NCBI GenBank assembly: GCA_018385395.1
Contig: JAHBAD010000154.1
Coordinates: forward strand, 1-39,964
Origin: Treponema sp.
Lineage (GTDB): Bacteria > Spirochaetota > Spirochaetia > Treponematales > Treponemataceae
Length of the DNA: 39,964 bases
Direction of reading: 5' to 3'
In this document: one piece after another, positions 1 to 39,964 of the stretch
Position numbering within the stretch: position 1 is the first letter of the stretch
Layout: each line of letters opens with the position of its first letter
Translations under genes and position numbers: made by a program
Notes under the pieces: generated by a model
Databases searched by the model: none
What the model saw: the letters and a program-made list of their open reading frames with translations, nothing else
What the model was told of the DNA's origin: nothing

Positions 1-744
1 GCAGAGTCTCTTGAGGAAGTGGAGTCACTTGAAGACGCAGAGGCTTTAGACGAAGTAGAAGAACTTGGTGATGATGAAGAACTTGAGGACTTAGGCGAAG
101 CCGAGGCTGTTGAACCTTTAGACAGCATGGAAGAACTTTCCGAGGTAGAGGAATTCGAAGACGCAGAGACTTTTGATGATTCCGAAGAAGTTACAGAACT
201 TGGCGAGGTAGAGCCACTTGAAGATGCAGAAGACCTTGGCGAAGCCGAGGCTGTTGAACCTTTAGATAGCGTGGAAGAACTTTCCGAGGTAGAGGAATTA
301 AATTTTGACGAAATTAAGGATCTGGAAGTTTCAACAGTTCATGATGAATTCTTCAACGACAATAATTCCGCCTTTTCTACAGAAGAAGAATTTGCAACAG
401 TCGAAAATTTATTCGCAGAAGAACTTCACTTTGGTGAAAGTTATATAAAAGACATTCATTTTTCTCAGGATTCAGAATTAGAAGCTTCAGTTTCCTTTGA
501 TCTTTCTGATCCGGAATTTGGTGATGATGAAGAATTGATTCCTGTAGAAGAAGACAAGAGGTTCTTCTCTATGGCAGAATTTGGCGCAAATAATAACAAT
601 GTTTCAGATTTAATTAGTGATGAAGATGCCGAAAATACAATTGTAGAAAAAAACGGCGTCTTTTCAATTTCCGAAAATCTTTCAATTCCGCGAAAAGCTC
701 TGGATAAAGATTTCAAAAAACTTGTAGACGCCGTTCTTAAATAA
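1..744 (+). CDS. Acidic repeat protein, 5' end outside window
   Basis: The reading frame is open from the first base of the window, so the true start lies upstream; a GTG at 19 is only an internal candidate. The visible 247 residues are extremely acidic. The first ~100 consist of degenerate Glu/Asp-Leu-Val repeats such as EELSEVEE and LGEAEAVEPL. A 62-bp stretch (94-155) recurs almost identically at 238-299. The C-terminal part is less repetitive and ends in a short basic segment (about 226-247, IPRKALDKDFKKLVDAVLK). No signal peptide or membrane segment is visible in this part. I do not recognise a family. It converges on the next gene with 24 bp between stop codons. The acidic repeats suggest a disordered binding or spacer region, which is inference. 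Confidence 0.75.
   Translation, partial: AESLEEVESLEDAEALDEVEELGDDEELEDLGEAEAVEPLDSMEELSEVEEFEDAETFDDSEEVTELGEVEPLEDAEDLGEAEAVEPLDSVEELSEVEELNFDEIKDLEVSTVHDEFFNDNNSAFSTEEEFATVENLFAEELHFGESYIKDIHFSQDSELEASVSFDLSDPEFGDDEELIPVEEDKRFFSMAEFGANNNNVSDLISDEDAENTIVEKNGVFSISENLSIPRKALDKDFKKLVDAVLK
94..299 (+). repeat. Duplicated 62-bp coding repeat in the acidic protein
   Basis: Bases 94-155 and 238-299 match with about two differences, spaced exactly 144 bp (48 codons), so the duplication is in frame. Each copy encodes GEAEAVEPLDS(M/V)EELSEVEE. Weaker copies of the EELxEVE theme lie between and upstream. The near-identity at DNA level, third positions included, implies a recent duplication. Confidence 0.8.
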
Positions 745-768
745 TAAAAAAATAATTCGATTTATTTT

Positions 769-2331
769 TTAGCTTGCTTCAGAAAGTGCAGACTGCATCA
801 GCTGTACAAACATGTAAATCTTCTTGTAAATTTCAACGCCGAATTTTAAAAGAGGCTTGTCACTGAAGTGTTCAAGTTCTTTCCAGTTCTGAATAAGAAC
901 ATGTTTTGGTTTCTGTTCATCTTCAATAACCTGCTTAAGGAGTTTTCCGATTGCAATAAGATCCTGTGTACTTGTGATAAGGAAGCCTTTTGCAGTGTCA
1001 TTTGCATCGTTTACAAGACGATTGATGATATTTTCGGCTCCAGGATCGTGTGCGATTTTTGGAAGCAGAGTTTTTATCTTCATACCGATAGCACCTTCTT
1101 CCGAAAGCGATTTGTCGAATTCAGTAATCTGATCAGAAATCTGAAGAAGTTCCTGATATCCGTTTGAAATTGGAGCGGAAAGAGTAGCATCCCATTGCCC
1201 GCGGATAACTACAATGTCGGTGTATTCGCGGACATCAGTTTTGACAAAGTTGATGATAAATTCTTTCAGGTAATTTACACCATCACAATATTCGAAAGTG
1301 TTCAGTTCTTTCTTTTCCAATGTGCCATTGAAAGCGTTTACGTAATGACTCAGCTGGTCGATTGTAGTCTTTCCAAAAATCTTCATACAGAAATCATTTT
1401 CTTTTGAAGCCTTCTGCTCACTTTCGATTTTTGAAATTGTGGTGTTTACTTCTTCATGGATTTTATCAATGTAAACATCAAGAATTGTTTCATTGTGTGT
1501 TGCCACTGTAGGCATGTAATCAGGTTTCTGAAGAATGAGACGTGCAATGTATTCAAATGCATGTGACGCCTGGATAGACTTCATTCGCTGAAGTATTTTT
1601 CGCCAGGTTCCGGCAGAAATAAGTTCTCCGCCTTTCATTTCTTTCAGCATTTCAAAGAAATCATCCCATGCAATCCCATCTGGAATTGAGTAAATGATTG
1701 TCATTAAATCTTGAAGTTCATCAACTACATATTCAGCATTGATTTTGTCAAAAACGGGAACTGATGAAAAATTTCCTTCCTGGAGTGAAGAAGAGAATTT
1801 TCTCAGCATAAAATAAAAATCGAAAGAAACAAAATCGTTGAAAGCCATATAAGCTCTGTAACAGTTTTCGATTTTTGTAGCGCGTTCTGAATCAAATTCG
1901 GCAATGAATGCATCCATATCCGATTCAATCTGTGCTTTGATTTTTGAAAGAGGAAGCTTGTGTGACATTTCCTGGATTTTTTGTTCATTAAGATGGTCAA
2001 GAAGGTTCAGCTGGTTTTCTGATAAAAAGTAATTTATGATTTTTGACTTAACTGCATTTTTGTTGGGTATTCCACGCAGAAAATTCTGGGCAGAAAAAAT
2101 AAGTTTATATACATCATAGAACAGCTTCGGAAAAGTAGGCATCATTTCGCCGGTCTGAACTTTATAGAATGAATGAAACTTTGTTTTTGATAAATCTTTG
2201 GCTATTGCCTTAAGTTTGCGTCTTTTTTCGGCTTCAGGAGAATGGGAATTGAAAAGGACATCCAGAATATTCTGGAGAAAGCTGCTGCTTTTCTTGGCAC
2301 CTGCACCTGACTCTTTTTTATCTAAATCCAT
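769..2331 (-). CDS. Conserved hypothetical protein, 520 aa
   Basis: A long mostly helical protein without signal peptide or obvious membrane span. The N-terminus is polar (MDLDKKESGAGAKKSSSF) and is followed by a hydrophobic-amphipathic stretch (about 19-33, LQNILDVLFNSHSPEAE). From memory it resembles a spirochaete-restricted family of unknown function (possibly DUF5312), but I cannot verify that. No catalytic motif is evident. It is transcribed divergently from the histidine fusion gene with 86 bp between the two starts. The ATG at 2331 has no Shine-Dalgarno sequence and lies only 9 nt from a TATAAT box, so the mRNA probably has almost no leader. It ends 24 bp from the convergent acidic-repeat gene. 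Function unknown. Confidence 0.85.
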   Translation of the reverse strand: MDLDKKESGAGAKKSSSFLQNILDVLFNSHSPEAEKRRKLKAIAKDLSKTKFHSFYKVQTGEMMPTFPKLFYDVYKLIFSAQNFLRGIPNKNAVKSKIINYFLSENQLNLLDHLNEQKIQEMSHKLPLSKIKAQIESDMDAFIAEFDSERATKIENCYRAYMAFNDFVSFDFYFMLRKFSSSLQEGNFSSVPVFDKINAEYVVDELQDLMTIIYSIPDGIAWDDFFEMLKEMKGGELISAGTWRKILQRMKSIQASHAFEYIARLILQKPDYMPTVATHNETILDVYIDKIHEEVNTTISKIESEQKASKENDFCMKIFGKTTIDQLSHYVNAFNGTLEKKELNTFEYCDGVNYLKEFIINFVKTDVREYTDIVVIRGQWDATLSAPISNGYQELLQISDQITEFDKSLSEEGAIGMKIKTLLPKIAHDPGAENIINRLVNDANDTAKGFLITSTQDLIAIGKLLKQVIEDEQKPKHVLIQNWKELEHFSDKPLLKFGVEIYKKIYMFVQLMQSALSEAS

Positions 2332-2340
2332 ATAATATCA

Positions 2341-2368
2341 ATTATATCAAAAATCCTTATATAGTAAA
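2341..2368 (-). promoter_or_regulatory. Sigma-70 promoter of the 520-aa gene
   Basis: On the minus strand, -35 TTTACT (2363-2368), a 16-bp spacer and a perfect -10 TATAAT (2341-2346). The -10 ends 9 nt before the ATG, giving a predicted leader of about 0-3 nt. Confidence 0.6.
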
Positions 2369-2380
2369 GATTTGCTTTAT

Positions 2381-2409
2381 TTGAAACTATAGCCTGTTTC
2401 TGATAAAAT
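2381..2409 (+). promoter_or_regulatory. Sigma-70 promoter of hisA-hisIE
   Basis: -35 TTGAAA (2381-2386), a 17-bp spacer and -10 TAAAAT (2404-2409). The -10 ends 8 nt before the ATG at 2418 and no SD sequence lies between, so transcription should begin at or within a base or two of the start codon. Confidence 0.65.
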
Positions 2410-2417
2410 GAAACATT

Positions 2418-3710
2418 ATGGTAATTGCTTCAATTGATTTGAAAAACGGACATGTCGTTCAGCTTAAAAACGGCAAAGAACTGGTACTTCAGCGTGATGA
2501 CGCTGACAATCTTATTTCAGAATTCAATAAATACGGTGAAGTTGCTGTAATCGATCTTGACGCAGCACTTGGAAACCTTGATGAAAAAGGTAACACTGTT
2601 AATACTCCGCTTTTAAAATCACTTCTCCATCATGGAAATGTTCGTACAGGAGGCGGCATTAAAACCGTAAAACGTGCAAAGGAACTTATTTCCCTGGGAG
2701 CTGAAAAAGTTATCATCGGTTCCATGGCATGGAAAACAAATCCAAAGCCTGGTGAATCAGTAATGAACGAAGAATTTCTTGATGAACTGGTTTCTGCCAT
2801 TGGTAAAGACCGTGTAATCATCAGTGTTGATGCCATCAACGGAAAAATTGCCGTAAAAGGATGGACTGAAAGTCTTGAAATTCCGCTGGTAGAAGGTGCA
2901 AAGCAGGCAGAAAAATACTGTTCTGAAATGCTTTTCACTTGTGTAGAAAAAGAAGGCTGCATGCAGGGAACAAATATGGATTATGTAAAAGCCCTTCGTG
3001 AAGCCGTAAGTTGCCGCGTTGTTGCAGCAGGCGGAATTTCAAGCGTAGAAGAAATTTCAGAACTTGAAAAAATCTACTGTGACGTTCAGCTTGGAATGGC
3101 ACTCTACACAGGAAAGGTGAGCCTTAAAGATTCATTTATTGCCTGTCTGGACTTTAACAAAGTGCCTCTTATTCCTGTAATTGCTCAGAGCGTAAACGGC
3201 CAGGTTCTTATGGAAGGCTACGCAAATGCAGAAGCTTTTGCAAAAACTTTTGAAACAGGAAAACTGACTTTCTACAGCCGCTCACATAAGAAGCTTTGGA
3301 CAAAAGGTGAAACAAGCGGAAACTTCCTGGAAGTTGTGAAACTCCGTGCTGACTGCGACCGCGATACAGTTCTTGCAACTGTAAAACCAAAGGGACCTGC
3401 ATGCCATACTGGAAGCTTTACATGTTTTGGAAGCGATCCAATGGAAGCTTCAAGCATGGGACGCCTTTACGACATCATTGCTGACCGCTTTGCAAACCCA
3501 AAACCTGGCAGCTACACAGCAACTCTTAACGACAAGCGTGTCCGCGAAAAAGTTGAAGAAGAAGCTGAAGAGCTCTGTGAAGCAGAAGGAAAAGATGAAG
3601 TAATCTGGGAAGCCGCAGACCTTATGTATTTTGTAAACGTTCTTTTATATAAAGAAGGCGTAACCTGGAAAGACGTTTATGATGAACTGGACAAGAGACA
3701 TAAAAAATAA
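2418..3710 (+). CDS. HisA-HisI-HisE fusion, histidine biosynthesis
   Basis: This single 430-aa chain covers steps 2-4 of histidine synthesis. Residues 1-~246 are a HisA-type (betaalpha)8 barrel: IDLKNG with Asp7, VDAINGK with Asp138 (the expected catalytic pair), RTGGG at 76-80 and AAGGISS at 203-209 as phosphate-binding loops. Residues ~247-337 are HisI, phosphoribosyl-AMP cyclohydrolase: FYSRSHKKLWTKGETSG (285-301), the DCDRD metal site (312-316) and GPACHTG with Cys329/His330 plus Cys336. Residues ~340-430 are HisE, phosphoribosyl-ATP pyrophosphohydrolase: REKVEEEAEEL (376-386) and EVIWEAADLMYF (394-405). HisIE fusions are common; HisA joined in front is unusual. The product should be cytoplasmic. 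hisD follows 125 bp downstream. The ATG has no SD and sits just after the promoter. Confidence 0.93.
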   Translation: MVIASIDLKNGHVVQLKNGKELVLQRDDADNLISEFNKYGEVAVIDLDAALGNLDEKGNTVNTPLLKSLLHHGNVRTGGGIKTVKRAKELISLGAEKVIIGSMAWKTNPKPGESVMNEEFLDELVSAIGKDRVIISVDAINGKIAVKGWTESLEIPLVEGAKQAEKYCSEMLFTCVEKEGCMQGTNMDYVKALREAVSCRVVAAGGISSVEEISELEKIYCDVQLGMALYTGKVSLKDSFIACLDFNKVPLIPVIAQSVNGQVLMEGYANAEAFAKTFETGKLTFYSRSHKKLWTKGETSGNFLEVVKLRADCDRDTVLATVKPKGPACHTGSFTCFGSDPMEASSMGRLYDIIADRFANPKPGSYTATLNDKRVREKVEEEAEELCEAEGKDEVIWEAADLMYFVNVLLYKEGVTWKDVYDELDKRHKK

Positions 3711-3786
3711 TTCAGAATGCACAATTCACAATGCATAATATTTGCAAAAAAATAATTTATTGTGAATTATGAATTGTGAATTAAAA
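3711..3786. repeat. Intergenic imperfect inverted repeat of the AATTCAC family
   Basis: Between hisA-IE and hisD the left arm contains ACAATTCACAATGCATAAT and the right arm TTATTGTGAATTATGAATTG, which can pair into a long imperfect hairpin around a loop near 3746. A run of A follows. The same 7-bp motif recurs inside the pseudouridine synthase gene near 10300, 10490 and 10650. It could act as a weak attenuator between the two genes, or be a passive repeat; this is inference. Confidence 0.6.
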
Positions 3787-3835
3787 AAAATCTGTATATT
3801 TCCTAAAAACAGAAAATATCGAGGTATATAAAAAT

Positions 3836-5200
3836 ATGATAAAAATACAAAACTACACAGAAGTCGAAGCAGATTTTTTTAAAGGTCGTGCTTTCGGCGA
3901 TTCAAACGAAGTAGTTAAGTCTGTACTTGAAGAAGTGCAGAAAAAAGGAGACGCAGCTCTTCGCGTTTATGGAACAAAATTTGATGTTTCCGCTCCTGCA
4001 ACTTTTGAAATCCCCCAGGAAGAACTGAAGGCTGCAGCAGAAAAACTGCATGCAAAAAATCCTGATGTTTATAACGCCATTATGTATTCACATGATATGG
4101 CTCTGCGTTTTGCAAAAGAACAGAGAAAATCTTTTAAAGATTTTGAAATTGAACTGGAACCTGGTGTATTTACAGGTCAGAAGACAATTCCTGTTGAAAA
4201 GGCGGGATGTTATGTTCCGGCCGGTCGTTTCCCTCTGGTTTCAACTGTAGTTATGGCAGTTACACCTGCAAAGGCAGCAGGCGTTGATGAAATCATTATG
4301 TGTACACCTCCGCGAGTTCACCCAGATGACAGAATGGAAGCAGACAAGCGCGGAACAGGTGCTCCAGGAAAAGCTTTCATTGGCGGAAAACCTTATGCAG
4401 ACGAAGGTATTATGGCTGCCGCATATATTTGCGGAGTTGATCATGTGTATGCTGCAGGCGGCAGCCAGGCAATTGGTGCCATGGCTTATGGAACAGAAAC
4501 AATTCCTAAAGTTGATGTAATCGTAGGTCCTGGAAACAAGTTCGTTGCATCTGCAAAAAAAGAAGTTTACGGAACTGTCGGAATCGATATGATTGCAGGT
4601 CCTACTGAAGTTCTTATTATTGCTGATGAATCTGCAAATCCGGCCTGGGTTGCAGCAGATATGCTTGCTCAGGCAGAACACGATGTTGTTGCCCAGCCTG
4701 TTCTTGTTACTCCAAGTGAAAAACTTGCAAATAAAGTTTCTGCAGAAATTGAAAAGCAGCTTGAAACTTTGACAACAAAAGAAACTGCCCGTCAGAGCGT
4801 AGACAATTACGGAAAAATCATCATAGTAGATAATCTGGATCAGGCAGTTGAATGTGCAAACAGAAAGGCACCAGAACACCTGGAACTTGCAATGGAAGAA
4901 GGTAAAGTGCGCGACAAGATTGCAAAAGCGGTCCGCAATTATGGTTCACTTTTTATCGGTCACAGTTCAGCAGAAGTATTCGGAGATTATTCAGCCGGTC
5001 TGAATCATACTCTTCCTACAAGCGGAAGTGCACGTTTCACTGGCGGACTTTCTGTTCGTATGTTCCTTAAGACTGTTACAACTCTCCGCACAATTGACGG
5101 AAGTTCAGGAATGACAAAAAGCGCCGTTGCTGCAGGTTATCTTGGCGATGCCGAAGGCCTTGCCGGACATGCCGCCGCAGCACGTATCCGAATTAAATAA
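3836..5200 (+). CDS. hisD: Histidinol dehydrogenase
   Basis: NAD-dependent oxidation of L-histidinol to L-histidine in the last two steps of the pathway. The 454-aa length is normal to slightly long for the family. Hallmarks are PVEKAGCYVPAGRFPLVST, the nucleotide-binding region VDVIVGPGNKFVASAKKEVYG, the catalytic/zinc site region AGPTEVLIIAD and AQAEHDVVAQ, then APEHLEL and GLNHTLPTSGSARF near the C-terminus, which carry the conserved His residues. A family-variable insertion (VHPDDRMEADKRGTGAPGK) lies around residues 162-180. A GAGG Shine-Dalgarno lies about 11 nt before the ATG at 3836. It follows the HisA-I-E fusion and leads into def with a 17-bp gap. Confidence 0.96.
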   Translation: MIKIQNYTEVEADFFKGRAFGDSNEVVKSVLEEVQKKGDAALRVYGTKFDVSAPATFEIPQEELKAAAEKLHAKNPDVYNAIMYSHDMALRFAKEQRKSFKDFEIELEPGVFTGQKTIPVEKAGCYVPAGRFPLVSTVVMAVTPAKAAGVDEIIMCTPPRVHPDDRMEADKRGTGAPGKAFIGGKPYADEGIMAAAYICGVDHVYAAGGSQAIGAMAYGTETIPKVDVIVGPGNKFVASAKKEVYGTVGIDMIAGPTEVLIIADESANPAWVAADMLAQAEHDVVAQPVLVTPSEKLANKVSAEIEKQLETLTTKETARQSVDNYGKIIIVDNLDQAVECANRKAPEHLELAMEEGKVRDKIAKAVRNYGSLFIGHSSAEVFGDYSAGLNHTLPTSGSARFTGGLSVRMFLKTVTTLRTIDGSSGMTKSAVAAGYLGDAEGLAGHAAAARIRIK

Positions 5201-5217
5201 ATTATTGGAGATTCAGA

Positions 5218-5781
5218 ATGATTTTACCTATTGTTAAACTTGGCGAAGATATTTTAAGACAGAAAGCTCAGCCTGTTCCTGAAGTTACAGACGAAATCAG
5301 AAAACTTTGCGAAGACATGTTTGAAACAATGGATGCTGCTGACGGTGTAGGGCTTGCCGCTCCACAGATCGGGCTTCCGCTCCGCATGTTTGTTTTAACG
5401 GCAGATGATAAAGTCCGCCGTGTTTTTATTAATCCTCAGATTATCGCTACTTCTGAAGAACTTGGGGATTATGATGAAGGTTGTTTAAGTCTTCCAAAAA
5501 TTTATGAAACAATCAGACGTCCTGTTCGTGTAACCTGTCAGGCTCTGAATGAAAACGGTAAACCATTTACTGTTGAAGCAGATGGTCTTCTTGCCCGCAT
5601 TATTCAGCATGAATATGATCACCTGGAAGGAGTTGTTTTTATTGACCGCGGTGATCCTGACTTTGCCAAGAAAACTGAAGAACAGATGAAAAAACGTGCA
5701 GAACGTGCAGCACAGAAAGCTGCAGAAAAAGAACGCAAGGCTGCAAAAATTGCGGCTAAACTTGCTGCAAAAGGAAAATAA
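5218..5781 (+). CDS. def: Peptide deformylase
   Basis: A metalloenzyme that removes the N-formyl group from nascent proteins. The three family motifs are present and in order: GVGLAAPQIG, EGCLSLP with the metal-binding Cys, and QHEYDHLEG (HExxH metal/catalytic site). The catalytic core ends near residue 160; the remaining ~27 residues form a highly charged Lys/Ala-rich helix tail (KRAERAAQKAAEKERKAAK) that resembles the ribosome-binding C-terminal helix known for some deformylases, an inference here. The SD is TTGGAG, about 8 nt from the ATG. The stop codon overlaps the fmt start (TAATG), the usual def-fmt pairing. Confidence 0.97.
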   Translation: MILPIVKLGEDILRQKAQPVPEVTDEIRKLCEDMFETMDAADGVGLAAPQIGLPLRMFVLTADDKVRRVFINPQIIATSEELGDYDEGCLSLPKIYETIRRPVRVTCQALNENGKPFTVEADGLLARIIQHEYDHLEGVVFIDRGDPDFAKKTEEQMKKRAERAAQKAAEKERKAAKIAAKLAAKGK

Positions 5782-6731
5782 TGAAGATTTTATATGCAGG
5801 CAGTCCTGAAGCTGCCGCTAAAACATTAAAGATTCTCCTTGAAAACCAGGTTCAGTGCGGCTTTGAAGTTGGAGGCGTTCTTACCAATCCTCCTGCAACA
5901 CAGGGACGTCACAAGGATCTGATTCCAACCCCTGTTGAAGTTGTTGCAAGAGAAAACAATATTCCGGTTTTCACTCCGGAACACCTGGACGGTGCCTGCC
6001 GTGAAGCAGTGGAACCTTTAGGATGTGATCTTCTTGTAAGCTTTGCATACGGTCACATTTTCGGACCGAAATTTCTTGCCATGTTCAAAATGGGCGGAAT
6101 AAATCTGCATCCGTCACTTTTACCAAAATATCGTGGCTGTACACCCATTCCGGCAGCAATTCTGAACCGTGATGAAAAAACTGCAGTTACTGTTCAGAGC
6201 CTTGCTCTTAAAATGGATGAAGGAAATATTCTTTCCCAGAAAATTCTTTCTCTTGATGGAACTGAAACAAGCGGGAATCTTCTTATGAAAGCTGCAGAAA
6301 TCGGGGCAGAACTTATTTCGGGGCTTTTGAAAGAAGCTTCAAAAAATGGAAGTCTTCCGGAAGGAAAGCCTCAGGAAGGTGTCGCATCTTATACAGGAAT
6401 TATTACAAAATCTGACGGTCAGATTGACTGGAATAAATCAGCTCTGGAAATTGATGCCAGGCTCAGAGCCTACACACCGGATCCTGGAATCTGGTGCATG
6501 GACGGAAATGAAAGCCTTAAGATAATTGAAGCCGTTGCAAAAGAAGATGATGAACATTCAGCCTTGCTTCCGGCCGGCAAAGTAATAAGATTTTCAAAAC
6601 CTGAAGGTATTTTTATTAAATGTGGTAAAGGTCAGCTTTGTGTTACTGTTTTACAGAAGCAGGGCAAGAAAGCTATGGGATATAAAGATTTTATGAATGG
6701 CAGCCGGGACTTTATAGGCAAGCAGTTATAA
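5781..6731 (+). CDS. fmt: Methionyl-tRNA formyltransferase
   Basis: Formylates the amino group of Met-tRNAfMet using 10-formyl-tetrahydrofolate, the step opposite to the deformylase encoded just upstream. The 316-aa length is typical. The N-terminal formyltransferase domain carries the signature NLHPSLLPKYRGCTPIPAAI with the catalytic Asn-His pair, and SFAYGHIFGPKFL before it. The C-terminal tRNA-binding domain begins near GIITKSDGQIDWNKSALEID and contains the conserved RAYTPDPGIW. The ATG overlaps the def stop by one base, implying translational coupling. A 29-bp gap with its own SD separates it from the PASTA gene. Confidence 0.96.
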   Translation: MKILYAGSPEAAAKTLKILLENQVQCGFEVGGVLTNPPATQGRHKDLIPTPVEVVARENNIPVFTPEHLDGACREAVEPLGCDLLVSFAYGHIFGPKFLAMFKMGGINLHPSLLPKYRGCTPIPAAILNRDEKTAVTVQSLALKMDEGNILSQKILSLDGTETSGNLLMKAAEIGAELISGLLKEASKNGSLPEGKPQEGVASYTGIITKSDGQIDWNKSALEIDARLRAYTPDPGIWCMDGNESLKIIEAVAKEDDEHSALLPAGKVIRFSKPEGIFIKCGKGQLCVTVLQKQGKKAMGYKDFMNGSRDFIGKQL

Positions 6732-6760
6732 TTAATCTGGAATTAATAAAGAGGAAATAT

Positions 6761-7810
6761 ATGTCTGACGAAAAGAAAAAGTTTACAATCCGTTTCGCTA
6801 GTTTTAAAGGAATGTATGACAGAATTCATGACAATCTGGGGCTCATGCTTGGAACCCTTTTTGTTACAGTTTGTGTTGTAGCACTTCTTGCACTTGTTGT
6901 TTTTGCAGCAGTTGTGAAAGGTCCTGAAAAAGTAATGGTTCCGGATGTTATTGGAAAAACTCTTGAAAACGGACTTCTTGAAATGCAGGTAAAGGAACTT
7001 TATCCAAAAATCAGTCTCCGTTATTCTGAAACACCAGGAGATGAAGGGAGAATTCTTGACCAGTCACCAAAAGCCGGTGCAATTGTGAAAGGGTATAGCC
7101 GCGTTTCTCTGGTTGTAAGCCGAGGCGTGGTTGTAGATCGTGTTGGAAATTATGTTGGACAGAAACTGGATGAAATGAGACTGAATCTTCAGACTCTCTT
7201 TGCCGGTTCAACACGTCCTCTTATTCTTGTTGGGGATATCGTTTATAAACCTGATACATCGGATGCAGGAACAATTCTTGAACAGGATCCACCAGAGGGG
7301 ACAAATATTACAGATCCAGTTTCTGTAAATCTGGTAGTAAGTCGTGGTCCTCAATACGAAAATACAAGACCGCCTGTTCTTGTTGGACACAGTATCAACG
7401 ATATGCTTCAGACAATTACAAGAAGCAAATTGATTTTCGACTTTACTTCGCACAAAGCTGTTGACGGAGAAATACCTGGAACTGTTGTTTCTCAATCAAT
7501 TGAAGGTCTTGAGGAAGGTGCAGAAATTCCGGAATTCGTTCCAAACTATACTCACATTAATGTTGATATGGCTATGCCTGAATCAAATACAGATGGAAAC
7601 GTATATGGAATATTCTCTCAGAATTTGAACCTTTATCCATATGCTGTTTCAATGAGATTTGACGCAGTGCCTGAAGAAGGTGATGCATACACAATCATCA
7701 GCTTTAATCATACTGGGGGATCTGTAACTATTCCTTACATTGTTCCTTCGGGAACAACACTGGTTCTTTACGCTGGCGACAAAGTTGCGGGAAGGGAGAC
7801 TGTTCGTTAA
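6761..7810 (+). CDS. Membrane-anchored PASTA-domain protein
   Basis: 349 aa with a short basic cytoplasmic N-terminus, one strong transmembrane segment at about residues 28-52 (LGTLFVTVCVVALLALVVFA), and three PASTA-like repeats outside the membrane at roughly 57-122, 126-196 and 202-272. The repeats show the PDVIGKTLENG / ILDQSPKAGAIVKGYSRVSLVVSRG pattern. The last ~75 residues are a separate beta-rich region. PASTA domains bind peptidoglycan fragments or beta-lactams in kinases and penicillin-binding proteins, but there is no kinase or transpeptidase domain here. The SD is AGAGGAAAT upstream of the ATG. The stop abuts the next ATG directly. A role in envelope sensing is inference. Confidence 0.88.
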   Translation: MSDEKKKFTIRFASFKGMYDRIHDNLGLMLGTLFVTVCVVALLALVVFAAVVKGPEKVMVPDVIGKTLENGLLEMQVKELYPKISLRYSETPGDEGRILDQSPKAGAIVKGYSRVSLVVSRGVVVDRVGNYVGQKLDEMRLNLQTLFAGSTRPLILVGDIVYKPDTSDAGTILEQDPPEGTNITDPVSVNLVVSRGPQYENTRPPVLVGHSINDMLQTITRSKLIFDFTSHKAVDGEIPGTVVSQSIEGLEEGAEIPEFVPNYTHINVDMAMPESNTDGNVYGIFSQNLNLYPYAVSMRFDAVPEEGDAYTIISFNHTGGSVTIPYIVPSGTTLVLYAGDKVAGRETVR

Positions 7811-9319
7811 ATGTCAAAACCGTTAATTTGTATGACTCTGACAGGACGAACCCTGGCAGAAAATGCTGAACTGGCAAAGAAATACGAAAAGAAAATTGAC
7901 CTGGTTGAACTTCGTGTTGATTGCCTTGATGAAGATGAGCAGCTTTACGTACGTCGTTTTCCAGGTATGGTTTCACAGCCTGTAATTCTTACAATTCGCC
8001 GCGACGTTGACGGCGGTAAATTCGTTGGCGGTGAATTCTCGCGCACTACGCTTTTTGGAAGTGCTCTTGCTTTTGCAAATCAGGATAAAACCAAAAACTT
8101 TGCCTATGTGGATTTTGAAGATGATTTCCATGTTTCAGGAATTCAGGATGCCGCACAGGCTTTTGGAATCCGCATTATAAGAAGCTTTCATAATATGAAA
8201 GGATCTGTAACAAATCTTCAGGAAAAAGCCCGTTCTATGATGAAGACTGGTTTTGAAATTCCAAAGATTGCATTTATGCCTCAGTCTCTGAACGATGTTA
8301 CAAACATCTTCAAGGAAGGCGCAGAAATGAGTCAGGATCACATTTTCATAGCAATGGGAGATCTTGGGCTTCCTTCACGTATTCTTGCAGCAAAATCAAA
8401 TTCTTTTCTTACATTTGTTTCGCCAGAAGAAACAATGGGAAATGTTGGTGGAATCGGACATATTACACCGAATATAATAAATGATCTTTACCGCTTCCGT
8501 TCAATTGATGAAGAAACAAAGGCTTTTGGAATAATCGGATGGCCACTTCTTAAAACTTCAAGTCCTGAAATTCATAATCAGGGATATATCGGGCACAATA
8601 TGAATGCAGTGTATGTTCCGGTTCGTGCACCCAATGTTCCTGAAGCTTTGACTTTCTGTAATCAGGTTGGCATTCAGGGGCTTTCAGTTACTGTTCCACA
8701 CAAAGAAGATATTATGTTTTATCTTTCTGATATTTCACCTGAAGCAAAAACAATTGGGGCTGTAAATACAATTATCAAGAAAAATAATTCATGGTCAGGG
8801 TTCAATACTGATGCCTACGGTTTCCAGCGGTCTCTTGAAGAGTTCCTTGAAACAAATAAGCTTAAGAAACGAAAGGTTGCTATTATCGGGGCTGGTGGAG
8901 CTGCAAAAGCTGTTGCTTATGTAATTAAGCAGATGGGCGGAAAGGCATGTGTTTTCAACCGTACACTTTCAAGTGCGAAAGCCCTTGCTGAAAAATATGG
9001 GTTTGAATATTCGGATCTTTCTCCGCAGTGTATTGATAAACTGAATTCTTATTCGGGACTTATTATTCAGACAACTTCAGTTGGAATGAATTCGGATGGA
9101 ATTTCAAGACCGGAAACTGATCCTATTCATTTTTATAATTTCAAAGGAAATGAAATCGTATATGATATTATCTATACACCTGCTGTAACTCCTGTAATGA
9201 AACGTGCAGCTCAAGCCGGATGCAAAACCTGTAACGGTTTGAAAATGCTTCAGTATCAGGGATATATGCAGTTTAAAATCTTTACAGGAGAAGACTACGA
9301 AAATGTTAAGTCAGAATGA
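7811..9319 (+). CDS. aroDE: Fused 3-dehydroquinate dehydratase / shikimate dehydrogenase
   Basis: A bifunctional enzyme for steps 3 and 4 of the shikimate pathway. Residues 1-~230 are a type I (Schiff-base) dehydroquinate dehydratase: LVELRVDCLD, IRSFHNMKGS with the catalytic His, and PKIAFMPQS with the expected imine Lys. Residues ~238-502 are shikimate dehydrogenase: FGIIGWPLLKTSSPEIHN (substrate binding), SVTVPHKE with the catalytic Lys, GAVNTII, NTDAYGF with the conserved Asp, and the NADP-binding GAGGAAKAVAY. The fusion is typical of plants and some bacteria. The ATG follows the PASTA stop with no gap, and the 3' end overlaps rpiA by 17 bp, so translation is probably coupled. Confidence 0.95.
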   Translation: MSKPLICMTLTGRTLAENAELAKKYEKKIDLVELRVDCLDEDEQLYVRRFPGMVSQPVILTIRRDVDGGKFVGGEFSRTTLFGSALAFANQDKTKNFAYVDFEDDFHVSGIQDAAQAFGIRIIRSFHNMKGSVTNLQEKARSMMKTGFEIPKIAFMPQSLNDVTNIFKEGAEMSQDHIFIAMGDLGLPSRILAAKSNSFLTFVSPEETMGNVGGIGHITPNIINDLYRFRSIDEETKAFGIIGWPLLKTSSPEIHNQGYIGHNMNAVYVPVRAPNVPEALTFCNQVGIQGLSVTVPHKEDIMFYLSDISPEAKTIGAVNTIIKKNNSWSGFNTDAYGFQRSLEEFLETNKLKKRKVAIIGAGGAAKAVAYVIKQMGGKACVFNRTLSSAKALAEKYGFEYSDLSPQCIDKLNSYSGLIIQTTSVGMNSDGISRPETDPIHFYNFKGNEIVYDIIYTPAVTPVMKRAAQAGCKTCNGLKMLQYQGYMQFKIFTGEDYENVKSE

Positions 9320-10031
9320 ACAGAAAGTGCTTGCAGCTCAGACTGCAGTAGACACACTTGTTGAAAAAGGAATTCTTAAAAGCGGAATGAAAGTAGGACT
9401 TGGAACCGGTTCTACAGCAATGCCTGCAGTAGACCGTGTTGCTTATCACATTCAGAACGGAAACCTTAAGAATATTAAAGCCGTTGTTACAAGTTTCCAG
9501 ACAGAAAACCGCTGTCAGGATCTGGACATTCCTGTTTATTCTATGAATGACAGAAGAATTGGTGGTGTTCTTGATGTGGCAATTGACGGTGCTGATGAAA
9601 TTGATCCTGACTGCAATCTGATTAAAGGTGGCGGTGCAGCACATGTTCGTGAAAAGATAGTTGAATATAATTCAAAGGTTTTGGTAATTGTTGCAGACCA
9701 GTCAAAAGTTGTTCCACATATCGGAACAGGTTTCAAAGTTCCTGTAGAAATTATTCCGGATGCACGCCAGGCTGTTGTAAACCAGCTGGAAGCCCTTGGA
9801 GCAAAATGTTACCTCCGCGAAGGCGTTAGAAAGGCAGGTCCTGTTGTAACTGACAACGGAAACCAGATTCTGGACTGCCAGTGGGAAAAGCCAATTGAAG
9901 ATATTGCTTCAATGGAAGTAAAAATAAATCAGATTGTCGGCGTTGTTGAAAACGGACTTTTTGCAGGTCGTAATCCGATTGCTTTCATTGCAAAAGAAGA
10001 CGGAAACGTAGAAGTTCGTAACCTGAAATAA
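9303..10031 (+). CDS. rpiA: Ribose-5-phosphate isomerase A
   Basis: Interconverts ribose 5-phosphate and ribulose 5-phosphate in the pentose phosphate pathway. The 242-aa chain shows the family motifs VGLGTGSTAMPAVD (phosphate-binding loop), DGADEIDPDCNLIKGGGAAHVREKI with the catalytic Asp and Lys, and the C-terminal NGLFAGRNPIAFIA region. The ATG at 9303 lies inside the end of aroDE (17-bp overlap), consistent with the last gene of the his-aro cluster. A strong Rho-independent terminator follows 6 bp after the stop. Confidence 0.96.
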   Translation: MLSQNEQKVLAAQTAVDTLVEKGILKSGMKVGLGTGSTAMPAVDRVAYHIQNGNLKNIKAVVTSFQTENRCQDLDIPVYSMNDRRIGGVLDVAIDGADEIDPDCNLIKGGGAAHVREKIVEYNSKVLVIVADQSKVVPHIGTGFKVPVEIIPDARQAVVNQLEALGAKCYLREGVRKAGPVVTDNGNQILDCQWEKPIEDIASMEVKINQIVGVVENGLFAGRNPIAFIAKEDGNVEVRNLK

Positions 10032-10037
10032 ACGGAA

Positions 10038-10089
10038 AGGGATTGTCCAGTAAGTTTGCATAACTTTTGGGGCAATCCCTATTTTTTTT
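10038..10089 (+). terminator. Rho-independent terminator after rpiA
   Basis: The stem AGGGATTG (10038-10045) pairs with CAATCCCT (10073-10080), extended by CC/GG inside past a bulged T, and is followed by eight T (10082-10089). It ends immediately before the ATG of the next gene, at 10090. Confidence 0.85.
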
Positions 10090-11634
10090 ATGTATTCACC
10101 ATTTCCAACTGAAACTGCGTATCACTATTGTCTCGTACTTAAGCGACGCCTTGATGAAGGTTTTTTAAAGCTTGAACAGGTGACACGGCTTTCTATGGAA
10201 AGGGCAGGTCAGGGCGTTATGATCGGCTGCCTTGTCTGTACAGATGAAAGCGGGAATCGTGTAGTCCTTTGCGCAAACTCTGGTATAAGCCGGAAGATAA
10301 TTCACAATTCACAATTCACAATTCACAATATTGAAAAGAGTAAATCTTCTGATTTTCCTGGTAGAGAATATGGATGGGAAGAAAATGGAATCCGTTTCAT
10401 TGTAGTGCCGTCCATTGTAAATGCAGAAGAGGTTGATAAAGCCCTTAAAAAAAATGATGAGGAAATTCACAGACTGACTGAGATAATTAATAATTCACAA
10501 TTCACAATGCAGAATAATTATCAGAGCGGTGAATGTATTGTCTCTGATGATAGCTTTTCTGTTAATGAAATAAAAAAACGTAGAAAAGATTTGTGTGATG
10601 AATCTCTTGAAAATGTGAGAAAACTGTATAAGTTTCGGACAATTAATAATTGTGAATTATTAATTATGAATTGTGCATTACCCACCGGGACAGGTGACTG
10701 CTGTGAGCCTAAGCTTTTCCATTACGCATTTGAACATAATTTAAAGCCCTTTAGTCTTGCACAGGTGTTTTATGAGGGGCTTGGGGCGGAGCCCCGGCGA
10801 GAGGGGTGTGGTGAAGACCGCAATTTGAGCCCTGCGAAAAGCGGGCTGAACCCAGGGGGGAGACTTCCCCCCTCAATGCCACGCCTTGTTCCGCCTTGCG
10901 ATGAACGCTGCGGATTTCTTCTTCCGAAAATGCTTGGACTTGAAGTTCTGTACTGGGACAAACACATTGTGGTTGTGAATAAACCGTCGGGGCTTCTTTC
11001 GGTTCCGGGCCGCGGCGAAGACAAACAGGATTGTGTTGTGAACCGGGTGAAAACTTTGTATGGCAATATGTGCCGTATTGACCAGCCTTCGGTTCACCGC
11101 CTTGATATGGAAACTTCAGGTATTCTTGTTCTTGCCTTTACCGAAGAAGCCCACAGAAATCTTTCATCCCAGTTTGAAGAAGGTTCGGTTCATAAAGAAT
11201 ATGTTGCACTTCTGGAAGGCGTTCTTGAAAAGCAGGCAGAAGGGTTAAGTGCTCCAAAGCGTGGAGAAAAGTCGGGAGTGATGAAACTGAAATTCCGCCT
11301 GGATCCTGAAAACCGGCCGCACCAGATTTACGATGAAGTTTATGGGAAAGAAGGTATAACCCGATGGCAGAATGAAGGGCTTGTCTGGTACACGGCTCCT
11401 GACGGGCAGAAAATAAAATCCACAAAAGTAAGATTTTTCCCAGAAACAGGGCGGACTCATCAGCTGCGCCTTGCTTCTGCAGATTCTCACGGATTCGGAC
11501 TTCCTATTATCGGCGATTCTTTATACGACCACTGTATGGAAGGACAGCGGCTTATGCTTCATGCAGAAAAGATAACTTTTAAACATCCCATAAACGGGCG
11601 ATTTCTGACTTTCGAAAAAAAATCAGATTTTTAA
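10090..11634 (+). CDS. RluA-family pseudouridine synthase with in-frame repeat insertions
   Basis: Isomerises uridine to pseudouridine in structured RNA; the exact target is unknown. The catalytic domain occupies about residues 290-514: LYWDKHIVVVNKPSGLLSVPGRG, SVHRLDMETSGILVLA with catalytic Asp339, and GRTHQLRLAS. The N-terminal ~285 residues match the two-domain subgroup seen in Bacteroidetes and spirochaetes (GQGVMIGCLVCTDESG, CCEPKLFHYAFEHNLKP). Four segments look foreign: residues ~70-80 (HNSQFTIHN), ~132-144, ~184-197 and a Gly/Pro/Arg-rich block ~229-263. Each corresponds to a DNA repeat and all keep the frame. The ATG directly follows the T-run of the rpiA terminator with no SD. The 3' end overlaps the convergent sirtuin gene by 12 bp. 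Confidence 0.88.
   Translation: MYSPFPTETAYHYCLVLKRRLDEGFLKLEQVTRLSMERAGQGVMIGCLVCTDESGNRVVLCANSGISRKIIHNSQFTIHNIEKSKSSDFPGREYGWEENGIRFIVVPSIVNAEEVDKALKKNDEEIHRLTEIINNSQFTMQNNYQSGECIVSDDSFSVNEIKKRRKDLCDESLENVRKLYKFRTINNCELLIMNCALPTGTGDCCEPKLFHYAFEHNLKPFSLAQVFYEGLGAEPRREGCGEDRNLSPAKSGLNPGGRLPPSMPRLVPPCDERCGFLLPKMLGLEVLYWDKHIVVVNKPSGLLSVPGRGEDKQDCVVNRVKTLYGNMCRIDQPSVHRLDMETSGILVLAFTEEAHRNLSSQFEEGSVHKEYVALLEGVLEKQAEGLSAPKRGEKSGVMKLKFRLDPENRPHQIYDEVYGKEGITRWQNEGLVWYTAPDGQKIKSTKVRFFPETGRTHQLRLASADSHGFGLPIIGDSLYDHCMEGQRLMLHAEKITFKHPINGRFLTFEKKSDF
10299..10326 (+). repeat. AATTCAC x4 tandem repeat inside the pseudouridine synthase gene
   Basis: Four exact copies of a 7-bp unit, continuing into AATATT. 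It is read in frame as IHNSQFTIHN. The same unit occurs at 3711-3786 and, with variation, at 10485-10520 and 10640-10680. Confidence 0.85.
10485..10520 (+). repeat. AATTCAC-family repeat, second copy in the gene
   Basis: Contains TAATAATTCACAATTCACAA followed by TGCAGAATAATTA, flanked by AATTA on both sides so that it is weakly palindromic. Read in frame as INNSQFTMQNN. Confidence 0.7.
10640..10680 (-). repeat. AATTCAC-family repeat, third copy, inverted
   Basis: Contains AATTGTGAATTATTAATTAT and GAATTGTGCATTA, the reverse complement of the motif in the two upstream copies. Read in frame as INNCELLIMNCAL. Confidence 0.7.
10774..10878 (+). repeat. GC-rich three-hairpin element inserted in frame
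   Basis: About 105 bp of much higher GC than the rest of the window. It contains three hairpins in a row: GGGGCT/AGCCCC (10776-10781 with 10090+700 i.e. 10790-10795), AGCCC/GGGCT (10828-10832 with 10843-10847), and GGGGGGA/TCCCCCC (10855-10861 with 10866-10872). It interrupts the conserved segment between AQVFYEG and PPCDERCG of the pseudouridine synthase family but leaves the frame open. Confidence 0.7.
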
Positions 11635-12354
11635 GCGGCTTAATGTTTCGCCGATTGAATCGTGGATTACAAGGGTTGCATACTGGTCGGCTTGAGTTTC
11701 ACTTTTATTTATGAGTACAAGATATTTTCCGCGGAAATAACGGATAAGGCCTGAAGCTGGGTACACTGTAAGGGATGTTCCGCCGATTATAAGCATGTGG
11801 GCTTTTGAGATTGCTTCCACAGCTCCGTTTATGCAGCCTTCATTCAGGCTTTCTTCGTAAAGAACAACGTCCGGTTTTACGATGCCGCCGCATTTATCGC
11901 ACACAGGATAATCTTCTTTTTTGTTGTTCATGTAATCTATGTCGAAAGCTTTGCAGCAGTCCATGCAGTAGTTTCGTAATGTACTTCCGTGAAGTTCATA
12001 AACACAGCGGCTTCCGGCCATCTGGTGAAGACCGTCAATATTTTGTGTTATGACAGCTTTAAGTTTTCCCGCTTCTTCCATTTGTGCCAGAACATTATGA
12101 GCCTTATTCGGTTTGATTCCCGGGATAATAAGCTTTTCACGGTAGAAGCGGAAAAATTCTTTTTTGTTGCTGTCAAAAAAAGAGCGGCTCAAAATGGTTT
12201 CAGGCGGGTAGTTCCATTTCTGGTTGTAAAGTCCGTCCACACTTCTGAAGTCCGGAATACCACTTTCGGTAGAAACGCCGGCACCCCCAAAGAAAACAAT
12301 ATTGTCAGAGTCATCATAAAACTTTTGAAGTGTTTCAATTTTTTCGTTATCCAT
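11623..12354 (-). CDS. cobB: Sirtuin, NAD-dependent protein deacylase
   Basis: Removes acyl groups from lysines with consumption of NAD+. The 243-aa chain has GAGVSTESGIPDFRS (24-38, NAD binding), TQNIDGLH (103-110), catalytic His122 in ELHGST, and four zinc ligands Cys130, Cys133, Cys152 and Cys155. The frame extends 23 codons further upstream to 12423, but those codons encode a basic unrelated stretch, and an AGAGGAG Shine-Dalgarno lies just before the ATG at 12354, so that start is preferred. It is downstream of hslO on the same strand with a 77-bp gap, and its 3' end overlaps the convergent pseudouridine synthase gene. Confidence 0.93.
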   Translation of the reverse strand: MDNEKIETLQKFYDDSDNIVFFGGAGVSTESGIPDFRSVDGLYNQKWNYPPETILSRSFFDSNKKEFFRFYREKLIIPGIKPNKAHNVLAQMEEAGKLKAVITQNIDGLHQMAGSRCVYELHGSTLRNYCMDCCKAFDIDYMNNKKEDYPVCDKCGGIVKPDVVLYEESLNEGCINGAVEAISKAHMLIIGGTSLTVYPASGLIRYFRGKYLVLINKSETQADQYATLVIHDSIGETLSRLKI

Positions 12355-12383
12355 ATTATCTCCTCTATTATTCTTCCGGCGGT

Positions 12384-12410
12384 GCTTTGTGCGTTTTGTG
12401 CGCCTTGTGG
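12384..12410. repeat. 9-bp tandem repeat between hslO and sirtuin gene
   Basis: Three consecutive degenerate units GCTTTGTGC, GTTTTGTGC and GCCTTGTGG, embedded in a GC-richer patch (about 12376-12418). It lies in the 77-bp gap between the two genes and does not resemble a terminator. Confidence 0.55.
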
Positions 12411-12431
12411 CAAAGCTCCACAAATCAGTTT

Positions 12432-13418
12432 TTATTTTGTCAGCATTTCTTTTGTTATGTAATAAACGCTTCCGCAGTTCTGACAGATAACTTCAAGAGG
12501 AAACTTTTCAGTTGCGAGAATATCATCCAGTTCTGCCTTTCCAAGGTTTTTAATGCGCAGGGCAAAGTTCTGGGCAGAACAAGGACAGTCAAAAATAACT
12601 GCGCGGTCAAGAACTGCTGCGGGCTTGAATTCACGGAAAAGCCCGTAAACGATATCTTCGCGGTTTCCATGTTCGCTGAACCACTGTCCCGGGTTTGGAA
12701 GTGCGTTCAATGCCATTTCAACTTTATAAATAAGCTCTTCGCGGATTTCTTCTGCATCTTCTTTTCCGCTGAAAGCTGTCTGTGCGCTTACTTTGCTGTA
12801 ACCTCCCGCCTGTGGCATAACCTGAACGTACATACCGCCGGCTCCAGTTACGCGGCCAAGCTTGTCAAACTGGATTCCGGTTTTGAATGCACTGTGAACC
12901 TGGTCGCTCTGGTCAAAGTAATAAGCCAGGTCCATAGCGATATTTTTGAACTGGATTTCTACGGAACTTGTCTGAGGTTCTTTCATGCCTTCAATAAGTT
13001 TTGACATGGTCATGGTTCCACCGTTTCCGAAGAACGGTGCCAGATCCCAGCTTTCAAGAGGTTTTTCCAAAGGAATGTGATCCTGCATAAGGTGTCCGCG
13101 GACGTACCCCAAAGAGTCAGCTTCTACCACAAATCCTTTACAGATACCGTCTGTCTGGTAAGTGAAAGTCCAGTGTTCTTTCTGATTTGATTTCATTAAT
13201 GGAATGAAAAGGGCGGCACATAAAAGGGCCTGTCCAAGAATATAAGTTTCCAGAATTCCAAGATTCTGGTTTGCGCGCATCTGGTTTACCATTTCTGTAC
13301 CATTGTAAAATGCGCCGCGGAACTGACCTTCTGCCATAACGAAAACTGTCATTCCGTCTTTTTCAAGTTTACTTAAGTGTTCAACTAATTCTGCGTCTTT
13401 GATTTCTGCTTTGTTCAT
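12432..13418 (-). CDS. hslO: Redox-regulated chaperone Hsp33
   Basis: A holdase chaperone activated by oxidation of a zinc centre. The 328-aa product has the N-terminal Hsp33 core (SLGYVRGHLMQDH, FGNGGTMTMSKL, GAGGMYVQVMPQAG) and the C-terminal zinc switch CPC (Cys278, Cys280) with CQNC (Cys312, Cys315), in the context CQNCGSVYYITKEML. It is divergent from era, with 44 bp between the two starts. No SD precedes the ATG at 13418; a TAAACT box 7 nt upstream on the minus strand could give a leaderless mRNA, but its -35 is weak. The sirtuin gene lies downstream. Confidence 0.95.
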   Translation of the reverse strand: MNKAEIKDAELVEHLSKLEKDGMTVFVMAEGQFRGAFYNGTEMVNQMRANQNLGILETYILGQALLCAALFIPLMKSNQKEHWTFTYQTDGICKGFVVEADSLGYVRGHLMQDHIPLEKPLESWDLAPFFGNGGTMTMSKLIEGMKEPQTSSVEIQFKNIAMDLAYYFDQSDQVHSAFKTGIQFDKLGRVTGAGGMYVQVMPQAGGYSKVSAQTAFSGKEDAEEIREELIYKVEMALNALPNPGQWFSEHGNREDIVYGLFREFKPAAVLDRAVIFDCPCSAQNFALRIKNLGKAELDDILATEKFPLEVICQNCGSVYYITKEMLTK

Positions 13419-13450
13419 GTGTAGAAGTTTATTCTTTATAGAAGAAATTG

Positions 13451-13456
13451 TATACT
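13451..13456 (+). promoter_or_regulatory. Probable -10 box of era
   Basis: TATACT preceded by TG, ending 6 nt before the ATG at 13463. A -35 is weak (TTTATT at 13428-13433, 17-bp spacing). Predicted transcript is leaderless. Confidence 0.45.
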
Positions 13457-13462
13457 GTTTTT

Positions 13463-14398
13463 ATGTCAGAAATTAAATCAACTGTTGAATCAAATCCGAA
13501 TCCGGATATTTTGAAAACTGCCCTTGTTGCCATTATTGGCCGTCCTTCGGCAGGAAAATCTACTTTTTTGAATACTGCCTGTCAGGAAGCGGTAAGTATT
13601 GTTTCGCCAATGCCACAGACAACCCGAAATGCAATCCGCGGTATTGTTAATACTTCTTACGGTCAGCTTGTCTTTGTAGATACTCCGGGTTATCACGATT
13701 CAGAAAAGAAACTTAATTTAAAGCTCCGTGGTGTTACTGAAACAACTCTTGAAGGTTCCGATTGTGTTCTTTATGTTGTGGATTCAAGCCGTGAACCGGG
13801 AAATGAAGAAAAGATTACAGCTGAGCTGATTAAAAATTATCAGAAGCGCATGATTGTTGCCATTAACAAAACTGATCTTGCTGGAGCGAATCCTGCAAAG
13901 GTAAAAGCTTTTGTTAAATCGGTTTTGACAGAAATTCCAGATGAACGCATTCTTGAAATGTCAGCAAAAAAAGATAGCGGAATCAATGAAGTTCTGAAGG
14001 CTCTTTATGATATTTCGCCTGTTGCACCTGCAATGTATACAGAAGATTTTTATACAGATCAGGATATGAAGTTCCGCATTTCTGAAGCAATCCGCGGAGA
14101 AGCAATCAATCGTCTTGAACAGGAAATTCCTCATGCAGTTTATGTAAACATTGCAGACCTGGAATTCCGTAACGAAGGAAAAAAACTATGGGTGCGCGCA
14201 TTTCTTTGTGTTGAACGCGAAAGTCAGAAAGGAATCGTAATCGGTAAAGGCGCTTCGAAAATCAAGGAAATCAGAGCAGCCTCATTAAAGGCACTGAATA
14301 TGATTTATCCTTATAAAGTTGAACTGGACCTTCAGGTAAAGGTGGACAAGAACTGGAGACAGAAAGATCTGACAATTTCCCGTCTTATTCCACAGTAA
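13463..14398 (+). CDS. era: GTPase Era, 30S ribosome assembly
   Basis: An essential GTPase that binds 16S rRNA 3' end during 30S maturation. From the chosen start the product is 311 aa. The G motifs are GRPSAGKS (26-33), DTPG (73-76), NKTD (135-138) and SAKK; the KH RNA-binding domain carries VIGKGASKIKEIR near the C-terminus. A TTG at 13448 is in frame, but the ATG at 13463 fits a TATACT box located 6 nt upstream and no SD supports either. It is divergent from hslO and ends 3 bp from the convergent AEC transporter gene. Confidence 0.95.
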   Translation: MSEIKSTVESNPNPDILKTALVAIIGRPSAGKSTFLNTACQEAVSIVSPMPQTTRNAIRGIVNTSYGQLVFVDTPGYHDSEKKLNLKLRGVTETTLEGSDCVLYVVDSSREPGNEEKITAELIKNYQKRMIVAINKTDLAGANPAKVKAFVKSVLTEIPDERILEMSAKKDSGINEVLKALYDISPVAPAMYTEDFYTDQDMKFRISEAIRGEAINRLEQEIPHAVYVNIADLEFRNEGKKLWVRAFLCVERESQKGIVIGKGASKIKEIRAASLKALNMIYPYKVELDLQVKVDKNWRQKDLTISRLIPQ

Positions 14399-14401
14399 AA
14401 T

Positions 14402-15331
14402 TTATTTCATTAAAGACATTGCCAGTGTAACAAGGAATGGCATTGTAAGAATAGAGAAAAGGGTACTCATGGCAATCATTGTAACGGAGGTCTGAGTATC
14501 CTTTTCGTATTTTGCGGCAAACATGGTTGTGTTGGCCGCTGCCGGTGCACTGGCTGCAATTACCATTGCAGGAAGAATATTATCTCTTATGCCAAGAAGA
14601 AGCATTGCCCCGAGAATTATCAGGGGACAGATAACAAGACGCATGAAAATCCCAAGCAGAAGTTTTGCGTCTTTCAGAACGGCAAAGGAAGTAATCTGGG
14701 CCAGGTAATATCCGATTATGAACATCGGAAGAGGTGTGTTCAGATTTGCAAGGTGCTGCACTGGAGATGCAAGAATGACCGGCAGCTTTAATGGTGTCAG
14801 AAAAATAATAAGTCCAACTGCAATTCCAATAATACCAGGATTTATGAAAATCTTTTTTACACTGATTTCTTTAAATGACCCGCTCATAAGAACAAGACCG
14901 AAAGTCCATGTTAAAAGATTGAAAACTCCGATGTATGCAGTTCCAAGAAATACGCCTTCGGTTCCAAGTATTGCATTCTGCAGTGGAAGTGCCATGTATC
15001 CGCAGTTTGAGAAAATAACGCCGTAGCGGAGTACTGCACGTTTTGCCTGAGCCTTATCGTGAATAAGGATATAGGAAAGTGCAATGAAAAGGCTGTGGGC
15101 AAGGACAGTGCATCCTGCACTTATAAGAAGTTTCTTTACCAGAAGCGGATCATATTCCCGGTTGAAAGAATTGATTACGACAGTTGGCGTTACAAAGTAG
15201 AGAATGAAGTGAGTTATGTGTTTGACTGTGTGTTCATCAAAAATCTTTTTCTTTGAACAGAGAAAACCAATTCCGATAAGAATGAAAAGAACCGCAACCT
15301 GAGTTGCAACTGTAGTAAGACTTGAAAACAT
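14402..15331 (-). CDS. AEC-family (auxin efflux carrier type) transporter
   Basis: A 309-aa integral membrane protein with about ten hydrophobic segments in two halves, for example VAVLFILIGIGFLCSKKKIF at the N-terminus and TMIAMSTLFSILTMPFLVTL at the C-terminus. Polar breaks in the hydrophobic segments (SNCGYMALPLQNAILG, AASAPAAANTTMFAAKY) are the asparagine/proline-containing crossovers typical of AEC carriers, which export or import small organic acids. The substrate cannot be told. A GGAG lies 9 nt before the ATG. It lies downstream of the tRNA-Thr gene and the tRNA-like repeat, on the same strand. Confidence 0.88.
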   Translation of the reverse strand: MFSSLTTVATQVAVLFILIGIGFLCSKKKIFDEHTVKHITHFILYFVTPTVVINSFNREYDPLLVKKLLISAGCTVLAHSLFIALSYILIHDKAQAKRAVLRYGVIFSNCGYMALPLQNAILGTEGVFLGTAYIGVFNLLTWTFGLVLMSGSFKEISVKKIFINPGIIGIAVGLIIFLTPLKLPVILASPVQHLANLNTPLPMFIIGYYLAQITSFAVLKDAKLLLGIFMRLVICPLIILGAMLLLGIRDNILPAMVIAASAPAAANTTMFAAKYEKDTQTSVTMIAMSTLFSILTMPFLVTLAMSLMK

Positions 15332-15355
15332 GATGTATGTCTCCGTAAAATAAAA

Positions 15356-15379
15356 AAGCCGTTTTCCGGACTTGAACCG
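15356..15379 (-). repeat. Second copy of the tRNA-Thr 3' end (24 bp, att-like)
   Basis: A 24-bp exact copy of bases 15566-15589, i.e. the T-arm and the 3' acceptor strand of the adjacent tRNA-Thr, in the same orientation and 210 bp away. No tRNA body belongs to it. On the minus strand the copy is followed by a run of T (15352-15357 region). The arrangement is what a tRNA-targeting element or a tRNA-end repeat leaves behind. Confidence 0.8.
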
Positions 15380-15565
15380 CCCCCTCCAGTCACAAACATC
15401 CTGTTTGTTCCTTTTGGGCGCCTCCGTTCACTGCCGTCGCAGTCCATTGCGACTTTTCAGAAAAAAGCTCCTTCATCGCTTTTTCCTGCGTTCACTCCGG
15501 TATTCGGTTCACTCTCATTCCATAACAAAAATATGTTACGCACGTATTTATTTGTAATTAAATTT
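15380..15565. other. Non-coding stretch between the two tRNA 3'-end copies
   Basis: I see no credible gene. It holds a hairpin GTCGCA/TGCGAC (15436-15441 with 15448-15453), three copies of GTTCACT (15426, 15490, 15507), and an inverted 13-nt match to the tRNA variable/T arm (GGTATTCGGTTCA at 15499-15511, versus the tRNA on the minus strand at 15583-15595). It looks like a small composite repeat or the scar of an element. Confidence 0.5.
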
Positions 15566-15566
15566 A

Positions 15567-15639
15567 AGCCGTTTTCCGGACTTGAACCGAATACCTGCTC
15601 GTTACGAGGGAGCTGCTCTACCAGGTGAGCTAAAACGGC
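15567..15639 (-). tRNA. tRNA-Thr (anticodon CGU)
   Basis: Read on the minus strand: acceptor GCCGTTT pairs fully with AAACGGC, D-arm GCTC/GAGC with loop ACCTGGTA, anticodon loop CTCGTAA giving CGT (reads ACG, Thr), T-arm TTCGG/CCGGA with loop TTCAAGT, discriminator T. CCA is not encoded. The anticodon stem GCTCC/CGAGC has a C-C mismatch at 31-39 next to the loop. A promoter lies directly upstream. Confidence 0.88.
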
Positions 15640-15651
15640 AATAATAGTTTC

Positions 15652-15680
15652 AGTATATAGAAAAAACATGGATTTCGCAA
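15652..15680 (-). promoter_or_regulatory. Promoter of tRNA-Thr
   Basis: On the minus strand, -35 TTGCGA (15675-15680), a 17-bp spacer and -10 TATACT (15652-15657), ending 12 nt before the first tRNA base. Confidence 0.6.
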
Positions 15681-15695
15681 ATGGTGAGTTTTATG

Positions 15696-15701
15696 TATAA
15701 T
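15696..15701 (+). promoter_or_regulatory. Probable -10 box of the methyltransferase gene
   Basis: Perfect TATAAT preceded by TG, ending 6 nt before the ATG at 15708. There is no convincing -35 and no SD, so a leaderless transcript is predicted. It is divergent from, and close to, the tRNA-Thr promoter. Confidence 0.5.
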
Positions 15702-15707
15702 TGAAAT

Positions 15708-16799
15708 ATGTCACACGAACTTTTTGTGGGCGACAATCTTGAAGTAATGCAGCAGCATCTTGAAGACTGGCGCGGAAAAATCAATCTGATCTATACTGAT
15801 CCTCCATACAATACAGGAAATGTTTTTACATACAAAGATGATTTTTCACAGAAAGGAGACAGGCATTCAGTCTGGCTTTCATTTATGAAAGAACGCCTTG
15901 TTCTTGCCCGTGAACTTTTAAGCGAGGACGGCTGTATTTTTATTGCCATTGGTGACCATGAGCTTTACCGCCTTAAGCTTCTGTGCGATGAAGTTTTCGG
16001 AGAAGAAAACTTCATCAACAATTTTTTGTGGCTGCACGGCAAAGGGAAAAAAGACACCTGGAGCCGTACCCTTACAGAAAATAATTTATGCTTCGCAAAA
16101 AATAAAAATAAGCTTAAACCATTTACTGAGATTTTAGAAACTTCCTGGGCTACGGTAAATGCCGATAATGATCCTCGTGGTCCATGGTTCAGCGGCAGCA
16201 TTTCTTTTTCAGAAAAACGTTCAAGTCCGAAACATAAAAATTTTTTTACTGTAACTTCTCCAGGTGGCATTGTCTGGGAACGGCAGTGGCAGTGTACAAA
16301 AGAAGAAATGGACGAGCTTCTTTCTGACAACAGAATTTATTTTGGTCCTGCACCTGAATATAAAAATGTTCCCCGGGAAAAAATTTTTAACGGCAAAAAA
16401 GAAAAGATCATTCCAAAGAATATTGTTGAAAATGTAGGCTCCACCCGGGATGCTCAGAATCATCTTGATGAAATTCTTGGAGTGAAGGGTGCTTTTGATA
16501 ACCCGAAGCCTGTAGGTCTTGTAGAGCATTTTATAAAAATTGCCTGCATGAAAAATGACATTACGGTTATGGATTTTTTTGCAGGAAGCGGAACTACTGC
16601 AGAAGCGGTTGAAAACCTAAATAAGGCTGACGGCGGAAAACGTCACTGTATTCTTATTCAAGAAGATGAAAAAACTTTTGATGTTGTTGAAGGTAAAAAA
16701 ATACCCCGCAAAGGCTGTGAAAAAGCATTCAATGCGGGGTTTGAAAGTATTTCAGAAATTACGAAAAAACGGCTTTCTGTTTTAAGTTCATTAATGTGA
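15708..16799 (+). CDS. Orphan DNA N6-adenine methyltransferase, beta class
   Basis: Transfers a methyl group from S-adenosylmethionine to adenine N6 (or cytosine N4) in DNA. The catalytic motif DPPY is at residues 31-34 (TDPPYNTGN) and the SAM-binding motif FAGSG at about 291-295 (MDFFAGSGTTAEA), which is the beta-class order also found in type III Mod subunits. At 363 aa it is shorter than typical Mod proteins. The central part (about 100-260) would hold target recognition. No restriction nuclease or specificity gene is adjacent, so it is probably a solitary methyltransferase. It sits next to tRNA-Thr and its duplicated end, a context that suggests acquisition. Its stop overlaps the convergent acyl-CoA synthetase by 9 bp. 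Confidence 0.88.
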   Translation: MSHELFVGDNLEVMQQHLEDWRGKINLIYTDPPYNTGNVFTYKDDFSQKGDRHSVWLSFMKERLVLARELLSEDGCIFIAIGDHELYRLKLLCDEVFGEENFINNFLWLHGKGKKDTWSRTLTENNLCFAKNKNKLKPFTEILETSWATVNADNDPRGPWFSGSISFSEKRSSPKHKNFFTVTSPGGIVWERQWQCTKEEMDELLSDNRIYFGPAPEYKNVPREKIFNGKKEKIIPKNIVENVGSTRDAQNHLDEILGVKGAFDNPKPVGLVEHFIKIACMKNDITVMDFFAGSGTTAEAVENLNKADGGKRHCILIQEDEKTFDVVEGKKIPRKGCEKAFNAGFESISEITKKRLSVLSSLM

Positions 16800-18800
16800 G
16801 GAAATAAAATCCTGCAGAACTTCCTGGAATCTTTCAGGGAGCATTTCCTGAAGTTTTTCAGGCATTATTTTTTTCTGTTTTCTAGTTTCTTTATTAAACA
16901 TTGCAGTAATCTGATGTTTGTAGTTGTTCAGAACTTTATAACGGATAAGTCCACCTTTTGCAGAGAATTCTTCTTCAGGGTGAAGGAATTTTTCCATCAT
17001 AAAGAAAGTACTTACACGTTCGCAATTCTTGAATCCATTTTTGGAAGAAATCAGGCGTTCAATTTCTCGTGTAATAAGTTCCTGTGCAAATCCTGAATTC
17101 ATAAGTTTTTGTGGTGAAGAGAATTTCTGGCCGTCGCCTTCGGCGGCTTTTTCCAGTTCTTCAAGGTTTGGAATAATGATTGCACCAAGAGTGTTTTCAT
17201 CCTGGCCGCAGACAACTGCCTGTGCGATGTAAGGAGATTCAACAAGTTTTCCTTCGATTGGGAACGGCTCAACGTTTTCCCCTGAACGGAGAACGATTGT
17301 ATCTTTTGAACGTCCTTTAATCGCAAGCTCACCGTTGAAAGTTGAAACGGCAATGTCGCCTGTGTTGAGCCAGCCGTCTTCAGAAAGAATTTCTTTTGTA
17401 AGGTCAGGGCGGTTGTAATATCCTTTCATTACGTTTTCACCCTTTACATAAAGAACACCTTTTTCGCCAGGCTTTGCAGGAGTTCCGTCCATTTTGATAA
17501 TCTTGGTGTCATTGTAGTACAAAGGTTTTCCGATTGTTCCAAGGACCGGAGCAAAACGATCGCGGATTGAAACGATAGGTGCTGTTTCTGTCATACCGTA
17601 ACCTTCAACAACCTGAATGCCCACAGCGTTGAAAAATTTGTCCAGTTTTGGAGGACATCCGCCGCCACCGGAAATACCACAGATAAATCTTCCGCCAAGC
17701 ATATCTTTGATTTTTGAGAAGAAAAGTTTTTCGCCTAAAACTCTGAGAGGGTAGAGTATGCCGTATGGAATATAGAGAAGCTTACTCATGCCGTGTTCAA
17801 AACTGTGGCGTTCTTTGTAGTATCTGTTTAATCCGTGGATTCTGTTTTTCATTGCAAGGGAGCTTGAAGAAGCGCCTGCAAGAATCTGGAAAAGAACCCA
17901 TGATATACTTGATTGTGATTTGATCTTTTTTGAAATTGCCTGGTACAAAGAATCCCAGACCCGTGGAACACAAGGCATAAACTGTGGGCGTACCTTCATA
18001 AAATCTGACATAAGAACTGAAGAGATGGGTTTTGAGTAACACATGGTTCCTGCAAAGAAGATGATGTAATATTCAAGTTCCCGTTCGTAAACGTGCCAGA
18101 TTGGAAGAATACAGATTGAGCGCTGTGCTTTGTGGAAGCCTAAAGTTGATGCGATGCCTTCAAGCTGGCACAGAAAGTTTTTGTGTGTAAGCATAACGCC
18201 TTTAGGTGTACCTGTTGTTCCGGAAGTGAAGATGATTGTTGCTATGTCTTCAGTTTTTCCTTTCCAGACTTCTTTTTCAATTTTTTCTGGATGGTTTTTT
18301 CGCCATTCTACACCGGCTTTAAGAATGTCCTGATAATGGAAAAGTTTCCTTCCTTTGAGGTCAAAGCGGTCCAGGGCTTTGTTCTGGGAATCTATAAGGA
18401 TGATGTTCTGGAGAGTCGGAATGTCATCAATACATTCACAAAGTTTTCCAAGAACGTAAGGGTTTTCAATGGAAACTGTCTTACATTCAGTAAAGCTTAA
18501 AATATAGCGCAGTTCATTTACTGTAACATCGCTTCCGCGGGGAATATCTGCACAACCGATAACCATTGAACCAAGTGAAACAACCTGCCATTCCTGGCGG
18601 TTGTCTGCTATGTGGCCGATGTGTTCGCCGCGTTTTGTTCCCAATGTGAGAAGTCCTGCTGCGAAATCAAACATCTGGCTTGTCAGTTCTTTGTATGTTG
18701 TAGGCTGGAATGTTCCTGTTGAATCTTTTGTAAGCTGAGCATTAATTTCAGGGAAATTTAATCCCTGATGGTAAAGTAATTCCGGAAGTGTATTGATCAT
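16791..18800 (-). CDS. fadD: Long-chain fatty acid--CoA ligase (AMP-forming)
   Basis: Activates a carboxylic acid, probably a long-chain fatty acid, to acyl-CoA through an acyl-adenylate. The 669-aa length fits the long-chain subgroup. Motifs in order are TIIFTSGTTGTPKGVMLTH (P-loop-like A3), CILPIWHVYER, VEGYGMTETAPIVS (A5), DGWLNTGDIA (A7) and IKGRSKDTIVLRSGENVEP (A8 hinge). The C-terminal ~60 residues are basic and may contact the membrane. The gene symbol is a family-level guess. The ATG has no SD; a consensus promoter with a palindrome in its spacer ends 8 nt upstream. The 3' end overlaps the convergent methyltransferase gene by 9 bp. Confidence 0.92.
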   Translation of the reverse strand: MINTLPELLYHQGLNFPEINAQLTKDSTGTFQPTTYKELTSQMFDFAAGLLTLGTKRGEHIGHIADNRQEWQVVSLGSMVIGCADIPRGSDVTVNELRYILSFTECKTVSIENPYVLGKLCECIDDIPTLQNIILIDSQNKALDRFDLKGRKLFHYQDILKAGVEWRKNHPEKIEKEVWKGKTEDIATIIFTSGTTGTPKGVMLTHKNFLCQLEGIASTLGFHKAQRSICILPIWHVYERELEYYIIFFAGTMCYSKPISSVLMSDFMKVRPQFMPCVPRVWDSLYQAISKKIKSQSSISWVLFQILAGASSSSLAMKNRIHGLNRYYKERHSFEHGMSKLLYIPYGILYPLRVLGEKLFFSKIKDMLGGRFICGISGGGGCPPKLDKFFNAVGIQVVEGYGMTETAPIVSIRDRFAPVLGTIGKPLYYNDTKIIKMDGTPAKPGEKGVLYVKGENVMKGYYNRPDLTKEILSEDGWLNTGDIAVSTFNGELAIKGRSKDTIVLRSGENVEPFPIEGKLVESPYIAQAVVCGQDENTLGAIIIPNLEELEKAAEGDGQKFSSPQKLMNSGFAQELITREIERLISSKNGFKNCERVSTFFMMEKFLHPEEEFSAKGGLIRYKVLNNYKHQITAMFNKETRKQKKIMPEKLQEMLPERFQEVLQDFISSH

Positions 18801-18808
18801 AATATTAC

Positions 18809-18837
18809 AGTTTATTCATAATGACATTATTTGTCAA
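18809..18837 (-). promoter_or_regulatory. Promoter and palindromic operator candidate of the acyl-CoA synthetase
   Basis: On the minus strand, perfect -35 TTGACA (18832-18837), a 17-bp spacer and -10 TAAACT (18809-18814), 8 nt before the ATG. A perfect odd palindrome ATAATGACATTAT (18818-18830) fills most of the spacer, and a second TTGACA lies directly upstream (18840-18845). A repressor bound there would block the polymerase; which one is unknown. Confidence 0.6.
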
Positions 18838-18891
18838 TTTGTCAAAATAAATTAGATGATTAAAATCATATTATAAATCAGTTAAAAAAAT

Positions 18892-18924
18892 AACCCGTTT
18901 CAGTGAATTACACCAAAACGGGTT
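18892..18924 (-). terminator. Rho-independent terminator after fba
   Basis: Stem AACCCGTTT / AAACGGGTT (18892-18900 with 18916-18924). On the minus strand it is followed by ATTTTTTT (18884-18891), so it ends the fba transcript and insulates the acyl-CoA synthetase promoter. Confidence 0.85.
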
Positions 18925-18935
18925 TCTTTCTTCTT

Positions 18936-18974
18936 TAAAAAATTGTCAATTATCCATTGTCAATTTTCAATTCT
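18936..18974. repeat. A/T-rich ATTGTCAATT repeat downstream of fba
   Basis: Three variants of a ~10-nt unit, ATTGTCAATT, ATTGTCAATT and TTTCAATTCT, separated by ATCC. It resembles the AATTCAC-type repeats elsewhere in the window (same size class and composition, different core). It lies between the fba stop and its terminator. Confidence 0.5.
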
Positions 18975-18975
18975 A

Positions 18976-19998
18976 TTACAGTGTGTTAGAAGAACCAAGA
19001 ACGTCACGACATTTGTGTGCATACATTGCTTTAGCAGCATCGCGTGCAGCTGTCAGGTACTGACGTGGGTCGAATGCATCCGGGTTTTCAGCAAGGAATT
19101 TGCGAACAGCTGCTGTCATAGCAAGACGTCCGTCAGAGTCGATGTTGATTTTGCAAACTGCTGATTTAGCAGCTTTGCGGAGCTGTTCTTCTGGGATACC
19201 TACAGAGTTAGGGATTTTTCCGCCGTACTGTTCGATTGTTTTAACATCGTCTACAGAAACTGAAGAAGATCCATGGAGAACGATAGGGAATCCTGGGAGT
19301 TCTTTTTCGATAGCTTCAAGAACATCGAATGCCAGTGGAGGTGGAATAAGAACACCGTCTACGAGCTTACACTGTTCTGGTGTGAACTTACAGCGACCGT
19401 GTGATGTACCGATAGAAATTGCCAGTGAATCACAACCTGTTTTTGTAACGAAGTCTACAACTTCTTCTGGTTTTGTGTATTTTGATTCTTCTGCAGCTAC
19501 TTCGTCTTCAACACCACCGAGAACACCAAGTTCAGCTTCTACAGTTACATCGTGTTTGTGAGCGTAGTTAACTACTTTTTTTGTAAGTTTTACGTTTTCT
19601 TCGTAAGAAAGTGCTGAACCGTCGATCATAACTGATGAGAAACCAGAATCGATACAGTCTTTAGCAACTTCGAAGTTTGGACCGTGGTCCAGGTGAAGAA
19701 CTATAGGAATTGCCTTGTATTTTTTTCCTGTTTTTTCTGACATTTCTTTTGCCAGTTCTTTTGCGTATTCTACAGCACCGCGAGCCATGTTGCGCAGGAT
19801 GTATTTGTTTGCGTAAGCACGGGCACCTTTAGAAACCTGAAGGATAACAGGTGACTGTTCTTCAGTACAAGCCTGAATAATAGCCTGCATCTGTTCCATA
19901 TTGTTGAAGTTGAATGCAGGGATTGCATATCCACCTTTCATAGCTTTAGCAAACATTTTTTTTGTGTTTACCAGACCGAGATCTTTGTAAGATACCAT
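18976..19998 (-). CDS. fba: Class II fructose-bisphosphate aldolase
   Basis: Zinc-dependent reversible cleavage of fructose 1,6-bisphosphate into dihydroxyacetone phosphate and glyceraldehyde 3-phosphate in glycolysis. The 340-aa product shows AIPAFNFNNMEQMQAI at the N-terminus, VLHLDHGPNFE with catalytic Asp and a zinc His, SVMIDGSALSYEENV, ISIGTSHGRCKF and IVLHGSSSV with the other two zinc His residues. The length and the C-terminal CRDVLGSSNTL fit the class IIB-like spirochaete enzymes. A GAGG lies 7 nt before the ATG, and a good promoter and terminator bracket the gene, so it is monocistronic. Confidence 0.95.
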   Translation of the reverse strand: MVSYKDLGLVNTKKMFAKAMKGGYAIPAFNFNNMEQMQAIIQACTEEQSPVILQVSKGARAYANKYILRNMARGAVEYAKELAKEMSEKTGKKYKAIPIVLHLDHGPNFEVAKDCIDSGFSSVMIDGSALSYEENVKLTKKVVNYAHKHDVTVEAELGVLGGVEDEVAAEESKYTKPEEVVDFVTKTGCDSLAISIGTSHGRCKFTPEQCKLVDGVLIPPPLAFDVLEAIEKELPGFPIVLHGSSSVSVDDVKTIEQYGGKIPNSVGIPEEQLRKAAKSAVCKINIDSDGRLAMTAAVRKFLAENPDAFDPRQYLTAARDAAKAMYAHKCRDVLGSSNTL

Positions 19999-20049
19999 GG
20001 GAATACCTCTTGAAAATTCATTTCCTTAATAAAAGGATTAATTAACCGT

Positions 20050-20078
20050 ATTTTATGTTAAATGGGGGAGATGTTCAA
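20050..20078 (-). promoter_or_regulatory. Sigma-70 promoter of fba
   Basis: On the minus strand, -35 TTGAAC (20073-20078), a 17-bp spacer and -10 TAAAAT (20050-20055). This leaves a ~45-nt leader with a normal SD. Confidence 0.65.
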
Positions 20079-20101
20079 TATAGAGAAATTATAGAAATTC
20101 C

Positions 20102-20131
20102 TTGCTTTATCTTCAAATACAGGTGTAAAAT
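20102..20131 (+). promoter_or_regulatory. Sigma-70 promoter of the Trp-rich membrane protein gene
   Basis: -35 TTGCTT (20102-20107), an 18-bp spacer and -10 TAAAAT (20126-20131). The leader is about 40 nt, with AAAGGAG ahead of the ATG. Confidence 0.5.
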
Positions 20132-20177
20132 CATAGGCAGACTATCACACACACAAAAATAGTCAAAGGAGTATTTT

Positions 20178-21227
20178 ATGTTATTCTCAGTTTATGGCGA
20201 TGCAGCCATCTATCAGATTATTGGCTGGGTTATCGTATTTGTTGGCCTCGTTCTTGCCAATGAAATCTCACGCAGAACAAAAGCCGGTGGAATCGCTGCT
20301 TTCGTAGTGCTTCCTCTTGGTCTTACAGTTTATTTTATTGCAGTTACTGTCGGAGCAAAAATGGGTGCAGAATGGGCTCTTAATAATCCTACCTATCTGT
20401 ACATGAACAGCTGGTTCCATTATGCAAAACTTTATGCAGCTACAATTGGTTGTATCGGTTTTATGGTTCTCAAATACAAATGGGGAAAACTTGGCAATGC
20501 CAACTGGTTTAAATGTTTCCCATTCCTTATCGTTGCAATCAACATTCTTATTGCAGTTGCTTCTGACTTTGAATCTGCAATTAAAGGTTCTATTGCTCTT
20601 TCAGAAACTGGTGCCCGCTGGTGGAAATCATCAGAAGGAGTATGGCTTTATGGTGGCTGGTGGAACTGGGCAAACGGTATTGCAGGTCTTATCAATATTA
20701 TGTGTATGACAGGATGGTGGGGAATCTACTCATCTAAAAAGAAGAATCAGGATATGCTGTGGCCTGATATGACAATCTGGTTCATCGTTTCTTATGACAT
20801 CTGGAATTTCACATATACATATCTGAACCTGCCAACTCATACATGGTACTGTGGTTTTGCTCTTCTTCTTGCTCCAACTTTTGCTGCAGCTTTCTGGAAC
20901 AAAGGCGGATGGATCCAGAACCGTGCAAACACACTGGCTCTCTGGTGTATGTTCGCTCAGGTATTCCCACTTTTCCAGGATCGCGGTGTATTCCATGTAG
21001 ATCCTGTTCTTTATGCTGGTGTCGAAGGTGCTGCAACAGCTGCTACTGCTCCAACTGCCGTTGATCCTCATATGCAGGGTGTAATGGCTGTTATTGCCGT
21101 ATTTGCAAACGTAATTGCACTGGCAGTAATTATTAAACGTTCTGTTGCACAGGGTAAAAATCCTTATACAAATGAAATCTTCGTTGGAACAAAAGACTAC
21201 GAAGAAGCTATGGCACGTGCTGAATAG
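20178..21227 (+). CDS. Polytopic Trp-rich membrane protein, function unknown
   Basis: 349 aa with about nine hydrophobic segments and no signal peptide cleavage site. Tryptophan is unusually frequent (ARWWKSSEGVWLYGGWWNWA, TGWWGIYSS, DIWNFTYTYLNLPTHTWYCG). From memory it may correspond to the DUF5692 family, which I cannot check. The C-terminus is cytoplasmic-looking and acidic (KDYEEAMARAE). AAAGGAG stands 7 nt before the ATG. It has its own promoter and terminator, and the flagellar operon starts 174 bp further on, so it is probably an independent unit. No catalytic motif is recognised; a carrier or sensor role would be a guess. Confidence 0.85.
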   Translation: MLFSVYGDAAIYQIIGWVIVFVGLVLANEISRRTKAGGIAAFVVLPLGLTVYFIAVTVGAKMGAEWALNNPTYLYMNSWFHYAKLYAATIGCIGFMVLKYKWGKLGNANWFKCFPFLIVAINILIAVASDFESAIKGSIALSETGARWWKSSEGVWLYGGWWNWANGIAGLINIMCMTGWWGIYSSKKKNQDMLWPDMTIWFIVSYDIWNFTYTYLNLPTHTWYCGFALLLAPTFAAAFWNKGGWIQNRANTLALWCMFAQVFPLFQDRGVFHVDPVLYAGVEGAATAATAPTAVDPHMQGVMAVIAVFANVIALAVIIKRSVAQGKNPYTNEIFVGTKDYEEAMARAE

Positions 21228-21257
21228 CCTAAATATAGAAGAAAACTGATTTTTGAA

Positions 21258-21292
21258 GGTCCTGCAGAATAACCCTGCAGGATCTTTTTTTT
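21258..21292 (+). terminator. Rho-independent terminator
   Basis: GGTCCTGCAG pairs with CTGCAGGATC (21258-21267 with 21275-21284, one G-T pair), 7-nt loop, followed by T8. It separates the membrane protein gene from the flagellar operon. Confidence 0.9.
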
Positions 21293-21300
21293 ATTTTTTC

Positions 21301-21327
21301 TAAACTTTTCTTATATTATGCCGATTT
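21301..21327 (+). promoter_or_regulatory. Sigma-28 (FliA) type promoter of the flagellar operon
   Basis: TAAACTTT (21301-21308), exactly 11 bp, then GCCGATTT (21320-21327). The sigma-28 consensus is TAAAGTTT-N11-GCCGATAA, so 13 of 16 positions match with ideal spacing. The start codon of flbD is about 75 nt downstream. Confidence 0.7.
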
Positions 21328-21401
21328 TTGAAATGACGCCGAGTATAAGATTCATATAGAAAATAATACTTGACGGAATTTAGTTAGTTTGGGAAAATTA
21401 T

Positions 21402-21602
21402 ATGATTGATGTGATTCGTTTGGATGGGGAAAAATACTGGGTGAATCCGCACATGATAGAAAGTATGGACTCTCTGCCTGATACAACATTAACAATGTTA
21501 TCAGGAAAAAAACTCATCGTTAAGAATTCTCCTCAGGAAATAATTGATAAAATAATTGCTTACCGCCGTAAGGTTGGTATTGAAGCGCAAGAGGTTTTAT
21601 AA
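21402..21602 (+). CDS. flbD: FlbD/SwrD-family flagellar protein
   Basis: A 66-aa soluble protein of the FlbD family (MIDVIRLDGEKYWVNPHMIESM, then PDTTLTMLSGKKLIV, then SPQEIIDKIIAYRR). In Bacillus the homologue SwrD raises the torque of flagellar motors, and here the gene stops directly before motA with no spacer, which supports a motor-related role. The length matches the family. Upstream TTGGGA is only a weak SD. It is the first gene of the long flagellar operon, whereas in other treponemes flgE normally precedes it. Confidence 0.88.
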   Translation: MIDVIRLDGEKYWVNPHMIESMDSLPDTTLTMLSGKKLIVKNSPQEIIDKIIAYRRKVGIEAQEVL

Positions 21603-22385
21603 ATGGATATAGCAACAATAATTGGTATCGTCGGTGGTGCCGCCATGATCGTCATGTCGGTTATGACTTCCGGTGGTTCTCTTGGAGGAATTCTCGATAT
21701 TCCTTCTGCAGCCATGACAATCGGTGGTTCTTACTTTGCTATCTGGATTGCCGCTCCTATGAAAAAGTGTCTCGGACTTTTCAAAGTTATGGGAAAGGCA
21801 TTCAAAGTTCCTGACTTCGGTGAAAAAAATATTGTAGTTAATATGCAGGCGCTTTCAGAAAAAGCCCGTCGTGAAGGTATTCTTGCACTTGAAGACGGCC
21901 TTGATGATCTGGAAGATCCTTTTATGAAAATGGGACTTCGTCTTGTTGTCGATGGTACTGACGGAAATATTATCCGTGCAGTTATGGAAAACGAAATGAA
22001 CCAGTGTGAAGCACGTCATATGTCATGGATCAATATTGTTAACCAGTGGGCTGGTTTTGCTCCTGGTTTTGGTATGATGGGTACCGTTGTAGGTCTTATT
22101 GGTATGTTGAACAACCTTGAAGATAAGTCATCCCTCGGTCCTAACATGGCCGTTGCCCTTATTACAACACTTTACGGTTCTATGATGGCCAACTGGCTTA
22201 TCACACCGTTCTCTCAGAAACTTCTGGACCAGAACGCTCAGGAAATGCGTTCTAAAGAAATGGTTATTGAAGGCGTTCTTGCTATTCAGGCTGGCGAAAA
22301 CCCACGCATTATGGCACAGAAACTTCTTACATATCTTGATCCTGTTACAAGAAAAGCTATCGAAGCTGACGTACTGAAAGACTAA
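21603..22385 (+). CDS. motA: Flagellar motor stator protein MotA
   Basis: Inner-membrane ion-channel subunit that, with MotB, drives flagellar rotation. 260 aa with four membrane segments: two near the N-terminus (MDIATIIGIVGGAAMIVMSV and a second at about 30-50) and two around 150-205 including the conserved WAGFAPGFGMMGTVVGLIGM with the channel Pro. The cytoplasmic loop between them has the charged torque-generating region. The ATG follows the flbD stop directly and motB follows after 24 bp with its own SD. Confidence 0.96.
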   Translation: MDIATIIGIVGGAAMIVMSVMTSGGSLGGILDIPSAAMTIGGSYFAIWIAAPMKKCLGLFKVMGKAFKVPDFGEKNIVVNMQALSEKARREGILALEDGLDDLEDPFMKMGLRLVVDGTDGNIIRAVMENEMNQCEARHMSWINIVNQWAGFAPGFGMMGTVVGLIGMLNNLEDKSSLGPNMAVALITTLYGSMMANWLITPFSQKLLDQNAQEMRSKEMVIEGVLAIQAGENPRIMAQKLLTYLDPVTRKAIEADVLKD

Positions 22386-22409
22386 GATTTAAGGATTTGA
22401 GGAATATAA

Positions 22410-23135
22410 ATGGGAAAGTCTAAGGAACCAGAGAAACCGTCAACTGCGTGGCAGGGTACCTACGGTGACATGATCACCCTTATGCTCTGCTTCTTCGTTA
22501 TGCTTTATAACCCTTCAGAAATAGATCCGACTCAGCTGGCAACAATCACTCAGTCTCTGCAGATGAATGAAACTGAATCAACTTCCGGTGGTTTGTCACT
22601 TTCTGCAGGACGTCTTTCGGACCTGGGAAATAATATCAATTCACTTCCTTCTCTTGAAAAAGGTAAATCTCTGGGCCTTGCAAAGAAAAAGGCAGTAAGT
22701 CTTTTTGCTCCTGATATCAAATCAAATAAAATTACTATTACAAGTGACGAACGGGGACTGATTATTACACTGGCTTCAGACTCTTTCTTTGAAGAGGGAA
22801 GTGCAACCTTGAACATTGACCAGACCCGTGACACACTTCTGCGTCTTTCAGAATTTTTTAAATCTCCTGAAATGAAAGAACGCCGGTTTAGAATTGAAGG
22901 CCATACAGATAACACTCCGGTCCCTTTCGATTCCGCTTTTTACAGTAACTGGGAACTTTCTACAGCCCGCTCTACCAATGTTCTTCACTATCTTGCAGAT
23001 TACGGAGTAGATGAAAATCAGTTTTCTGTAGCAGGTTATGCAGACACCAGACCAAAATTTTCAAACGATACGCCTGAGGCCAGAGCCTATAACAGACGTG
23101 TGGATATAATTATTCTAGACGAGGGACATTTTTAA
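22410..23135 (+). CDS. motB: Flagellar motor stator protein MotB
   Basis: Stator subunit that anchors MotA to peptidoglycan. A single N-terminal membrane segment contains the ion-binding Asp20 in [16 protein letters not shown], preceded by a short basic cytoplasmic tail ([10 protein letters not shown]). The C-terminal OmpA-like domain shows [36 protein letters not shown] and AYNRRVDI. The 241-aa length is slightly short but complete. It sits in the motA-motB-fliL order. Confidence 0.95.
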
Positions 23136-23208
23136 TGGTAAAATGTAGGGAATTCATAATATTTTCTATTCTTTTAGACATAATAAAATGTTGCTTGCTG
23201 GAGGGGAA

Positions 23209-23760
23209 ATGGCAGACAATGACGAATTAGGTCTTGATGATGGTGGAGCATCATCATCACCTGCAAAAAAAGGCAAAATGGGCGGACTTTTGCCCGGTCT
23301 TCTTAAATGGATAATCATCGCAGTCGCTGCAATCATTCTCATCGTAGTTGTTGTATTCGTTACAGTAAAAATTGCCACAAAAGGCAGTTCTGGACCTGCA
23401 GGCGGACAGCCGGCATCAGTTTCTTATACAGCCCAGCGTGAAATTCTTGACTGGTACACATCTCTTGGTGTAATTCAGACAACAACAAGTGATGATATTC
23501 CTGCTACAGTTCGTGTAGACGTAGTTTTAGGATATAAAAAGGACGATAAAGCCACTTCAACAGAAATCACACAGAGAACTGTTGAATTAAAAGACTTTTT
23601 ACGCCGATATTTTAATGGAAAAACAGCTGCAGAACTTAAAAATACTGCAAATGAAGAAAGACTGAAGATTGAACTCAGAAATGCAATCAATGACAAATAC
23701 CTTACAAGTTCAAAGATTCGTGATGTAGTTTTCCTTCAGAAAGACGTTATTGAACAATAG
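23209..23760 (+). CDS. fliL: Flagellar basal body protein FliL
   Basis: A single-pass membrane protein associated with the stators and basal body. The chosen ATG at 23209 has GGAGGGG directly before it; a longer reading from 23188 adds MLLAGGE, which simply translates that SD, so it is rejected. The 183-aa product has an acidic/Lys cytoplasmic N-terminus, a membrane segment at about 29-54 (LLKWIIIAVAAIILIVVVVF) and a periplasmic domain ending in LTSSKIRDVVFLQKDVIEQ, as in FliL. It lies between motB and fliM. Confidence 0.92.
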   Translation: MADNDELGLDDGGASSSPAKKGKMGGLLPGLLKWIIIAVAAIILIVVVVFVTVKIATKGSSGPAGGQPASVSYTAQREILDWYTSLGVIQTTTSDDIPATVRVDVVLGYKKDDKATSTEITQRTVELKDFLRRYFNGKTAAELKNTANEERLKIELRNAINDKYLTSSKIRDVVFLQKDVIEQ

Positions 23761-23793
23761 TTTATAATATAGAAAGGATAAGGAAGATTCGGC

Positions 23794-24831
23794 ATGAACG
23801 AGGTTCTGTCACAGGACGAAATTGACCAGCTTTTAACTGCCATCAGTTCAGGTGAGTCTGAAGTTGATGATTTTAAGCCGGTTTCCAGTGCCCACAAAAT
23901 TAAAATCTATGACTTTAAACGTCCTAGTAAATTCTCAAAAGAACAGCTTCGTACTATTTCGAATATGCACGAAACTTTTGCGCGTAATACTACGACCAGT
24001 TTGTCAGCCCAGCTGCGCTCTCTGGTTCATGTTCACGTTGCATCTGTAGACGAACTGACTTACGAGGAATTTATTCGTTCTATTCCTACTCCAACAACCC
24101 TTGCTGTTATTAATATGGATCCGCTTCCTGGTAACGCGGTTCTTGAAATTGATCCGACAATTTCTTTCTGTATGATTGACCGTCTGTTCGGTGGGCGCGG
24201 TGCTATTGCAGGAAACAAAAACCGTGACCTTACAGATATTGAGCAGGAAGTAATGGAAGGTGTTATTGTTCGTATTCTGGCTAACCTTCGTGAAGCCTGG
24301 ACACAGGTAATCGACCTTCGTCCTCGTTTCCAAACAATTGAAACAAATCCTCAGTTTGCTTCAATTGTTCCGCCAAACGAAATGGTCGTTCTTATCACTT
24401 TGGAAACAAAAGTCGGTGAGGAAGAAGGCATGATGAACTTCTGTATTCCTTACCAGACAATCGACCCGATTATTTCAAAACTGTCATCACAGTTCTGGTA
24501 TTCTTCGGTTCGTAAAAGTTCAACAACCCAGTATCTGTCAACAATCAAAGGACAGATCAACGATGTTGATATGGACATTGTTGCCGATTTCGGCAGCATC
24601 AATCTGCCAATCAGAGACGTTCTGGCACTTCGCGTAGGTGATGTTGTTCGTCTTTCAAATATAAAAGTTGGAGATCCTCTCTCTCTGAGTGTTGGGGATC
24701 GCAAAAAGTTTTTCTGTCAGCCGGGTGTTGTCGGAAAGAAGATGGCTGTACAGATTACAGGAAAAATTGAAGATGTAGATGCGGAAGATTTTGAGGAACT
24801 TTCCGTAGAAGGAGATGGAACATATGAGTGA
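23794..24831 (+). CDS. fliM: Flagellar motor switch protein FliM
   Basis: Part of the cytoplasmic C-ring that sets rotation direction. The N-terminal [10 protein letters not shown] is the CheY-phosphate binding peptide. The middle domain (about 45-230) is CheC-like with [19 protein letters not shown] and DRLFGGRGA. The C-terminal SpoA/FliN-like domain spans about 255-335 ([19 protein letters not shown]). The 345-aa length is normal. Its 3' end overlaps the start of fliY by 8 bp. Confidence 0.96.
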
Positions 24832-26044
24832 TGGTGCAATTTCACAGGACGAAATCGACGCTCTGCTTTCTGGCGTTTCAATGGACGGATTAAATTCTTC
24901 CGGCCAGGTTTCAAGCGGACCTGCTGCCCATATGGATGTGGCTACACTTCAGGGGCTGGCAGACGAACTTAGACCAAAACTTGAATCAAATATTAATTCT
25001 TATACAAATGCTTCTTTCACAGCTGATAATCCTGTTGTTGAAGTAGTGGACAGAGACCGTGTTCTTTCTCGTCTTCCAGAGGTAGTAGTCGGGGTAATGG
25101 CCGACTATAACGAAGGTGTAAAAGGCGAACATCTTTATCTTCTGGCTCCTGAATTTGCTCAGAAGCTTTTCTCTCTGGTTAATTCAGAAGAAGTAACAGA
25201 AGTTGATGACATGGTTCTTTCTGTTGTATCAGAAGTAATTGCAACGCATGTTAGTGCTCAGATTAACAGTCTGGACGCAACAGGAAAACTTCCGGGTCTT
25301 GCTTACGCAACACCTGAATGTGTTAATGAACCTAAAGCTATGGTGCGTTTCCCACAGGGAGATTTCGCACTTTGTACATATCCCCTTACTTTGGGCGGCG
25401 AAGCATTTACTCTTTGGGAATGTATTGCCGGAAACGTTGCTGAAAAAATGTGTAACGCTCTTGGTGGTGGTGTAGAAGATCTTTCTTCTCCTGCTATGGA
25501 CATGGGAAGTCCTATGGGCGGCATGTCTCAGCCAATGGGTGGCTCAATGGGAATGAGTCAGCCTCAAATGAACATGGGAATGGGCATGGGAATGGCACAG
25601 CCTCAAATGAACATGGGAATGGGCATGGGCATGGGGCAGCCTCAGATGAATATGGGAATGGGTATGCCACAAATGGGTATGGGTATGCCTCAGATGAATA
25701 TGGGTATGAATATGGGAATGAATGTTCCTAATGTTCAGTCCCTTCAATATCCAAATCTTCAGGGAAGTATGACCGGCGCCGAACAGGGGAATATCGGCCT
25801 GATTATGGATGTTCAGATGGAAATGACCGTAGAACTTGGTCGTACAAAAAAATCCATCAAAGAAATCCTTGGAATGGGGGAAGGTACAATCATCGAGCTT
25901 GAAAAACTTGCCGGTGAACCTGTAGACATTCTGGTTAACCATAAACAGATTGCAAAAGGTGAAGTTGTAGTTATTGACGAAAACTTTGGTGTTCGTGTAA
26001 CAGAAATCCTTTCACCAATGGAAAGAGTTTCAGATATTCACTAG
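24824..26044 (+). CDS. fliY: Flagellar motor switch protein FliY (FliN type) with Met-rich insert
   Basis: Second C-ring switch protein, 406 aa. The N-terminal [16 protein letters not shown] is again a CheY-binding type motif. Residues ~35-215 are a CheC/CheX-like domain ([32 protein letters not shown]). Residues ~225-303 are a Met/Gly/Gln low-complexity tract with 13-residue repeats ([12 protein letters not shown]). The C-terminal SpoA domain (about 320-400) begins at [20 protein letters not shown] and ends at VRVTEIL. The ATG at 24824 is preferred to 24815, because AGGAGA is 10 nt upstream of the former and only about 1 nt from the latter. It overlaps the end of fliM. Confidence 0.94.
25496..25732 (+). 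repeat. 39-bp tandem repeat coding a Met/Gly-rich tract in fliY
   Basis: Two full 39-bp units (25559-25597 and 25598-25636) and a shortened third (25637-25669), starting CAGCCTCA(A/G)ATGAA, followed by a degenerate ATGGGTATG region to about 25732. Each unit encodes [12 protein letters not shown] plus one residue. Confidence 0.85.
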
Positions 26045-26074
26045 CCGATTTTTTCTTCTGGGTGGGGTTGAAAA

Positions 26075-26722
26075 ATGGTTTTCTCAAAAAAAAGTATTAT
26101 TTTCTTTGTATTGATTTCATTAATATTTTCGTGTCTGTTTGGACAGACTGTTTCTTCTTCGGAAAATGATGCTGTTAATGAAAATGAAATTACACTTACT
26201 CTTCCAGAAGCAAATTCAGAATCAAGTCTTACATTTTCAGATACAGGAAAAAAATCAACTGTATGGCCCTTCGTAAAGATGATTTTCATGCTTCTTTTAG
26301 TGGTTGCGGCAGTGTATGGTGTTATGTATTATTTTAAACGCCGTGGAACCGGGACCCGAAGTGATGATCAGTTTTTGCGCCGTGTTGCATATTTGAGTCT
26401 TGGACAGGGAAAATCAGTTGAAGTTGTTACTCTTGTAGACAAAGGGGCATATCTTCTTGGTGTTACTGAAGGCGGAATCAACCTGATTGCTGAAGTAAAA
26501 GATGAAGAACTGATTCAGGCAATGAATCTTTACGCTGATAAAACTACAAATACTTCAAAACCTAAAAACTTTGCTGATGTTTTGGATATGTTTATGCCGG
26601 GCGGTCCACGCGAAAACACAGCACCAAAAGGACGTCAGAGTACAAATGTATTCAGTGCCGGCGAACAGGATATAAATCAGATTTTCCAGGATCAGGCAAA
26701 ACGCCTTAAGGAAAATGAGTAG
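26075..26722 (+). CDS. fliO: Flagellar export protein FliO/FliZ
   Basis: Helper of FliP assembly in the flagellar type III export gate. The 215-aa chain has an N-terminal hydrophobic signal (SIIFFVLISLIFSCLFGQ), an acidic periplasmic stretch, a second membrane segment at about 66-88 (VWPFVKMIFMLLLVVAAVYGVMYY) and the FliO cytoplasmic core RRVAYLSLGQGKSVEVVTLVD. The first hydrophobic segment ends with a Cys that could be a relaxed spirochaete lipobox. GGGTGGGG precedes the ATG by ~9 nt. It sits between fliY and fliP. Confidence 0.88.
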   Translation: MVFSKKSIIFFVLISLIFSCLFGQTVSSSENDAVNENEITLTLPEANSESSLTFSDTGKKSTVWPFVKMIFMLLLVVAAVYGVMYYFKRRGTGTRSDDQFLRRVAYLSLGQGKSVEVVTLVDKGAYLLGVTEGGINLIAEVKDEELIQAMNLYADKTTNTSKPKNFADVLDMFMPGGPRENTAPKGRQSTNVFSAGEQDINQIFQDQAKRLKENE

Positions 26723-26732
26723 GGTGGACGGT

Positions 26733-27551
26733 ATGAGAAAAATCAATTTCAAAAAGATTGTCCTTGCTCTGCTACTTGTTCTTTCAGTATCTGTAGTTTC
26801 AGCCCAAAGTTTTCCGCAAGGTTCTACACGAGGAAATACCGAAATGAGTCGTAATGTGACTCAGCCTGCAGTTCCAAATGTTTCAATTCAGATTACTCAG
26901 CCTCAGACAGGACGTGAAGTTGCTTTTTCTGTAAGAGTACTTCTTGCACTTACAATATTGACAATTGCGCCGAGTCTTCTTTTACTGGTTACCTGTTTTC
27001 TGCGCTTTTCAATTGTTCTGGACTTTATTAAACGTGCTCTTTCATTGCAGCAGGTTCCGCCTACAGCAGTTCTGAATGGCATCGCTTTGTTTATGACCCT
27101 TTTTGTCATGTGGCCGACTTTTTCAACAATGTACGAAAAGTCTTTTAAGCCCTTGAACGAAGGTCAGATTGGAATAGAAGAAGCCTACCGTGAAGCCGAA
27201 GCTCCAATCCGTCTGTTTATGTATACTCAGATGGCAGAAGATCCAACTTACATCGGAACTTTTATGAATATGGCAAAACTTGAAAAACCAAATACACTTG
27301 CCGATGTTCCAACACATATTCTTGTTCCTGCATACATTCTTCATGAACTTACAGCTGCTTTTAAAATCGGTGTTCTTCTATATATACCGTTTATTATTAT
27401 TGATATGGTCGTAGCCAGTATCCTTATGTCCATGGGTATGATGATGCTGCCGCCAGTTCAGATTTCCATGCCGTTCAAACTGATTCTTTTTGTTCTGGTA
27501 GACGGATGGGGACTTCTTACCAATCAGCTTTTCCTTTCGGTAATTCACTAG
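26733..27551 (+). CDS. fliP: Flagellar export gate protein FliP
   Basis: Core pore subunit of the flagellar secretion gate. From the ATG at 26733 (SD AGGGTGGA, about 4 nt upstream) the product is 272 aa with a cleavable signal peptide MRKINFKKIVLALLLVLSVSVVSA. The alternative ATG at 26715 would overlap the fliO stop, has no SD and would add MSRVDG before the signal. FliP signatures are LLLVTCFLRFSIVLDFIKRAL, ALFMTLFVMWPTF and MMLPPVQISMPFKLILFVLVDGW (split membrane helices). Confidence 0.95.
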   Translation: MRKINFKKIVLALLLVLSVSVVSAQSFPQGSTRGNTEMSRNVTQPAVPNVSIQITQPQTGREVAFSVRVLLALTILTIAPSLLLLVTCFLRFSIVLDFIKRALSLQQVPPTAVLNGIALFMTLFVMWPTFSTMYEKSFKPLNEGQIGIEEAYREAEAPIRLFMYTQMAEDPTYIGTFMNMAKLEKPNTLADVPTHILVPAYILHELTAAFKIGVLLYIPFIIIDMVVASILMSMGMMMLPPVQISMPFKLILFVLVDGWGLLTNQLFLSVIH

Positions 27552-27562
27552 GAGCGTAGAAT

Positions 27563-27832
27563 ATGAGTACAGGTGAAATTGTAACATTGATGCGCGGAGG
27601 AATTACCCAGATTCTGGAATTGATTGCACCGTGCCTTATTGCAGCTTTGATAGTTGGCCTTATCGTAGCCATTTTTCAGGCCGTAACTTCCATCCAGGAA
27701 CAGACCCTTACCTTTCTTCCGAAACTTCTCACAATCCTTATTGTACTGGCACTTCTTGGCGGTGTTATGTTTTCGAACCTTGGGCAGTACACTGTGGCAT
27801 TGTTTTCCCGTATTCCTGATTTTGCAAAGTAA
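27563..27832 (+). CDS. fliQ: Flagellar export gate protein FliQ
   Basis: An 89-aa protein with two membrane helices (LIAPCLIAALIVGLIVAIFQ and LTILIVLALLGGVMFSNLG) joined by TSIQEQTLTFLPKL, the conserved FliQ loop. AGGAG lies about 9 nt before the ATG. It follows fliP by 11 bp and precedes fliR by 20 bp. Confidence 0.95.
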   Translation: MSTGEIVTLMRGGITQILELIAPCLIAALIVGLIVAIFQAVTSIQEQTLTFLPKLLTILIVLALLGGVMFSNLGQYTVALFSRIPDFAK

Positions 27833-27852
27833 AAGGGAGGTGGGACTGAGAG

Positions 27853-28650
27853 ATGCTTGATTCCATCCTTCTTAAAGCACCCTATTTTCTTTTGGTTTAT
27901 GCCCGGTGCTTTACAATGATTATTACACTTCCTCTGTTTTCCATGCGTTCGGTTCCACGAGTTGCAAAGCTTGCTCTTTCTTTTTACATGGCATTCATGA
28001 TGTTTTCGGGTGTTGATTTTTCTGTTTACGAATCCGTTGTAACAGAGAACCAGGCATTTTCTGTTCAATACCTTCTCTTGGTTCTTGGGGAAGGTCTCAT
28101 CGGTGTAATAATGGGATTTTTTATTCAGATTATTTTTGCCGCCTTCAGTACTGCAGGTCAGCTTTTCGCATTCCAGATGGGCTTTTCTGCTGCTTCTGCC
28201 TATGATGCTTTAAGCCAGGTTGAAAATCCCCTTATGGGACAGTACCTGAACTTTATTGCCATGCTGGTATTCCTTCAGAACAGATGGTTCCAGAAGATTT
28301 TTATTTCAGGTCTTATGGGAAGCTTTAAGGCTCTCAGCGCTTATTCCATTGCTACAGGAACTGAATCTGTTGCCCGTTTCATGCTGAAAGGCCTTACAAA
28401 CCTTTTTGCAGATGCCTTGATTATTGCTCTTCCTGTTATGGGAACACTTCTTCTTGTTTCTATAGCAACAGGACTTCTTTCAAAAGCCGCACCTCAGATG
28501 AATCTTTTGTCTGAAGGTTTTCCGGTTATGATTCTGCTGGCGTTTTTCCTCATTCTGAATATGCTTCCTGCAATGAGTGATTTCTTTACACGTTCTTTCA
28601 ATCAGGGGCTAAAAGATTTGACAGATCTGTTTGCCACCCTTGGAAAGTAG
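27853..28650 (+). CDS. fliR: Flagellar export gate protein FliR
   Basis: A 265-aa polytopic protein that completes the FliPQR pore. Conserved features are VYARCFTMIITLPLFSMRSV, GEGLIGVIMGFFIQIIFAAF, GQLFAFQMGFSAASAYDAL and the C-terminal MNLLSEGFPVMILLAFFLIL. A strong GGGAGGTGGG lies 12 nt upstream of the ATG, with a weaker GAGAG next to it. flhB follows 10 bp downstream. Confidence 0.95.
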   Translation: MLDSILLKAPYFLLVYARCFTMIITLPLFSMRSVPRVAKLALSFYMAFMMFSGVDFSVYESVVTENQAFSVQYLLLVLGEGLIGVIMGFFIQIIFAAFSTAGQLFAFQMGFSAASAYDALSQVENPLMGQYLNFIAMLVFLQNRWFQKIFISGLMGSFKALSAYSIATGTESVARFMLKGLTNLFADALIIALPVMGTLLLVSIATGLLSKAAPQMNLLSEGFPVMILLAFFLILNMLPAMSDFFTRSFNQGLKDLTDLFATLGK

Positions 28651-28660
28651 GAGGTAGCTT

Positions 28661-29743
28661 ATGGCTGCAGAAGATGAGGGAAGAACCGAGGAACCTTCAG
28701 AATATAAACTGGAGAAGGAGCGTAAAGAAGGTCGTGTTGCAAAAACTCAGGAACTTGCCGGAAGTCTTGTTCTTCTTTTTACTGTTCTTCTGCTTTTCAT
28801 TTTAGGAAAAAGAATTTTCAACAACTGTGCTGAAATAATGATTTTCTGTTTTAATCAGGCACATGAAAAAGACCCTGTGAATGGAAATCTTTGGGAAGCG
28901 TTTCTAAATTTCTTTTTACGAATTATTCTTCCAATGGGAGTTGTAAGTTTTATTGCAGCCCTGGCAGGAAATATAATCCAGACAAGAGGCTTTCTTTTCA
29001 GCTGGAAACCTATAGAACCTAAGTTCAGTAAAATTTTACCAAAGTTCGGAGAATATTTTCGCCGTACAATCGGGTCTCTTCAGGGACTGTTTAATATTGC
29101 AAAATCTCTTGGAAAAGTTGCCCTTATTGTTTTTATTGCATATCTGCTTATCCGCAGGAATATGTGGGATATTGTTGAAACAATTTCTACAGGAAGTATC
29201 ATTTCGGCTCTTCGAAAAGTGGCTATGACCGGCGCAGAATTGATTATTATAGTTTCGGTTCTTTTTGTTGCCATTGCTATTCCTGATTATTTTGTGCAGC
29301 GTCATGAATTTATGGAAAGCTTGAAAATGACAAAGCAGGAAGTAAAGGAAGAATTCAAAGAGATGGAAGGGGATCCTCAGATGAAAGCTCAGCTTCGTGC
29401 TATGCAGCAGAGGATTTTAAGTCAGAATATTCCTAAAGCTGTAAAAGAATCAAACGTTGTTATTACTAACCCTACACATTTTTCAGTGGCTTTGAAATAT
29501 GATGAGGAAGCAGGAAATAACGCTCCGGTTGTAAATGCCAAAGGTATGGATAACGAAGCTTTATTGATACGACGCATTGCGACAGAAAATGATATTCCTC
29601 TTGTAGAAAACAAGCCTCTTGCACGCGATCTTTATCAAAATATTGATGTTGGGGAAGAAGTTCCGCCGGTTTACTGGAAAACTATTGCTCTTATCTATTC
29701 TCAACTTGCGCAGGATGAAAAAACAGATTTTCGTAAGAAATAA
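28661..29743 (+). CDS. flhB: Flagellar export switch protein FlhB
   Basis: Controls substrate switching from rod/hook to filament export. 360 aa: a charged N-terminal tail (EDEGRTEEPSEYKLEKERKEGRV), four membrane segments between about 28 and 210, and the cytoplasmic autocleavage domain with NPTH at 270-273 (VVITNPTHFSVALKYD). AGGAGGT precedes the ATG. There are 95 bp before flhA that hold a possible internal promoter. Confidence 0.96.
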   Translation: MAAEDEGRTEEPSEYKLEKERKEGRVAKTQELAGSLVLLFTVLLLFILGKRIFNNCAEIMIFCFNQAHEKDPVNGNLWEAFLNFFLRIILPMGVVSFIAALAGNIIQTRGFLFSWKPIEPKFSKILPKFGEYFRRTIGSLQGLFNIAKSLGKVALIVFIAYLLIRRNMWDIVETISTGSIISALRKVAMTGAELIIIVSVLFVAIAIPDYFVQRHEFMESLKMTKQEVKEEFKEMEGDPQMKAQLRAMQQRILSQNIPKAVKESNVVITNPTHFSVALKYDEEAGNNAPVVNAKGMDNEALLIRRIATENDIPLVENKPLARDLYQNIDVGEEVPPVYWKTIALIYSQLAQDEKTDFRKK

Positions 29744-29747
29744 AATG

Positions 29748-29776
29748 TTGAAAAAATATCTGTATCAAGGTAAAAT
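29748..29776 (+). promoter_or_regulatory. Internal sigma-70 promoter upstream of flhA
   Basis: -35 TTGAAA (29748-29753), a 17-bp spacer and -10 TAAAAT (29771-29776), in the largest gap (95 bp) of the fliR-flhA region. It could give sigma-70 expression of flhA-flhF-flhG-fliA. Confidence 0.5.
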
Positions 29777-29838
29777 GAAATACTAATATCTCAAAAATTT
29801 CTATACTTGAATAAAGTTTTGCTTTGGGTGGGGGCTTA

Positions 29839-31986
29839 ATGGCAAACGAAAATCGAGTCGTTGACCGTATTTTAAATTTCGTAAAACAGAGTTACATGGG
29901 CGTATTTGCCGTATTCGTAATCATCTTTATGATTATACCATGTCCGAAAGTTCTGGTAGATATAATGATGATACTGAATTTATCGGTGTGCATTATTGTA
30001 CTCTTAAGAGTTATTACAATTCCCCGTGCAGCTGATTTTGAATCTTTCCCCCGCATCATTCTTTTTCAGACTATGTTTGGTCTTGGCTTGAACATTGCAT
30101 CAACCCGTTTGATTCTTACAGGTGAAATGGTTCGCCGGGGCGGAAAATTTGTTATGCCTGGTCAAAGTAATATGGTTCAGGCTTTCGCAAGAATTGTAAC
30201 TGGAAATGACGTCGTAATAGGATTTATTATTTTTATAATTCTTATTATCGTTCAGGTAGTAGTAATTACAAAAGGTGCTACCCGTATTTCTGAAGTTTCA
30301 GCCCGATTTACCCTGGATGCAATGCAGCCGAAACTCCTTGATGTAGATAACCGTCTGAACAGTGGTGCAATTTCAGATGAAGAAGCTCAGGAACTGAAAG
30401 CTCAGATTCGTCGTGAAATAGACTTCTATTCGACAATGGACGGTGCTTCAAAGTTTGTTTCAGGAAACGTAAAGGCTGGAATTGTAATTACTGTAGTAAA
30501 CCTTCTTGGTGGCTTTATAATCGGAATGATTAAGAAGGAAATGGATTTTAATTCTGCTCTGGATTCATATTCCCGACTTACAATCGGTGACGGACTTCTT
30601 TCACAGTTGCCTTCAATGATGATTTCATTTGCAACTGGTATCCTTGTTACCGGAACAAAAACAGACGACAATCTTGCCCAGCAGGTTATCAATGATTTTT
30701 CCGGAGACGGACGCATTTACGAAATCCTCGGTGCAGTTCTCATTATTCTGGGCATTGCTCTGGGACTTAACACTCCAAGTCTCCTTATTATGCTGGTTCT
30801 TTTCGGGGCTGCCTTTATTTATGTTGGTTTCCGTATGTCAAAGAACAATACGGTAAAAGAAGCAAAGAAACTGGAACTTGCAAAGAAAGAGGCAGAAGGT
30901 TCTCAGGTTGCAGCTGTAAAGCAGCAGGATTATCCTCTTCTTGACCAGCTTTCTATTGAACTTGGTTTTGCACTTATTCCTCTTGTAGATAAAGAAAAGG
31001 GTGCTGAGCTTACCGGTCGTATTGCAAACATCCGTATGGAAGCAGCCAACGACATGGGGCTTATCGTTCCGAATATTCATATCCAGGACAATATGACTCT
31101 GGAACCTAATGAATACGTATTCAAGATTCATGGTATTGAAGCAGGGCGTGCTTCTATTAAGCTTGGTTATTATATGGCAATCAATACAAGCGGAATGTCT
31201 CTTGAAGAAATACAAGGTGAACGTACAATAGAGCCTACATTCGGACTTCCAGCCGTTTGGGTAAACGAAGAAAAACGCCAGGAGGCTGAAGAAGCCGGCT
31301 ATACAATCTGTGATCCTTCAACTGTAATGGCAACACACATTACAGAACTTATCCGTTCTAATGCGGATATTATTCTTGGCAGTGAAGAAGTTAAGAAAAT
31401 GATGGATAAAGCTGCTGAAAGATATCCTGTTCTTGTAAAAGAGGTTCTGGAGAACGCAAAAATGTCTTACGGACAGATTGAACGTATCCTTAAGAATCTT
31501 CTGGCAGAACGTGTTTCAATCCGTGGCATTGAAACCATTCTTTCTGCCATTTCAGATTATGCAGCGGTTTCAAAAGATATCTGGTTCCTGACTCAGAAAG
31601 TCCGGGAGGCACTGGGACTTCAGATTGCAAAACAGTATGCAGATAGAAATAATAAACTTCATGTAATGCTTCTTTCACAGAAACTTACAGAAATGATAGA
31701 ACGCCGGGCTTTCTATCCGAAAGACGGTTCAAAACCAATGGCAGCACTGGATCCTGTTGAAGGCAGATTATGGAAAAATTGTATTTCCGCTGCTCTTACA
31801 AGATTTCAGAATATGGTTCCAATAATTGTTTGTGAACCTGAAATCAGACAGCTTGTTCATTCCCTTTGTGAAATTGATTTGCCTGGAGTTGTAGTTCTTT
31901 CGACAAATGAATTGTATAACGCAGGCAAAAAAGTGCAGCTTGAAGTAATCGGGGAAATAGCAGAAGAAAACGAGGGAAATCAATAA
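29839..31986 (+). CDS. flhA: Flagellar export gate protein FlhA
   Basis: Large export-gate subunit that docks substrate-chaperone complexes. From the ATG at 29839 (SD GGGTGGGGG) it is 715 aa; a TTG at 29824 would only translate that SD. The N-terminal half holds eight membrane segments and the FHIPEP region (FPRIILFQTMFGLGLNIAST, GNVKAGIVITVVNLLGGFII). The C-terminal cytoplasmic domain runs from about residue 355 to the end, with ERTIEPTFGLPAVWV and NLLAERVSIRGIETILSAI. The last base of its stop overlaps the A of flhF ATG. Confidence 0.96.
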   Translation: MANENRVVDRILNFVKQSYMGVFAVFVIIFMIIPCPKVLVDIMMILNLSVCIIVLLRVITIPRAADFESFPRIILFQTMFGLGLNIASTRLILTGEMVRRGGKFVMPGQSNMVQAFARIVTGNDVVIGFIIFIILIIVQVVVITKGATRISEVSARFTLDAMQPKLLDVDNRLNSGAISDEEAQELKAQIRREIDFYSTMDGASKFVSGNVKAGIVITVVNLLGGFIIGMIKKEMDFNSALDSYSRLTIGDGLLSQLPSMMISFATGILVTGTKTDDNLAQQVINDFSGDGRIYEILGAVLIILGIALGLNTPSLLIMLVLFGAAFIYVGFRMSKNNTVKEAKKLELAKKEAEGSQVAAVKQQDYPLLDQLSIELGFALIPLVDKEKGAELTGRIANIRMEAANDMGLIVPNIHIQDNMTLEPNEYVFKIHGIEAGRASIKLGYYMAINTSGMSLEEIQGERTIEPTFGLPAVWVNEEKRQEAEEAGYTICDPSTVMATHITELIRSNADIILGSEEVKKMMDKAAERYPVLVKEVLENAKMSYGQIERILKNLLAERVSIRGIETILSAISDYAAVSKDIWFLTQKVREALGLQIAKQYADRNNKLHVMLLSQKLTEMIERRAFYPKDGSKPMAALDPVEGRLWKNCISAALTRFQNMVPIIVCEPEIRQLVHSLCEIDLPGVVVLSTNELYNAGKKVQLEVIGEIAEENEGNQ

Positions 31987-33278
31987 TGTTGGAAAATGAA
32001 GGGGTACAGAAAATAGTCAGACCGTCCTATCAGGATTGCAAGGATGCGCTTTTTAAATTGTATGGTTATGACTACACACCATTACGGCATTACGAAGTGA
32101 AAAGAAATGGATTAATAGGACTTTTTGCAAAGCCACAAATTTGCATGATGTATAAAGTTAATCCTCGTACTAATTCCGCAATGACAAAGCCTTACTCAGA
32201 CTCTGGAGCAGGAACAGATTTTCTTGCACGTATGGCAGAGTCACAGGCACAGACTGAAGAAGAAGAGCGCCTGGCACAGAATCGTGAACAGATTCTTGCT
32301 CAGCAGACTTCTACAATTGTAAATCATCAGATTAATCAGATTGATGAAGTGAAGAAAACTCTGGAGAAAATGCAGGAAATGCAGGAATCCATGAATAGAA
32401 AACTTGGTTCTTCGACAATTGCAGATAAGCATGAAACAATTGCAAGAATCGAGGAACTGCTTTCTGAAAATGAATTTTCTTTTAATTATATAAATATGAT
32501 GACTGACAAAATCCGTAAGACTTTCTCTCTGGAACAGCTTGGCGATTTTGAAATGGTTGAGCGTACAGTTGTAGACTGGATTGGTGAGTCTATCGAAATT
32601 GATAAAGGGCATCATGTTCGTCCGCCACATATTGTTATTATTGTTGGACCAACAGGGGTAGGGAAAACAACAACTCTTGTAAAACTGGTTGCAAGAGAAA
32701 TTCGTGCATCAAAAGAAAAAGACCGTTCTTACGAGTCGCGGCTTATTACAACTGACTCAATGCGAATGGGCGCACTGGAACAGTTGAAACGCTTCGGAGA
32801 AATTCTTGGACGTGATGTTGTAAAGGCTGAATCAAATGAAGACCTGGAAATTCTTATCAATAAATACAAACCTCATTGTGACGGCATTTTTATTGATACT
32901 GGAGGATACAGTCCTAATGACAGTGTTCATATCGGACGTCTTAAGGATGTAGTTTCTGTTCCAGGAATTACTCCGGATATTTATCTTGCATTTGATGCAA
33001 AAACAAAATGCAGTGATTTGAAAAATATTATGAATAATTATGAACCATTTGCTTATGGTTCAGTAATTGTTACAAAATGTGATGAATCAAAAATGTACGG
33101 AAACATAATCAGCAGTCTGTATGAAAAACACAAGGCAGTGGCTTTTGTGACTGACGGGCAGAATGCTGCAAAAAATATTGAAAAAGCAACACCACTTTAT
33201 TTCCTTGAAAAGCTTTCAGGATTTAATCTGGATATGGAACATTTAAGAGAAAAATTTTCAAACAGTGAGGAAAACTAA
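31986..33278 (+). CDS. flhF: Flagellar SRP-like GTPase FlhF
   Basis: GTPase that sets the number and polar placement of flagella. 430 aa: an N-terminal B domain, a coiled coil rich in Glu/Gln at about 75-135, and a GTPase NG domain from about 160. Motifs are VGPTGVGKTTTLVKL (P-loop, about 219-229), TTDSMRMGALEQLKRFGEIL and IVTKCDE. The G3 motif reads DTGGYSPND where most FlhF/Ffh proteins have DTAGR. It overlaps flhA by one base and precedes flhG by 2 bp, the usual partner pair. Confidence 0.95.
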   Translation: MLENEGVQKIVRPSYQDCKDALFKLYGYDYTPLRHYEVKRNGLIGLFAKPQICMMYKVNPRTNSAMTKPYSDSGAGTDFLARMAESQAQTEEEERLAQNREQILAQQTSTIVNHQINQIDEVKKTLEKMQEMQESMNRKLGSSTIADKHETIARIEELLSENEFSFNYINMMTDKIRKTFSLEQLGDFEMVERTVVDWIGESIEIDKGHHVRPPHIVIIVGPTGVGKTTTLVKLVAREIRASKEKDRSYESRLITTDSMRMGALEQLKRFGEILGRDVVKAESNEDLEILINKYKPHCDGIFIDTGGYSPNDSVHIGRLKDVVSVPGITPDIYLAFDAKTKCSDLKNIMNNYEPFAYGSVIVTKCDESKMYGNIISSLYEKHKAVAFVTDGQNAAKNIEKATPLYFLEKLSGFNLDMEHLREKFSNSEEN

Positions 33279-33280
33279 TT

Positions 33281-34141
33281 ATGGAAGAACAGGCTGAAGG
33301 ACTTAGAGAATTAATGAAAGATACTCCAAGATCCCGTAATACCCGCATCATTGCCGTAACAAGTGGAAAGGGTGGTGTTGGAAAAACTAATATTTCCGTT
33401 AATATGGCCATTGCATATGCTCAGCTTGGAAAAAAGGTAATCCTCATTGATGGAGACCTTGGAATGGCAAATGTAAACGTTCTTTTGAACGTTGTGCCAA
33501 AGTTTAATCTGATGCATGTAATTAACGGCAAAAAAACAATGAAAGAAATTATTCTGGATACGGAATTTGGAATTAAATTTATTGCCGGTGCTAATGGATT
33601 TTCAAAAATCGCAAATCTTTCTGTTGAAGAACTGAATGAATTTGCTTCTCAGTTCAGTCAGCTGGGAAGTGCAGATATAATCATTATAGATACAGGAGCT
33701 GGAATTGCAGAGAATGTTCAGCGCTTTGTTGCAGCAGCTGATGAAGTTTTTGTTGTAACAACTCCGGAACCTACAGCAATTACAGATGCTTACGGAATGA
33801 TTAAAGTTATTACAACAGAAGTTGTAGATAGACCAATCGACATCAAACTGATTGTAAACCGTGTTCATTCGGCTGACGAAGGAAAAAGAATTTCAGATCG
33901 CATTATAAATATTGTCGGTCAGTTCCTTAATCAGAAAGTGGAATATCTTGGTTGTGTTTACGAAGATAATACTGTTCAGACTTCTGTTATCAGACAGAAA
34001 CCTTTTATTGTTGTAAGTCCTACATCAAAGCCTGCAGTTTGTCTTAAGCATATTGTTGGAAAAATTGAAAAAACAGAACCGGAGACAAACGAAGGTGTAT
34101 CCAGCTTCCTTAAGAAATTTATTGGAAGAAAAGGTAAATAG
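33281..34141 (+). CDS. flhG: MinD-like ATPase FlhG (FleN/YlxH)
   Basis: ParA/MinD-family ATPase that counteracts FlhF and limits flagellar number. 286 aa, with an N-terminal DQAEG-like segment (EEQAEGLRELM, here the FlhF-stimulating motif), the deviant Walker A SGKGGVGKTN (about 28-37), Walker B LIDGDLGMANVNVLL and IIDTGAGIAENVQRF. A C-terminal amphipathic helix (SSFLKKFIGRKGK) probably mediates membrane binding. It begins 2 bp after flhF. Confidence 0.95.
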   Translation: MEEQAEGLRELMKDTPRSRNTRIIAVTSGKGGVGKTNISVNMAIAYAQLGKKVILIDGDLGMANVNVLLNVVPKFNLMHVINGKKTMKEIILDTEFGIKFIAGANGFSKIANLSVEELNEFASQFSQLGSADIIIIDTGAGIAENVQRFVAAADEVFVVTTPEPTAITDAYGMIKVITTEVVDRPIDIKLIVNRVHSADEGKRISDRIINIVGQFLNQKVEYLGCVYEDNTVQTSVIRQKPFIVVSPTSKPAVCLKHIVGKIEKTEPETNEGVSSFLKKFIGRKGK

Positions 34142-34172
34142 ATGTATAATTATGTGTTAAGGGAGGCGGAAA

Positions 34173-34994
34173 ATTAAAGACTTAAAATTTGCCGGTTATT
34201 TTGCCGGTGGTGGTTTTCTTCTTTCCCTTGTATGTAATATTTTATCCGGAGCCGGAGTGGGCAGAGTGGTACTGGAAACTCTTTTGTTTACAGTGCTTTT
34301 TGCAGGACTTGGATTCGGAATATCTTTCCTGTTCGGAAAATTTCTTGATGTCGATTCAGATTCATCGGCTGAGACAGAAGGGGTTCCTCCAAGGACAGAT
34401 AGAAATGGTCAGACCGTAGATCTTATTATTAAAGACGAAGATCTTCCGTCTGATGAAGGAACCGGACAGTATGTTGTTGGTTCGAGCCATCAGATGCTTA
34501 CGAAAGATGATGTAAGGGGTGTTTCCGCATCTCCTGCAGGTGCACAGAATGCTTATGCACGTGAACAGGCGGTAACAGATCAGGTAAAAAATGATGTTAA
34601 TGTGACCGGGGACTTTGCTTCTGGCTCAGCCGGAGCAGATAAAGAATTTGTTCCTGTTCGAAACCTGGAAACTCTTTATAATGTTTCCGGAAAAGAAGCG
34701 GTCACAAGAGATAATCCTGCTCCAGCAAGGGATGCTCCACAAATATCAGATGAAGCAACTTACGCTGCAGAAGCAGAAGAACTGGATACTCTTCCAGCAA
34801 TGGATAACCTTGGGTTTGAAAGTTCCACACCTTCGCGAGGGGGAGAAGAAGGTGTAAATAATGACACTGATTTTGCTACTGCGGGCAGTAGCGGAGGAAG
34901 CAGTCGCAGACGTTCGGAGGAATCAGCTCCGGAAGTAAAAGATGCCCCGCTTTTGGCAAAGGCAATTAGTACAATATTAGCAAATGAATCATAA
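34173..34994 (+). CDS. Flagellar-operon membrane protein, probable ATT start
   Basis: Unrecognised protein of about 274 aa between flhG and fliA. The frame is open from 34161, after a TAA at 34158, and the first stretch (KDLKFAGYFAGGGFLLSLVC) reads as a real membrane segment, followed by a second one (LETLLFTVLFAGLGFGISFL). No ATG, GTG or TTG precedes this region; an ATT at 34173 stands 6 nt after a strong GGGAGG (34161-34166). The alternative GTG at 34257 would discard the first segment. The rest is acidic, Ser/Gly/Ala-rich and probably disordered. The position matches an uncharacterised gene in other treponemal fla operons. Confidence 0.75.
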   Translation: MKDLKFAGYFAGGGFLLSLVCNILSGAGVGRVVLETLLFTVLFAGLGFGISFLFGKFLDVDSDSSAETEGVPPRTDRNGQTVDLIIKDEDLPSDEGTGQYVVGSSHQMLTKDDVRGVSASPAGAQNAYAREQAVTDQVKNDVNVTGDFASGSAGADKEFVPVRNLETLYNVSGKEAVTRDNPAPARDAPQISDEATYAAEAEELDTLPAMDNLGFESSTPSRGGEEGVNNDTDFATAGSSGGSSRRRSEESAPEVKDAPLLAKAISTILANES

Positions 34995-35028
34995 TTAAAA
35001 GTGGTTTCATTGAATAATGGTGAGTGAA

Positions 35029-35829
35029 ATGGCAGAAATTGAAGAAAACTCAGTCAATGACACAAAAGAAGAAGATCTTCTTTGGACACAGTATCGTAAG
35101 ACTCAGGATCCTGCTCTGCGCGACAAGTTTATCAGACAGTATATGCCTCTGGTAAAATATGTAGCCGGAAAAGTTTCTGTTGGTATGCCAAACTGTGTTG
35201 AATATGACGACCTGGTTGGTTTCGGTCAGTTTGGTCTTCTTGATGCAATTGAAAAATATGATCCAATAAAAAATGTAAAATTCAAGACATATGCGGTAAC
35301 CCGTATTCGTGGTGCTATTTTTGATGAACTGCGTCAGCTGGACTGGGTTCCCCGCAGTATTCGTCAGAAGTCTCGTGAAATTGAAGATGCCATCGTTTCT
35401 CTTGAATCAAAGCTTGGACGTTCTGCAACAGATTCAGAAATCGCTGGTTCTCTTAAAATGTCTGAAGATGAATATCACCGTACAATTATGAAAGTGAGTG
35501 GTACAAGTGTACTTTCTCTGAATGATGTATGGTATTCAGGTGATGACGGAGACAATGTAGCAATTGGGGATAATATCGAAGCTCCTTCAAGCCTTGAGCC
35601 GGATAAGATTGCAGAACGGGAAGAAATCAAAAAAGTAATTGCTGAAGCAATTCAGGAACTTCCTGAAAAAGAAAAAATGGTAATTGTTCTTTACTATCAT
35701 GAAGACCTTACTTTCAAAGAAATTGGTGAAGTTCTTCAGGTTAGCGAATCTCGTATTTCTCAGCTTCATACAAAAGCAAATCTCAGATTACGTGCAAAAC
35801 TAACAAATATCCGCAGAGGAATTCTCTAG
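35029..35829 (+). CDS. fliA: Flagellar sigma factor FliA (sigma-28)
   Basis: RNA polymerase sigma factor for late flagellar genes. From the ATG at 35029 (GGTGAG 5 nt upstream) it is 266 aa; an ATG at 35017 has no SD. Region 2 includes RQYMPLVKYVAGKVSVGMP, DDLVGFGQFGLLDAIEKYD and FKTYAVTRIRGAIFDELRQL; region 3 is RQKSREIEDAIVSLESKLG; region 4 has the helix-turn-helix TFKEIGEVLQVSESRISQLH. It lies in the operon that carries a sigma-28-type promoter in front. Confidence 0.95.
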   Translation: MAEIEENSVNDTKEEDLLWTQYRKTQDPALRDKFIRQYMPLVKYVAGKVSVGMPNCVEYDDLVGFGQFGLLDAIEKYDPIKNVKFKTYAVTRIRGAIFDELRQLDWVPRSIRQKSREIEDAIVSLESKLGRSATDSEIAGSLKMSEDEYHRTIMKVSGTSVLSLNDVWYSGDDGDNVAIGDNIEAPSSLEPDKIAEREEIKKVIAEAIQELPEKEKMVIVLYYHEDLTFKEIGEVLQVSESRISQLHTKANLRLRAKLTNIRRGIL

Positions 35830-35835
35830 GAAAAT

Positions 35836-37803
35836 ATGGTTACGCTGGAAGCACTCCGTGAAGAAATGACGAAACGTCTCGCCGTGGACAAACTTCTCCA
35901 TTGTGTAGAAGTCCGGGCGGATACAGTCGATGAAGCTTTGCAGGATGCTGCGGTTCAGCTTGACACAAAAACTGTAAATCTGCAATACGAAGTTCTTGAA
36001 AAAGGAAATGAAGGAATTCTTGGATTCGGAAAAAAGCCATGGTTTTTAAAGATTTATCAGGATCCCAGTACAATCAAAGAAAAAACAGTTCTTGCCTCTG
36101 ATGATCTTTTTGCCTCTTCTTCTGTGGAAGAAGAAATCGTTAAACGAGATGCAGACGGTCTTTATTATCTGCGGCATTTCGGTTCGCAAATTATGCTTAA
36201 AGTTATTTTGCCTGTTGGTTCCGGAAGTCCTGTTGATGTTAAGGAAATTCTTGATGAAGCCCAGCGCCCAGACACAATTACACTTAATGAATCTCTAATC
36301 AAAAAATATGCAAAAAATGGAACAAACGGCGAATATGTTTCTGTAGGTGATTACAAACATGTTCAGGCCGGAGACTGTCTTGTTTCTGTTGATATTTCAA
36401 AAGATGAAATGACGGCAACTATTACTGTTACTTCTCCTGCTATGAGTGGTGCTGAAGTTTCGGCAGAACAGATTGTTCGTTGTTTAAAAACACAGGGAGT
36501 TGTTGCTGGTTTCGACGAACAGAAAATAAACGAATTTGTTGATAATCCTGTTTATAATATTCCTTACCAGGTTGCCGCTGCAGTTCTTCCTGTTGATGGA
36601 AATGACGCTTACGTTGTATATAACTTTGAAACAGATCCAAAAAAACTTCGTGCAAAAATGTCAGAAGATGGAACTGTTGACTATAAAGAATTGAATCAGA
36701 TTCAGAACGTTGTTGCGGGCCAGGCTCTTGCTACAAAAATCCTTCCTGAAAGAGGTAAGGGTGGTAAGACCATTATGGGTCGTTATCTTGAAGCCAAAAA
36801 TGGAAAAGATATTAATGTAACGCTTGGGGCAAATACTCATTTCGATAAAGATGGCGTAACAATTGTTGCAGACTGTGACGGCGAAGTAATGCTCATAAAC
36901 GGAAAGATTACAGTTGAACCTGTTAAATATCTTGATGCTGTAAATATTAAAACCGGTAATATTACATTCCTTGGAAGCGTTGTTGTTAAGGGCTCTGTTG
37001 ATGACGGCTATAATGTTAAAGCTTCAGGAAATATTGAAATTAATGGTTCAGTCGGAAAATGCCGCATCGAAGCTGACGGTGATGTTACAATTCGCCAGGG
37101 GGTTTTCGGCAAAGACGAATGTTACATCAGAGCCGGGAAATCACTTTGGGCAAAGTTTATTCAATCTTCCCATGTTGAAGTTGAAAATAACATCATCGTA
37201 AATGACTCAATAATGAATTCTGAAGTTACAGCCATGAAGAATATTGTTCTTCGCGGTAAAAAAGCACAGATTATTGGTGGCCATCTTTTTGCAACAGAGG
37301 AAATTTGCGCAAAGAATATTGGATCTCCGGGTGGTGGTACAGAAACAGTACTCAATGTTGGTATTGACCCTCGTGCAAAGAAACAGCTTGAAGAACTTCA
37401 GGAAGCGCAGGCAGAACTTATTAAAGAACTTGAAAATCTTGATCTGGATATTGCTACTCTTGAACAGCAGGCAAAAATCCGCCGAAATCTGGCTCAGGAA
37501 AAGAAAGACAATCTTATTAAACTTAAGAAACGTCATGACGAGATTACAGAGCAGACAAGTGAATATACCAAGCAGATTGGAAAAATACAGGAACACCTTC
37601 GTGAACTTAAAGCCGTTGGTAAAGTTAAATGCGAAGGAAATGTTTATTCGGGCGTAAAAGTTTATGTTCGCGATGTTCTTGATGAAGTAAAAGTTGATAC
37701 AAAAAGTGTTACTTTCTATTATGACCGAAGCTTCATAAAGCGCGGTGAATATGAACCGCCTTCACTTTCCCAGGAGGAACTGAATGGCTATTCAGCCAAT
37801 TGA
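35836..37803 (+). CDS. Jag_N / FapA (DUF342) domain protein
   Basis: A 655-aa cytoplasmic protein. Residues ~1-75 resemble the Jag N-terminal domain (TVDEALQDAAVQLDTKTVNLQYEV then GNEGILGFGKKPWFLKI). The middle, about 150-520, is a FapA/DUF342 beta-helix (DGTVDYKELNQIQNVVAGQ, GNITFLGSVVVKGSVDDGYN). A coiled coil at about 515-605 follows (EELQEAQAELIKELENLD), then a short C-terminal beta region. FapA-like genes follow the flagellar sigma factor in several Firmicutes and spirochaetes; the molecular role is unknown. AGGA lies 6 nt before the ATG, and the 3' end overlaps the next gene by 20 bp. Confidence 0.85.
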   Translation: MVTLEALREEMTKRLAVDKLLHCVEVRADTVDEALQDAAVQLDTKTVNLQYEVLEKGNEGILGFGKKPWFLKIYQDPSTIKEKTVLASDDLFASSSVEEEIVKRDADGLYYLRHFGSQIMLKVILPVGSGSPVDVKEILDEAQRPDTITLNESLIKKYAKNGTNGEYVSVGDYKHVQAGDCLVSVDISKDEMTATITVTSPAMSGAEVSAEQIVRCLKTQGVVAGFDEQKINEFVDNPVYNIPYQVAAAVLPVDGNDAYVVYNFETDPKKLRAKMSEDGTVDYKELNQIQNVVAGQALATKILPERGKGGKTIMGRYLEAKNGKDINVTLGANTHFDKDGVTIVADCDGEVMLINGKITVEPVKYLDAVNIKTGNITFLGSVVVKGSVDDGYNVKASGNIEINGSVGKCRIEADGDVTIRQGVFGKDECYIRAGKSLWAKFIQSSHVEVENNIIVNDSIMNSEVTAMKNIVLRGKKAQIIGGHLFATEEICAKNIGSPGGGTETVLNVGIDPRAKKQLEELQEAQAELIKELENLDLDIATLEQQAKIRRNLAQEKKDNLIKLKKRHDEITEQTSEYTKQIGKIQEHLRELKAVGKVKCEGNVYSGVKVYVRDVLDEVKVDTKSVTFYYDRSFIKRGEYEPPSLSQEELNGYSAN

Positions 37804-38119
37804 TCTTTCCGTAATGTATGCACAGAGTGCCAATGTTTCAAAAATGGCGGGGAATGTTCAGGCAGCCCAGCTTGCTGAATCTATTACGCAGCAGACTACT
37901 GTTGTTCAGCAGAATCTGGAAAATTCAAAAAGAGTTCATAGTGCTTCTGATGATAAAGCAAACAGTCAGAAAATTTCAAATAATAAAAACGGTAACGGAT
38001 CCGGTAGTTTCCGACAGAATGGAAGAAATGAAAAATCCGAAGAAAATGAAGAAATCAGTCCGCAGACTGCAGGTTCCTCTTCACCATACCTTGGAACCAT
38101 AATTGATATAGTGGGGTAG
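37784..38119 (+). CDS. Small hydrophilic flagellar-operon protein
   Basis: An 111-aa protein without membrane segments. The N-terminal half is helical (MAIQPIDLSVMYAQSANVSK, QAAQLAESITQQTTVVQQ), the C-terminal half is Ser/Asn/Gly/Glu-rich and probably disordered, ending in a short hydrophobic PYLGTIIDIVG. AGGAGG lies ahead of the ATG, which is inside the end of the FapA-like gene (20-bp overlap). I do not recognise a family. The fixed position suggests a role with the neighbouring FapA-like and coiled-coil proteins. Confidence 0.8.
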   Translation: MAIQPIDLSVMYAQSANVSKMAGNVQAAQLAESITQQTTVVQQNLENSKRVHSASDDKANSQKISNNKNGNGSGSFRQNGRNEKSEENEEISPQTAGSSSPYLGTIIDIVG

Positions 38120-38123
38120 TTTT

Positions 38124-38813
38124 GTGATTTATCTTGTTGCCGGCATTTGCATATTCAACATTGTTATGTGGATTGTATTTGGCCTTAAATTCAAGAAAAT
38201 TTTCTCCCCTGACGGAATGCTGGATAAAGCCCGTAACGGTATGAATGGACTTCTGCGAAGCATGCAGAAGAATACTGTTGATAATATTAATCTTGTAAAT
38301 GAGACAATTCAGAAACTAAAGCAGACTCAGATTGAGGCTGAAAGAAAAGTTGAGCTTCTGAATAAAAAACTCGAACTTCTTCAAAATGAAGTAAATATGA
38401 AACAGTTTAATCAGGCTGTTGTTCAGGCAACAAAACAGACTAAGCCTAAAAGCCCTCAGAATAAAACGGCTGCAGTGGATCCGAATGCTGCCTATGAAGT
38501 TAAGGCTCCTGCACAAAATGATCTTTTTGAAAGTTACAGAGAAAACCTTACTAAAATTATTCAGCCAAAAGACGAAACTGTAGTAACGGAAACTGGTGCT
38601 GCATATAAGGAAGTTCCTGTTTTTTCAACAAAAGTTATTGATGAGAATATGGTTGCAAATGTGTTTGCACAGGATATTCCAAAAGTAACACCAAAGAAAT
38701 CGATAGAAGAAAGGGTTTTGTATCTCTTCAATAATGGTTATTCGGTAGCTGATATTTCAAGGGAACTTAGTGTTTCTGAAGTGGAAGTTCAGTTTATAAT
38801 TGATTTGAATTAG
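38124..38813 (+). CDS. Membrane-anchored coiled-coil/HTH protein, SwrB-like
   Basis: 229 aa: an N-terminal membrane segment (MIYLVAGICIFNIVMWIVFGL), a coiled coil at about 55-95 (QKLKQTQIEAERKVELLNKK), a variable linker, and a C-terminal helix-turn-helix-like motif VLYLFNNGYSVADISRELSV. This layout matches Bacillus SwrB and the related DUF6115 proteins, whose genes also follow the flagellar sigma gene. That assignment rests on layout and position. The GTG start at 38124 has GTGGGG 7 nt upstream and follows the previous stop by 4 bp. It is the last flagellar gene before galM. Confidence 0.82.
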   Translation: MIYLVAGICIFNIVMWIVFGLKFKKIFSPDGMLDKARNGMNGLLRSMQKNTVDNINLVNETIQKLKQTQIEAERKVELLNKKLELLQNEVNMKQFNQAVVQATKQTKPKSPQNKTAAVDPNAAYEVKAPAQNDLFESYRENLTKIIQPKDETVVTETGAAYKEVPVFSTKVIDENMVANVFAQDIPKVTPKKSIEERVLYLFNNGYSVADISRELSVSEVEVQFIIDLN

Positions 38814-38840
38814 CATATACAAAAGAAAAGCGAGGCATAT

Positions 38841-39893
38841 ATGAAAGTAACAAAAAACAAATGGGGCGTTCTTTGTGACGGAACAAAAGTAAATCTCTGG
38901 ACTGTAGAAAATGACAGAATGAGTTTCTCTGTAACAGACTACGGATGTACTCTTACCAGCATTATGGTTGGAAATAATAAGGGGACAAAAACAGACTGTC
39001 TTCTTGGTTTTTCTACTCTTGAAGGATATCTGAATACAAAATTCTGTTTCGGTGCAATTGTTGGTCGTTTCGCAAACAGAATCGGAAAAGCATCTTTTAC
39101 ATTGGATGATGTAAAATATCCTCTGGATAAAAATGACGGTCCAAATACTCTTCACGGCGGTTTTGAAGGTTATGACAAAATGATGTGGACTGGAAAAGCT
39201 GTTGAAACAAAAAAACAGTGCGGAGTTAAATTTACACGTGTATCTCCTGACGGAGAACAGGGATTCCCTGGAAACGTAAAAATCGAAATCACTTATCTTC
39301 TTGATGAAGACAATAATCTTACATGTAAATACACTGCAGAAGCTGATAAGGCTACACCAATCAATCTTACAAACCATGCTTACTTCAATCTGGCAGGAAA
39401 AGGAACTATAGAAAACCATACTGCCAAATTCCTTTCAAAATACATTCTTGAAGTAGATTCAAAATTGATTCCGACTGGAAAATTCAAGGAGGTTAAGGAT
39501 ACTCCTTTTGATTTCAATAAAGAAAAGAAAATCGGAAAAGATATTAAGGATGTAGGTGTAGGATACGATCATTGTTATGTAACACAGGCTTATGTAAAGG
39601 GGGGCTGTGCAAATCCTCTTGATGATGGAAAAGTTGTTAAGTTCGGTGAAGTTCAGTCTCCGGAAACAGGTATTAAAATGACTGTTTCTACAAATCTTGA
39701 AGGATGTCAGTTCTACACAGGAAACTACATTGGGGGAATCGTAGGAAAGAACGGAACAGTTTATGCGCGTCATGATGCATTCTGTCTTGAAACCCAGGCA
39801 TTCCCTGATACACCTAACAAAAAAGATTTTCCAAGCTGTATTCTTCAGCCTGGCCAGAAATACAAGGCAAAAACAGTGTATTCTTTTGAATAA
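38841..39893 (+). CDS. galM: Aldose 1-epimerase (mutarotase)
   Basis: Interconverts alpha and beta anomers of galactose and other hexoses, feeding galactose use. The 350-aa product shows GRFANRIGKASFTLD, NDGPNTLHGGFEGYDKMMW with one conserved His, INLTNHAYFNLAG with the catalytic His, VGYDHCYV and FCLETQAFPDTPN with the catalytic Glu. No signal peptide is seen, so it is cytoplasmic. GAGG lies about 7 nt before the ATG. It starts 27 bp after the last flagellar gene with no promoter or terminator visible between, so read-through from the flagellar operon is possible. Confidence 0.95.
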   Translation: MKVTKNKWGVLCDGTKVNLWTVENDRMSFSVTDYGCTLTSIMVGNNKGTKTDCLLGFSTLEGYLNTKFCFGAIVGRFANRIGKASFTLDDVKYPLDKNDGPNTLHGGFEGYDKMMWTGKAVETKKQCGVKFTRVSPDGEQGFPGNVKIEITYLLDEDNNLTCKYTAEADKATPINLTNHAYFNLAGKGTIENHTAKFLSKYILEVDSKLIPTGKFKEVKDTPFDFNKEKKIGKDIKDVGVGYDHCYVTQAYVKGGCANPLDDGKVVKFGEVQSPETGIKMTVSTNLEGCQFYTGNYIGGIVGKNGTVYARHDAFCLETQAFPDTPNKKDFPSCILQPGQKYKAKTVYSFE

Positions 39894-39913
39894 TTAAAGG
39901 AAAATCTTACAAA

Positions 39914-39938
39914 GGAGGCTCATGGGAGCCTCTATTTT
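39914..39938 (+). terminator. Rho-independent terminator after galM
   Basis: GAGGCTC (39915-39921) pairs with GAGCCTC (39926-39932) around a 4-nt loop, followed by TATTTTATATTT. Confidence 0.75.
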
Positions 39939-39964
39939 ATATTTAATATAAATCCACTAAATAC

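Follow-up and report, generated by a model that had tools for sequence, protein, structure and literature searches.

The window, by which we mean the whole stretch of 39,964 nucleotides analysed here, corresponds to contig C112 in a draft Treponema genome of 2.27 Mb (G000, 84% complete), and its MotA is 100%, 99% and 93% identical to the MotA of three Treponema metagenome-assembled genomes from horse faeces. It holds a run of co-directional genes from flbD to fliA (Table 1), in which the largest gap is 115 bases, or less should 34173 be the start of the flgV-like gene. The first-pass annotation of this DNA held that the operon headed by a sigma-28 site, here called P1, extends to fliA, and fliA does lie at the end of the run, 13,716 bases downstream of P1.

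Table 1. Positions of genes and predicted elements at the flbD-to-fliA operon of the window
Feature	Position	Strand	Remarks
Intrinsic terminator of upstream gene 20178-21227	21255..21297	+	13-pair stem, T tail
P1, sigma-28 promoter (predicted)	21300..21328	+	CTAAACTTT-N11-GCCGATTTT; expected start near 21334
P2, sigma-70-like element	21370..21398	+	TTGACG-N17-GAAAAT; ends 3 bases before flbD start codon
flbD	21402..21602	+	66 aa, first operon gene; PF06289, E 1.2e-25
motA	21603..22385	+	
motB	22410..23135	+	
fliL	23188..23760	+	
fliM	23794..24831	+	
fliY/fliN	24815..26044	+	
fliO/fliZ	26075..26722	+	
fliP (export gate)	26715..27551	+	
fliQ (export gate)	27563..27832	+	
fliR (export gate)	27853..28650	+	
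flhB	28661..29743	+	
flhA	29824..31986	+	TTG start as listed
flhF	31986..33278	+	
flhG (MinD-like ATPase)	33281..34141	+	
P3, internal sigma-70-like promoter (predicted)	34122..34150	+	TTGGAA-N17-TATAAT
flgV-like gene	34173..34994	+	apparent ATT start; ORF finder lists GTG 34257
fliA, sigma-28	35017..35829	+	NF004935, 399.7 bits (cut-off 343)

The gene that precedes the operon encodes a protein of 349 aa without NCBIfam match, and its terminator folds with a z-score of -4.9, none of 200 shuffled sequences being equally stable. With so strong a hairpin, at 21255-21287, just upstream, the P1 motif would open a new transcription unit. Among the 113 flbD loci described below, the 349-aa gene stands upstream of flbD in G000 and G173 only. 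At the other end of the run, the flgV-like gene appears by eye to encode two membrane helices, and its location between flhF-flhG and fliA agrees with the description of FlgV in the available part of the source (PMC11607428); its GTG form has no Pfam or NCBIfam match. The apparent ATT start is preceded by GGGAGG and recurs in G176 and G029, while genomes of the T. bryantii group have ATG at that place. In two one-contig genomes (G160:C1:1431260-1432026 and G121:C1:821086-821863), motA appears as two overlapping frames, either by frameshift or by sequencing error.

Positions 21301-21327 read TAAACTTT-TCTTATATTAT-GCCGATTT. The E. coli sigma-28 consensus is TAAAGTTT-N11-GCCGATAA, with which P1 agrees at 13 of 16 positions; it has a TAAA-type -35 box and a CCGATA-type -10 box, separated by a spacer within the range of 11-12 bases that defines sigma-28 promoters. 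The form TAAANNTT-N11-GCCGATW occurs a single time in the 2.27 Mb draft genome. Is such a match informative? Looser forms are not: TAAA-N16-CCGATA with one mismatch allowed gave 170 matches in the window's own genome versus 182 for the reversed control, and a second loose consensus scan of this genome gave 12 matches versus 11 for the reversed pattern. Since the loose consensus is as frequent as its control, the consensus by itself proves nothing; we dropped these scans as evidence and learned the sigma-28 signal of the genus from flagellin genes instead.

A search for the same motif before flagellin genes, suggested by the first-pass annotation, recovered sigma-28 sites in 36 of the 37 Treponema regions upstream of flagellin genes, and these 36 sites make up our sigma-28 matrix. 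Solitary flaB genes have, in 19/19 upstream regions, a CTAAA(C/G)-type box followed at a spacing of 11 bases by one of CCGA type, and tandem flaB genes have sigma-28 boxes with 12-base spacing in 17/18; spacer length thus differs by flaB class (L100-L136), 11 in solitary and 12 in tandem genes. P1 scores 20.6 bits on the genus matrix, inside the range of flagellin promoter scores, and none of 6,780 shuffled regions scores as high, in keeping with the claim that it matches the FliA consensus with N11 spacing. The score is 20.8 bits when flagellin sites of its own genome are omitted from the matrix, and 17.6 or 17.1 bits when the matrix is trained on a single flaB class. As a control on the genus matrix, none of 165 coding windows reached even 10.47 bits, and P1 is the sole match of at least 15 bits on either strand of the whole window.

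The site is also conserved where its surroundings are not. In the closest clade (G000, G173, G176 and G029), the motif is identical in 16 of 18 columns, versus 3 of 11 in the spacer and 12 of 40 in the flanks, so that both boxes are retained in all four genomes although spacer and flanks have diverged; the gene upstream of flbD differs within this clade as well. On a wider scale we assembled a set of 115 motA loci; flbD was recognised in 113 of them, and the two others (L208 and L221) were excluded from the counts. Within 200 bases before flbD, 40/113 loci (1.1 expected) have a sigma-28 site that scores at least the 99th shuffle percentile, and 23/113 (0.1 expected) have one that scores at least the 99.9th; 34 of the 40 fall 80-160 bases before flbD. 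The antisense strand, used as a control, has a site in 1/113 loci. At the 99th percentile, 73/113 loci have no sigma-28 site in these 200 bases.

Absence of the site is systematic in one lineage. Our MotA tree comprises 55 rows, corresponding to loci with full motA, with 60 later loci outside the tree, and it places a 26-row T. bryantii group (support 92/87, not starred) as the sister group. None of its 26 loci has a sigma-28 site before flbD; 22 have instead TTGA(A/T)(A/T)/TATAAT, and the two are never found together (0 of the 24 loci with the latter pattern). The T. bryantii group nevertheless keeps a sigma-28 site before flgB, in 23/23 tested genomes (p below 0.01). Since the flbD site is absent yet the flgB site is kept, the fliA loop would be a variable part of a conserved regulon. 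A literature search over listings and abstracts, mostly outside subscription papers, returned no published report of sigma-28 sites before treponemal flgB or of a variable fliA loop. What is new here is this natural contrast, in which the predicted sigma-28 site of flbD is absent from the T. bryantii group and that of flgB is retained.

Predicted sigma-28 sites reach well beyond flagellin genes. The rod gene flgB is preceded by one in 56/59 genomes (the misses are G016, G028 and G073), as judged against a simple shuffle null of 2,360 regions. So is the tap1/fliK-flgD-flgE operon of G000, and likewise tap1 in G073 and G091; G078 has no sigma-28 site before tap1 at 12 bits. Of the 12 loose-consensus matches of the window's own genome, used only to look at the neighbouring genes, eight precede flaB2, flbD, flgB, tap1/fliK, a flgN-like gene (assigned by position, with no Pfam match), a rod-binding flgJ-like gene, an FtsK-like gene and a SPOR-domain gene; two more precede unassigned genes, and the last two are intragenic. 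The fliF operon has no sigma-28 site of at least 10 bits in 4/4 close genomes, and reads TTGCAT-N16-TATAAT (box identified by eye). With predicted sigma-28 sites at flgB, tap1 and flagellin genes and a sigma-70-like fliF operon, early, middle and late genes are not separable by sigma factor as they are in enterics, and the initial description of sigma-28 as a late-class factor is not supported for these operons. FlgM was found in G173, G176 and G029, and was not found in G000, an 84% complete draft. Sigma-28-like sites at L233, L239 and L241 of the window's own genome thus stand before genes outside the flagellar set: the FtsK-like gene, which was named by eye and has no Pfam match, the SPOR-domain gene, which matches PF05036, and a gene that by eye resembles an HD-domain phosphodiesterase.

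P1 does not appear to be the only start point of the operon. The 29 bases of P3, at the junction of flhG with the flgV-like gene, are identical in G176 and G029; its -10 box is not part of the flhG reading frame, and the sequence after this box has diverged. At the same junction G015 and G146 carry TTGACA-N17-TATAAT. Among 11 junctions inspected, seven fit the search expression (W, L314, L315, L316, L317, L318 and L323), one is plausible by eye (L322), two are doubtful (L320 and L321) and one shows nothing (L319). Taken alone, P3 does not exceed chance expectation: a scan of 15 kb gave 38 sites versus 33.2 expected. From its place 0.9 kb before fliA, it could supply FliA independently of P1.

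The element P2 lies at the flbD start. Near this start codon, TTGAC-N18-(C/G)A(A/T/C)(A/T)AT is found in 53/113 loci, compared to a shuffle mean of 0.03 and maximum of 1, and TAC precedes its TTGAC in 39 of the 53. As an element of a wider regulon P2 was rejected: of four genome matches, only that of flbD precedes a recognised flagellar gene. In 37/53 loci the -35-like box starts 35 or 37 bases before the ATG, and flbD is without a Shine-Dalgarno-like sequence in 49/53 (motA has one in 100/113). The window flbD likewise has no clear Shine-Dalgarno sequence. Spacing and placement of P2, together with an flbD lacking a Shine-Dalgarno sequence, fit a leaderless flbD transcript, and we read P2 as a putative housekeeping-type promoter giving such a message, with two caveats: its -10 is atypical, the first base being G or C in 55/61 loci with any TTGAC, which is unusual for sigma-70, and the distance from the -35-like box to the ATG is 32 in the window clade. 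With only 3 bases between P2 and the ATG, its start in the window would fall inside flbD. These same caveats, and the absence of the full P2 pattern from 14 of the 40 loci that carry a sigma-28 site, speak for a different arrangement, in which P1 is genuine and the only start at the operon head, P2 serves as a conserved leader or operator rather than a promoter, and P3 is the sole source of basal FliA. We think this unlikely, given that P2 is placed and spaced relative to the ATG like a -35/-10 pair and that flbD mostly lacks a Shine-Dalgarno-like sequence where motA has one.

Other doubts concern P1 itself. It could be a weak or decaying relic, with sigma-70 effectively in charge of the operon, as it probably is in the T. 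bryantii group. The complete lack of the site in that sister group would fit, as would the deletion of PD3 in B. subtilis, which had no effect on swimming in a swrA+ strain according to the available text (PMC3874003). However, a relic would hardly keep its boxes in 4/4 clade genomes while the spacer changed, nor a score within the flagellin promoter range, and we regard this reading as quite improbable. That P1 should be a chance match is harder still to believe: loose consensus forms are indeed not enriched genome-wide, but the matrix score, the position, the conservation across genomes and the controls all argue against chance.

The best reading of the flbD-to-fliA operon is probably a sigma-28 feedback loop supplied with basal housekeeping promoters. 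What we observe directly is a set of conserved sites and an order of genes; from these we infer polymerase use of the sites, read-through to fliA and the feedback itself. The operon would have two start points in front, P1 and P2, and one inside, P3. The housekeeping-looking P2 and P3 would supply basal FliA and the export gate, and P1 would be read by RNA polymerase carrying FliA; once some free FliA is present, P1 may boost the whole operon including fliA and so close a positive loop, with FlgM, which the close relatives have, as its likely gate. FliA would also read the rod, hook and filament operons, which would make it the main flagellar sigma factor rather than merely a late one, while the fliF operon appears to remain under sigma-70. 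A sigma-28-type P1 at the head of a co-directional run in which no gap exceeds 115 bases predicts a positive loop that takes in the export gate, and to this extent the loop proposed at first stands. Sigma-28 as sole driver is not supported: a conserved sigma-70-like P2 lies at the flbD start and P3 lies before the flgV-like gene and fliA.

Several known systems resemble this arrangement in part. In E. coli, fliAZY has class 2 and class 3 promoters, so that fliA is controlled both by an early promoter and through its own sigma factor, as we predict here; the E. coli export-gate genes, in contrast, lie in other operons and are activated by FlhDC. The treponemal fla operon of T. phagedenis and T. 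pallidum, from the work of Limberger in 1996, reportedly has a promoter, Pfla, before tap1 that is similar to class II/III motility promoters. Starting at flbD, called orf4 there, it comprises the same genes as here, and the sigma-28 site before tap1 in G073 and G091 is a further likeness. Unlike it, the genes are split in the present genome: tap1-flgD-flgE lies on contig C144 with its own site, and flbD has its own predicted sigma-28 promoter. Directly upstream of flbD in the window there is no flgE but the gene for the 349-aa protein.

The closest working analogue is the fla/che operon of B. subtilis, which has PA and PD3 in front and sigD as its penultimate gene in the available portion of the paper (PMC3874003). 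The two share a large flagellar operon with a distal sigma-28-type gene, with housekeeping and sigma-D promoters at the head in B. subtilis. They differ in their first genes and in phylum, and in Treponema P2 sits right against the first start codon, and presence of the predicted sigma-28 site varies by species. The logic is thus shared, and any uniqueness implied by the first-pass annotation is not supported; the same partial source describes positive feedback in B. subtilis only in strains without SwrA (PMC3874003). Among spirochaetes, T. denticola has FliA and FlgM, and the accessible part of one study gives flaB2 a mapped sigma-28 promoter with CCGATAA and assigns flaB1 and flaA to sigma-70 (PMC9481697). 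The flaB1 assignment departs from our finding of a sigma-28 site in 17/18 tandem flaB regions of the genus. For Leptospira, the genes that the available section of a review assigns to sigma-28 are limited to filament genes and fliS (PMC12655853).

Whether FliA is a general flagellar sigma factor in this Treponema group seems to us evenly balanced. If it is, FliA promoters would serve the rod (flgB), hook (tap1-flgD-flgE), export-gate and filament operons, housekeeping-type promoters would be confined to fliF and to the basal starts of the fliA operon, and the loop would be closed or open by species, closed in the horse-gut clade and open in the T. bryantii group. The usual teaching is that early flagellar genes come first and sigma-28 genes last. 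If the sites work, rod, hook and export-gate genes are also under sigma-28, and the role of FlgM as a checkpoint would not be the enteric one. Such a role, if true, bears on T. denticola, in which loss of FlgM lowers flagellin expression according to the accessible part of the review (PMC12655853). An open and a closed fliA loop in neighbouring species would offer a ready comparison.
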